Below are positions 1-42,506 of a stretch of DNA of 42,506 nt, in pieces. Where the stretch lies: NCBI GenBank assembly GCA_009995595.1, contig JAACPE010000008.1, forward strand, positions 1-42,506. The letters run 5' to 3'. This DNA is from Alphaproteobacteria bacterium. GTDB taxonomy: Bacteria; Pseudomonadota; Alphaproteobacteria; Micavibrionales; Micavibrionaceae. Position 1 is the stretch's first letter. Every line of letters begins with the position of its first letter. The notes under the pieces were generated by a model. That model was not told where the DNA came from, did not search any database, and was given only the letters and a program-made list of their open reading frames with translations. Made by a program: the position numbers and the translations under genes.

Positions 1-1035
1 TGGCTTCCTCAAATAAACGGCGTTGTCCGCACCTATGAGTGCATGATCCCCGCGCTTGAATCCATGGGTCATCGCGTGCGCGTCATCGGGCCAAGTGATT
101 TTAAATTCACCATACCCTGCCCTAGCTATAGCGAAATAAAGCTTGCTCTTTTTGCTTATAGACCACTCAAAAAGATGATAGAGGATCACACTCCAGACAC
201 CATCCATATCGCCACCGAAGGGCCGCTTGGTATTGCCGCGCAAAAATATTGTACCCGTCATGGTATCCCTTATTCAACGAGCTATCACACGCAGTTCCCT
301 GACTACGTCAAGGCACGCGTTGAAAAAATATGTAAGCCTTTGGCAAGTTTCTCTTATGACTTTTCGATCAAAAAAATTGTAAAATTCCACAGCGCCGCAC
401 AAAGCGTCTTGGTCACAACGCAAAGTATGAAAGACCAACTCATCGATTGGGGCGTCACATCCCCCATTCACCTTTTCACGCGCGGCGTTGACCAAAATAT
501 TTTTAACGCCGTCAATAATCCTGATATTTTTAAAGACCTCCCTAAGCCCATCGCCCTTTACGTCGGGCGCGTTGCCATTGAAAAAAATATTGATGCGTTT
601 TTACAAATGCCCTGGGCGGGGTCAAAAGTAATCGTTGGTGCAGGGCCAGAAATTGACCGCCTTCGGAAACACTATCCTGATGCCCTTTTCACTGGCAAAA
701 AAACAGGCACCGATTTGGCCGCCCATTATCAAAGTGCCGATGTCTTTGTGTTTCCATCCAAAACCGACACGTTCGGCATGGTGATGATCGAGGCACTCTC
801 CTGCGGCCTGCCCATAGCCGCCTATCCTGTCACGGGACCAAAAGACATTGTAACAGAGCCTCTTTTAGGCACCCTGCATGATCATTTATCCACTGCGGCA
901 GAAGCGATTTTGAAAGAAAATATCCCCGAGGGTGATAAAAACAAAAAAAAGAGAGAAAAATATGTCAAAATGCGCTATAGTTGGGCTCTCGCGGCAGAGC
1001 AATTTATTGCGGCCTGCCCCGTTTATAAAAAATAA
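1..1035 (+). CDS. Glycosyltransferase family 4 (GT-B), 5' end outside window
   Basis: The reading frame is open from base 1. It encodes WLPQINGVVRTY before the first in-window ATG at 43, which is the usual conserved N-terminal acceptor loop of GT4 enzymes, so the gene starts upstream and 344 residues are visible. Further family marks are the GHRVRVIGP strand, a YHTQFPDYV segment, a central YVGRVAIEKN motif (start of the nucleotide-sugar domain) and VFPSKTDTFGMVMIEALSCGLP, which holds the EX7E-like donor-binding glutamates. The predicted role is cytoplasmic or inner-membrane-associated transfer of a sugar from an activated donor to a lipid or polysaccharide. The closest general resemblance is to alpha-mannosyl or glycolipid transferases. 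The exact donor and acceptor cannot be read from sequence. The cpdR-like gene follows 38 nt downstream. Confidence 0.85.
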   Translation, partial: WLPQINGVVRTYECMIPALESMGHRVRVIGPSDFKFTIPCPSYSEIKLALFAYRPLKKMIEDHTPDTIHIATEGPLGIAAQKYCTRHGIPYSTSYHTQFPDYVKARVEKICKPLASFSYDFSIKKIVKFHSAAQSVLVTTQSMKDQLIDWGVTSPIHLFTRGVDQNIFNAVNNPDIFKDLPKPIALYVGRVAIEKNIDAFLQMPWAGSKVIVGAGPEIDRLRKHYPDALFTGKKTGTDLAAHYQSADVFVFPSKTDTFGMVMIEALSCGLPIAAYPVTGPKDIVTEPLLGTLHDHLSTAAEAILKENIPEGDKNKKKREKYVKMRYSWALAAEQFIAACPVYKK

Positions 1036-1073
1036 TATAAATCAATGGCTTAACCACATTAAGGGACGATATA

Positions 1074-1433
1074 ATGGCGCATATTCTTTTGGTTGATGAT
1101 GACGTTGCAATGTTGGAGTTTGTAAAAGGATCGCTTCAAAATGCGGGCTTTACCGTGACCTCGATGACCAACGGCGATGATGCCTATGCGTTTTTGTCCA
1201 CATCCCCAGATATCGACCTGCTTTTAACCGATATCGTGATGAACGGTATGGACGGTCTTGCGCTTGCCGAAAAAGCAAAGAAGATGGCTCCAGACCTTAA
1301 AATCATGTTTATGACTGGCTTTACCGCCATGGCTCCCGCAGAGCGCGTTGGCGGCGCCCAAGTGATGGCAAAGCCGCTCCACCTTAAAGACCTTGTGGCG
1401 CATGTTCACTTACAATTACAAGCCATGGCGTAA
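1074..1433 (+). CDS. cpdR: CpdR-like single-domain response regulator
   Basis: This 119-residue protein is a lone receiver domain with no output domain. The acidic pocket is D8-D9-D10, the phospho-acceptor is D53 in LLTDIVMNGMDG, the switch threonine is T81 in MTGF, and the conserved lysine is K100 in AKPL. The TDIVM.GMDG and MFMTGF blocks match the alphaproteobacterial CpdR group. In Caulobacter, unphosphorylated CpdR primes ClpXP for degradation of CtrA and other cell-cycle proteins. The start ATG has a good ribosome binding site (AAGGGA). Calling it CpdR rather than another short receiver is inference from motif similarity. The CtrA-like boxes elsewhere in the window support the circuit being present. 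Confidence 0.8.
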   Translation: MAHILLVDDDVAMLEFVKGSLQNAGFTVTSMTNGDDAYAFLSTSPDIDLLLTDIVMNGMDGLALAEKAKKMAPDLKIMFMTGFTAMAPAERVGGAQVMAKPLHLKDLVAHVHLQLQAMA

Positions 1434-1537
1434 TTTGAATTAAACACGTTAAAAACACTAGTTTTTGCAAAAAAAGCTTGAAAAAATACGCTAATTTCTA
1501 TTTTGTGTGAGTTCCGCTTTATACGGTTAAATAAAGT

Positions 1538-1612
1538 GGGCGGTTAGCTCAGTGGTAGAGCACTTGCTCGACACGCAAGGGGTCACAGGTTCAAGTCCCG
1601 TACCGCCCACCA
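1538..1612 (+). tRNA. tRNA-Val (anticodon GAC), CCA encoded
   Basis: A full cloverleaf can be drawn. The acceptor stem is GGGCGGT (1538-1544) with ACCGCCC (1602-1608), the D stem GCTC/GAGC, the anticodon stem CTTGC/GCAAG with loop TCGACAC (1568-1574), and the T loop TTCAAGT, followed by A1609 and CCA. The anticodon at 1570-1572 is GAC, giving valine. Two features are odd: position 33 (1569) is C instead of the nearly universal T, and the T stem ACAGG/CCCGT has an A-C mismatch (1587 with 1599). It may be a divergent but functional tRNA or one beginning to decay. Confidence 0.92.
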
Positions 1613-1614
1613 TT

Positions 1615-1803
1615 TTAAAACTTCTGCCTAGACTTCAACTGATCATTATCATTGGCAACCGCTGTGCCCTCAATTTTATCGCCATCATTGGCAAGATCAA
1701 AAATCATAGCAAGTTCATCACAACCCCCATAGGCCATGCTCACCGCACGGGAATAGAGCCATTGATGCAAAAAATCGCTATCACTGAAATTAATTTTAGA
1801 CAT
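1615..1803 (-). CDS. Small hypothetical protein (62 aa)
   Basis: This is an unrecognised 62-residue acidic soluble protein with no membrane segment or signal peptide. Support for a real gene is a good ribosome binding site (TAAGGAT) a few bases before the ATG, ordinary amino-acid composition, and a C-terminal AVANDN tract of a kind often seen near the ends of alphaproteobacterial proteins. It ends 3 bases from the tRNA-Val gene on the opposite strand. It is divergent from the 49-residue gene at 1990, and the shared upstream region carries a TTAA-N7-TTAA box and an 11-bp inverted repeat. The open frame on the opposite strand runs through the tRNA and is less credible. No function can be proposed. 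Confidence 0.6.
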   Translation of the reverse strand: MSKINFSDSDFLHQWLYSRAVSMAYGGCDELAMIFDLANDGDKIEGTAVANDNDQLKSRQKF

Positions 1804-1883
1804 AAAAATCCTTACGCTTTAGAAGAAATTCAAACAGTTTTGAATTACGTTTCGTTGAAGAAGGCTGTTATACGGGGCAAGGT

Positions 1884-1898
1884 TTAACAAAAAGTTAA
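1884..1898. promoter_or_regulatory. CtrA-type box TTAA-N7-TTAA
   Basis: TTAACAAAAAGTTAA is a perfect TTAA-N7-TTAA match and is itself an inverted repeat. It differs by one base from the box at 3863-3877 in front of the XRE/CDPS operon. It lies 81 bases upstream of the 62-residue minus-strand gene and 92 bases upstream of the 49-residue plus-strand gene. Binding by CtrA is inference; the AT-rich background lowers the weight of a single hit. Confidence 0.45.
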
Positions 1899-1902
1899 AA
1901 AA

Positions 1903-1937
1903 GTGAATAAATTCATTTATAAGGATAATTTATTCAC
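1903..1937. repeat. Perfect 11-bp inverted repeat in divergent promoter region
   Basis: GTGAATAAATT (1903-1913) and AATTTATTCAC (1927-1937) are exact reverse complements separated by 13 bases. The repeat is AT-rich and sits next to the CtrA-type box between two divergent small genes. It could be a regulator operator or a weak hairpin. A second, overlapping arm pair, CACAGG (1935-1940) and CCTGTG (1959-1964), is followed by six Ts and could act as a weak terminator. Confidence 0.5.
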
Positions 1938-1989
1938 AGGTTTTAAAAATAACAATTGCCTGTGTTTTTTAAACACATAAGATGCCGCT

Positions 1990-2139
1990 ATGAATTTCCT
2001 AACAAGCAGACTCAAATTTTTAAAAAAGCCCTCTAAAAATGTTTTCTGGGCCTGGGTTATTTATCAGGCCATTAAGGGTACGCTCACAACGACATTTATA
2101 TGGGTGCCGCTAATTTACCTATGGTGGACGGGAAGCTAA
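1990..2139 (+). CDS. Small hydrophobic membrane protein (49 aa)
   Basis: A 50-codon frame from ATG 1990 to TAA 2137-2139 encodes a 49-residue protein. It has a basic N-terminus (SRLKFLKKPSK) followed by about 30 mostly hydrophobic, Trp-rich residues (FWAWVIYQAIKG, then FIWVPLIYLWW). The positive-inside pattern suggests one membrane-spanning helix or hairpin with the N-terminus in the cytoplasm. From memory, similar very short proteins with a YQA.KGT core occur in other alphaproteobacteria; this needs a search. There is no strong ribosome binding site, so expression is uncertain. The gene converges with the CDPS operon, whose terminator lies between them. Confidence 0.55.
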   Translation: MNFLTSRLKFLKKPSKNVFWAWVIYQAIKGTLTTTFIWVPLIYLWWTGS

Positions 2140-2278
2140 AACCCGCTCACATCCAATCGTATAGCACCCTTTTGCGACAATCACGCCATTTAGTATTTAT
2201 TAATAGAATCGCGCTATTATTGTAACTGTATTCCCCATACATATTTAGTTTCGGGAGGTCTAGTTCCCAATTAAGAAA

Positions 2279-2309
2279 CCCGCGGGCAGATTTTACTCTG
2301 CACCGCGGG
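2279..2309 (-). terminator. Rho-independent terminator of the XRE/CDPS operon
   Basis: CCCGCGG (2279-2285) pairs with CCGCGGG (2303-2309), and the stem continues with GCAGA/TCTGC around a six-base loop, leaving one bulged base. Read on the minus strand, the hairpin is followed by TTTCTTAATT. It lies 43 bases past the CDPS stop codon and marks the end of that transcript, so no further gene belongs to it. The strong GC stem stands out in this AT-rich island. Confidence 0.75.
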
Positions 2310-2351
2310 CTCTGTGGTGGGGAAACTTTTTTAATTCTTTTAAATTACTTT

Positions 2352-3188
2352 TTAGTTGCCTACAACTTTGATAACTGGAGACGATACAGATAGCGCAGCA
2401 GATCTTTGACCAAACCTTCCATCAAGATTTTGTCTATTTTTAGCAGGTTCACTTGCGCGCACAGATTCTTCTCTAAATTCTATTCTAGTAAAACCATACT
2501 TACTGCCCGAAGTTTTTTGTTCCTCAGGTTTGAATAAGGTACAGGGTAATAAAGAACTTCCTGGATACACATCTGCAGCAAGTTCATCTTCAAACATAAT
2601 TGAAAAGGCAGCACATTCTTCTAACAGGTAATCAGTAGAGTATTGCTGAAATTTTCCGAAATCAAAATCACCAGAAATACCTTCTCTTTTTTGCATTCTA
2701 CTCCAAAAAGATTTAACTTCTTCTTCTACTGCTTGGCTAACCGAAGAGTCATTTCTATGTATATCGGCAACACGATCTCTATGAACTAAATATTCATCCC
2801 TAGACGTCCAATCACTCCATCTTTTTACTTCAAAACGATCGCTCTGACGCATACCTATATTAATATTTCGTTTGATCCACTCATCACCTAAGCGTCTAGC
2901 ATGAGCATAGGCCTCTTTAGGAGTTTCCCCTTCGAACAAGTAATTGTGTCTTTGTAAAGTATCGTTTACACAAATAATAATACGATCAAAATTATCCATT
3001 GCCCATTGCATTGTAGCTTTGAACTTAGGATGTTCATGATTTGGTTTACCAACGCTGATATGAAAACGTGCTGTTTTATGGTCTTTATATCCATCTGCAC
3101 GCTTAACTTTTACAGAGATTACTGCTTCTTCGGAATTATCATTCCCTATAGCAATACCATTGAAATCTAATGGCTTAGAAGCGTTCAT
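2352..3188 (-). CDS. tRNA-dependent cyclodipeptide synthase, XYP-type
   Basis: CDPSs have a Rossmann fold related to class I aminoacyl-tRNA synthetases. They join the amino acids of two aminoacyl-tRNAs into a cyclodipeptide (diketopiperazine) through an acyl-enzyme on a serine. Seen here: ISVGKPNHEHPKF with the candidate nucleophile S45 (AlbC S37), then a WAMDNFDRIIICV strand and DTLQRHN (76-82), which I recall as a hallmark of XYP-type enzymes. Next come GDEWIKRN (101-108) and KRWSDW (122-127). Y187-L-L-E-E191 matches the AlbC Y178/E182 pair, and D206-V-Y208-P209-G matches the Y202-P203 signature. About 50 residues of polar tail follow the core, making this 278-residue protein longer than typical members. 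It overlaps the upstream XRE gene by 14 nt, so translation is probably coupled. No cyclodipeptide oxidase, P450 or methyltransferase is nearby. The product cannot be predicted. The family call is strong; the XYP subclass is good but unverified. Confidence 0.86.
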   Translation of the reverse strand: MNASKPLDFNGIAIGNDNSEEAVISVKVKRADGYKDHKTARFHISVGKPNHEHPKFKATMQWAMDNFDRIIICVNDTLQRHNYLFEGETPKEAYAHARRLGDEWIKRNINIGMRQSDRFEVKRWSDWTSRDEYLVHRDRVADIHRNDSSVSQAVEEEVKSFWSRMQKREGISGDFDFGKFQQYSTDYLLEECAAFSIMFEDELAADVYPGSSLLPCTLFKPEEQKTSGSKYGFTRIEFREESVRASEPAKNRQNLDGRFGQRSAALSVSSPVIKVVGN

Positions 3189-3825
3189 TTGATGTACTCT
3201 CCACTGGTTGTTCTAATATGCTCCAAAGCATATTAAATGTATTACGTTGTATCTCAGCATTAATAGGGTCAACTCTGATTGATGCCCTTAACACATTAGA
3301 GGTTTCATTAGCTATTCTATCTCCATAGACTAAAGTCACTCTGTTAATAAAAAATCCCTTTTTAATATAACGGTATTCCTCTAGAGGCCCCATCATATAA
3401 GTATTACCTTCTTCAATGAGCTGACGCATTTTTATGCCTTCATTTCTCATCTGCCTGTATTTATCGTTTACTTTCTTTGATGATACCTTGTCATCTGAAT
3501 ACATAATTAAAAGCTCAGGATTTTTGTGACCTTTTAATTGCTCTGACACATCTTCTAATATTTTAAGATATGTCTCTTCATGGGTATCAGTCTCAATAAA
3601 GAAAATAGGGTTTAAATTTCTTTTTACACCATCATTCTCTGTAAACTCTACACCCTCGCGCTCATAGAACCGCTGTATGTCCGTAAGCCGAGTGCCTGAC
3701 ACATCGCTTTGGCCGCTTTCTATTTTTGACAGTGTGTTGGCAGCTATCCCTAAATACTCGGCTACATGCCCTTGGGAAACATCCAACATCGCTCTCGCGG
3801 CTCTCATTTGTGTCGGCGTAATCAT
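3175..3825 (-). CDS. XRE-family regulator with C-terminal sensor-like domain
   Basis: This protein has 216 residues. Residues 4-56 form a Cro/C1-type helix-turn-helix (RAARAMLDVSQGHVAEYLGI, then NTLSKIESGQ). A roughly 130-residue domain follows, with strands such as ELLIMYSDD, MRQLIEEG, INRVTLVYGDRIA and a final NTFNMLWSIL helix. The arrangement of an effector strand, a YGD turn and a terminal F..LW helix recalls the PLD-like sensor modules of TrmB-type regulators; that is inference. The start follows a weak AAGAA motif and gives the usual MITP.Q.RAAR N-terminus. It is first in an operon with the CDPS gene and overlaps it by 14 nt. It probably controls its own promoter, where a 12-bp palindrome and a CtrA-type box lie 26-53 bases upstream. 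Confidence 0.85.
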   Translation of the reverse strand: MITPTQMRAARAMLDVSQGHVAEYLGIAANTLSKIESGQSDVSGTRLTDIQRFYEREGVEFTENDGVKRNLNPIFFIETDTHEETYLKILEDVSEQLKGHKNPELLIMYSDDKVSSKKVNDKYRQMRNEGIKMRQLIEEGNTYMMGPLEEYRYIKKGFFINRVTLVYGDRIANETSNVLRASIRVDPINAEIQRNTFNMLWSILEQPVESTSNERF

Positions 3826-3850
3826 TCTTGTTTTCTTTCTTAATCGCGTT

Positions 3851-3862
3851 GAGTTTAAACTC
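3851..3862. promoter_or_regulatory. Perfect palindrome, candidate XRE operator
   Basis: GAGTTTAAACTC is a perfect 12-bp palindrome 26 bases upstream of the XRE start codon. XRE dimers commonly bind such short palindromes next to their own gene, so autoregulation is plausible. It directly abuts the TTAA-N7-TTAA box at 3863, so two regulators could compete here. Confidence 0.5.
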
Positions 3863-3878
3863 TTAACGAAAAGTTAAC
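3863..3878. promoter_or_regulatory. CtrA-type box before the XRE/CDPS operon
   Basis: TTAACGAAAAGTTAAC matches TTAA-N7-TTAA(C) and is symmetric (TTAAC/GTTAA). It lies 38 bases upstream of the XRE start, where it could overlap the promoter. It is nearly identical to the box at 1884-1898. Assignment to CtrA rests on the motif only. Confidence 0.5.
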
Positions 3879-3980
3879 ATGAATATTGCGTCCTTTATAG
3901 CAGGATAATTTAGCATTGCAAGGGATTTTTTTCATATTCTTGTAAGAAAATTCTCCTTTCGGGGGATAAAACTCACTTTT

Positions 3981-3996
3981 TTAACCATTTATTAAC
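3981..3996. promoter_or_regulatory. CtrA-type box before the 102-aa gene
   Basis: TTAACCATTTATTAAC contains the half-site TTAACCAT and the full TTAA-N7-TTAAC spacing, the best match to the Caulobacter CtrA consensus in the window. It is 58 bases upstream of the ATG at 4055 and about 155 bases upstream of the divergent XRE gene. Confidence 0.55.
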
Positions 3997-4054
3997 TTTT
4001 TATCTTTACATTTTCTCATATCGCAACTATTATGAAAAACATAAAGGAACCCAA

Positions 4055-4363
4055 ATGACCCTAATAACCCTATCAGCGAATAACGTCACCCCAATGTTTT
4101 CGCCGGCAATGAAAAGAGAATTCATGGCACAGCAACCCAAAACACAAACACAAGAGCTTTCGATCTTTGATGTAAAAGAGCTTTACGATCTCGCTTACGA
4201 TCAAAAAGCAAAAGGCGCGAGCGCAGAAAAATTTCAGGCTTTAATGGCTGATGCCCTACAATTGGATATGGCTTATCGCCGCCAGCTCGCCAAGAATAAC
4301 CCTTACAGACAAATCAAGCGCAGCGCAAACAAGCAAGAAAGCACAGAAACAAAAGTCGCTTAA
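4055..4363 (+). CDS. Hypothetical protein (102 aa)
   Basis: I do not recognise this protein. It has no signal peptide or membrane segment. The middle (about residues 35-80, FDVKELYDLAYDQKAKG...ALQLDMAYRRQLAKN) is predicted helical and amphipathic, with a basic C-terminal tail, which would fit a small helical cytoplasmic or nucleic-acid-associated protein. ATG 4055 has a good ribosome binding site (AAAGGAA). A second in-frame ATG at 4124 starts MAQQPK and would remove a 23-residue leader. It is transcribed divergently from the XRE/CDPS operon, has its own CtrA-type box and ends at a clear terminator, so it forms a single-gene transcription unit. Confidence 0.65.
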   Translation: MTLITLSANNVTPMFSPAMKREFMAQQPKTQTQELSIFDVKELYDLAYDQKAKGASAEKFQALMADALQLDMAYRRQLAKNNPYRQIKRSANKQESTETKVA

Positions 4364-4414
4364 GCATAAAGTTTACAGGTATCAATTATCCCCGATTGAT
4401 TTAACCTCTCTACG

Positions 4415-4446
4415 AAACCCGTCGCAACAAACGACGGGTTTTTGTT
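4415..4446 (+). terminator. Rho-independent terminator after the 102-aa gene
   Basis: AAACCCGTCG (4415-4424) pairs perfectly with CGACGGGTTT (4432-4441) around a seven-base loop, followed by TTGTTTGTC. It lies about 50 bases after the stop codon of the 102-residue gene. Confidence 0.85.
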
Positions 4447-4601
4447 TGTCATAAAAAACACTTCTTAAAATTCAAGATAAAGTTGAACTAAATCCGAATA
4501 GAAAAGACGTGTCACACGCGCCGATTCGCGCTATACTCATAGGATAAGGCGGCTTTCTTATCGCTGTATTCATTCTGATTTCATAAAATAAAGATCAAAA
4601 C

Positions 4602-5150
4602 ATGGTAACAAAACGAAACATCTATCTTTTCTTTGGCTTGCTCGCTTGCGCATATATATTTGTGTATTCTTATGCCAATGCCCAAGAGGTCACAAGCGCC
4701 CCTATCGCTGGCGGCATTTTTGATATTGCCCCCTCGGCAAGCGCAGATGTCATGGAAAGTAATGCCGCGTTTGATAGCGATATGACGCATCCTGTTTTAT
4801 ACCTTACGCCCGATAAATCGGAGCTTGTGCGCCTTGACCAAGACGCCGCCAGTGTAATTGTCGGCAACCCCAATCATCTCAGCGTGATGCTCGATACTCC
4901 CAACACCCTCGTTGTTGTGCCGCGCGCGCAAGGCGCTAGCTACTTTACCGTGATGGGCAAAGATGGCTCAATCCTCATGCAGCGCCACGCGATTGTTGGC
5001 GGTAATCAGCAAGACAATTATGTCCGTATCCGCCGAAGCTGCGGCGCGAATTCTGGCAATGACTGTCAGGAAACCAGCGTTTACTTCTGCCCCGATGTTT
5101 GTCACGAAGTGAGCCTGGACCAGCAAGCAAGCACTAGTCGCCGCCGATAA
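4602..5150 (+). CDS. Stand-alone pilus assembly N-terminal (CpaC-N/RcpA-N) domain protein
   Basis: The first 27 residues form a signal peptide or N-terminal anchor ending ANAQ. Residues about 65-130 contain the small domain normally found at the front of the CpaC/RcpA secretin: SELVRLDQDAASVIVGNP, then LSVMLDTPNTLVVVPRAQGASYFTVMGKDG. The secretin barrel is missing, so this is a free periplasmic copy that may assist or cap the Tad secretin. The C-terminal 45 residues hold four cysteines (RRSCG..NDCQ..YFCPDVC), which could form disulfides in the periplasm. The full-length cpaC is at 11437-12966. The gene pairs with the TadD-like gene 54 nt downstream, on the strand opposite to the main tad operon. 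Confidence 0.78.
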   Translation: MVTKRNIYLFFGLLACAYIFVYSYANAQEVTSAPIAGGIFDIAPSASADVMESNAAFDSDMTHPVLYLTPDKSELVRLDQDAASVIVGNPNHLSVMLDTPNTLVVVPRAQGASYFTVMGKDGSILMQRHAIVGGNQQDNYVRIRRSCGANSGNDCQETSVYFCPDVCHEVSLDQQASTSRRR

Positions 5151-5204
5151 AATCACTTATACTGTTTTTCATTATTCACGCCTTAACTCTAAGGACCCAT
5201 TCTA

Positions 5205-5972
5205 ATGAAAAAATCATTGATCCTTCTTTCCCTGTGTGTCAGCACGATCGTGCTGCAGGCGTGCGCGTCTTCAGGTAAAACAGGAAGCTACAAAGCAAAT
5301 AGTGGCGCCTATAATGCCGCGCCTTCATACGCCAGCGCCAATACCCCAATTGACCGCGCCGTCGAAAAAGCGCTGAAAAATGCACAAACAGATCAAGAGC
5401 GTCTTGAGATTTTAGGAAAAATGCACGCACGCGAACCCAATAACGAAGGGGTTGCTATTTCATATGCCCGCTCCTTGCGTGATGATGAACAAATCAATAA
5501 ATCTTTTCGTGTCTTAGAACCCTTATCTCGACTAGAAAAACCAAGCGCCGATGTACTCACCGAAATGGCCATGACACAACTTGCCCTCGGTGACTTCAAA
5601 GGCGCCGAAGATAGCGCAGGCCGCGCCATTGAAATAAATGAAAAAGATGGCCGCGCCTATCTTGCGATGGGCACTGCCATGGACGCACAAAGCAAACATC
5701 AAGACGCCGAGATCGCCTTTCGTCAGGGCCTAGAATACACCAAAGGCGACCCTATTCCTTTACTCAACAACCTCGCTCTTAACTTGGCCTCACAAGGGCG
5801 TTTAGAGCAAGCACTCGATATCTTGGAAAAAGCAAAAGAAGAAGCACCAAACCGTATGGAGATTGAACGCAATCGCCGTATTATCTCTACGCTATTAGAA
5901 ACCGCTGGTACACCGCCGCCCGCACCGTCAGCAAAACCAGCGCCCGTGCCCTCAGCAAAACCTGCAGCTTAA
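5205..5972 (+). CDS. tadD: TadD-like TPR lipoprotein
   Basis: Residues 1-20 form a lipoprotein signal with lipobox LQAC (C20), so the mature protein should be membrane-anchored, facing the periplasm. Residues about 50-225 contain tetratricopeptide-like helical repeats (AVEKALKNAQTDQERLEILG; GDFKGAEDSAGRAIEINEKDGRAYLAMG; ALDILEKAKEEAPNR). A Pro-Ala-rich tail (PPPAPSAKPAPVPSAKPAA) ends the protein. TadD lipoproteins are thought to help localise or assemble the outer-membrane part of Flp pilus machines. The ribosome binding site is AAGGA. The stop codon overlaps that of tadC, which reads in from the other strand, by 4 bases. Confidence 0.8.
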   Translation: MKKSLILLSLCVSTIVLQACASSGKTGSYKANSGAYNAAPSYASANTPIDRAVEKALKNAQTDQERLEILGKMHAREPNNEGVAISYARSLRDDEQINKSFRVLEPLSRLEKPSADVLTEMAMTQLALGDFKGAEDSAGRAIEINEKDGRAYLAMGTAMDAQSKHQDAEIAFRQGLEYTKGDPIPLLNNLALNLASQGRLEQALDILEKAKEEAPNRMEIERNRRIISTLLETAGTPPPAPSAKPAPVPSAKPAA

Positions 5973-6925
5973 CCGCCGCCAATACCCGCGGCGGATGCCT
6001 GAAGCCCCGCAGGGCCAAGGATAACAATAAAAAGCGCCGGCAAGAAAAATAAGATCATCGGCACAGTCAGCTTTGGCGGCAAAGCGGCCGCTTTTTCTTC
6101 GGCCTTTGACATACGGATATCGCGCAATTCCTCGGCCATAACCCGCAACGCATCCGATACCGATGTCCCATATTGTTCCGCCTGAATAAGCGCCGTTGCG
6201 AAAGATTTACCATACCCCCCAACACGCTTTCCAAAATCAGAGAGCGCCGTACGGCGATCATTTAACATCGCCATCTCCGCACTTAAAATACCCAGCTCCT
6301 CTGCCAATACTGGCGAGTACTCTGCCACTTCATCGGCTATGCGCTCCACTGTTTGTTCAAGCCCAATTCCCCCCTGTACACAAATCAACATCATATCAAG
6401 CGCATCAGGGAAACTAAGCGATAGTTCTTCTTGGCGTTTAATCGCCGCATTTTTAACAATAAGACGCGGCAAGAAAAACCCTGCAAAAGCCGCCCCCACT
6501 AATACAAAAAACTTAGCACCACTTGACGGTGGCTCCTCTGCGGCAGAGAGAATAAGCATCGAAAATAACACAAGGAAAATAGGCAGACCGATTTGTGTTG
6601 CAATATAGATAAGCGGCGCTTTTGGATTACGAATACCCGCCGTTAACAATTTTGCTCTTACTTTTTCACCAAGCTCCCCTGCTATTTGCTGCGCTCTAAA
6701 AAAAGCGGTCACAGATTCTTTGGCAGAAAGAGATTTATTATTTTTCTTGTCAAGACTGTTTTTTGTCGCCAGAAAAAGATCTTTTTTCTTTTTCTCAATC
6801 ACATTTTTATAACGCGCTTTTTTCTCACCGCGCTGTAACATCGGAAAAACAAACGCGGCAAATGATCCCGCCGCTGCAAGGGCGGCAATCACTGTAATCA
6901 TAAGCTCTGTCGTTATACCAAACAT
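5969..6925 (-). CDS. tadC: Tad pilus inner-membrane platform protein TadC
   Basis: This 318-residue member of the GspF/TadC family has an N-terminal membrane helix (MITVIAALAAAGSFAAFVFPM), a pair near residues 110-155 and a C-terminal pair (LTVPMILFFLPALFIVILGP). The central cytoplasmic region carries the family motif FPDALDMMLICVQGGIGLEQTVERIADE. With TadB it forms the platform that couples the CpaF ATPase to pilin assembly. It follows tadB by 2 nt and ends the long minus-strand tad transcript. Confidence 0.9.
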   Translation of the reverse strand: MFGITTELMITVIAALAAAGSFAAFVFPMLQRGEKKARYKNVIEKKKKDLFLATKNSLDKKNNKSLSAKESVTAFFRAQQIAGELGEKVRAKLLTAGIRNPKAPLIYIATQIGLPIFLVLFSMLILSAAEEPPSSGAKFFVLVGAAFAGFFLPRLIVKNAAIKRQEELSLSFPDALDMMLICVQGGIGLEQTVERIADEVAEYSPVLAEELGILSAEMAMLNDRRTALSDFGKRVGGYGKSFATALIQAEQYGTSVSDALRVMAEELRDIRMSKAEEKAAALPPKLTVPMILFFLPALFIVILGPAGLQASAAGIGGG

Positions 6926-6927
6926 CT

Positions 6928-7896
6928 TTAAACCTTAAAGTTAATCATCTGTCGCATCACAAGACACCCCAACAACATCCACGTTACCGCGCATCCCAAC
7001 ATGAAACGCCCCGTTGGCTCATCAAAGAGCAATTGAATATATTCCCGGTTCACCGCATAAAGCGCAAGCGTCACAACAACAGGCAAAGCCCCGATGATCG
7101 CCGCTGATATTTTTGCTTCGGCGGACATTGTTTGTATTTTACGTTTGAGTTTAAAACGTGAGCGGATCACACCCGCCAAATTGCTTAAAACCTCAGAAAG
7201 GCTCGCTCCTGTTTGTGTCTGTATCGCAATAGCTGTTGCAAACATTTGCATTTCAGGAAGCGGCATACGCCTTGCTGATGCCGCCACTGCTTCGGGTAAA
7301 GGCACACCAATTTTTTGCTGATCATACACCCGGCCCATCTCATCGCCCATGGGTCCTGTAAATTCTCGCGCAACCATTTTAATGGCCTCACTTACAGGCA
7401 TACCAGCCTTTAACAGGCGCATCATGGATTCAAGCGCATCTGCAAAATCTTCCATGAATTTTTTTTGGCGGCGCTTGGCTTTAAATTTTAAAAATAATTT
7501 TGGCAGTCCAAAAAAAGAAATAATCGAAACCATGACGATTAAAAATTTAGAAAGGCCGATGACCACGGCTAATAACGTCATGAGCACCGCAAAAATACTT
7601 GAATAAATCCAAAACTTTTTAACAGGCGTCTCCAAGCCGGCCTGCATAATAAGATCACTGATACTGGCATTTTTCTTCTTGGCTTCTTTTTCTTCATCTT
7701 GCAATTTATTGGCAAGATCAAAACGCTTTTGATCTCTGGATACCGTTTTATTTGCCTTTTTGTTAACGCTATAATCACTCCCTTGCACCACACGCATCAT
7801 ATGCGTGCGCCGTTGTGATTGCGTATTAAGAATAAGCAAGCTTGCAGTAATACCCATAATCAAAAAAATGAGGAGTGAGAGGATAATGGCGGTCAT
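6928..7896 (-). CDS. tadB: Tad pilus inner-membrane platform protein TadB
   Basis: This 322-residue GspF-like protein has an N-terminal membrane helix (IILSLLIFLIMGITASLLIL), a pair around residues 95-135, and two C-terminal helices (ISAAIIGALPVVVTLALYAV and FMLGCAVTWMLLGCLVM). The signature FMEDFADALESMMRLLKAGMPVSEAIK and QTGASLSEVLSNLAGVIRSR segments are those of TadB. It partners with TadC. It lies 6 nt after cpaF and 2 nt before tadC. Confidence 0.9.
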   Translation of the reverse strand: MTAIILSLLIFLIMGITASLLILNTQSQRRTHMMRVVQGSDYSVNKKANKTVSRDQKRFDLANKLQDEEKEAKKKNASISDLIMQAGLETPVKKFWIYSSIFAVLMTLLAVVIGLSKFLIVMVSIISFFGLPKLFLKFKAKRRQKKFMEDFADALESMMRLLKAGMPVSEAIKMVAREFTGPMGDEMGRVYDQQKIGVPLPEAVAASARRMPLPEMQMFATAIAIQTQTGASLSEVLSNLAGVIRSRFKLKRKIQTMSAEAKISAAIIGALPVVVTLALYAVNREYIQLLFDEPTGRFMLGCAVTWMLLGCLVMRQMINFKV

Positions 7897-7902
7897 AATG
7901 TC

Positions 7903-9507
7903 CTAACCGTAGGCCTCCTCCATCGCATCAAGAACCAGATTCTCAACACCATATTGACGTGCTTTATCCCAAAATTTAGGGCGCATGCCTGTGGATTTTA
8001 ATTCAGTAATCAACTTACCATTATCTTCTTCACCAATAAATTCCAGCTTAAAGAGATCTTGCATCGTGACCACATCTCCCTCCATACCCGTAATTTCAGA
8101 GATATGTGTTACCTTACGCGACCCATCTCTCAGGCGTTGCACCTGCAGCACAACATTAACCGCGGCCGATATCTGCTCACGCACCGCAACGATGGGCAGG
8201 TTTAATCCCCCCATCGCAATCATATTTTCCATACGCGATAAAGCCTCACGCGGATTGTTCGCGTGAACTGTTCCCATTGACCCATCGTGACCCGTGTTCA
8301 TAGCTTGTAACAAATCAAATGCCTCTGGGCCACGCACCTCGCCCACTATAATACGTTCGGGGCGCATACGCAGACAGTTTTTCACCAAATCGCGCATTGT
8401 CACTTCACCCACCCCTTCAAGGTTCGGCGGGCGAGTCTCAAGGCGCACAACGTGCGGCTGTTGTAATTGAAGTTCACAGGCATCTTCACATGTAATAATA
8501 CGCTCGCCCTGTTCAATATACCGCGTCAAGCAATTAAGCATCGTTGTCTTACCAGACCCCGTCCCGCCAGAAATAAGAACATTAACGCGGCACCGCCCAA
8601 TCGCCATAATAAGTTTTGCAGCACTTGGCGTCATCGCACCAAATTCAAGCAATTTTTCAAGGGTCAATTTATCTTTTGTAAATTTACGAATAGTCATACA
8701 CGCCCCATCAACGGCAAGCGGCGGGATAATAACATTCACACGCGATCCATCAGGCAAACGCGCGTCACAAATTGGCGATGATTCATCAACACGCCGACCA
8801 ATAGCGCCCACAATGCGTTGGCATATTGTTGTTAAATGTTGATTGTCACGAAATTTAATACGGGCGCGTTCAATTTTTCCGCCCACCTCAATGTAAACAG
8901 TTTCAGGGCCGTTAATCATGATATCGGCAATATCATCGCGCTCCAATAATTCTTCCAATGGGCCAAAGCCGAGCATATCGTTCGAACATTCTTTGGCAAT
9001 ACGTGATAATTCCGCTGGCGTTAAATCTAAATTGCGAAAACGCGCAATTTCTTCAACCGCTGAAGCAACTTCCTCACGCGCTTCTTCAGATTTCATTCGC
9101 GCAAGCGCTTTAAGGTCAATCCCATCACGCAAATCAAGCCATATACGATTACGCGCGCGCTGCATACGAATAGAGGTCATAGATGTTGTATCTTCACCGC
9201 TTTCAAACTCTTGCGTGTCTTCATCAGATAATAAATCTTCTGAGTCCATTGATTTTTTTGGCTTACTCGACACTTCTGGCGCTGTGCTCTGGCTCTCTAG
9301 CTCTAAATCAGAAGGAGCATCAATTGACATCTCTATTGACGCCGCGCTCTGCATCGGCGGTGTAACTTTTTCAGGCTTCTTTGGGCCATCATAAGTCGGT
9401 ATATCTAATCTCTCCTCTTTCCTCTCATGCTTTTGAACAGGTGAGGGCGGTGTCTTTTGAGGGGGATTTTTAGGTGGCGGCGCACCGTCTTTTTTCTTAC
9501 CAAACAT
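7903..9507 (-). CDS. cpaF: Tad pilus secretion ATPase CpaF/TadA
   Basis: This 534-residue GspE/VirB11-superfamily ATPase powers Flp pilus assembly at the inner membrane. The first 115 residues are Pro/Lys/Glu-rich and likely disordered. The N-terminal domain covers about 120-290. The catalytic domain has Walker A GGTGSGKT (314-321), an Asp/Glu box around [11 protein letters not shown] (338-348), Walker [10 protein letters not shown] (385-393) and the histidine box [11 protein letters not shown] (407-417). All key residues are intact, so it should be active. It lies 6 nt downstream of cpaE and 6 nt upstream of tadB. Confidence 0.95.
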
Positions 9508-9513
9508 ATCGCT

Positions 9514-10746
9514 CTACCCCTTTTTGATCTTACTCAGGAAGCTACCAATTACACCAAGATCAAGCGCATCACCCTTAACCGCAAGCGGCACAGACGATAA
9601 AACAGATTGCGCCACAGGTAAAAGACGTTCAATAAGCTCGCGCCCCGCCTTTTCTTGGTTCATTTTTTTACCTTCGTTTTCCGTGGTCAAAAATAATTTT
9701 GGATCAAACGGAATAGTGACCGATGGCTTTATCTCCAAAACATCGGCAATATCTTTTTTTGATACTTCTTTGGACGGCATAAGACCTTCCATGTTAATGA
9801 CTAAATCAATATTTGATATTGACCCCCCATGCAAAACTTTAACTTCTTGCATTAAGGTACGCGCCGCACGCAAAGATGACAAAGTCGGCGTCGCCACAAT
9901 CATAATTTCATGCGCGCGATTCATCACCATACGTTTTAAGGATGGGATTGCCCCCGATAGATCAATCAGCACAACGGGATAACTCGCCATCACCATATCA
10001 ATCAGCTCTTCATATTGCGCCGCTTGGACGGATGGCTCTAACATGGCCTCTGATCCCGCCGCCAAAACAGATAGTTTTTCATTGGGTTTAAAAAGCATAC
10101 GATCCAAAACATCAAAATCTTTTGAGGCGGCTGCTTTAACTGCCTCATGCAAATTTGTTGTTGGCTCAAACCCCATGCCAACAGGCATAGATGTCCAGCC
10201 CCCCGCCGCATCCATAAAAAATGTTTTTTGATCTAAATTTTCTGAAATGCCTAAAGCTAAGGCCTGCGTCAACGCTGATGTTCCAACGCCGCCTTTTGAC
10301 CCAATGGTTGCGATCATACGACTTCCAACTGCGCCCAATTTCTCAATCAGCGATTGCGCTATAATCTCGGCAAGTGTTGCAAGAGGGACTGGCTTAACCA
10401 AATAATCACTCACCCCAATAGAGGTCAAATGACGGTATAAATTAATGTCATTCACTGGGCCAATAACAATGGCATTTGTACCTTCGTTACAGTATGCAGA
10501 CAGCGCCTCTAAACGCCCGACAAAGCTATCATCTGTGACATCAGTTTCTAAAAGCACAAGTGTGGGCGACGACGCTTGCGTATACGCGCTTATCGCGCTC
10601 TCAACATCCCCTTCTTCGATGCTAATTGTCACACGGGCAAAACGCCAATCATTTTGTAATGAACGCGCAGCCTCAATTGTCTCTTTATCCTTGATAAAAA
10701 GATCGACGCGTGCCTCTGGAAGCAATATTGAAGTTTCTGTTGTCAA
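9514..10746 (-). CDS. cpaE: Tad pilus localisation ATPase CpaE/TadZ
   Basis: CpaE/TadZ has a receiver-like N-terminal domain (about 10-130, without a full phospho-acceptor set) and a MinD/ParA-type ATPase domain. The deviant Walker A loop is K151-GGVGTS; the usual second lysine is replaced by T, as is common in this family. VVLIDLSGAIPSL supplies the Walker B region. In Caulobacter it places the pilus machine at a pole. No ATG occurs near the start; TTG at 10746 is the best option, with GAGGG 11 bases upstream and an in-frame stop shortly before. It lies 6 nt before cpaF and about 30 nt after cpaD. Confidence 0.9.
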   Translation of the reverse strand: MTTETSILLPEARVDLFIKDKETIEAARSLQNDWRFARVTISIEEGDVESAISAYTQASSPTLVLLETDVTDDSFVGRLEALSAYCNEGTNAIVIGPVNDINLYRHLTSIGVSDYLVKPVPLATLAEIIAQSLIEKLGAVGSRMIATIGSKGGVGTSALTQALALGISENLDQKTFFMDAAGGWTSMPVGMGFEPTTNLHEAVKAAASKDFDVLDRMLFKPNEKLSVLAAGSEAMLEPSVQAAQYEELIDMVMASYPVVLIDLSGAIPSLKRMVMNRAHEIMIVATPTLSSLRAARTLMQEVKVLHGGSISNIDLVINMEGLMPSKEVSKKDIADVLEIKPSVTIPFDPKLFLTTENEGKKMNQEKAGRELIERLLPVAQSVLSSVPLAVKGDALDLGVIGSFLSKIKKG

Positions 10747-10778
10747 AATTAAGTTCGCCCTCTTTTAATCTGCTTTGA

Positions 10779-11426
10779 TTATTCTGTCGTTAAATTCTCT
10801 CGCCCTAAAACGACCAACGGTTCACGTGGAGCGCCATTTTCATACCCATTGAGGATATTAGCCTCACGGCGACCGCTGCGCGGGCCAAGGCCATCATTGC
10901 CTTGTAAATCAGCAGGGTTGGCTATTTGTCGCGCCATCATTGTTTCAGTGCCACACCCAAATTGATAATCCCCTAAAAAACGTGACGTTTCATTATTATC
11001 CAAACCTGGGATCATCTTGCACCCTTGCGGCCCTTGCGCCCTGAGCGAGTCATAAGACACCATCAACGCAGGCTGCGCGCCCTTAATCGAAAGCGTTTCT
11101 GTAACAACGTCACGCACTCCTTTATGGGCTAAAACTGTTTTAATGCTCTGTAATTTTTGCACCGCGCTCATCGCCGTAAAACTTTTTGATGTTGGGTCAA
11201 ACGCCATTGTTAGCTCTAACGGCCCCGTCCCATTTTTACTGTAACGCGCAGCGAGTGACTCAAGCATATCGTCGCTCAAATCGTTAAGCGCCACTTGTTC
11301 AATAATTGTTTCATTCACCAAAAGTGGCTTTTGTGTATTCATCATAGACGGCGTTGTTTGGGTACACGCCCCTAAAACAAATACAGAGAGAACAGTGGCT
11401 AACTTCAAATTTAAATTTTTCATCAT
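10779..11426 (-). CDS. cpaD: Tad pilus lipoprotein CpaD
   Basis: This 215-residue outer-membrane lipoprotein has a signal peptide with lipobox LGAC (C20). Family features in the second half are a GCKMIPGLDNNETS segment and YQFGCGTETMMARQIANPADL, the conserved FGC...A.QIANP..L block of CpaD. It is thought to help place or stabilise the CpaC secretin. Its start lies 10 nt after cpaC, within the cpaB-cpaC-cpaD-cpaE-cpaF operon order known from Caulobacter. Confidence 0.9.
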   Translation of the reverse strand: MMKNLNLKLATVLSVFVLGACTQTTPSMMNTQKPLLVNETIIEQVALNDLSDDMLESLAARYSKNGTGPLELTMAFDPTSKSFTAMSAVQKLQSIKTVLAHKGVRDVVTETLSIKGAQPALMVSYDSLRAQGPQGCKMIPGLDNNETSRFLGDYQFGCGTETMMARQIANPADLQGNDGLGPRSGRREANILNGYENGAPREPLVVLGRENLTTE

Positions 11427-11436
11427 TATAATTCCC

Positions 11437-12966
11437 TTATTCCGTCATATAACCAAAACCAAGTGTTTGGTTCATCATGGTTGATGGCGCTTTGTTACCA
11501 TAAAGACGGTTTATATTTTTGCTAAAGACTGTCTGTAATTTATTTTCTTCACGCAATGGCATATCGCCCATGATATCGGCCTCGTCGATCATATGAGTCT
11601 CATCCATCAAATCACTTTCATCAATAAATGCGCCTTGCGCTTTCAACTGCTTTTCCAGAACAGTGTTTGTTTTGCTTGTTTCAAAAGTTGCTTGATTTTG
11701 GGCGAACGGCTCAACCAGATAAGGCGTAATCATAACAATCACTTCTGATTCATTACGGCGGAACGAGTCCGATTTAACCAAATCACCCACGACTGGAATA
11801 TCCCCAATACCCGGCAGTTGCGACAGACCAGAAATTGAGTTCGACTGTATAAGACCCGCAATCATAAGCGTGCCTCCACTTGGAAGCTCAACCGTCGTAT
11901 CCGCGCGGCGTACATTAAAGGTCGGCACGTTAATGCCGTTAAGCTGTAAATTTTGATCAAAAGATGTTGTCGATACTTCAGTATTTAATTGCAAGCTAAT
12001 GCGGTTTTTAGACATCACAATCGGTTTAAAGTTAAGCGACACACCAAAAGGTTTAAATTCATAAATCAAATTTCCATTTTGATCGAGCGCCGTGGGAATA
12101 GGAAATTCTCCCCCTGCTAAAAATCCTGCTTGCTCACCTGAAATCGCCGTTAAGTTCGGCTCGGCCAGCGTGTTCAAAATCCCCTCTTGCTCCAGCGCAC
12201 GACCAATAAAGCTCAGATTACCAAAATCGCCAGAGCTATAATTAAGCGCCGCTACGCCCAGCTGCACAGGACTCGCAAGCCCAAGACCCGCCGCCGTACC
12301 AAGCGTCGCTGCCAAATCACCAACGCCGCCACCACCAACAGAGTTGGCTTCAAGACCTAAATCTTTAAGGGCGCTTCTTGATGCTTCGACAATTTTTACA
12401 CGCAGCATCACTTGTTGCTGTCCTTGGACACCAAGCATGTTGACGATAATGTCATCAATGGCGCGTCCCTCCATCCCTTGAATTTCACCTGCGTAATTGC
12501 CCACTAAATTAGAAATGGCATTTGATACTGCGGGTGTTGACACATCACCCGTTAAAATCACCTGATCTGTAAGCGCTCGAATACGCACATCCTCCATGGG
12601 ATAAAGTTCTTTGATCATGGTCGATATTTTTTCAACATCAATTTGCACATGAACATTAATCTTACGGATAATATTACCCGCACGATCAAGCGCCATAATA
12701 TTCGTATCACCAAGTGCAGACCCAACAATATAAAGGCGGTTTGACTTAACAGCCATCACATCGGCAACAGATGGATTGGCCACTAAAACATCGGCAACTT
12801 CACCGCCCACATCAATCATTTCTGCCTTACCCAGCATAATGTTTACTGTCGGCGTGCCAGAATATTGGCCAATAGTCGCAGGGTTAGATTTATCCGCATA
12901 AGCAGGCGCGGCCATCATCATGATGGCAAATAACCCTAAAAACACGTGCATATTTATTTTCTTCAT
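11437..12966 (-). CDS. cpaC: Tad pilus outer-membrane secretin CpaC/RcpA
   Basis: CpaC forms the outer-membrane gate of the Flp pilus. I start it at ATG 12966, which gives a clean signal peptide (MKKINMHVFLGLFAIMMMAA, then PAYA) and has GGGAA just upstream. An upstream TTG at 13005 would overlap the end of cpaB. The order is: pilus N-terminal domain (GKAEMIDVGGEVADVLVANPSVADV), a BON-like domain (IRALTDQVILTGDV), then the secretin core with VTGSE-like EVIVMITPYLVEP and the LMIAGLIQ/GIGDIPVVGDL signature. Length is 509 residues. The spare N-terminal domain at 4602-5150 is a partial paralogue. Confidence 0.93.
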   Translation of the reverse strand: MKKINMHVFLGLFAIMMMAAPAYADKSNPATIGQYSGTPTVNIMLGKAEMIDVGGEVADVLVANPSVADVMAVKSNRLYIVGSALGDTNIMALDRAGNIIRKINVHVQIDVEKISTMIKELYPMEDVRIRALTDQVILTGDVSTPAVSNAISNLVGNYAGEIQGMEGRAIDDIIVNMLGVQGQQQVMLRVKIVEASRSALKDLGLEANSVGGGGVGDLAATLGTAAGLGLASPVQLGVAALNYSSGDFGNLSFIGRALEQEGILNTLAEPNLTAISGEQAGFLAGGEFPIPTALDQNGNLIYEFKPFGVSLNFKPIVMSKNRISLQLNTEVSTTSFDQNLQLNGINVPTFNVRRADTTVELPSGGTLMIAGLIQSNSISGLSQLPGIGDIPVVGDLVKSDSFRRNESEVIVMITPYLVEPFAQNQATFETSKTNTVLEKQLKAQGAFIDESDLMDETHMIDEADIMGDMPLREENKLQTVFSKNINRLYGNKAPSTMMNQTLGFGYMTE

Positions 12967-12988
12967 AAGAAAATTCCCATTCTTTTTA

Positions 12989-13960
12989 TTATTCTTCATT
13001 GTCAAACCCCGGCACCGTCATCAACGGGATAACATCATCGTTTGGATTATCTTGAACGTAAAAATCAACGCGTGTGCCTTGCTCAATTACATTACGGCCA
13101 CGCACTTCTTCCATTTCACTACCATTATATACGCGCACTGCGCCGCTTGTACCGCCGCGCATATTTGATAAATCAGTCAGCACGCGGCTCATCTGAACAT
13201 CTGTTGTCACATTATCTTGTGATAAGGGTGCTTCATCACCAATCCCGCGCGTTGCAAAACTTACATCGCCCATTTCATCCGCAAGCATTAACGTTTCCGC
13301 ACCTTCTGGGCTAACCTCTAATGTTACAGTGGCTTTCTTAGCTGATTTCTTTTTGCTCTTTTTACTGTCTTCTTCGACAATACGTCTGCTTGATGCATTT
13401 TCATCAATCGCAAGAACACGTACATTTTCTAAAATTGTTTCACTGGCATAACGATTCACTAAACTTTGTGCATCTGGATTATCACGCGTATTGACCTGAA
13501 CACGATATGTCACAATAACGTCAACAACATCACCCGGAATAATAAGGCGATCTGCGATGGTGTATTTATTAACTTCAATCCCAACGGCACGCATGCCTTT
13601 TGACACTTTGGCCGATAAAAATCCGCCTTCTTCTTCGACAACCGCAGACATATGAACAGGCTCACCCATTTTAATAGAACGCAATGCTTTACCTGAGATA
13701 ACCTCCATTGGTGTTTGTTCGCCGTCTTGCACGATGGCACCGGGGAAAATCACATCTTGGGGCCATTTTTGCCATTTTAAATCGCCCTCTTTCAATTCAC
13801 GGCCAACAGGAATGTCTTTTGCCGCCACCAAAACAGATTGCATGACTTGCGTGCTTTGGTCTTGTTTCTTACCCCCACCCAGCGCAGCCTGAATAAGAAC
13901 CGCCACCAAAACTGCGATCACAAAACCACCAATAACAACGATTAAAACATTTTTATTCAT
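12989..13960 (-). CDS. cpaB: Tad pilus periplasmic protein CpaB/RcpC
   Basis: This 323-residue protein has one N-terminal membrane anchor (VLIVVIGGFVIAVLVAVLIQAAL). A SAF-like domain follows (VLVAAKDIPVGRELKEGDLKWQ), then the RcpC region (KGMRAVGIEVNKYTIADRLIIPGDVVDVIVTY). A lysine-rich patch near residue 205 (KKSKKKSAKK) interrupts the fold. CpaB links the inner-membrane platform to the secretin. It is first in the cpaB-to-tadC series, with a strong ribosome binding site (AGGAAA), and cpaC follows after 22 nt. Confidence 0.92.
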   Translation of the reverse strand: MNKNVLIVVIGGFVIAVLVAVLIQAALGGGKKQDQSTQVMQSVLVAAKDIPVGRELKEGDLKWQKWPQDVIFPGAIVQDGEQTPMEVISGKALRSIKMGEPVHMSAVVEEEGGFLSAKVSKGMRAVGIEVNKYTIADRLIIPGDVVDVIVTYRVQVNTRDNPDAQSLVNRYASETILENVRVLAIDENASSRRIVEEDSKKSKKKSAKKATVTLEVSPEGAETLMLADEMGDVSFATRGIGDEAPLSQDNVTTDVQMSRVLTDLSNMRGGTSGAVRVYNGSEMEEVRGRNVIEQGTRVDFYVQDNPNDDVIPLMTVPGFDNEE

Positions 13961-14109
13961 TTTATTTCCTGACTAGATAAGACCCGAACGGGCAAGAAAA
14001 ACACAGTAAAGACACACAAGAATATCGTTAAAACGCTGAACAGCGCATGTCCCACTTTATGGGGAATATATTAACAAAAGATAAATTCTGCCTCTTTGAT
14101 CCGCCTCTT

Positions 14110-14655
14110 TTAATTCGTTAATCCAATAACGCCCTGCGGCGTAATATATCCTGTGTAAATAAACGCAATCATCGCGCCGATGGTAATGGCAATACCATAG
14201 GGCACATCGCGTTTGCCTTTTTGGGCGCGGCCAATCCAACTATCTTTATTGGGTTTTTTAACAGGTTGATGCTTATTTAAATACAGTGTCACAAGGCCAA
14301 GCACGCCGCCTGTAATGCCCATAAAGAACAAAAACGGGGCAATACCCCCCAAACCAACCCAAAGGGCATAAACACTACAAAGCTTCGCATCACCACCACC
14401 CAGCGCCTTGATCGCAAACAAGCCATAGGTAATAATAAAAACAGCGCCAAAGCTTATCAGGTGCGATGCCCACCCCTGAAAATAACCGCTTTCAGGCGCT
14501 AAAAAATGCACCGCCGCATAGGCCGGAACAAACGCAGCCAATATAAGCAGTGAGTATAAATTCGGGATAATTAACCCTTTAAAATCAGACCACGCTGCTG
14601 CAAAGCCAAAGCCGAGCGCGATGATGACACAAAATATGACCAGAAAAAGGACCAT
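14110..14655 (-). CDS. cpaA: Prepilin peptidase CpaA/TadV
   Basis: This 181-residue membrane protease of the A24 family removes the leader of the Flp pilin. It has about five membrane segments and both catalytic aspartates: D24 in AAWSDFKGLIIPN and D89 in ALGGGDAK. It lacks the N-terminal methylase domain of long PilD enzymes, as is normal for TadV/CpaA. It lies between the pilin gene and cpaB. A 10-bp stem-loop at 14714-14753 separates it from the pilin gene. Confidence 0.92.
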   Translation of the reverse strand: MVLFLVIFCVIIALGFGFAAAWSDFKGLIIPNLYSLLILAAFVPAYAAVHFLAPESGYFQGWASHLISFGAVFIITYGLFAIKALGGGDAKLCSVYALWVGLGGIAPFLFFMGITGGVLGLVTLYLNKHQPVKKPNKDSWIGRAQKGKRDVPYGIAITIGAMIAFIYTGYITPQGVIGLTN

Positions 14656-14713
14656 GTCTCTTTCAGCTTTCTTTTTAAATCGGGATTTGAGAAAAATGGA
14701 TTGGGAGGGGTAG

Positions 14714-14753
14714 TCGAAAGCCTAATAAGGATAAGCCATAATCAGGCTTTCGA
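14714..14753 (-). terminator. Stem-loop between flp and cpaA
   Basis: TCGAAAGCCT (14714-14723) and AGGCTTTCGA (14744-14753) are perfect reverse complements with a 20-base loop. No T tract follows on the minus strand, so it is probably a partial terminator or a 3' stabiliser. Either would let the pilin mRNA accumulate above the downstream cpa genes. Confidence 0.55.
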
Positions 14754-14773
14754 ACTGAATTACAAATATAAAA

Positions 14774-14950
14774 TTACTCAGCAAGCGCGCCGCTTAAGCC
14801 TTCAAATAACGTTCTTAATTCGCCACCAAAGGCAAATACAGCCGCTGAAATCAGAACTGCAATACCAGCCGCAATAAGGCCATATTCAATCGCTGTCGCG
14901 CCGTCTTCGTTTGTTGTGTAAGCTTGTGCTTTTGCAATAAGTTTAAGCAT
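14774..14950 (-). CDS. Flp/PilA major pilin (58 aa)
   Basis: This gene encodes a 58-residue Flp pilin precursor. The short basic leader MLKLIAKAQAYTTNEDG ends at G17, the expected cleavage point for CpaA, followed by ATAIEYGLIAAGIAVLISAA with the hallmark E22 (+5) and Y23 (+6). The mature pilin is about 41 residues, mostly one hydrophobic helix, ending LRTLFEGLSGALAE. A GGAGAC ribosome binding site precedes the ATG. The promoter region upstream (14951-15187) carries two TTAA-N7-TTAA boxes. It lies 118 bases ahead of cpaA. Confidence 0.95.
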   Translation of the reverse strand: MLKLIAKAQAYTTNEDGATAIEYGLIAAGIAVLISAAVFAFGGELRTLFEGLSGALAE

Positions 14951-14974
14951 GTTTTAGTCTCCTTCGTTTACAAT

Positions 14975-14989
14975 TTAATTTATTATTAA
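14975..14989. promoter_or_regulatory. CtrA-type box, proximal to flp
   Basis: TTAATTTATTATTAA fits TTAA-N7-TTAA and lies 25 bases upstream of the pilin start codon. It may instead fall in the leader of the transcript, and it is very AT-rich, so it is the weaker of the two pilin boxes. Confidence 0.35.
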
Positions 14990-15085
14990 AGTTCTTATTA
15001 AACTTCTTTTTCTTAATTTTGGGTACCCACACTTCAATTAGACCATCGAAGATCAACCCCTAGATACTAGAATATAACATATCTT

Positions 15086-15100
15086 TTAATGCCGAGTTAA
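15086..15100. promoter_or_regulatory. CtrA-type box, distal to flp
   Basis: TTAATGCCGAGTTAA fits TTAA-N7-TTAA with a non-AT-rich spacer and lies 136 bases upstream of the pilin start codon, a plausible activator position. In Caulobacter, pilA transcription is activated by CtrA, which makes the location meaningful. Confidence 0.45.
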
Positions 15101-15187
15101 ATAAATATCGCATTTTATACGTTTATGTAAATAATATGCATTATTTTGAAAAAAAGTTGCGTGTACCAAGTATAAACCCCTTTCTTG

Positions 15188-16645
15188 CTATTTCTTGATG
15201 TATAGATTGCTCAGCTCGCGGCTGATTTTTTCAAAGGCTTCGACCAAATCTTCTTGCGAAGGGGCATCATAATGCTGCGCGGGTGTAGAGGCACAATCCT
15301 CATACAACTGCTTCACATCACTATTTGAATCATCCAAATAAAACGTCACGGTATAGATAACAATTCCCTCCTCTTTCATGGCGTTACACACCTCCAAGAA
15401 GCGGTCATCTAAATCATCCGCATCAATATTATGCTCGTTTGTGTTGCCGTAGGCGGTATAAGCATGGTTCATGGTATGCACACCATCGGTCATCATAAGG
15501 ACGGCTTTATCCCACCCTTTATCATCATAATCCGCGCCTTCAGTATAAGGTGCCTCGGGAGATAAAACACGCCAGCCCCAGACTAAACCATAATTTCCAA
15601 GTGTAAACCCATCAGCGCCCATATTATTAATGGCAACATTGAGGGAGTCTTGATCACTGGTTAACGGCACAATGGGTTGGCGCGGACAATGAAGATTTGG
15701 CCCATAATAATGGTTATAATAATCACCATAAGTCGTGAACGGCGAATACCTATAAACATTATTGGTATACCAATTATTCGTAGAGCCATTATGATCATAT
15801 CGATACATCTCCCATGGCCCACTATGATCTTCGGTATCAAGCGGGTAATCCTCTGCAAGGACGCAGCCATGCCATTGCCCTTTGCGGCTACGGTCATACT
15901 CTAAATCATCTTCATCAATGCCATATTGACCTGAGCTATAGGGCGACTGGCCTGATACGTAACCCGCGTAAACATCATCTTGAGGTGGTATGACAAACGT
16001 GTCACCATAATCTTCACCATCAAAATCAATTCCCAATCCATACGGCCCAACATTGACAGAGGAGCTATAAGGAACAACCCCAATTCGGATATCATCGGGA
16101 TCACCCGCCCGATCGAACAAAATTGAAATAAAGTTTTCAGAGGCTACTTTCAAACTTTGAATATTGTTATTAGTCGTCATAGACCCCGTATTATCCAAAA
16201 CCAAAACAACCTCTAAACCACGCACTTCACGCTGCACAACCGTTTCAGAATCAACGCTGACATATTCAAATCCAAAAATCTTCATAAACGATGTTTCTAA
16301 TTTCGCGTTGGCAATAACGGTTAATTCACTCCCATCCAGCGATACATTAACATCTGTTTTTGTTCCAATACGGCCTTCAGGATAATTGGCCTCTAAAAAA
16401 TCACGCACAGTCTGCTCAATTGCCTCTTCATCATCGGAGGCAGAGGCCGCCGCCGCCAAAGCAGCCGCATCTAGCGCGGCAGACAATCTCGTTTTTACCA
16501 AATACGCCTGCGCCATATCAACGGTAACGCCAACCGATGTCACAACAACGGGAATTGTCATCCCAAATGCAATTGCCACAACGCCGCTACAACTGAGCAA
16601 AAAACGATGAAATTCATTTGTTTTATTTTTACTCTTTTTATTCAT
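15188..16645 (-). CDS. tadG: TadG-like pilus protein with von Willebrand A domain
   Basis: I start this at ATG 16645, which has AGGTGG six bases upstream; a GTG at 16654 is the alternative. The N-terminal membrane helix (VVAIAFGMTIPVVVTSVGVT) is followed by the Ala-rich helix DMAQAYLVKTRLSAALDAAALAAA typical of TadE/TadG pseudopilin-like proteins. A von Willebrand A domain starts at EVVLVLDNTGSM (metal site D.T.S near residue 151) and resumes with VLMMTDGVHT. Between them lies a Tyr/Asn/Asp-rich insert of about 100 residues. The 485-residue protein is probably anchored in the inner membrane with the A domain in the periplasm or at the pilus base. Its operon position between tadF and flp supports the name. 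Confidence 0.85.
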   Translation of the reverse strand: MNKKSKNKTNEFHRFLLSCSGVVAIAFGMTIPVVVTSVGVTVDMAQAYLVKTRLSAALDAAALAAAASASDDEEAIEQTVRDFLEANYPEGRIGTKTDVNVSLDGSELTVIANAKLETSFMKIFGFEYVSVDSETVVQREVRGLEVVLVLDNTGSMTTNNNIQSLKVASENFISILFDRAGDPDDIRIGVVPYSSSVNVGPYGLGIDFDGEDYGDTFVIPPQDDVYAGYVSGQSPYSSGQYGIDEDDLEYDRSRKGQWHGCVLAEDYPLDTEDHSGPWEMYRYDHNGSTNNWYTNNVYRYSPFTTYGDYYNHYYGPNLHCPRQPIVPLTSDQDSLNVAINNMGADGFTLGNYGLVWGWRVLSPEAPYTEGADYDDKGWDKAVLMMTDGVHTMNHAYTAYGNTNEHNIDADDLDDRFLEVCNAMKEEGIVIYTVTFYLDDSNSDVKQLYEDCASTPAQHYDAPSQEDLVEAFEKISRELSNLYIKK

Positions 16646-16690
16646 AGAACCCACCTGTTTATTTTTATTATTATTTTTTAGGCTGTTTAA

Positions 16691-17257
16691 TTAAATCGGA
16701 CAATCTTCACACGTCACAATAGCGCTTTTGCGCCCTCTGAGGACGGCTGTTTCTTGCATATTAAATTCACTGACAACAAAATTCGTAAAAAACGGTGTAT
16801 ATCGATAAACGACGCTCACAATAATCACACCCTCACCCTCTAACCCCAGATCTTCAGCGCGATTAATCAAGTTCTCCCCCTCTGCCATATTCTCGCTCAC
16901 ACGCCATATTTCAACAGGGTCTTCATCTTCATCAAATTCCACGCCGATAATATCGTATCCAAAACTATTATTTGTGTTGTTGTATGGGCGCAAGGCCATT
17001 TCCCCCGCAATCACAATATCGTCAATCAACTGCATATTAAGGACTTCATTACGCGTGACCAAATCTGCGATAATTTGCGAGGCGGAAATTGTCTTTTGGT
17101 TAACAATGACCCCCTGCCCCAAATCATAAACAGCCATAAGCATAGAGATCAAAACAGGAAACAAAATCGCCGTTTCTAACGCGGCAACTGCCTTTTCTTC
17201 GCGCCAAAGTCGCAGTAAACTCAAACGATGCTGAATAGTTTTTATCATCTTATTCAT
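16691..17257 (-). CDS. TadE/TadF-like pseudopilin
   Basis: This is a 188-residue protein when started at ATG 17257, which overlaps the stop of the preceding tadE by 8 bases (ATGAATAA), a typical translational-coupling arrangement. The ATG at 17248 is an alternative; longer starts would overlap tadE by over 70 bases. The N-terminal module LWREEKAVAALETAILFPVLISMLMAVYDLGQGVIVNQ holds the TadE-type pattern of acidic residue, A.ALE and hydrophobic helix, giving one membrane anchor with a periplasmic C-terminal domain. It ends with a C-x-x-C-like TCEDCPI. TadE and TadF are pseudopilins processed by CpaA and needed for pilus assembly. Confidence 0.82.
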   Translation of the reverse strand: MNKMIKTIQHRLSLLRLWREEKAVAALETAILFPVLISMLMAVYDLGQGVIVNQKTISASQIIADLVTRNEVLNMQLIDDIVIAGEMALRPYNNTNNSFGYDIIGVEFDEDEDPVEIWRVSENMAEGENLINRAEDLGLEGEGVIIVSVVYRYTPFFTNFVVSEFNMQETAVLRGRKSAIVTCEDCPI

Positions 17258-17795
17258 CAACAAAATCATAAGGTTCGGTTTGTAAGACAGTTGTCGAAAG
17301 CATAATACGGGCATTATCACCATTATTGGATAACATCACCCCCATCATCGGGGTCATAATAGGATAGCGATAGGCAACGCGTATCATCACCACATCATTG
17401 ACATCACCTGCATCAAAGCTTTGATCTTGTAAATTTCCATCTTCGTCAAATGTTGGATCACCAAAATCTTGAGCATCCCCAAAGCTATCAAGGGCAACAA
17501 CTTGGTATTGTAAATCATTACAATCAATAAAATTACGCGATGGCGTTATCGCCACCGTCCCACAAACGGCATCACGAAACGCTGCTTCACCGCCACCTTG
17601 CTGCACTTGGCCTGTTCTAATCAGGCGTGCGCCTTGGGACGTACCATACTCAATCAAGCTTTGCGTCGTGAACATCATCGCCATTTCAATAATCCCGATA
17701 ATCATAAAAACAAAAGGAACGCCAATCAGGCTAAACTCAACCGCAGTTGTGCCGTCTTCTTTTCTAAACCATTGATTGATAGAACGTAATGCCAT
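17250..17795 (-). CDS. tadE: TadE-like pseudopilin
   Basis: This 181-residue protein has the TadE signature right after a short basic leader: WFRKEDGTTAVEFSLIGVPF, then VFMIIGIIEMAMMF. The G-T-T-A-V-E-F motif with glutamate at +5 is the expected prepilin peptidase site. The rest is a periplasmic domain with two cysteines (VCGTVAIT and IDCNDLQYQ). It is first of the tadE-tadF-tadG group and overlaps the next gene by 8 bases. A terminator-like hairpin upstream (17838-17871) isolates this group from the kinase-like genes. Confidence 0.88.
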   Translation of the reverse strand: MALRSINQWFRKEDGTTAVEFSLIGVPFVFMIIGIIEMAMMFTTQSLIEYGTSQGARLIRTGQVQQGGGEAAFRDAVCGTVAITPSRNFIDCNDLQYQVVALDSFGDAQDFGDPTFDEDGNLQDQSFDAGDVNDVVMIRVAYRYPIMTPMMGVMLSNNGDNARIMLSTTVLQTEPYDFVDE

Positions 17796-17837
17796 CTATA
17801 CCGTATTTATGATTAATTTTAACTAAACCTAAAATGC

Positions 17838-17871
17838 AAAAGACATGCCCTGCATTCGCGATCGGCATGTC
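17838..17871 (-). terminator. Terminator after the 176-aa membrane protein gene
   Basis: GACATGCC (17842-17849) pairs perfectly with GGCATGTC (17864-17871). Read on the minus strand, the hairpin is followed by TTTTGCATTTT. It lies 60 bases past the stop of the membrane protein gene and just upstream of tadE. Confidence 0.7.
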
Positions 17872-17930
17872 CTCAAACTCTTTTATCCACCTTCCATTAT
17901 GCGCCTGCACTCTTTAAGAAAGTCTTAAAA

Positions 17931-18461
17931 TCATGCCTCATGCATTTTTTGTTGCGATCCCAGTGCCGTCGCAAAGCCTTTTTCATCAAGAGTTTGCAGG
18001 CCATCAACCTCTTTACCCCAACGATCAATCAAGGCCTTTTTTTCCTTTTCAATACGCTTAAGACGCATTTCACTGCGCTGTACCAAAATTGCCGAGACAA
18101 TTAACGTCACGCCCCAATCAATAATATACCCAACCGCTGCCGCGCTATACATAACAATAATTGTTTTTGGCTGAGCCAGTAAAGAAAGTGAATAATCCAT
18201 TGAGTTGGCATGAAGCCAAACATCCAAAACATACGGGAAACACCCTGTAAAATTCATGACCCCAATCGTAAAGGTCTTATTTCTTCCAGGCTGGCGATCC
18301 ACAACAAACGCAACCATTGTCGGGATCATCCCAACAAATAAAAGCGCTGTGGTGGGTATAAACACAATTAAAACGGCAATACCAATAATAAAAAAAAGCA
18401 GGTGTTTTAGCGATAATTTCTTCTGAGTTTTCTTAATTGGTCTTTTTTTCTTTTTGGCCAT
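17931..18461 (-). CDS. Hypothetical membrane protein, partner of the kinase-like gene
   Basis: This 176-residue protein has a strongly basic N-terminus (KKKKRPIKKTQKK) and about four membrane segments. The first two are LLFFIIGIAVLIVFIPTTALLFVGMIPTMVAFVV, followed by a central one and YSAAAVGYIIDWGVTLIVSAILV. A cytoplasmic coiled-coil-like tail follows (RSEMRLKRIEKEKKALIDRWGKEVDGL). I do not recognise a named family. It starts 12 nt after the stop of the kinase-like gene and shares its transcript, so the two products probably act together at the membrane. It is separated from the tad genes by a terminator. Confidence 0.75.
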   Translation of the reverse strand: MAKKKKRPIKKTQKKLSLKHLLFFIIGIAVLIVFIPTTALLFVGMIPTMVAFVVDRQPGRNKTFTIGVMNFTGCFPYVLDVWLHANSMDYSLSLLAQPKTIIVMYSAAAVGYIIDWGVTLIVSAILVQRSEMRLKRIEKEKKALIDRWGKEVDGLQTLDEKGFATALGSQQKMHEA

Positions 18462-18473
18462 TATACTCTCCCC

Positions 18474-20573
18474 TTATAAATTCGCATTACTCGATAAAAT
18501 CTTAAACGCAATTAAAAGGATTGATGCCATAGAGACAAACAATGCAATAAACGAGGCAATCTGACGCCCTGATTTAAGGCCATACCCTTTTTTCATCTTT
18601 AATTTTTCTTCAATAATGGTGCGTTCTTTCTCCAACGATTGAAATTCATCCATCGCCTGCTTAAAGGTATAAAAATCATTTTGATAAAGATGCTCATCTT
18701 CAAAAATAACTGCTAGGCGCGTCAAATCTCCAGTTGCCGCCACTTTTGTGACATGACGTTTTAGCGATTCGCGTTTTTGACGGTCATGAAAACGCTCATA
18801 AACTGGCGCAAATCGTTCTGCAATCCACGCCGCAAGGGCGGGAAAATCTTCTAATTGAGATCGTTTTTGAATAGTTGCCAAAACACGTACCTCACCCATC
18901 ACCTGCTTATGCCGCTCATTCGCGCCCAGCTCAATGATATACGGATCAACATTTTTACGGTCTTTAACAGATAAAAACGCAATCATATGGCGATCCAAAA
19001 GCCGCTCTGGCCTAATCTTTTTCTTAGCAATATCATCAAGCGCACGCACCAAATCTTCTGGTTCAAGCACATAATGATCATCTAAAACATGACTAAAACA
19101 CGGCGCGTCTTTGTCGAATGAATACAAGCATCGCTCAAGTCCTGACCCAATTTTTGTTTGCGAAATATAGGCACGCGCGCTATCAAATTTATTAATCAGT
19201 GCGCTTTGGTCAACACTTGGCTTTTGGCGAATAATTTGCAGCATAAAAACACCCTTAATCACTTCGATAAAGGGCTGTAAATCTTTTTTCAAAACATAGG
19301 CTTGACTAAATAATTTTCCAAATCCATCTGGCATGAATTTTAAACCATTATAGTCAATCGGCATATCAGGGTTGAGGGCAATAGCGACACGCGTAGCTAA
19401 TTTTTTGGAGAAATTTTCTCCCCTACTGGAGGGCATATCATTTAATGTTGGCTCCATGCGCCCTCTGATAGATTTATCCTCCATCGCCCGATCCAGCCAC
19501 ATTTGAAGCTCACCATTATCAACAAGGCGCACCGCCTCTAGAGTGTTTTTGGATAAATCTTTGGCAAGTAATTCTGGGCGAATATATTTCTTCCCATTAA
19601 ATTCAAGTGGACGGTTCGCCTTAATCCGTTTAGGTGATTGTTTCGGACTTAATCGCCGCCCATCCATCCACGCCTGAATTTCATCAAACCCCCAACGCTG
19701 ATTTTTGTCATCATAAAGCAGGCCGCGTAACAGCTCAAGCACAGCGCCACTAAACCGATCACGGCTGATGAGCGTCGCATACGTTCCTTTTTCAATCTTA
19801 CTGGCAATAATCTTCTCATCACTCGCCCCTTCCATTGGGTCAACAGTGCGTAAAATAACCGCTAAGGATACGCCAAAAGCATAAAGATCATCTTCAATCG
19901 TCCCAAGGCCACGCCCAACAGGGTCTGCCATCGCCCGCTCAATCGGCTCATACAGCGCAGGCAGCAAAGCCGAAGGCGGCGCGCTCATACATTCACCAAG
20001 GCGCACTTTATCTTTGGCCGCCGAGCCGCCATCAAAAATATTACCCGGCCAAATCTCCCCATGCACAATATCTTTATCCCGTAAATCCATCAAAACATGG
20101 ATCATCGGCTTAATCACATTGGTTAAAACCGTCTCTGGCTTCCACCCCAAGGCAGGATATTTATTCGACCGATTAACAAGCGGCGCGCCAAGCGTGTCTT
20201 CAAAAATAAACGCATAATATTCCTTACCATCCGTCCATTTCACTTTGCCCGAGGCCACAATTTTCGCCATATCCGGATTAATAATCGCCGCATATTTATT
20301 CGCAATACTCGCACGCGGCGTTAAATGACGCGCACAAATAAGCGCAAATAAATTTACGGGAACCTTGCCACTACCTTGCGCTTTAAACGCCTTCACATCG
20401 CCTTTGTCTAATGCCGAAAGCGGGGTATCATACAAAATCAGAATATCTTTGTTGAGCCGCACCCCATTATCAGCCGCACGATTATCCGCCCCACTTATGT
20501 CATAAGATGGCGCTTGATCGATCACCGCATCAGGGTCATCTTGCTTAACATCATTTTTTACTGCAGAATCCAT
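18474..20573 (-). CDS. Membrane-anchored protein kinase-like (probable pseudokinase)
   Basis: I start this at ATG 20573 (699 residues); a TTG four codons upstream is also open. Residues about 40-300 resemble a Ser/Thr kinase fold. The catalytic-loop equivalent is DIVHGEIWPGNIF, where HRD.KP.N has become H-G-E-I-W-P-G-N, so the catalytic aspartate is glutamate and the lysine is tryptophan. The DFG motif is replaced by LGECMS near residue 195. The EDDLYAFGVSLAVIL helix and a Trp-rich C-lobe are kept. Loss of both key motifs suggests a pseudokinase or an unusual ATP binder. About 350 further residues have no recognised domain, and one C-terminal membrane helix (IASFIALFVSMASILLIAF) anchors it with the kinase part in the cytoplasm. 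It forms an operon with the membrane protein downstream. Confidence 0.75.
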   Translation of the reverse strand: MDSAVKNDVKQDDPDAVIDQAPSYDISGADNRAADNGVRLNKDILILYDTPLSALDKGDVKAFKAQGSGKVPVNLFALICARHLTPRASIANKYAAIINPDMAKIVASGKVKWTDGKEYYAFIFEDTLGAPLVNRSNKYPALGWKPETVLTNVIKPMIHVLMDLRDKDIVHGEIWPGNIFDGGSAAKDKVRLGECMSAPPSALLPALYEPIERAMADPVGRGLGTIEDDLYAFGVSLAVILRTVDPMEGASDEKIIASKIEKGTYATLISRDRFSGAVLELLRGLLYDDKNQRWGFDEIQAWMDGRRLSPKQSPKRIKANRPLEFNGKKYIRPELLAKDLSKNTLEAVRLVDNGELQMWLDRAMEDKSIRGRMEPTLNDMPSSRGENFSKKLATRVAIALNPDMPIDYNGLKFMPDGFGKLFSQAYVLKKDLQPFIEVIKGVFMLQIIRQKPSVDQSALINKFDSARAYISQTKIGSGLERCLYSFDKDAPCFSHVLDDHYVLEPEDLVRALDDIAKKKIRPERLLDRHMIAFLSVKDRKNVDPYIIELGANERHKQVMGEVRVLATIQKRSQLEDFPALAAWIAERFAPVYERFHDRQKRESLKRHVTKVAATGDLTRLAVIFEDEHLYQNDFYTFKQAMDEFQSLEKERTIIEEKLKMKKGYGLKSGRQIASFIALFVSMASILLIAFKILSSNANL

Positions 20574-20620
20574 AGAACAACTCAATCATCAGAAATAAAA
20601 ATACGCGAAAAAGCGGACAT

Positions 20621-20654
20621 AAAGAAGGGGCGCTCAAAACAAATCAAGCACCCC
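20621..20654 (-). terminator. Terminator after purA
   Basis: GGGGCGCT (20627-20634) pairs with AGCACCCC (20647-20654) with one G-T wobble and a 12-base loop. On the minus strand it is followed by TTCTTT. It sits about 60 bases beyond the purA stop codon and ends the hisZ-purA transcript. Confidence 0.75.
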
Positions 20655-20712
20655 TATAGTATCTTTGAATGACTTAAATGTAAATTAACCGCTTTATCGG
20701 CGCTTATTCACG

Positions 20713-22005
20713 TTAATCAATGAATAAATCCTGCATAAGAATTGTATCATCCCGCTCTGGACTGGTAGAAAGAAGGGCAACAGGCGCCTCAATCAATTCT
20801 TCAATATGCTTCACATATTTCACGGCCGCCGCAGGCAATTGTGCATAAGACCGTGCGCCATAGGTCGTTTCAGACCATCCAGGCATCGTTTCATATATAG
20901 GTTTGGCCTTAGCCTGCGCCGCGCAAGAGGCAGGCAAGTGATCAAATGTCTCCCCGTCAATCTCATAGCCCACACAGATTTTAAGCTCATCAAAACCATC
21001 TAAAACATCAAGCTTGGTGAGTGCAATACCATCAATACCGCCTGTTTTAATTGCTTGGCGTACCAAAACTGCATCAAACCAACCACAACGGCGCTTACGC
21101 CCTGTCGTTGTACCAAATTCATGACCGCGCTGGCCTAACATCTCCCCATCTGCATTTTCCTGTTCTGTTGGAAATGGCCCTGTCCCAACGCGTGTTGTAT
21201 AGGCCTTTGTGATACCGAGCACATAATCAATCATCTTCGGCCCCACGCCCGCTCCTGCTGCGGCAGATCCTGCCACAGTATTGGACGATGTCACATACGG
21301 ATATGTCCCATGATCAATATCAAGGAAATGGCCTTGCGCCCCTTCAAATAAAATTTTCTTTCCGGCCTTGTGCTCTTCATCGAGACGTTTCCAAGCCACA
21401 CCGGAATATTTTAAAATCTCATCAGATACACTCATTAATTCTTCATACAGCGTTTCGGCGCTCAACGCTTGCGCGCCCCACCCTTTAAGCAAGATATTAT
21501 GATGATCGAGCATCTTTTCAATTTTTTCCTTTAGCACATCAGGGTACGCCAAATCACAAACACGAATGCCGCGCCGCGCCACTTTATCTTCATAGGCAAG
21601 ACCAATACCGCGCCCTGTTGTCCCTAATTTTTTCGCGCCGCGCGCTTCTTCCATCGCCTGATCCATGATCGAATGGACGGATAAAATCAAAGAGGCATTT
21701 TCAGCAAGCAAAAGGCTATCATGCGTGACTTCTAACCCTTGCGATTTAACTGTTTTGATTTCATTTAAAAGCGCATGCGGATCGACCACAACACCATTAC
21801 CAATCACCGATAATTTGCCCGGACGCACAATTCCCGATGGCAATAAATGGAGCTTATACGTCGTGCCATCAATAACAAGCGTATGCCCCGCATTATGCCC
21901 ACCTTGAAAACGTACAACAACGTCGGCCTCACTAGAGAGTACATCGACAATCTTGCCCTTACCCTCATCACCCCATTGTGACCCAATTACCGCAACATTT
22001 GCCAT
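20713..22005 (-). CDS. purA: Adenylosuccinate synthase
   Basis: PurA joins IMP and aspartate with GTP to make adenylosuccinate, the first committed step from IMP to AMP. The 430-residue length is standard. Motifs are the N-terminal P-loop [11 protein letters not shown] (8-18) with the catalytic aspartate, the catalytic-histidine segment [21 protein letters not shown], the [20 protein letters not shown] block and [17 protein letters not shown]. It should be a soluble cytoplasmic enzyme. It lies 39 nt after hisZ, a pairing frequent in alphaproteobacteria, and ends at a clear terminator. Confidence 0.98.
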
Positions 22006-22044
22006 TTTGTTTTTTCCTTTTTTATAACTTGATAATCTCAGTGT

Positions 22045-23136
22045 TTATTCTTTAGAGCGAATGACTTTCTCGCCGCTTTTTTGTAACTCACGAATTTTCT
22101 TCCAGTCCATGTCATGATCCACAACTTGATACTCGTGACTTGTCACGCCTTTATACCCTTGCATCATACCATCCATATAAAGCGTGAACCCTGTGGCGCT
22201 TTCAACCTTATCAATCTGCTGGTACTGGATATCATATCGCCCGCCGCGCCCTAATTCACCGCGCACATCTTTTGAAAAAATCGTAAAGCTCACGCCTTTT
22301 TGATATTCAAATCCGCGCCGTTCAATCAAATCAAAGGTAATGTTAATATCCATAAGATCATACGCAATCAACGCCTTTGTCAATTGCGTATAAACAGCAA
22401 TAAGGCGCTGAACCTGCGCCTGCGCGGCTTTGGGTAATTTTATTTTCTGAAGCGCCTGAACCGCCTCCTGCGCCATACCAGAAGCATCAAGCAAAGACAC
22501 CAAAGTCTGGGCGGCTTTTGATTTTTTATGATCATCCAGGCCATCACGATCACGCTTTTGCAATAAAGCGTTGAGCGCATCACGCCCTTTCGCATCCAAT
22601 TTATGATCATCGAAAATAATATCAGCAAGGCTCGGAATCGTCAGATCAATCGATAAATTCTTAATCTGCGCCGCGCTTAGCGCCTGAAGCGCAATCAGCG
22701 CAATTTCTGTATCATCCATGACGCTGCCCGCGCCAATAAGCTCGCACCCTACTTGGCAAAACTGCCGATCGGGGCGCAGTTGCGATGCCTTAACCCGCAA
22801 AACGTCCACCGCATAAGAAAGGCGAAGCGGTCTGTGTTCTGATTCTAATCGTGATCCTGCAATACGCGCAATTTGCGCCGTCGTATCAGCGCGGATCCCC
22901 ATCATACGGCCCGAAACAGGGTCCATCATTCGAAACGTTTTACCACTTAACGATTGACCAGGCCCCGGCGCAAGCAGGCATTCTTCAAATTCAGCCAAAG
23001 GCGGTTTAATGCGTTGATAGCCAAATGCCTCAAAAACCCCCATGCAATTATTGATAATCACAGCCTCATTCTCTGCCTCAGGCGCGAGCAAGTCTTTCAG
23101 GCCATTGGGCAACAAGGACGGGTGTAAATCACTCAT
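22045..23136 (-). CDS. hisZ: ATP phosphoribosyltransferase regulatory subunit HisZ
   Basis: HisZ is a catalytically inactive relative of histidyl-tRNA synthetase that binds short-form HisG and makes it active and histidine-sensitive at the first step of histidine synthesis. This 363-residue protein has the class II synthetase-like core: LLPNGLKDLLAPEAE at the N-terminus, FEAFGYQRIKPPLAEF, MRADTTAQIARI (motif 2 region), then RRGFEYQKGVSFTIF and ELGRGGRYD near the C-terminus. It lacks the anticodon-binding domain of true HisS and is shorter, which favours HisZ. It precedes purA by 39 nt. No other his gene is in the window. Confidence 0.88.
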   Translation of the reverse strand: MSDLHPSLLPNGLKDLLAPEAENEAVIINNCMGVFEAFGYQRIKPPLAEFEECLLAPGPGQSLSGKTFRMMDPVSGRMMGIRADTTAQIARIAGSRLESEHRPLRLSYAVDVLRVKASQLRPDRQFCQVGCELIGAGSVMDDTEIALIALQALSAAQIKNLSIDLTIPSLADIIFDDHKLDAKGRDALNALLQKRDRDGLDDHKKSKAAQTLVSLLDASGMAQEAVQALQKIKLPKAAQAQVQRLIAVYTQLTKALIAYDLMDINITFDLIERRGFEYQKGVSFTIFSKDVRGELGRGGRYDIQYQQIDKVESATGFTLYMDGMMQGYKGVTSHEYQVVDHDMDWKKIRELQKSGEKVIRSKE

Positions 23137-23345
23137 AATTACTAAAATATAGCTTTAAATTTATCTGATTAAACGTGGCTTCACTCTCGCCGAAACACGC
23201 TCTTTAATCAAGGGGTAATAAGCACCTGTTTTTACAATATGTAAATATTTGTGGCAGTCTTTTCATATGATCGCCCCATTAAAGCCTTAATAAAGCTTAC
23301 AATGGCATCTACTCATTCATATTAACCCCAAGGAGGAAATGAATA

Positions 23346-23834
23346 ATGTTTATTAAAGCAAAGCAGACTACCCTTTTAACCCTTGCGCTTTTAACAGCAG
23401 GGTCAGGCATGGCGCTTGCAAGCGAAGCCAATGCGCCCACGCCAAAAATGACCAAAGAAGTAACAGAGCTTGTCGGCTATAACGTGACCGAAAGCGTCAC
23501 CTATCAAGGATTAAAAGAACACTCTTTTAATAAAATCGATGCAAATAGCGATGGAATGTTAACGGCAAAAGAAATGCAGCGTGGAACAAATCTTGAAAAC
23601 AGCTATGATATCTTTTTGAATATGGATTCCAATAAAGACATGATGGTTAGCATTGAAGAATTCTCAAGCTATAATAAAACCAAGGGCAACACACAAATGC
23701 GCTCTACTCTAGAAAAAGAAAATGGGGAATTTCGTAGTGTAAAAGGCACAAATATCAAATCAAAACCAGTCGTTACAAAAGAATATTTTGAGGCCGTTAA
23801 GCCAAAAATCGTTAAAGAAGAAGCGATCAACTAA
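23346..23834 (+). CDS. Secreted EF-hand calcium-binding protein
   Basis: This 162-residue protein has a signal peptide (MFIKAKQTTLLTLALLTAGS to ALAS, about 25 residues) and so is probably periplasmic or exported. It has two EF-hand loops: D65-A-N-S-D-G-M-L-T-A-K-E76, which fits well, and D94-S-N-K-D-M-M-V-S-I-E-E105, which keeps the acidic ligands but has M at the usual glycine position 6. The basic C-terminal third has no known motif. It is a single-gene unit with a very strong ribosome binding site (AGGAGG nine bases before the ATG) and its own terminator, suggesting high expression. Calcium binding is inferred from motifs; the partner is unknown. Confidence 0.82.
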   Translation: MFIKAKQTTLLTLALLTAGSGMALASEANAPTPKMTKEVTELVGYNVTESVTYQGLKEHSFNKIDANSDGMLTAKEMQRGTNLENSYDIFLNMDSNKDMMVSIEEFSSYNKTKGNTQMRSTLEKENGEFRSVKGTNIKSKPVVTKEYFEAVKPKIVKEEAIN

Positions 23835-23855
23835 TCAATTCTTCCTAAAAATAAA

Positions 23856-23881
23856 AGGGGCGCGTCATGCGCCTCTTTTTT
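23856..23881. terminator. Bidirectional terminator between EF-hand gene and glmM
   Basis: AGGGGCGC (23856-23863) pairs with GCGCCTCT (23869-23876) with one G-T wobble, followed by TTTTT on the plus strand. On the minus strand the stem is followed by TTTTAT. It lies between the convergent EF-hand gene and glmM. Confidence 0.85.
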
Positions 23882-23900
23882 ATGCGCTCATAATTATGGT

Positions 23901-25253
23901 TTACGCGTATTGCTGAACGGCGGCGCAGACATGATCCACAGCTTCATTCACAAGGGTTAAGTCCTGCCCTTCGGCCATCACCCTAATAAGGGGCTCTGTC
24001 CCTGACGCGCGCACCAGAAGACGCCCATCATTAGAGAGCTTGGTTTCTGCCTCGCTGATTGCTTGCTTGACGCTGACCTCATCGAGGGGCTTGCCACTCG
24101 CATAGGTTACATTTTTCAGCACTTGCGGATAAGGGTCAAAAACATGACAAACCGCGCTCACTTTTTTTCCAGACTCTTTGACCGCCGCCAAAACCTGAAG
24201 CGCCGCAAGCAAACCATCGCCTGTTGTCCCAAAATCACTCAAGACAATATGCCCTGATTGCTCTCCGCCTAGATTGAAATCACCTTCACGCATTTTTTCA
24301 ACGACATACCGATCCCCCACAGCAGTACGCAGCAGATGAATATCTTGCGATTGTAAAAACTTCTCTAGGCCCAAATTCGACATCACAGTGGCAACAACGG
24401 TGTTGTTTTTCAAAAAGCCTTGGCGCTGCTTCATCACCGCGAGCAAGGCCATCAGTTGATCTCCATCAACCACATCACCTTTTTCATCGACCACAATAAG
24501 ACGGTCTGCATCGCCATCAAGGGCAATACCAATATCCGCACCGGTTTCAATCACTGTCTCTTGCAGATTTTTCGTTGATGTCGCGCCATATCCATCATTG
24601 ATATTACGGCCATTGGGCTTATCACCGATTTTAATCAAATCCGCTTCCAACTCCCACAGCACTTGGGGGGCGACTTTATACGCCGCCCCATGGGCGCAAT
24701 CTATGACAATTTTCATACCCTCAAGCGTCTCTCCTTTAGGGAAGCTTCGCTTGATATATTCTACATAACGTCCGGGCGCGTCATCAAGACGGCTGGCCTT
24801 ACCGAGCTTATCTGCTGGCGGCAAAATACTCTCAAGGTCTTGGTCAATAGCGGCTTCAATCGCCAGTTCAATGTCATCAGAAAGCTTATACCCATCTGAC
24901 CCAAAAAGCTTAATGCCATTATCCTGATACGGGTTATGGGACGCCGAAATCATCACACCAATATCCGCGCGCAATGTACTGGTCAAACGTGCCACCGCCG
25001 GTGTCGGAATAGGGCCAGTTAAAATAACATCCATCCCCATGGAAACAAAACCAGACGCCATCGCTTGCTCTAACATATACCCTGAAAGGCGGGTGTCTTT
25101 ACCAATCACAACACGGTTCATCGGCTTGCCTTGACTTCGCGCCCGCATCACATGCGCCGCCGCCATTGCAACCTTAAGCGCCATCCCGGCGGTCATCGGA
25201 AATTTATTCGCCGTCCCGCGAATACCATCAGTGCCAAAATATTGCCGTGTCAT
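23901..25253 (-). CDS. glmM: Phosphoglucosamine mutase
   Basis: GlmM converts glucosamine-6-phosphate to glucosamine-1-phosphate, feeding UDP-GlcNAc for peptidoglycan and lipopolysaccharide. The 450-residue length is typical. Motifs are FGTDGIRG at the N-terminus, the phosphoserine loop [14 protein letters not shown] (about 102-115), the metal-binding loop [14 protein letters not shown], the sugar-binding LGGEQSGH and the phosphate-binding [14 protein letters not shown] near the end. All active-site loops are intact. It lies 33 nt after ftsH on the same strand, an ftsH-glmM order seen in many proteobacteria. Confidence 0.97.
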
Positions 25254-25286
25254 TGAAAAACCTATCGTGAAATAATGTATCGGATT

Positions 25287-27191
<1,905 letters not shown>

Positions 27192-27329
27192 GTCTTTTCC
27201 TTATGAAAATTTTACAAAACGATAGTGCTATTATCCTCATGAAACCTACGCCTTTTAGCAAAAAAAGCAAGCATTTCTGCGCGATTTAGCCATTATTGCA
27301 GATTAATAAACTGTAAGGATAAAAGGCTT

Positions 27330-28085
27330 TTACGGCAAAAGAATGTCTGAAATCGCATCCTCATCACCCAAATCATCGACCGCCCCGCCTGTTTGATCAT
27401 CCTCTTGTAACGATATCTCATCACGCGGCGGATTTATTGCGGGTAAATTAAGCGGCTTTATTTCGGGCGGTAGCGGTTTTTCTTTTTGCCTGTCTGCTTT
27501 TTCATAGATGATGGTCATCCCAATCTTAAAAAGCTCTTTTTGCGCCAGCGCGACTTTGGCAACTGTCCCCTCTTTGAAAAAACCCAGATGCACCTCTACC
27601 TGCCCTTCTAAGAGGGCAAAGCGCCATTCTTCAGGGTAATTCCTACGTGCATTATTCTTCCAGATAAATTCCTCGCGTATCGGCGCGCCGAATTCTTTTT
27701 CCAAATCAATTTGCTCCTCAAGAAGCAAATCAAACCATTTTTGCGCGTTGGGATGCTGCTCATAAATATCAATCTGCCCCCGCACCAATTTATTATCCTC
27801 AAACTCATAACTGATTATGCTCTGTCTACCGCGGTAACGAATTTGATAAAACAGCGCATTCTCAACCTCTTGAAGAAACGGGGTGCGCTTTTTATATTCC
27901 AGCTCCTTGACCGCCTCCATCGGCACGCCCCAGACATAATCGCCAAAATCTCCCTCTAAATAGGTCAATTTTTTAAAGTTTTCAGGAAACCGATCAATAA
28001 ACTGCGCCTGTACAGATGCCCCGCCCATCATTATAAAAAGGGCGAGGATAATAATCTTTGGCGCGATGTAGTTAATCAATCTCAT
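27330..28085 (-). CDS. Hypothetical periplasmic protein (251 aa)
   Basis: An N-terminal signal peptide of about 27 residues (IAPKIIILALFIMMGGASVQ, then AQ) points to export. The mature part is mixed alpha/beta with repeated aromatic and charged segments (YVWGVPMEAVKELEYKKR, FYQIRYRGRQSIISYEF, WRFALLEGQVEVHLGFF) and ends in an acidic Pro-rich tail. The W-G-V-P start of the mature domain resembles small periplasmic domains annotated only as hypothetical. The gene overlaps the end of tilS by 14 nt and is followed by a 138-base gap before ftsH, so it is translated with tilS. I propose no function. Confidence 0.75.
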   Translation of the reverse strand: MRLINYIAPKIIILALFIMMGGASVQAQFIDRFPENFKKLTYLEGDFGDYVWGVPMEAVKELEYKKRTPFLQEVENALFYQIRYRGRQSIISYEFEDNKLVRGQIDIYEQHPNAQKWFDLLLEEQIDLEKEFGAPIREEFIWKNNARRNYPEEWRFALLEGQVEVHLGFFKEGTVAKVALAQKELFKIGMTIIYEKADRQKEKPLPPEIKPLNLPAINPPRDEISLQEDDQTGGAVDDLGDEDAISDILLP

Positions 28086-29073
28086 GTTCTTGCTCTATCA
28101 ATAATGCCCTCTTTTTAGGGTCAAACGCAAATAGACAATTGCCAAGACTGCGACGTTTCATCGCCTCCCCCTTTTGAATATGACGTTTTATCTCTTCAAA
28201 CAACGCTTCAGCCTTTTCAAGGCGCACACCATACTCATCATGCTGCCTGAATTGATGAATGATTTTCAAAATAACCCGCAGGCCAATTTCATCCGGCCAG
28301 CCTCTAAATTTCTCACTATCAATCCGGATCCTATTGGCCGCCTCTCTACAGGCAAGCTCATCAAAGGCTTGATCCGTGATAAACTCAAGCGCCTTTTTGG
28401 CACGCGCCACTCTCTTGCTCAAACTGGCCGCCCGCTTTGACGAAAACCCCTCTTCCTCCAGCGCCTGTTCAATTTGCCGAAGGCGCGGGCGCAGATATCT
28501 ATCATTTTCATTGCTCGGGTCTTGCACATAATTAATTTTCTGATCCGCGCAATACGCCACAATATCGGCTTTGGTTACCTCCAACAAAGGCCGCGCAATA
28601 ACTAAATTTTCATTATAATCAATTATATCTTGCATCCCTGTTAAGCCATCAAGTCCGCTCCCTTTGGCAAGGCGTATCAAAAGCGTTTCGCGCTGATCAT
28701 CTTGGTGATGGGCAACAAATAAAACAGATAGGCCTTGCACCTGGCAAAGATCAGCCATCAGAGCATACCGCGCCTTTCGCGCCTCTTGCATCACGGCTGT
28801 ATTGGGCTTTTCTCCTTCCCATTTCAGGGCATGATGAACCATGTTTTTATAATCCGCGCACCATGTTTTCACCACTGCAATCTCATCAGCAGAGCTTGAG
28901 CGAAGCCCATGATCAACACTTAAAACATGAATCATTTTATCGGGGAAGATATGCGCCAGACCCTGCGCCAGTGCCATACTATCAGGGCCACCAGACACCC
29001 CAACGGCAAGCGCATTATGCTTAGCCATATTGGGATTATCATCGAAAAACTGATAAAGTGTCTTTTGAATCAA
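28072..29073 (-). CDS. tilS: tRNA(Ile)-lysidine synthase
   Basis: TilS attaches lysine to C34 of the CAU-anticodon isoleucine tRNA, switching it from AUG to AUA decoding. The PP-loop ATPase motif GVSGGPDS is at residues 25-32, followed by SVDHGLR and VAHHQDDQRETLLIRLAKGSGLDGL, the conserved N-terminal-domain blocks. The 333-residue protein lacks most of the C-terminal tRNA-binding domains of the longer E. coli enzyme, as is common for compact versions. It lies 30 nt after cpoB. Confidence 0.95.
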   Translation of the reverse strand: MIQKTLYQFFDDNPNMAKHNALAVGVSGGPDSMALAQGLAHIFPDKMIHVLSVDHGLRSSSADEIAVVKTWCADYKNMVHHALKWEGEKPNTAVMQEARKARYALMADLCQVQGLSVLFVAHHQDDQRETLLIRLAKGSGLDGLTGMQDIIDYNENLVIARPLLEVTKADIVAYCADQKINYVQDPSNENDRYLRPRLRQIEQALEEEGFSSKRAASLSKRVARAKKALEFITDQAFDELACREAANRIRIDSEKFRGWPDEIGLRVILKIIHQFRQHDEYGVRLEKAEALFEEIKRHIQKGEAMKRRSLGNCLFAFDPKKRALLIEQEHEID

Positions 29074-29103
29074 GGCCGAACTCCTCTTATGAATAAGAGC
29101 GCG

Positions 29104-30057
29104 TTACGACCCGCAACCAAGGCGTTCCATTTCCTGTACGCCGCGACTTAAAACAGGACCAGGGCCATCAGCGTGTTTTTTCGGCAACTGCCCAAGCGCC
29201 ACGCACGCATCTTCGGTTTTACCCAACGCCGCCAAAGAAACGCCCAGCTTTAACAAATTATCAGGTGATTTTGGACTATCAGGATAAGAGCGATACCCTT
29301 CGGCAAAAGTACGCGCCGCCTTATCAAAATTGCCCTGCACATAGAATGTTTCACCAAGCCAGTATTTCGCGTTTGAGGCCAAGACATGGTCTTTATGAAC
29401 CGCCAAGAAATCTTCAAATCCCTTTTGCGCCTGTGCGTAACTCTCATTTTTCAAATCTGCAAAGGCTTGTTCATATTGCAATGTCGGATCCCCTTCACCG
29501 CTATTGCCAGTAGACAAAGTTTGCATACGCGCGGGGATTTGACCGCCCAAAACACTTGTCCCAATTTGCGATGGTGTATTGCTCGCAACAGGCTGTGGCA
29601 AACCTGCATCATTTTGGATTGCGCCTTGCGTACTTGAGAAAACGCGGGTTCTTTCATTTTGTACAGGCGCGGCACTCGCAGAGTTTTGCGCGGCTTGCAC
29701 GGCGTTCATCTGGTTTTGAATTTGATTGATTTGATATTGCTGTTCTTCAATACGTCCCGTCAACTCGCGAATTTGAGTCTCCAATTGCTGCAAACGAATT
29801 TCACCGTTGGCGATATTGCGGGCCGCCTCTTGCGCCGCCGCCTCATCGGGCATTTGCGTCAAAACAGGTTTCTCGCCCCGATACACGGCGCGGTTTAAGG
29901 TATCAAGCTCATTTTCCAAACGATTAAGCCGATTCAGCACATCATTAGACTGCGCATAAACGCCCGTAATAGGGGCGGCTGTATAAACAACCCCTGATAA
30001 AGAAAGGCACAGAAGCGTGTGCCCCCATGCCTTTTTTGTCTTCTTAAAATTCATCAT
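29104..30057 (-). CDS. cpoB: Tol-Pal system protein CpoB (YbgF)
   Basis: CpoB is a periplasmic protein that links the Tol-Pal machine to peptidoglycan synthesis during division. This 317-residue copy has a signal peptide ending near VYAQ, a coiled coil with heptads from about 40 to 115 (LNRLENELDTL, then LRQLETQIRELTGRIEEQQYQINQIQNQM-like), a Ser/Gln-rich linker, and C-terminal TPR repeats from about 195 (YEQAFADLKNESYAQAQKGFEDF and AKYWLGETFYVQGNFDKAARTF). The CpoB TPR pattern and its position next to pal are diagnostic. Confidence 0.93.
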   Translation of the reverse strand: MMNFKKTKKAWGHTLLCLSLSGVVYTAAPITGVYAQSNDVLNRLNRLENELDTLNRAVYRGEKPVLTQMPDEAAAQEAARNIANGEIRLQQLETQIRELTGRIEEQQYQINQIQNQMNAVQAAQNSASAAPVQNERTRVFSSTQGAIQNDAGLPQPVASNTPSQIGTSVLGGQIPARMQTLSTGNSGEGDPTLQYEQAFADLKNESYAQAQKGFEDFLAVHKDHVLASNAKYWLGETFYVQGNFDKAARTFAEGYRSYPDSPKSPDNLLKLGVSLAALGKTEDACVALGQLPKKHADGPGPVLSRGVQEMERLGCGS

Positions 30058-30107
30058 TGCCTAATCTTAAGATGCTGATACCAACATCTTTCCTAAGTGT
30101 TTTAGGG

Positions 30108-30644
30108 TTACTGAATACGTGTCATACCACGGCGGTTTTGTGACCATGCTGATGGCCCATCGCCAATAACAGCAGGCTGCTCTTTACCATAGCTGATTGT
30201 GTTCAGACGGCGTGGGTCAACCCCCAATGAAACGAGATAGTTTTTAATCGCGTTTGCACGGCTTTCACCAAGCGCCAAGTTATACTCACGTGTTCCACGC
30301 TCGTCGGCATGACCTTCGATTGTAACATTTAATGATGAGTAGTTATTCAACCATCTGGCTTGTGATTCCGCAATCATACGGGCTTCACTGTTCAGGCTGT
30401 AGCTATCTGTATCAAAAAGGATACGGTCCCCTGCATTGATTGCAAAATCTTGCGCGCTGCCTGGAACAACAGATCCATCGACGCCGCCAACACTTGACCC
30501 ATCAAAACCTGACCCATCAGGATAACCTACACCATCGCGCTCACTTAAGACCGCACCGGATGAATCCCCTAAATCTTTGTCTTTGCTCGAACAGGCTACG
30601 ACACTCACACTGAGTAACATTATAAATAAAACACGGACAAGCAT
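30108..30644 (-). CDS. pal: Peptidoglycan-associated lipoprotein Pal
   Basis: Pal is the outer-membrane lipoprotein of the Tol-Pal system and binds peptidoglycan through its OmpA-like domain. The 178-residue precursor has lipobox VVAC (C18), a Gly/Ser/Asp-rich linker of about 45 residues and the OmpA-C domain (ILFDTDSYSLNSEA, then LNVTIEGHADERGTREYN and GESRANAIKNYLVSLGV). The key peptidoglycan-contact residues in GHADERG are present. cpoB follows 50 nt downstream, but tolQRAB are not upstream: the next gene upstream is an unrelated SirB1-like gene. Confidence 0.97.
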   Translation of the reverse strand: MLVRVLFIMLLSVSVVACSSKDKDLGDSSGAVLSERDGVGYPDGSGFDGSSVGGVDGSVVPGSAQDFAINAGDRILFDTDSYSLNSEARMIAESQARWLNNYSSLNVTIEGHADERGTREYNLALGESRANAIKNYLVSLGVDPRRLNTISYGKEQPAVIGDGPSAWSQNRRGMTRIQ

Positions 30645-30801
30645 TATGACTCCTTATAAAAAAATAACCTGTTTGAAAACGCACGAATCGCACGTTGATT
30701 GGCACTATTAATATGACGAGAATACAGCGCTGGCAAGAGGCTACATAACAATACCTCCGTCTTTCCACATATTTGCCTTAATTGGAGGGCGTTTAGCCAC
30801 G

Positions 30802-31656
30802 TTACGTCAAATTATTTTGAATTTCACGTAAAAAAATCTCCGCCTCATATCGGTCTGGGCCTGCTGGCGCTTTGGCGATATACTCTTCTAATTGCTCAAT
30901 CGCCTTTTTAAGCTGCCCCGTGCGCGCATTCAAAACACCAGAATCAAGAAGCAAGCGATATTCATCAGGATCAATTTTCTGCAGCGCCTCAACGGTATTG
31001 AGCGCACCCTTATAATCTTCGGCCTCAATCTGACGCAGCTTGATATTATTTTGAAGTCTCACAAGCATTTGCCGCTTCGTGCTCGCCTCAAAATACGCTG
31101 TCGATAATTCTGCCTTCTCCCCTATAAGCTTTTTAAGCATCTGGCGTAAATCTGGCGCTTGCATCATTTTACACCCATCAAACGGATCAAAAACAAGGCG
31201 CTCGCCATGATGGTCAAGGCGGCAAATCACATGCGCGGGAAAAGAGAGCGCTCTCACATCAAATCCCACCGCCTGACCGACATGCACATAAAGTATAGCC
31301 AGCGCAATCGGTAAGCCTTTGCGCCGTTCAATCACACGAATGATATTGGCATTTTGCAAATCATCATAAGTCTGCAGATCCCCGCGATATTCATGTTCAT
31401 CCGCAATAACATGTTTAAGCGCCGCAAGGCGCGTTCCCGCATCATCCGCACTTCCTGCTGTCATAAGCGCTTCAAAACGGGCTTTCGTTTGCACAATCAT
31501 TTTCTCTATATGATGGTAATATTTTTCAACCGATAAATCGGGACTGTCTTGCGCCGCCAAAGAAATAGCCGCCATGACCAAGTCAAGATCTGCATCAGGC
31601 AAGCCGCCGACCTTAAACATGTACTCCCGAATAGCAGATGACTTAATAGCGGGCAT
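30802..31656 (-). CDS. SirB1 family (transglutaminase-like and TPR) protein
   Basis: This is 284 residues from ATG 31656, which has GGAG five bases upstream; the longer open frame to 31716 would overlap the BON gene further. The N-terminal transglutaminase-like region (about 25-170) contains NANIIRVIERRKGLPIALAILYVHVGQAVGFDVRALSFPAHV, the SirB1 core, with its Pro-Ile-Ala-Leu and Phe-Pro-x-His marks. The C-terminal 90 residues are TPR-like (DPDEYRLLLDSGVLNARTGQLKKAIEQLEEYI). The catalytic cysteine of true transglutaminases is not evident, so activity is unknown. It overlaps the BON gene by 14 nt. Confidence 0.85.
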   Translation of the reverse strand: MPAIKSSAIREYMFKVGGLPDADLDLVMAAISLAAQDSPDLSVEKYYHHIEKMIVQTKARFEALMTAGSADDAGTRLAALKHVIADEHEYRGDLQTYDDLQNANIIRVIERRKGLPIALAILYVHVGQAVGFDVRALSFPAHVICRLDHHGERLVFDPFDGCKMMQAPDLRQMLKKLIGEKAELSTAYFEASTKRQMLVRLQNNIKLRQIEAEDYKGALNTVEALQKIDPDEYRLLLDSGVLNARTGQLKKAIEQLEEYIAKAPAGPDRYEAEIFLREIQNNLT

Positions 31657-32293
31657 CGTCTCCATAGGTATTATTTTCTGCAGCCAGCGGATCAGGCTTA
31701 ATGTCCTCACCAGCAAATTTGACGTAGCTTACAACTTGTTTTACATTCGATATGGTTCGTGCCGTTTCGATGACTCGGTTAAGCTCCGCCTGACTTTGCG
31801 CATAACCCATCAAGTAAACAACTCCTTGCACTGTATCAATTGAGTAATTGATAGATTGCACCCCGCGGTCAATTGTAATGGCTGTTCTCAGGCGTGACGT
31901 AATCCATTTATCACGCACAAATCCCGTAAAGCCCTCACTATCGGCCACGCGAATTTCATTAATAACCTGCTTCACACCCTTGACCTGCCACGCAAGGCGA
32001 ACGGCCTCAACGCGGTGATTGGGGTCTTGGACAACGCCCGTTATCAACACACGCCCCTGCTCCACCGTGGTCGATAATTTCCCAAACGTGCTAACATCAT
32101 AATTAAGCCACGCGTCATTAATTTTGGCTTTAATCACCGTATCACTAACCGCGCCGCTAATGCCGCCTTCTTGCGCGGCGGCAATCCCCGTGCTCGCAGC
32201 GGCACCAACGGCAAGTCCCGTCACTGTACAACCCTGAAGCGCAAACGCACTAAGTGAAACTGTCGCTATAATAAGGGGTAATTTATAAGACAT
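31643..32293 (-). CDS. BON-domain outer-membrane lipoprotein (DolP/YraP-like)
   Basis: I start this at ATG 32293, giving a lipoprotein signal MSYKLPLIIATVSLSAFALQGC with lipobox LQGC. The upstream in-frame ATG at 32359 lies inside yraN. Two BON domains follow (DTVIKAKINDAWLNYDVSTFGKLSTTVEQGRVLITGVV at about 50-105 and DKWITSRLRTAITIDRGVQSINYSIDTVQGVVYLMGYA at about 130-190). E. coli DolP, encoded next to yraN, has the same two-BON lipoprotein plan and supports outer-membrane integrity. The neighbouring yraN, rsmI and lpoA-like genes strengthen the assignment. Confidence 0.88.
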   Translation of the reverse strand: MSYKLPLIIATVSLSAFALQGCTVTGLAVGAAASTGIAAAQEGGISGAVSDTVIKAKINDAWLNYDVSTFGKLSTTVEQGRVLITGVVQDPNHRVEAVRLAWQVKGVKQVINEIRVADSEGFTGFVRDKWITSRLRTAITIDRGVQSINYSIDTVQGVVYLMGYAQSQAELNRVIETARTISNVKQVVSYVKFAGEDIKPDPLAAENNTYGDDARY

Positions 32294-32336
32294 GAGGTAT
32301 CCATTTATTATTAAGATGAAAAATTGAGTAAAAAGA

Positions 32337-32729
32337 TTATGGCTCGATTTGCCATGCATTGTCTATATGTGTGACTGTGTTACCTGCCGATAATGGCGAT
32401 TGAATGGCAATCACATCAAATCGTAAATCACATTGATTCGCCGCTTCACACTCTGATAAGAAAAAAAGCGCCGCATTTGCAATACGCATTTTCATTTTGG
32501 GCGTGATGGATTGAAGCGCCTGTTCTACAGTTACTCTCGCTTTAACCTCAATAAACGCAATCACATTTTTCTGACGGGCAATAATATCAATCTCTCCATA
32601 TTTGGTTTTATACCGCTCGGATAAAATCTCATACCCATTGGCTTGTAGATATTTGACAGCTTGCGCTTCGCCAGCGACCCCGCGATCATAAGTGCGCTCT
32701 TTTTGGCCTAATCTCTTGGTCAAGGCCAT
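32337..32729 (-). CDS. yraN: YraN family (UPF0102) protein
   Basis: This 130-residue protein has the YraN nuclease-like fold. After AGEAQAVKYLQANGYEIL come the conserved KYGEIDIIAR and VIAFIEVKAR segments, whose D/E..E.K residues match the metal site of Holliday-junction-resolvase-like nucleases. The biological role is not established for the family. It lies 5 nt after the rsmI stop and before the BON lipoprotein, in the conserved rsmI/yraN/dolP neighbourhood. Confidence 0.92.
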   Translation of the reverse strand: MALTKRLGQKERTYDRGVAGEAQAVKYLQANGYEILSERYKTKYGEIDIIARQKNVIAFIEVKARVTVEQALQSITPKMKMRIANAALFFLSECEAANQCDLRFDVIAIQSPLSAGNTVTHIDNAWQIEP

Positions 32730-32734
32730 TTCGC

Positions 32735-33607
32735 TTATTTACTCGCGAGCTTTAACGCCAGCGTATAAATCGCCCGCTTGGGCTTGCCTGACGCCTTGGC
32801 AACCATCTCCGCCGCATCACGCACAGACATCGTTTCCAGCGCTTTTATAATTTGCTGCTCAAGGCTTTCCGTTGACACAACAACCTCACCTTTGGGTGCA
32901 ATCACCACAACAATCTCACCCTTAGGCGGGCCATTTTCGGTGTAATGCGCGATCACTTCTGAGAGCATACCACGGCGCACTTCTTCAAACATCTTGGTCA
33001 GCTCGCGCGTGACCGCCACTTCACGGTCTCCAAGAACTTGCATCATATCGGTCAAACTATCTGCCAAGCGCGGTCCTGTTTCATAAATCACAAGAGATCC
33101 CGGCGCGTCCGCCCACGCCTGAAGCGCCGTAATACGCGCCGCCGATTTTGGCGGTAAAAACCCAAGGAAGGAAAACTGGTTTGTTGGCAATCCAGAGAGC
33201 TGCACGCCACATAAAGCCGCGCTTGGCCCCGGCACAGAGGTAATATGCAAGCCCGCTTCAATCGCAAGGCGCACCAACTTATATCCCGGATCAGAAATAA
33301 GCGGCGTGCCCGCATCACTTAAAATAGCAACCGCCTGCCCGCTTTGCACGGCGGCGATAATATTTTCGCGCTGTTTATCACTACTATGGTCATTATAAAC
33401 CTGCATCGGTTTTTTAAACCCATAAGCCCGAAGGAGCTTGCCTGTGACCCTAGTATCCTCACAAAGCACGATATCCGCGCCATTAAGCGTATCAAGGGCG
33501 CGAAATGTAATATCGCGCAAATTGCCAATCGGCGTAGCAATCAAATAAAGACCGGGTTTTAAATCACCATTAGGCTTACCGAGAGCAATAAAGTCATCAG
33601 GGTTCAT
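32735..33607 (-). CDS. rsmI: 16S rRNA 2'-O-methyltransferase RsmI
   Basis: RsmI methylates the 2'-O of C1402 in 16S rRNA. Residues after the start read MNPDDFIALGKPNGDLKPGL, then YLIATPIGNLRDITFRALDTLNGADIVLCEDTR, with the tetrapyrrole-methylase SAM-binding signature. SDAGTPLISDPGYKLVR and VPGPSA follow. The frame is open up to ATG 33727 (330 residues). I prefer the ATG at 33607 (290 residues), which is preceded by GGAAG, gives the usual family length and leaves room for a promoter divergent from the lipoprotein gene. The extra 40 residues are low-complexity. Confidence 0.92.
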   Translation of the reverse strand: MNPDDFIALGKPNGDLKPGLYLIATPIGNLRDITFRALDTLNGADIVLCEDTRVTGKLLRAYGFKKPMQVYNDHSSDKQRENIIAAVQSGQAVAILSDAGTPLISDPGYKLVRLAIEAGLHITSVPGPSAALCGVQLSGLPTNQFSFLGFLPPKSAARITALQAWADAPGSLVIYETGPRLADSLTDMMQVLGDREVAVTRELTKMFEEVRRGMLSEVIAHYTENGPPKGEIVVVIAPKGEVVVSTESLEQQIIKALETMSVRDAAEMVAKASGKPKRAIYTLALKLASK

Positions 33608-33751
33608 ATCATCTTCCGCCGTTTGCGTTTGCGCCGCTGGGCTCACCTTATTGACGATAGGTTGTGACCCATTTCGGGAAACCTCTTGTGAAGGCGCAGT
33701 ATTATTTTGTAAGGTGCTTTTGATCATAACACTTTAATAGATAGCAGGCCT

Positions 33752-34987
33752 ATGCTCGAAATTCACCGTCTTTCTTATGTTATCCTCTTATTTACTGCGC
33801 TCATTCTGTCAGGCGCCCTGTTGAGCGGCTGTAGTGAAAGCCTTCGCGCCGCCAAAACATGGGAAAATGCCTTGCCGAATGATCCCAATGATCCGACATC
33901 TAACAGGCCTAAAGAAATCGAAATCACGCGTATCAATCCGCTTGATAACAATAATATGCCCCGCCAAGCGGCCTTACCCGCCGTCAAAGTAGGCATCCTC
34001 CTTCCTTTATCCGGGCAAAACGCCGCGCTTGGCAATTCTATGTTACAGGCCGCGCAAATGGCTCTGTTCGAAATGGGCTATGAGAATTTTGAACTCATCC
34101 CCCGTGATACAAAAGGAAACGCATCGGGCGCCTCCGCCGCCGCGCAATCAGCAATTGATAATGGCGCGCAAATTCTGCTCGGCCCTGTCTTTGCCGATTC
34201 TGTGCGCGCCGCAAAAGCTGCTGCCGCGCCGCGCCGTATTAATGTGATTGCTTTTTCAACTGACTGGACACTCGCGGGCGATAACGCCTTTCTCATGGGC
34301 TTCATGCCCTTTGCTCAAGTGGAGCGCGTCACCGCATACGCCGTCCAAAAAGGCCATAAAAACTTTGGGCTTATCGCCCCGATGGATAAATACGGCGACG
34401 CCGCCGCCAAAGAGTTTGAAAAAAATGTTCTGGGCAGTGGCAATCAAATCACCCGACAACTCCGCTTTGTTTCTGGCACAAATGATTTATCCACGCAAAT
34501 TGAAGCCTTTGCTCAAAACCCCGCCCCCATGGACGCGGTCTTTATTCCTGTTGGCGGCTTAACAGCTGAAACAATCGCGAGCACCTTAAGCTTTCATGGC
34601 ATCACCCCCGATAAGGCCATCCGCATCGGCACGGGGCTATGGGAAGATGATCGCCTCGCCCGCGAGAAAAATTTAAGCGGCGCTATTTTTGCTGGCCCGT
34701 CCCCACGTATGCATAGCGAGTTTGAACGCCGCTACCAAAATCTATACAACGAAAAACCAGTGCGCCTTGCCTCGCTTGCTTATGATGCAACGGCGCTCAC
34801 GGCTGTTCTTGCCAAATCGGGCAATGCGTCTTTTGACCGCGCTGCGATTATGAACCGCAATGGTTTTATCGGGACAGATGGTATTTTCAGATTTAAATCT
34901 AATGGCCTTGTTGATCGCGGATTATCGGTTATGGAATACAAACGCGGCGCCATCATCGAAGTAGCGCCCGCGCCGACAAGGTTTTAA
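33752..34987 (+). CDS. LpoA/YraM-like penicillin-binding protein activator lipoprotein
   Basis: This 411-residue lipoprotein has lipobox LSGC near residue 27 and then a periplasmic-binding-protein fold. KVGILLPLSGQNAALGNSMLQAAQMALFEM is the start of a Leu/Ile/Val-binding type domain, ILLGPVFADSVRAA and FGLIAPMDKYGDAAAKEF continue it, and LASLAYDATALTAVL lies near the end. In E. coli, LpoA has this C-terminal fold and activates penicillin-binding protein 1A. This copy lacks the long TPR N-terminal domain of E. coli LpoA, so it may be an activator or a solute-binding relative. The divergent rsmI and nearby yraN/BON genes match the yraL-yraM-yraN-yraP order. Confidence 0.85.
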   Translation: MLEIHRLSYVILLFTALILSGALLSGCSESLRAAKTWENALPNDPNDPTSNRPKEIEITRINPLDNNNMPRQAALPAVKVGILLPLSGQNAALGNSMLQAAQMALFEMGYENFELIPRDTKGNASGASAAAQSAIDNGAQILLGPVFADSVRAAKAAAAPRRINVIAFSTDWTLAGDNAFLMGFMPFAQVERVTAYAVQKGHKNFGLIAPMDKYGDAAAKEFEKNVLGSGNQITRQLRFVSGTNDLSTQIEAFAQNPAPMDAVFIPVGGLTAETIASTLSFHGITPDKAIRIGTGLWEDDRLAREKNLSGAIFAGPSPRMHSEFERRYQNLYNEKPVRLASLAYDATALTAVLAKSGNASFDRAAIMNRNGFIGTDGIFRFKSNGLVDRGLSVMEYKRGAIIEVAPAPTRF

Positions 34988-34993
34988 TAAACC

Positions 34994-35983
34994 TTATTCT
35001 GCAGAAATATGAGAGATGCCACTGTTCGGTGCGTCATTATCCTGATGGATTAGCGCGTCAGAAAGTGCGTTTTTCTTTTGTGCCATGCGGCGCTGCATTG
35101 ATTCTAAAATTTTGCTGGCAACATTCACGCCCGACGCTTTTTCCAACCCCTTAAAGCCAGGAAATGTATTGGCTTCACAAATCGTATAGCCGCCGCCCTC
35201 ATTAAACAGCAAATCAATACCGCCAATATCAATATCCAAAACCTGCGCCGTTTTTATCGCCATATCTATGGCATCCGCATCAGGGATAAATTCATGCACA
35301 GACGCGCCAGAGCTATAATTGGCCTTAAACCCGCCATCCTTGGCGCGGCGCTCCATTGACGCGATCACTTCACCATCTACAACAAAAAGGCGCAAATCCC
35401 GCCCCTTACTTTGGGCCACAAATTTTTGGAAAATTAATTGCAAGTTCGGGTTTGTTTCCCCCACCAATTCCATCAAGTCACGAAAGGCGCTTTGTGTTTC
35501 AATCAAAAACACACCAATACCCAGCGCGCCATTTAATGTTTTAACAACAACAGGAAAACCAATCCGATCTTCAACGAGTTTCATATCAACAGGGAATTTT
35601 GCCAGCATCGTGTCAGGGGTCGTAATCCCGCTTTCTGCCAAAATCTGATGCGTGTGCAACTTATCGCGCACCGTTTCAATCGTTTGCGCGCCATTATAAA
35701 CATGCACCCCAAGCTGCTCTAACTGACGCACAATCGCGAGCGAGAAGTAACTATGATCGTGATGATTAAAATAAGGAAAAACAAAATCGGGAAGCGGCAC
35801 CGCTTTGCCGTTAATCAAAATAGAATCCCGCGCATCATGCGATACCAGCAAATCAAATTGGTCAGGGCGTATCACCTTTACGGTAACATCCATTTTTTGC
35901 CCTTCGACCTGAAAACGGCGAACCTCGTGCGCTAGATCAGCGTTTGATTCAATATCATCTCCGTAGAGTATCCATACTTCCAT
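34994..35983 (-). CDS. RimK-like ATP-grasp ligase
   Basis: This 329-residue ATP-grasp ligase starts at ATG 35983, which has AAGGG eight bases upstream; a GTG at 36010 is open but less likely. The N-terminal domain (MEVWILYGDDIESNADL) is followed by DKLHTHQILAESGITTPDTM, FPVVVKTLNGALGIGVFL (ATP-binding lysine), LFVVDGEVIASMER and GIDLLFNEGGGYTICEANTFPGFKGLEK, which holds the metal-binding E-N pair. This order fits the RimK and glutathione-synthetase branch; members add glutamate or similar amino acids to peptides, proteins or cofactors. The substrate is unknown. It is convergent with the LpoA-like gene, 6 bases apart. Confidence 0.85.
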   Translation of the reverse strand: MEVWILYGDDIESNADLAHEVRRFQVEGQKMDVTVKVIRPDQFDLLVSHDARDSILINGKAVPLPDFVFPYFNHHDHSYFSLAIVRQLEQLGVHVYNGAQTIETVRDKLHTHQILAESGITTPDTMLAKFPVDMKLVEDRIGFPVVVKTLNGALGIGVFLIETQSAFRDLMELVGETNPNLQLIFQKFVAQSKGRDLRLFVVDGEVIASMERRAKDGGFKANYSSGASVHEFIPDADAIDMAIKTAQVLDIDIGGIDLLFNEGGGYTICEANTFPGFKGLEKASGVNVASKILESMQRRMAQKKNALSDALIHQDNDAPNSGISHISAE

Positions 35984-36167
35984 GATTGTAACCCTTCTTT
36001 TCCCGCACACATTGAAACTGTGTTTATTATTACCCCCTGAATACCTAATTTTAGCCTAAAAAGCTAAAGAAAAAGTACAAATGAAAATGGAGGCTATTTA
36101 TAAAATCCCCCTTGATCTTTAAAACCACTTGTTTATAAAGAATAAATCACGATAAATAAAACGAAGC

Positions 36168-36193
36168 GTTTTGTATTAAGAAAAATACAAAAC
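36168..36193. promoter_or_regulatory. Perfect 10-bp inverted repeat, candidate TetR operator
   Basis: GTTTTGTATT (36168-36177) and AATACAAAAC (36184-36193) are exact reverse complements around the six bases AAGAAA. The 26-bp element lies 52 bases upstream of the TetR-family gene, the expected place for an autoregulatory operator. The binding protein is inferred from location. Confidence 0.6.
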
Positions 36194-36216
36194 ATATAAA
36201 ATAATAATCACAATCG

Positions 36217-36231
36217 CGCCATTCAATGGCG
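36217..36231. promoter_or_regulatory. Second palindrome before the TetR gene
   Basis: CGCCATTCAATGGCG is a perfect 7-1-7 palindrome ending 14 bases before the start codon, next to the GAGGA ribosome binding site. It could be a second operator, or a small hairpin that affects translation. Confidence 0.45.
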
Positions 36232-36245
36232 TCTATGAGGACATT

Positions 36246-36866
36246 ATGAATCAATCTGCTCGCCATCTTTCTGAAAATGACATGGAAAACGACGAACCCC
36301 AGAAAAAATCTGGCCGCCCCAGATCAGAGGCATCAAAACGTGCAATCCTAGAAGCCACGCGCCGCCTTTTGACCCATACCTCCGTTCAAAAATTATCCAT
36401 CGAAGCCATTGCAAAAAAAGCAGGCGTTGGCAAAACCACTATCTATCGCTGGTGGCCAAACAAGACATCTGTTGTCGTTGATGCCATTTTCTCTCAGCCT
36501 GCCTTTAATAATATCCTGCCCAGCCCAAACAGCGCTTCTGATGGAATACGCGCCCAAATTGAGCGCCTCGGCAGACAGCTAAGCGGTAAAAACGGTCGCA
36601 CCGTGGCCGAAATTTTAGGCGAAGCCCAAGCCGAGCCTGACGCTCTCAGAATCTTTATCGACACGTTTTTACAAGACCGTTATAACACCCTCTCCTCCCT
36701 GATCGAGGCAGGAAAGCGCAACGGGGAATTCGCCGTTGATCTGGATACCGAAACAGCGATTGACGTGATCCTCGGCCCCATTTTCTTCCGCCTCATCAGC
36801 GGCCAAGAAATGGACGACGTTGTCACGCACCAAATGACACAGCTGCTTTTAAAAACATTAAGATAA
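36246..36866 (+). CDS. TetR/AcrR-family transcriptional regulator
   Basis: This 206-residue protein has a GRPRSEASKRAILEATRRLL start to the DNA-binding domain, then LSIEAIAKKAGVGKTTIYRWWPNKTSVVVDAIF, the helix-turn-helix (about 22-70). The C-terminal ligand domain (ILGEAQAEPDALRIFIDTFLQDRY...) resembles the TetR_C_11-type group; its ligand is unknown. It has a clear GAGGA ribosome binding site and two inverted repeats upstream, so it probably represses itself. It converges with the glyoxalase gene (12 bases apart), which is not an obvious target. Confidence 0.92.
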   Translation: MNQSARHLSENDMENDEPQKKSGRPRSEASKRAILEATRRLLTHTSVQKLSIEAIAKKAGVGKTTIYRWWPNKTSVVVDAIFSQPAFNNILPSPNSASDGIRAQIERLGRQLSGKNGRTVAEILGEAQAEPDALRIFIDTFLQDRYNTLSSLIEAGKRNGEFAVDLDTETAIDVILGPIFFRLISGQEMDDVVTHQMTQLLLKTLR

Positions 36867-36878
36867 AAGAGCGAAACC

Positions 36879-37334
36879 TTACCAAGACCCTGTATTCTTC
36901 ATACTCACCCATGGCTCAGCTGGTGGTAAATGCGCGCCGCGTTGCAATAATTCAAACGAAATTCCATCGGGGCTTTTGATAAACGCCATATGACCATCGC
37001 GCGGCGGGCGATTAATTGTGACCCCCGCATCCATGAGCTTTTGACAGGTCTCATAAATATTATCGACGCGATAGGCCAAATGCCCAAAATTACGCCCGCC
37101 AGTATAGTCTTCTGTCTTACCCTGTTCATCGGGCCAATTGTAAGTCAGCTCTAATGTCGGAACTTTATTAACTTTGGCGGCTTGCGCATCATCACTGCCT
37201 GCCAAAAAAATCAGCGTAAAACGCCCCCCCTCATTTTCCATGCGCGATATCTCAACCATACCCATTTTGTTACAATAAAAATCAAGCGACTCATCAATAT
37301 CCTTGATCCGGACCATCGTGTGTAAATATTGCAT
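36879..37334 (-). CDS. gloA: Glyoxalase I (lactoylglutathione lyase)
   Basis: GloA turns the methylglyoxal-glutathione adduct into S-lactoylglutathione. The 151-residue protein aligns by eye with E. coli Glo[43 protein letters not shown] and [12 protein letters not shown]. The four metal ligands match: H5, E62, H85 and E128. The fold is the paired beta-alpha-beta-beta-beta metal-site dimer and the enzyme is cytoplasmic. It appears to be a single-gene unit with a divergent mechanosensitive channel gene upstream. Confidence 0.95.
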
Positions 37335-37411
37335 GATAATAACCTCTTATATAATGTGTTTGCGCGTAAACGTATCTTTTAAAGACAAACAGAATAGTCT
37401 AAACTTTGCGC

Positions 37412-38707
37412 ATGGTTCAAACTTTCTCATTAGAAAACATAAATATCACCGCCCTTCAAACAAAATCGGTTGAATGGGTCGGGGCCAATATTCTGACCCT
37501 CGATTTTGGGGTTCAGATGGCGATTATTACACTATCGTTTATTGCCGCTTTTTTTATCAGAAAATACTCAAAACCAAGGCTGAACGATCTTTTAAATAAA
37601 TTGACTATTCCCTATCGGCTGATTGAGGCGATGCGCAATATGCTGCGCCTTTTACTGCCTGCCATTTCGCTGATCTTCATCTTTTTGGGCACAAAAATTA
37701 TTGACTTTGGCATGCTCGATATTTCGGTCACCTTCTCCGAAGTGGTGATGAAGCTTCTCTTTGCGTGGATCATCATTCGTATGCTGGTGCAACTGATTGA
37801 AAATCGCTTTGCCCGTAACATCTTTGCCCTCACCATTTGGGGGCTTGCGGCCTTAAGTATCTTTGGCGTGCTCGATGAAACCATGTCCACCCTTGATGCT
37901 ATTGGTTTTAACATCGGTGAATTTCGCCTCTCTGCCTTAAGTGTGACCAAAGGCGTATTGGGGATTTTTATCCTCATGTATGGTGCCCTGTTTTTGGCCA
38001 ACCTTGCCGATAAAAAACTGGCAGGCGTTCGAAGCTTAAACCCCTCCTCGCGCGTTCTGATTGCCAAAATTACCCGCGTTTTTCTTTTTATCTCCGCGCT
38101 TTTGATCGGGGTTACATCGGCGGGGATTGATCTCTCCCTTTTTGCCGTGTTTTCTGGAGCGGTCGGTTTGGGTATTGGTTTTGGCTTGCAAAAAGTCATT
38201 TCAAACCTCTTTAGCGGTATGCTTCTGTTAATGGATCAATCCATTAAGCCCGGCGATATCATTGAAATGGAAGGCACGTTTGGCTGGGTTAACCATATGG
38301 GCGCACGCTATACGGAGCTTGTGACGCGGGATAATAAATCCTACCTCGTCCCGAATGAAGAATTCATCACGCAGCAAGTGGTTAACTGGTCACACGGCAA
38401 TACACTCGTGCGGATCGAAACAAGTTTTGGCGTGCATTATAATTCTGACCCGCATAAGGTCAAAGCCCTCGCCGTTGAAGCGGCCAAAAAACCAGACCGC
38501 GTGGTCGATAGTCCCGTGCCTGTCTGTCACTTGGTTGAATTTGGCGATAGCTCCCTCAACTTTGTTTTGCGTTACTGGATTAAAGACGCCGAAAAAGGGA
38601 TCACGAATACGAAAGGCGATGTCATGCTAGCCCTATGGGATGCGTTTAAAGAACACGGAATCGAAATCCCTTATCCCCACCGCGAAGTGTTCGTGCATAA
38701 GAGTTAG
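37412..38707 (+). CDS. MscS-family mechanosensitive ion channel
   Basis: This 431-residue protein from ATG 37412 (TTG 37406 is also open) has about six membrane segments. The pore helix and beta domain follow in order: FSGAVGLGIGFGLQKVISNLFSGMLLLMDQSIKPGDIIE, then YLVPNEEFITQQVVNWSHGN and the C-terminal vestibule region. The Gly/Ala packing in AVGLGIGFGLQ is the usual TM3 pattern. MscS channels open on hypo-osmotic shock to release solutes from the cytoplasm. It has more membrane helices than the three of E. coli MscS, as in YbdG/YnaI-type relatives. Its stop overlaps the following convergent gene by 4 bases. Confidence 0.92.
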   Translation: MVQTFSLENINITALQTKSVEWVGANILTLDFGVQMAIITLSFIAAFFIRKYSKPRLNDLLNKLTIPYRLIEAMRNMLRLLLPAISLIFIFLGTKIIDFGMLDISVTFSEVVMKLLFAWIIIRMLVQLIENRFARNIFALTIWGLAALSIFGVLDETMSTLDAIGFNIGEFRLSALSVTKGVLGIFILMYGALFLANLADKKLAGVRSLNPSSRVLIAKITRVFLFISALLIGVTSAGIDLSLFAVFSGAVGLGIGFGLQKVISNLFSGMLLLMDQSIKPGDIIEMEGTFGWVNHMGARYTELVTRDNKSYLVPNEEFITQQVVNWSHGNTLVRIETSFGVHYNSDPHKVKALAVEAAKKPDRVVDSPVPVCHLVEFGDSSLNFVLRYWIKDAEKGITNTKGDVMLALWDAFKEHGIEIPYPHREVFVHKS

Positions 38708-39006
38708 AGTTTTACTTTTGGCACTGCAATGACCTGCCAGCCAAATTCAGTTCCGCCAAGGGAACACTCAAGCTTTTTGATTTCCGCTTTACAATCCCAA
38801 TCCAGAGATATGCTCTGTCCTGTGGGTGTTGAGGATGAAGAGCCACTTGAATTAAGCTCATTGCGGCATAAAATAGCTCGTGTAAAAGCACCATCTAAAC
38901 GACCATGCTCATCTGCTGGAAAGCAAGTCAGCACATCATCTTGTTTTTTAGGCTCCGTAACTTTTTCAAAAGTCACATCGGGAACATCCGCTAAATTAAC
39001 ACTCAT
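38704..39006 (-). CDS. Hypothetical protein (100 aa)
   Basis: This 100-residue protein starts at ATG 39006, preceded by a good GAGG motif; a TTG four codons upstream is also open. It has no signal peptide or membrane segment. It has four cysteines (TCFPADEHG, AILCRNEL, DWDCKAEI and LECSLGG), a Ser-rich stretch in the middle (SSGSSSSTPTGQS) and a hydrophobic end (FGWQVIAVPKVKL). I do not recognise a family. The cysteine spacing does not give a clear zinc site. It is convergent with mscS, overlapping its stop by 4 bases. Confidence 0.65.
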   Translation of the reverse strand: MSVNLADVPDVTFEKVTEPKKQDDVLTCFPADEHGRLDGAFTRAILCRNELNSSGSSSSTPTGQSISLDWDCKAEIKKLECSLGGTEFGWQVIAVPKVKL

Positions 39007-39139
39007 CACACACCTCAACTTATTTTTAAATTATGTAAACCAAAAGAAGTGCATTGACAAGAAAATATTCTTTAAACGGCTATTTTTATCTTAAAAAAGA
39101 CAGAATATTACAAAAAATAGCCCATTTTATAAAAAACAC

Positions 39140-39168
39140 TTGACAATATAGGAATATAAGCCTAAAAG
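39140..39168 (+). promoter_or_regulatory. Candidate sigma-70 promoter
   Basis: TTGACA (39140-39145) is a perfect -35 element. A 17-base spacer leads to TAAAAG (39163-39168) as the -10. It points into the gene-free stretch 39170-39480, where a structured RNA ends in a terminator. The -10 is only moderate. Confidence 0.55.
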
Positions 39169-39174
39169 TTTTAT

Positions 39175-39300
39175 TAAGATCGATCTGCGTAAGATCATCG
39201 GTGAGCGCAGGAAAATAGGCTTTCTCCTATTTTTAAATCCCCGCGTTAGACGGTTTTACGCCAAAACGGAACGCGCAAAAATGGGCGCGCCCTCTTTTTG
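39175..39300 (+). ncRNA. Candidate small RNA (about 125 nt)
   Basis: No open frame occupies this stretch, but several hairpins do. CTGCGT/GCGCAG pair near the 5' end. AAAATAGG/CCTATTTT pair around a short loop near 39212-39233. CGCGTT (39242-39247) pairs with AACGCG (39270-39275), enclosing GTTTT/AAAAC. At the 3' end GGGCGCGCCC is followed by TCTTTTTG, a short terminator. With the promoter at 39140 this makes an independent transcript plausible. It matches none of the common RNAs I know (6S, SRP, tmRNA, RNase P). Exact ends are estimates. Confidence 0.45.
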
Positions 39301-39309
39301 TTAACCCAA

Positions 39310-39331
39310 CGTGAAAGACAACACTTTCACG
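39310..39331. other. Perfect 8-bp hairpin
   Basis: CGTGAAAG (39310-39317) pairs perfectly with CTTTCACG (39324-39331) around ACAACA. It is not followed by a T tract on either strand. It could be part of a longer transcript of the candidate RNA. Confidence 0.4.
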
Positions 39332-39377
39332 CACAAACCCTGCTCCCCTTATGGCTTATAAAAAACAACCAAGCACA

Positions 39378-39409
39378 AAAAAGCCCCGCCTTCCCAGACA
39401 GGGCTTTTT
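39378..39409. terminator. Bidirectional terminator downstream of ahpD
   Basis: AAAAAGCCC (39378-39386) pairs with GGGCTTTTT (39401-39409) with a 14-base loop. On the minus strand GCCC...GGGC is followed by TTTTTTGTG, which would end the ahpC-ahpD transcript. On the plus strand it would stop any read-through from the candidate RNA. Confidence 0.8.
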
Positions 39410-39425
39410 CATCATGTCTTTTTTT

Positions 39426-39474
39426 CGTCATTGCGATCAAAGCAAACCAATCTTAAAACGATCTTCGCAATAAC
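39426..39474. repeat. REP-like dispersed repeat remnant
   Basis: The stretch begins CGTCATTGCGA, has CCAATCT in the middle and ends TCGCAATAAC, with arms ATTGCGA (39430-39436) and TCGCAAT (39465-39471). This resembles, from memory, a widespread intergenic palindrome of the CGTCATTGCGAG...CAATCT...TCGCAATGACG type. Only one copy was noticed here, and it is degenerate. Confidence 0.4.
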
Positions 39475-39483
39475 ACTAAAAGG

Positions 39484-40038
39484 CTACGCCGCTTGCTTCA
39501 TCGCAACGCCGCCCATGGCCTGCTCTGCGGTTAAAATCGCTGAGGCTGCCTGAACAACGGAGGCCACTTTAACGGCGGCCTGAATCTGCTCTTTTGACAC
39601 ACCATGCGCTAAGAGCTGTTTTTCGTGCGCGTCAATACACATGCCACATCCATTAATCGCCGATACCGCCGTTGACCACAATTCAAAATCAATCTTATCC
39701 ACCCCTGGATTACCAATCACGTTCATCCGAAGTCCCGCAGGCATTGTTTGATATTCCTTGTTTGATGCCAAGTGAACAAAACGGTAATAAATATTATTCA
39801 TCGCCATAATAGATGCCGCGGCCTTTGCGCCATTGGCGGCTTCTGCTGAAAGATGGGTCATTGCTTCTGCGGCCACGTTCTGGATCACAAATTCATTACC
39901 ACCTGCCATCGCAGAGGCCAAAAAAGTACCCCATAATTGTTGCGCCGATAATGTCTCATCATTGGCCAAAGACGATAGGTTTAATTTGATGTCTTTTGCG
40001 TAATCAGGAATGGCTTGTTTAATGGTTTCAATGCTCAT
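39484..40038 (-). CDS. ahpD: Alkyl hydroperoxidase AhpD
   Basis: AhpD is a thiol-disulfide protein of the carboxymuconolactone decarboxylase fold that recharges AhpC. This 184-residue copy is strikingly like the mycobacterial protein ([44 protein letters not shown]). The active site is intact: E119, C131-x-x-C134 and H138, each one position from M. tuberculosis E118, C130, C133 and H137. In mycobacteria it is reduced by the lipoamide system. It follows a nitroreductase gene by 22 nt, downstream of ahpC and opposite oxyR. Confidence 0.95.
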
Positions 40039-40060
40039 TGTCTTCTCCTTTAATTAAAAT

Positions 40061-40663
40061 TTAAAATTTATTGTTAACGACAACCGTTTCAAAATTTAAA
40101 CGGCCACCGTGTTGAAACGGCTCTTCGCGGCGTTTACCAAGCGCGATAATCATGCCGATAATATGATCCTCGGGCAGATTAATAATCTCACCCACTGCCT
40201 CTTGGTCAAACCCAATCATCGGGCAAGTATCAAGCCCCATCGCAGACGCGTTGAGCATAAGCGATTCAGAAATAATCCCAACAGAGCGCAGCGCTTCGTC
40301 GCGCTGTATCCATTCACGCCCCTCATAAAAACTCTTAATCATGGGCACCATCATTTCTGATACGGCTTGCGGCGCATTATTCCAATACCGCTCAGGATTT
40401 TTTTCCCACGCTTTAACATCGGCACATAAAACAAGCAACTTTGATGCTTCAGTCACTTGCGCTTGATCCCATGCGGCGGCGCGAATTTTTTGGCGCGCTT
40501 CTTTATCCGTCACATCCACAAAACGCCAATGCTGAATATTAAATGATGATGGCGACTGCGTTGCAAGCTCAACAAGCGCTCTAAAATCAGCCTCGGAAAT
40601 TACATACTCAGTGTCATATTTTTTAACAGCGCGGCGGCGTTCAATTGCTTGGGTAAGTTCCAT
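40061..40663 (-). CDS. FMN-dependent nitroreductase family protein
   Basis: This 200-residue protein starts with the conserved IERRRAVKKYD FMN-phosphate-binding segment, followed by QSPSSFNIQHWRFVDV and a C-terminal GMIIALGKRREEPF, typical of NAD(P)H:FMN nitroreductases of the NfnB/MhqN type. These are cytoplasmic flavoenzymes that reduce nitroaromatics, quinones or other acceptors with two electrons. Its place between ahpC and ahpD, 22 nt before the latter, suggests a role in oxidative or electrophile stress. Whether it supplies electrons to AhpD is unknown. Confidence 0.9.
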   Translation of the reverse strand: MELTQAIERRRAVKKYDTEYVISEADFRALVELATQSPSSFNIQHWRFVDVTDKEARQKIRAAAWDQAQVTEASKLLVLCADVKAWEKNPERYWNNAPQAVSEMMVPMIKSFYEGREWIQRDEALRSVGIISESLMLNASAMGLDTCPMIGFDQEAVGEIINLPEDHIIGMIIALGKRREEPFQHGGRLNFETVVVNNKF

Positions 40664-40701
40664 TTTAAATCCTTTAAAATTGCCTGAAGTTAGTGGGAAG
40701 T

Positions 40702-40730
40702 ATAAGAAGGAGCGATAAACTCCTTCTTAT
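40702..40730 (-). terminator. Strong hairpin between ahpC and the nitroreductase gene
   Basis: ATAAGAAGGAG (40702-40712) pairs perfectly with CTCCTTCTTAT (40720-40730), with a seven-base loop. It lies 18 bases after the ahpC stop. A full T tract is lacking on the minus strand, so it may be a partial terminator that keeps ahpC expression above that of the two downstream genes. Confidence 0.6.
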
Positions 40731-40747
40731 TTATTGATATTTAAAAA

Positions 40748-41344
40748 CTAAGCTGCTTTTTTCTGCATCGCCATATCATTTGCAATTTTACTTGCATCAA
40801 TTGTCTCACCACCAACTGGGCGGTTACAAGGGCAAAGCTCATCACTTTGAAGCGCATCAACAAGACGTAAAATCTCTTTTGGATTACGACCCACGTTTAA
40901 TGAGTTCACAGACACTTGTTGAATAACATTATGCGGATCAACAATAAATGTTGCACGCAACGCAACGCCCGCTTGTTTATCACGCACGCCCAAACCGTCA
41001 AGAAGCGCGCCTGTAGTGTCAGCAAAGCTCCACTGGTTTAATTTTGCAAGGTCCGCGTGCTCACGGCGCCATGCCAATTTACAAAACTCGTTATCTGTTG
41101 ATCCGCCCATAACAACACAATCACGATCAGCGAACTCTTCGTTCAATTTTGCAAACTCAACAATTTCAGTCGGGCATACAAAAGTGAAATCCTTTGGATA
41201 ATAAAAAATAACTTTCCATTTGCCTTCAAAGCTATCTTGTGTGATTTCTTCAAACGCGCTGACGCCGTTTTCTTCGTGCATCATGAAACCAGGCTTTACG
41301 CCCATTACTGAAAATTCTGGTAATTTATCGCCAATTCCTAACAT
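40748..41344 (-). CDS. ahpC: Peroxiredoxin AhpC (mycobacterial type)
   Basis: AhpC reduces hydrogen peroxide, organic peroxides and peroxynitrite. This 198-residue protein has the peroxidatic cysteine C57 in KDFTFVCPTEI. The C-terminal pair C171-x-C173 in SDELCPCNRP matches the three-cysteine layout of M. tuberculosis AhpC (C61, C174, C176) rather than the two-cysteine E. coli type. That agrees with the presence of AhpD as reductant and no ahpF in the window. It is first in the ahpC-nitroreductase-ahpD series and diverges from oxyR. Confidence 0.95.
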   Translation of the reverse strand: MLGIGDKLPEFSVMGVKPGFMMHEENGVSAFEEITQDSFEGKWKVIFYYPKDFTFVCPTEIVEFAKLNEEFADRDCVVMGGSTDNEFCKLAWRREHADLAKLNQWSFADTTGALLDGLGVRDKQAGVALRATFIVDPHNVIQQVSVNSLNVGRNPKEILRLVDALQSDELCPCNRPVGGETIDASKIANDMAMQKKAA

Positions 41345-41439
41345 AGTATATCTCCTTTAAAAGATTTAAGTGTGTGAATGATGAGCTGACCTTAGCGCCG
41401 ATTCAGGGGGTAAATCCAATGAATATTTCGCACATTATT

Positions 41440-41456
41440 AATCGTATAAATCGATT
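41440..41456. promoter_or_regulatory. Candidate OxyR site between oxyR and ahpC
   Basis: AATCG-N7-CGATT (ATCG 41441-41444, CGAT 41452-41455) has the ATAG-N7-CTAT-like symmetry of an OxyR half-operator, with T-N11-A spacing. It lies 96 bases upstream of ahpC and 33 upstream of oxyR. Longer arms ATTTCGCACATTAT and ATAATGTGAAAT flank it imperfectly. Function is inferred from the neighbouring genes. Confidence 0.55.
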
Positions 41457-41489
41457 GATATAATAATTATAATGTGAAATATTCGATAT

Positions 41490-42389
41490 ATGAGTGCGCC
41501 CCCAACCCTAAAACAAATGCAATACCTGACGGCCTTAGCTCAAACAGGAAACTTCCATCAGGCTGCGGCGCTCTGTCATGTCTCACAATCAACGCTGAGC
41601 GCTGGCTTAAAGGAAATGGAAAATTTGCTTGGTCAAAATGTGCTTGATCGTCAAAACCGCAAAAAAACGACCCTCACCCCTTTTGGGCAAGAGGTTTTAA
41701 AAACCGCCAAGATTGTTTTAAATCAGGTTGATACGCTTGTGGCGCGCGCCCAAATGCTGAACAATCCGCTTTCAGGGCCTATGCGCCTAGGTTTGATCCC
41801 AACTATCGCACCGTATTTACTGCCCCATATTCTTCCCTCGCTTCAGGCCGAATTCCCAAATATGGAATTTCAAATCACTGAAGATTTAACGGCCAATTTA
41901 ATCGAAAAATTAAATATGAATACTATCGATATGGCCATCATCGCTTTTCCCTATAACGTTACAGGATTTGAAAGCCAAATTTTCTACGAAGAGCCCTTTT
42001 ACTGCGCCGCGCCTAAAGGCATTTTTAAGCAAAATGAATATATTAAAATCAGTGACTTAGCCGATAAAAACGTCTTGCTGCTAGAAGACGGTCACTGTCT
42101 ACGCGATCATGCCCTGTCGGCATGCGCTCTACAAAATAAGGAGGACAAAAAAACCCTAAGCGCCACAAGCTTACTCACGCTCATTCAAATGGTCGCGCAA
42201 GGCCATGGCATAACGCTCTTGCCCGAAATGGTCACCAAACATAGCGCTTTACCGCCCAACATGGTCTTGCACCGTTTTAAAGGCCACATCCCAAAACGTA
42301 TTATCGGCGCTATCTGGCGCGCCCAAAACCTCAATGGGGCAAATATCAAAGCAACGCTTCAAAGCCCTGCTCTCAAAACCGCGCATTAA
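41490..42389 (+). CDS. oxyR: Peroxide-sensing LysR regulator OxyR
   Basis: This 299-residue LysR-type regulator has an N-terminal winged helix (LKQMQYLTALAQTGNFHQAA, then VSQSTLSAGLKEMENLLG). The sensor domain contains LLLEDGHCLRDHALSAC, whose C203 and C212 are spaced exactly as the redox pair C199/C208 of E. coli OxyR. GHGITLLPEM follows as in OxyR. Oxidation by peroxide should form a disulfide and activate transcription. It faces ahpC across a 145-base gap with a candidate site. The start overlaps no other gene and gives the usual N-terminus. Confidence 0.95.
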   Translation: MSAPPTLKQMQYLTALAQTGNFHQAAALCHVSQSTLSAGLKEMENLLGQNVLDRQNRKKTTLTPFGQEVLKTAKIVLNQVDTLVARAQMLNNPLSGPMRLGLIPTIAPYLLPHILPSLQAEFPNMEFQITEDLTANLIEKLNMNTIDMAIIAFPYNVTGFESQIFYEEPFYCAAPKGIFKQNEYIKISDLADKNVLLLEDGHCLRDHALSACALQNKEDKKTLSATSLLTLIQMVAQGHGITLLPEMVTKHSALPPNMVLHRFKGHIPKRIIGAIWRAQNLNGANIKATLQSPALKTAH

Positions 42390-42506
42390 ATCATAGCCCC
42401 CTTTCATTCCCCCAACAATATCAATATGTTAAATATATGAAGGCGTGCAATAGTATTCATGTTTTGTTAAACTTCATCGGGTAAACTTATAGATGGAGAA
42501 GACTAT

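What the first reader, a model, noticed from the sequence alone, without database searches (positions are those of the whole stretch)
2352..3188. Cyclodipeptide synthase in an otherwise housekeeping alphaproteobacterial region
The 278-residue protein keeps every position I would test in a CDPS: candidate nucleophile S45, DTLQRHN, GDEWI.RN, the Y187/E191 pair and Y208-P209. It is an orphan: no tailoring gene follows, and a strong terminator closes the operon. A bare cyclodipeptide made under control of its own regulator, possibly as a signal or interspecies compound, would be a new system for this lineage. The product is unknown.
Basis: partly seen in the sequence, partly recalled or inferred. 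Interest (0 to 1): 0.88.

Follow-up and report, generated by a model that had tools for sequence, protein, structure and literature searches.

The report
Swappable cyclodipeptide enzyme and sensor cassette
The gene encodes what looks like a working cyclodipeptide-making enzyme, and it belongs to an exchangeable pair: related bacteria carry a different enzyme, with a matching sensor, at the same place beside the same DNA-binding switch, which looks like a chemical signal that species can swap.

Summary
Window 2352-3188, minus strand, encodes a cyclodipeptide synthase (CDPS) of XYP type with conserved active-site residues and no tailoring gene behind it.

It is not an isolated orphan. It overlaps the gene of a regulator: an XRE helix-turn-helix plus a TrmB/phospholipase-D-like sensor domain. 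In the order, 42 of 44 CDPS places have this regulator directly upstream; the two exceptions are 5'-truncated remnants.

In all 10 genomes of the genus the regulator sits beside the same pilus genes, but the next gene differs: CDPS, EgtD-like methyltransferase, formyltransferase-like or unassigned. The DNA-binding half is 82-100% identical throughout. The sensor half is 16-39% identical between enzyme types and 50-76% within them. A second locus shows breakpoints at the domain boundary and just after the enzyme gene, inside 87% identical DNA. On the sensor tree enzyme type needs 3 changes, the minimum; on the DNA-binding tree, 14.

Best reading: exchangeable cassettes of enzyme plus cognate sensor, the sensor reading the enzyme's product, resembling polymorphic quorum sensing. 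Exchange and pairing are well supported; ligand and signalling are inferred.

The parts
2352..3188 (-). Cyclodipeptide synthase, XYP type, 278 aa (S45, Y187, E191, Y208-P209)
3175..3825 (-). Regulator, 216 aa: XRE helix-turn-helix plus TrmB/PLD-like sensor domain; its last 14 nt overlap the CDPS start if the first ATG is used
3628..3825 (-). Fixed part: DNA-binding half (residues 1-66); residues 1-58 are 82-100% identical among all 10 genomes of the genus
2352..3627 (-). Exchangeable cassette: sensor half of the regulator plus the enzyme gene
   Evidence: breakpoints seen directly only at the G031/G060 locus
3826..4054 (.). Intergenic region between regulator and divergent gene, conserved in patches in the genus; presumed operator and promoters. 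A TTGCAA...TATA pair reading towards the regulator is in 6 of 10 genomes by a pattern taken from the alignment itself; the general scan did not list it. No operator identified
4055..4363 (+). Divergent small gene (102 aa, no Pfam or PHROG family), homologue beside the regulator in all 10 genomes of the genus; possible target
4602..5150 (+). Pilus formation protein (T2SS-T3SS_pil_N), start of the conserved pilus neighbourhood
2274..2313 (-). Strong hairpin after the CDPS stop, possible terminator
   Evidence: not listed by the simple scan

Best explanation
The CDPS and the C-terminal sensor domain of the regulator in front of it form an exchangeable cassette at a locus whose DNA-binding domain, intergenic region and divergent neighbour stay. 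SHOWN by sequence: CDPS identity; pairing with the regulator at 42 of 44 CDPS places in this order; replacement of the enzyme at the same locus by unrelated families (EgtD-like methyltransferase, formyltransferase-like), with an LPG_synthase_C-like family behind the same regulator family elsewhere; sensor type tracking enzyme type; breakpoints at the domain boundary and just after the enzyme gene at one locus. INFERRED: CDPS joins two aminoacyl-tRNA amino acids into a bare cyclodipeptide, the cognate sensor domain binds that product (or a close derivative), and binding changes occupancy of a fixed operator, controlling the operon itself and probably the divergent gene next to the pilus genes. 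Lineages change the chemical they make and read without rewiring the output, in the way polymorphic quorum-sensing loci do. Whether the product leaves the cell as a signal or is read only inside it is open.
For: Pairing: 42 of 44 CDPS places in 142 genomes of the order have the regulator directly upstream (41 of 43 checked; G033 by coordinates); the 2 exceptions lack the N-terminal region with the catalytic Ser and lie beside genes that read like a transposase and an integrase. The Pfam-based search, not seeded by linked genes, gave 20 places, all 20 paired. In a named collection 26 of 69 CDPS loci have the regulator upstream, 21 of these 26 labelled alphaproteobacterial. Swap: all 10 genomes of the genus have the regulator beside the same pilus-side genes; next gene CDPS in 2, Methyltransf_33 in 3, Formyl_trans_N-like in 3, unassigned in 1, cut by the contig end in 1. 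DNA-binding residues 1-58 are 82-100% identical; sensor residues 80-203 are 16-25% identical between CDPS type and the rest and 29-39% between methyltransferase and formyltransferase types, against 76% CDPS-CDPS, 50-66% methyltransferase type (with G003) and 56-73% formyltransferase type. Reverse pattern: window against G023 and G073 (another genus, another family) DNA-binding 21/60 and 13/60, sensor 81/134 and 74/134. Second locus: G031 (CDPS) and G060 (methyltransferase), both single-contig genomes, share 87% nt flanks that stop at the junction of the two halves and resume about 9 nt after the CDPS stop codon. Tree: 3 label changes on the sensor tree against 14 on the DNA-binding tree, 75 labelled of 91 rows. 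In 40 CDPS pairs, CDPS-sensor distance correlation given DNA-binding distance 0.73 (0 of 2000 permutations as high); CDPS-DNA-binding given sensor -0.04 (1344 of 2000). Sensor fold: TrmB/TrmBL2 and PLD relatives, model pLDDT 93.6; the HKD motif in 0 of 91 regulators, so ligand binding is likelier than catalysis.
Against: No ligand, product or expression data. Cognate pairing would also arise if the sensor bound the enzyme protein itself or its substrate. No exporter gene was seen to travel with the pair. The profile that gave 44 places was built from CDPSs that were already paired, so unlike CDPSs in the order could be missed. Alphaproteobacterial CDPS loci without the regulator exist (L100 labelled Caedibacter, L116, L118; also L140 labelled Proteobacteria). 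In 43 regulator copies sampled away from known CDPS loci, 9 have no enzyme-sized gene behind them (not a random sample). Three regulators with a CDPS-type sensor have no CDPS, which fits solo receptors but also decay. The DNA-binding tree is itself clustered by label (25 changes for all seven groups, shuffled mean 44; sensor tree 13), and with 60 columns it is poorly resolved, so some of its extra changes may be noise. Fold match to TrmB is moderate (TM about 0.4 by query length). At the second locus the neighbour is not a pilus gene, so the output is not constant between loci. Synteny in the genus rests on the pilus side; the tRNA-Val side was seen in the fetched stretches only for the window, G009, G001 and, about 9 kb off with other genes between, G007. 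Family calls for G004 (23.4 bits against 23) and G001 (20.9 against 26.1) are marginal.
Confidence: 0.6

Rival explanations
1. Local metabolic control: the sensor reads the enzyme's amino-acid substrate or product purely for feedback on the enzyme's own operon, with no cell-to-cell signal. The product is an ordinary metabolite or antibiotic.
For: All the pairing and swap evidence fits equally; XRE regulators with cupin sensor domains that drive metabolic diversification are described for Pseudomonas (PMC7901475, search listing only); no exporter or second component seen.
Against: Does not by itself explain why enzymes of unrelated chemistry alternate at one place beside one fixed DNA-binding domain and neighbour, nor regulators with a CDPS-type sensor but no CDPS.
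Confidence: 0.25
2. Protein-protein pairing: the sensor half binds the enzyme protein (toxin-antitoxin-like or trigger-enzyme control), so sensor and enzyme must match for structural reasons.
For: Overlapping two-gene operon with an HTH gene first; sensor and enzyme distances correlate; weak, below cut-off similarity of the HTH to antitoxin and phage-repressor HTH models.
Against: One PLD-like domain family would have to bind several unrelated enzyme folds; no PADLOC match for the CDPS, one methyltransferase or one GNAT-like partner; the enzymes look like amino-acid chemistry, not toxins; the fold neighbour TrmB is a small-molecule sensor (its function recalled).
Confidence: 0.1
3. Ordinary orphan CDPS with a chance XRE neighbour, acquired by horizontal transfer.
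For: The region is AT-rich (34-40% GC in 500-base windows over about 1500-4500, against about 42-53% on either side), and CDPS presence is patchy (36 of 142 genomes in the order).
Against: 42 of 44 pairing, label parsimony and correlated distances.
Confidence: 0.03

Closest known systems
XYP cyclodipeptide synthases (PF16715; Fluoribacter dumoffii, Nocardia brasiliensis, Rickettsiella grylli enzymes)
   Same: Sequence family, fold, nucleophile Ser, Tyr/Glu pair, Tyr-Pro motif
   Different: Paired with a sensor regulator and no tailoring gene. In passages of PMC5816076 ('regulator' 0 and 'transcription' 0 occurrences), PMC2922099 ('HTH' 0, 'transcription' 0) and PMC5767969 (passages, section 9) partners named are oxidases, methyltransferases, ligases, transporters and, for some loci, PAS domains; this pairing was not seen there
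agr quorum sensing of staphylococci
   Same: A hypervariable region within the genes of signal precursor, processing protein and receptor (passages of PMC10482373); that the rest is conserved is partly recalled
   Different: agr uses a peptide, a membrane kinase and a response regulator; here a cytoplasmic one-protein regulator and unrelated enzyme families in place of peptide alleles
LuxI/LuxR and DPO/VqmA systems
   Same: Small-molecule synthesis plus a cytoplasmic receptor-transcription factor; DPO is derived from threonine and alanine and read by VqmA (passages of PMC6622552)
   Different: Different protein families by the searches here; synthase identity changes between alleles; an autoinducer role is untested
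TrmB / TrmBL2 of archaea
   Same: Helix-turn-helix plus PLD-like domain
   Different: The HTH here is of Cro/C1 (HTH_3) type and the partner is a downstream enzyme gene rather than sugar transport (TrmB role recalled)
XRE-cupin regulators of Pseudomonas
   Same: XRE DNA-binding domain with a signal-sensing domain (PMC7901475, listing only)
   Different: Cupin instead of a PLD-like domain; no allele swap was looked for

Membership tests
Cyclodipeptide synthase (PF16715 / TIGR04539) | Profile match over curated cut-off | tested here: met
   38.3 vs 27 bits; 55.3 vs 45 bits
Cyclodipeptide synthase (PF16715 / TIGR04539) | Catalytic Ser and Tyr/Glu pair conserved | tested here: met
   S45, E190 and Y208 invariant in 20 rows; E191 invariant and Y187 nearly so in 11 rows. 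Roles of these residues recalled from AlbC
Cyclodipeptide synthase (PF16715 / TIGR04539) | Class-I aminoacyl-tRNA-synthetase-like fold | tested here: met
   Foldseek: CDPS structures first, tyrosyl-tRNA synthetases after
Cyclodipeptide synthase (PF16715 / TIGR04539) | Makes a cyclodipeptide from aminoacyl-tRNAs | not testable with these tools
   Needs expression and LC-MS
XYP subfamily of CDPS | Tyr-Pro motif and nearest solved relatives of XYP type | tested here: met
   Y208-P209; nearest 5ocd, 9i5m, 5mlq. That these solved enzymes are XYP is recalled
TrmB-like sensor regulators | HTH plus PLD-like domain without the HKD catalytic motif | tested here: met
   the HTH subtype differs
TrmB-like sensor regulators | Binds a small molecule | not testable with these tools
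   -
Polymorphic quorum-sensing locus (works like) | Variable block holding signal maker and cognate sensing domain, conserved output domain | tested here: met
   that the enzyme makes a signal is inferred
Polymorphic quorum-sensing locus (works like) | Secreted signal, density dependence, cognate activation | not testable with these tools
   -
Toxin-antitoxin or defence system | Toxin or defence family match for the enzyme | tested here: not met
   CDPS, the C2 methyltransferase and one GNAT-like partner: 0 PADLOC families; the regulator matches 7 through its N-terminal HTH region

The most novel reading that the evidence does not exclude
A new class of polymorphic bacterial chemical communication in Micavibrio-like alphaproteobacteria: cytoplasmic XRE/TrmB-like receptors, each matched to an adjacent synthase, whose sensor-plus-synthase cassettes are exchanged under a fixed DNA-binding domain, so that related bacteria use cyclodipeptides, methylated or formylated amino-acid compounds as alternative 'languages' with the same output. 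It would give a dedicated cyclodipeptide receptor paired with its CDPS, of which I know no earlier case.
Probability: 0.42. Interest if true: 0.95.

Novelty: categorically new. Interest (0 to 1): 0.85.

Why it matters
Why bacteria make bare cyclodipeptides, and what senses them, is largely open (general knowledge). Here the genome itself pairs a CDPS with a candidate receptor domain, and natural swaps give ready-made chimeras to test: same DNA-binding domain, different sensor and enzyme. If the sensor reads the enzyme's product, this yields a cyclodipeptide receptor, a family of matched sensors for several amino-acid-derived products (the regulator family is in 102 of 104 searched genomes of the bacterial family at E <= 1e-20), and a genomic route to predict which enzyme makes which signal. 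Micavibrio aeruginosavorus is an obligate predator (PMC3189940, abstract in listing), and the window locus lies beside pilus genes, so control of surface behaviour is a reasonable guess.

Tried and rejected
Orphan CDPS with a chance neighbour: rejected by the 42 of 44 pairing. Plain fast evolution of the sensor half: rejected because distant sensors of the same enzyme type are more alike than sensors at the same locus, and because of a sharp breakpoint. Defence or toxin-antitoxin: no supporting family match for the enzymes tested. Plasmid carriage: one weak HTH-only hit among 72,556 plasmid records; a viral scan could not be run. A shared operator was sought in the intergenic regions; only AT-rich words and, in 6 of 10, a promoter-like pair recur, so no operator is claimed. 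The own second CDPS locus (C3) against G004 C3 was looked at as a third swap: one 75% nt match, on one side only, and DNA-binding half 20/59, so it is not counted. No product prediction was attempted: the specificity-pocket motifs of PMC5816076 did not come through in the passages seen. I first took 5ocd for the Rickettsiella enzyme (also in a notebook entry); one search shows it is Fluoribacter dumoffii.

Regulator gene starts and CDPS starts are those of the longest frames, not verified; with them 37 of the 41 pairs overlap. Ungapped windows lose register outside the regulator's first half and are not used as identities. Papers: PMC5816076, PMC2922099, PMC3189940, PMC10482373 and PMC6622552 passages only; PMC5767969 passages plus section 9; PMC7901475 listing only. 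Searches behind 'not found in print': in a library of open-licence papers only; several list only the best of many papers.

Full report
WHAT IS THERE. Window 2352-3188 on the minus strand encodes a 278-aa protein that matches the CDPS models above their curated cut-offs, is nearest among solved structures to Fluoribacter dumoffii and Nocardia brasiliensis CDPS, and folds like them. With the first ATG the gene overlaps by 14 nt the end of a 216-aa regulator gene, 3175-3825. No ORF over 62 codons follows on that strand before the tRNA-Val, and a strong hairpin lies after the stop (not listed by the simple terminator scan).

THE REGULATOR. Its first 60 residues are a Cro/C1-type helix-turn-helix (HTH_3 31.6 bits, cut-off 23). 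The rest has no Pfam family above cut-off. An AlphaFold model built from the window protein and 24 relatives (pLDDT 93.6) resembles TrmBL2, TrmB and phospholipase-D nucleases (TM about 0.4 by query length). The HKD motif of that superfamily (motif recalled) is in 0 of 91 regulators. The simplest reading is a catalytically dead PLD-like sensor, as in TrmB.

THE PAIR IS THE UNIT. The genome has a second CDPS, also directly behind a copy of the regulator, and a third regulator copy followed by an EgtD-like methyltransferase. The Pfam CDPS model finds 20 places in 18 of 95 genomes, the own included (10 genomes over the curated cut-off); all 20, and the own second copy, have the regulator directly upstream. 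A profile of 20 of these CDPSs finds 44 places in 36 of 142 genomes of the order at E <= 1e-8. In 42 of 44 the regulator is directly upstream on the same strand: 41 of 43, and G033 from the coordinates. The two exceptions are CDPS remnants without the N-terminal region carrying the catalytic Ser, one beside a transposase-like gene and one beside an integrase-like gene (these two labels are my reading of the translations). In a named collection, 26 of 69 CDPS loci have the regulator upstream: 21 of the 26 are labelled alphaproteobacterial, five of those Micavibrio, and the other five are labelled bacterium, Proteobacteria, Pseudomonadota, Flavobacteriales and Nitrospinaceae (the last two may be binning errors). 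Several of these are the same contigs as in the order set, so the two counts are not independent. The other 43 of 69 (Legionella, Photorhabdus, Xenorhabdus, Pseudomonas, actinobacteria and others, but also L100 labelled Caedibacter, L116 Alphaproteobacteria, L118 Rhodobacteraceae and L140 Proteobacteria) show no such gene; a few of these contigs begin under 1 kb upstream. By the Pfam model CDPS is in only 1 of 398 genomes, the window's own, in an even draw of the phylum.

OTHER PARTNERS. The regulator family is in 102 of 104 genomes of the bacterial family at E <= 1e-20, one to eight copies each. I took 40 stretches around copies from the upper part of that ranked list that were not already known to precede a CDPS; they hold 43 copies above the score used. 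Of these, 23 are followed by a protein of one sequence cluster, 5 by an LPG_synthase_C-like protein, 2 by CDPS, 4 by other genes, and 9 by no gene of 200 codons or more. The sample is not random. Of the 23-member cluster five were tested against Pfam and four match Methyltransf_33, L172 matching nothing. Of the five LPG-like proteins one exceeds the Pfam cut-off, three are below it and one has no match.

THE SWAP AT THE WINDOW LOCUS. All 10 genomes of the genus carry the regulator at the same place, divergent from the small gene and the pilus gene that follows it (the names TadB, TadC and CpaF for the genes further on are recalled from the translations, the pilus domain of 4602-5150 is). The gene after the regulator is CDPS in 2 (window and G006), Methyltransf_33 in 3 (59.6, 31.4 and a marginal 23.4 bits against 23), formyltransferase-like in 3 (37.7, 29.9 and, below the 26.1 cut-off, 20.9 bits), unassigned in 1, and cut off by the contig end in 1. 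Residues 1-58 are 82-100% identical in all pairs. The sensor half is 16-25% identical between the two CDPS-type regulators and the rest and 29-39% between methyltransferase and formyltransferase types, but 76% between the two CDPS-type ones, 50-66% within the methyltransferase type (G003 included) and 56-73% within the formyltransferase type (the figures shift by a few points with the alignment). Against four regulators of other types, identity per ten residues is 6-10 up to residue 70 and 0-2 in residues 71-80. The pattern reverses across genera: with the G023 and G073 regulators the window shares 21/60 and 13/60 in the DNA-binding half but 81/134 and 74/134 in the sensor half. Synonymous sites are well diverged in G006 (5 of 26 fourfold sites alike), so the DNA-binding half is held by selection there; against G009 it is unusually alike (24 of 31, against 27 of 70 for the TadC-like gene), which suggests recent recombination in that half.

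A SECOND LOCUS WITH VISIBLE BREAKPOINTS. G031 and G060, single-contig genomes of another genus, share stretches of 3.7 kb and 3.2 kb at 87% nucleotide identity. The first match ends in the regulator at the junction of the two halves, the second resumes about 9 nt after the CDPS stop codon; between them G031 has sensor plus CDPS, and G060 has another sensor, a methyltransferase, a further regulator on the other strand and a 120-codon frame. The exchanged piece therefore begins with the sensor half and includes the enzyme.

STATISTICS. On a tree of sensor halves the four enzyme labels (75 labelled of 91 rows) need 3 changes, the minimum possible; on the tree of DNA-binding halves 14. With all seven groups counted it is 13 against 25, shuffled mean 44 for both, so the DNA-binding halves are clustered too, only less. 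Both trees are short, quick searches with many unresolved forks. All 41 CDPS-type sensors lie in one 44-row set (SH-aLRT 97); the other three have no enzyme. In 40 CDPS pairs the enzyme distance follows the sensor distance (r 0.76; 0.73 given the DNA-binding half; 0 of 2000 permutations as high) and not the DNA-binding half once the sensor is accounted for (-0.04; 1344 of 2000). One contig-cut pair (L217) was dropped before this count.

MECHANISM. Sensor and enzyme travel and evolve together while the DNA-binding domain and its neighbourhood stay. The most economical account is that the sensor reads what the enzyme makes. All four enzyme families plausibly act on amino acids or amino groups: CDPS on aminoacyl-tRNA, EgtD-like enzymes on amino acids, formyltransferases on amino groups, and LPG_synthase_C-like enzymes probably on aminoacyl-tRNA (family knowledge, not tested). 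Whether the product is a signal between cells, an internal gauge or an antibiotic with feedback is not decided by sequence; I give signalling about 0.4. The closest precedent for the genetics is the agr hypervariable region (PMC10482373 passages); the closest for the biochemistry is a cytoplasmic receptor for an amino-acid-derived signal such as VqmA (PMC6622552 passages). PMC5767969 suggested a signalling role for some CDPS products from nearby PAS domains (section 9); no receptor pairing of the present kind appeared in what I read or in the search listings named.

ORGANISM. Equal contig lengths tie G006 to a MAG 'Alphaproteobacteria bacterium OFTM75' (269653 bases) and G109 to 'Micavibrio sp. 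UBA6212' (305020 bases), so the window genome is most likely a Micavibrio-like alphaproteobacterium of 2.0 Mb (inference). The M. aeruginosavorus ARL-13 paper reports LuxI/LuxR-type genes, and 'cyclodipeptide' occurs 0 times in its main text (passages).

NOVELTY. The enzyme alone is a new member of a known family. The locus, a fixed DNA-binding domain under which matched sensor-plus-synthase cassettes of unrelated chemistry are exchanged, is of a kind I found no description of in the searches named; the architecture is what I rate as categorically new, and its function as signalling is unproven.

Noticed in passing
L148:5147-5830 (G060): A regulator with a CDPS-type sensor but no CDPS sits inside the exchanged stretch, tail to tail with the methyltransferase gene; it may be a solo receptor left to listen.
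   Followed up: partly
L259:400-1143 (G008) and L159:5394-6323 (G120): Proteins of 247 and 309 aa in the enzyme slot without a Pfam match over cut-off or any NCBIfam match; candidate unknown synthases.
   Followed up: partly
L102:907-3076 (MAG labelled Hyphomicrobium): Regulator followed by two CDPS genes in tandem, the second matching the local profile (143 bits) but not Pfam.
   Followed up: partly
L126:5007-6887: Regulator-linked 626-aa protein with a diverged CDPS region (Pfam 14.9 bits, below cut-off) and a long unassigned remainder, a possible fusion.
   Followed up: partly
L165, L167, L174, L177, L180: LPG_synthase_C-like GNAT proteins directly behind the same regulator family, possibly aminoacyl-tRNA dependent.
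   Followed up: partly
window 4055-4363: Small gene without family, divergent from the regulator in all 10 genomes of the genus, and also beside the own C2 methyltransferase locus (L027:7004-7231) and a CDPS locus of another genus (L043:3544-3771).
   Followed up: partly
L026:8867-13268 (own contig C3): Next to the second CDPS locus lie genes that read like a type III restriction-modification pair (label recalled from the translations, not searched).
   Followed up: no
L182 and L181: Two regulator copies side by side, tandem in L182 and tail to tail in L181, without an enzyme gene.
   Followed up: no
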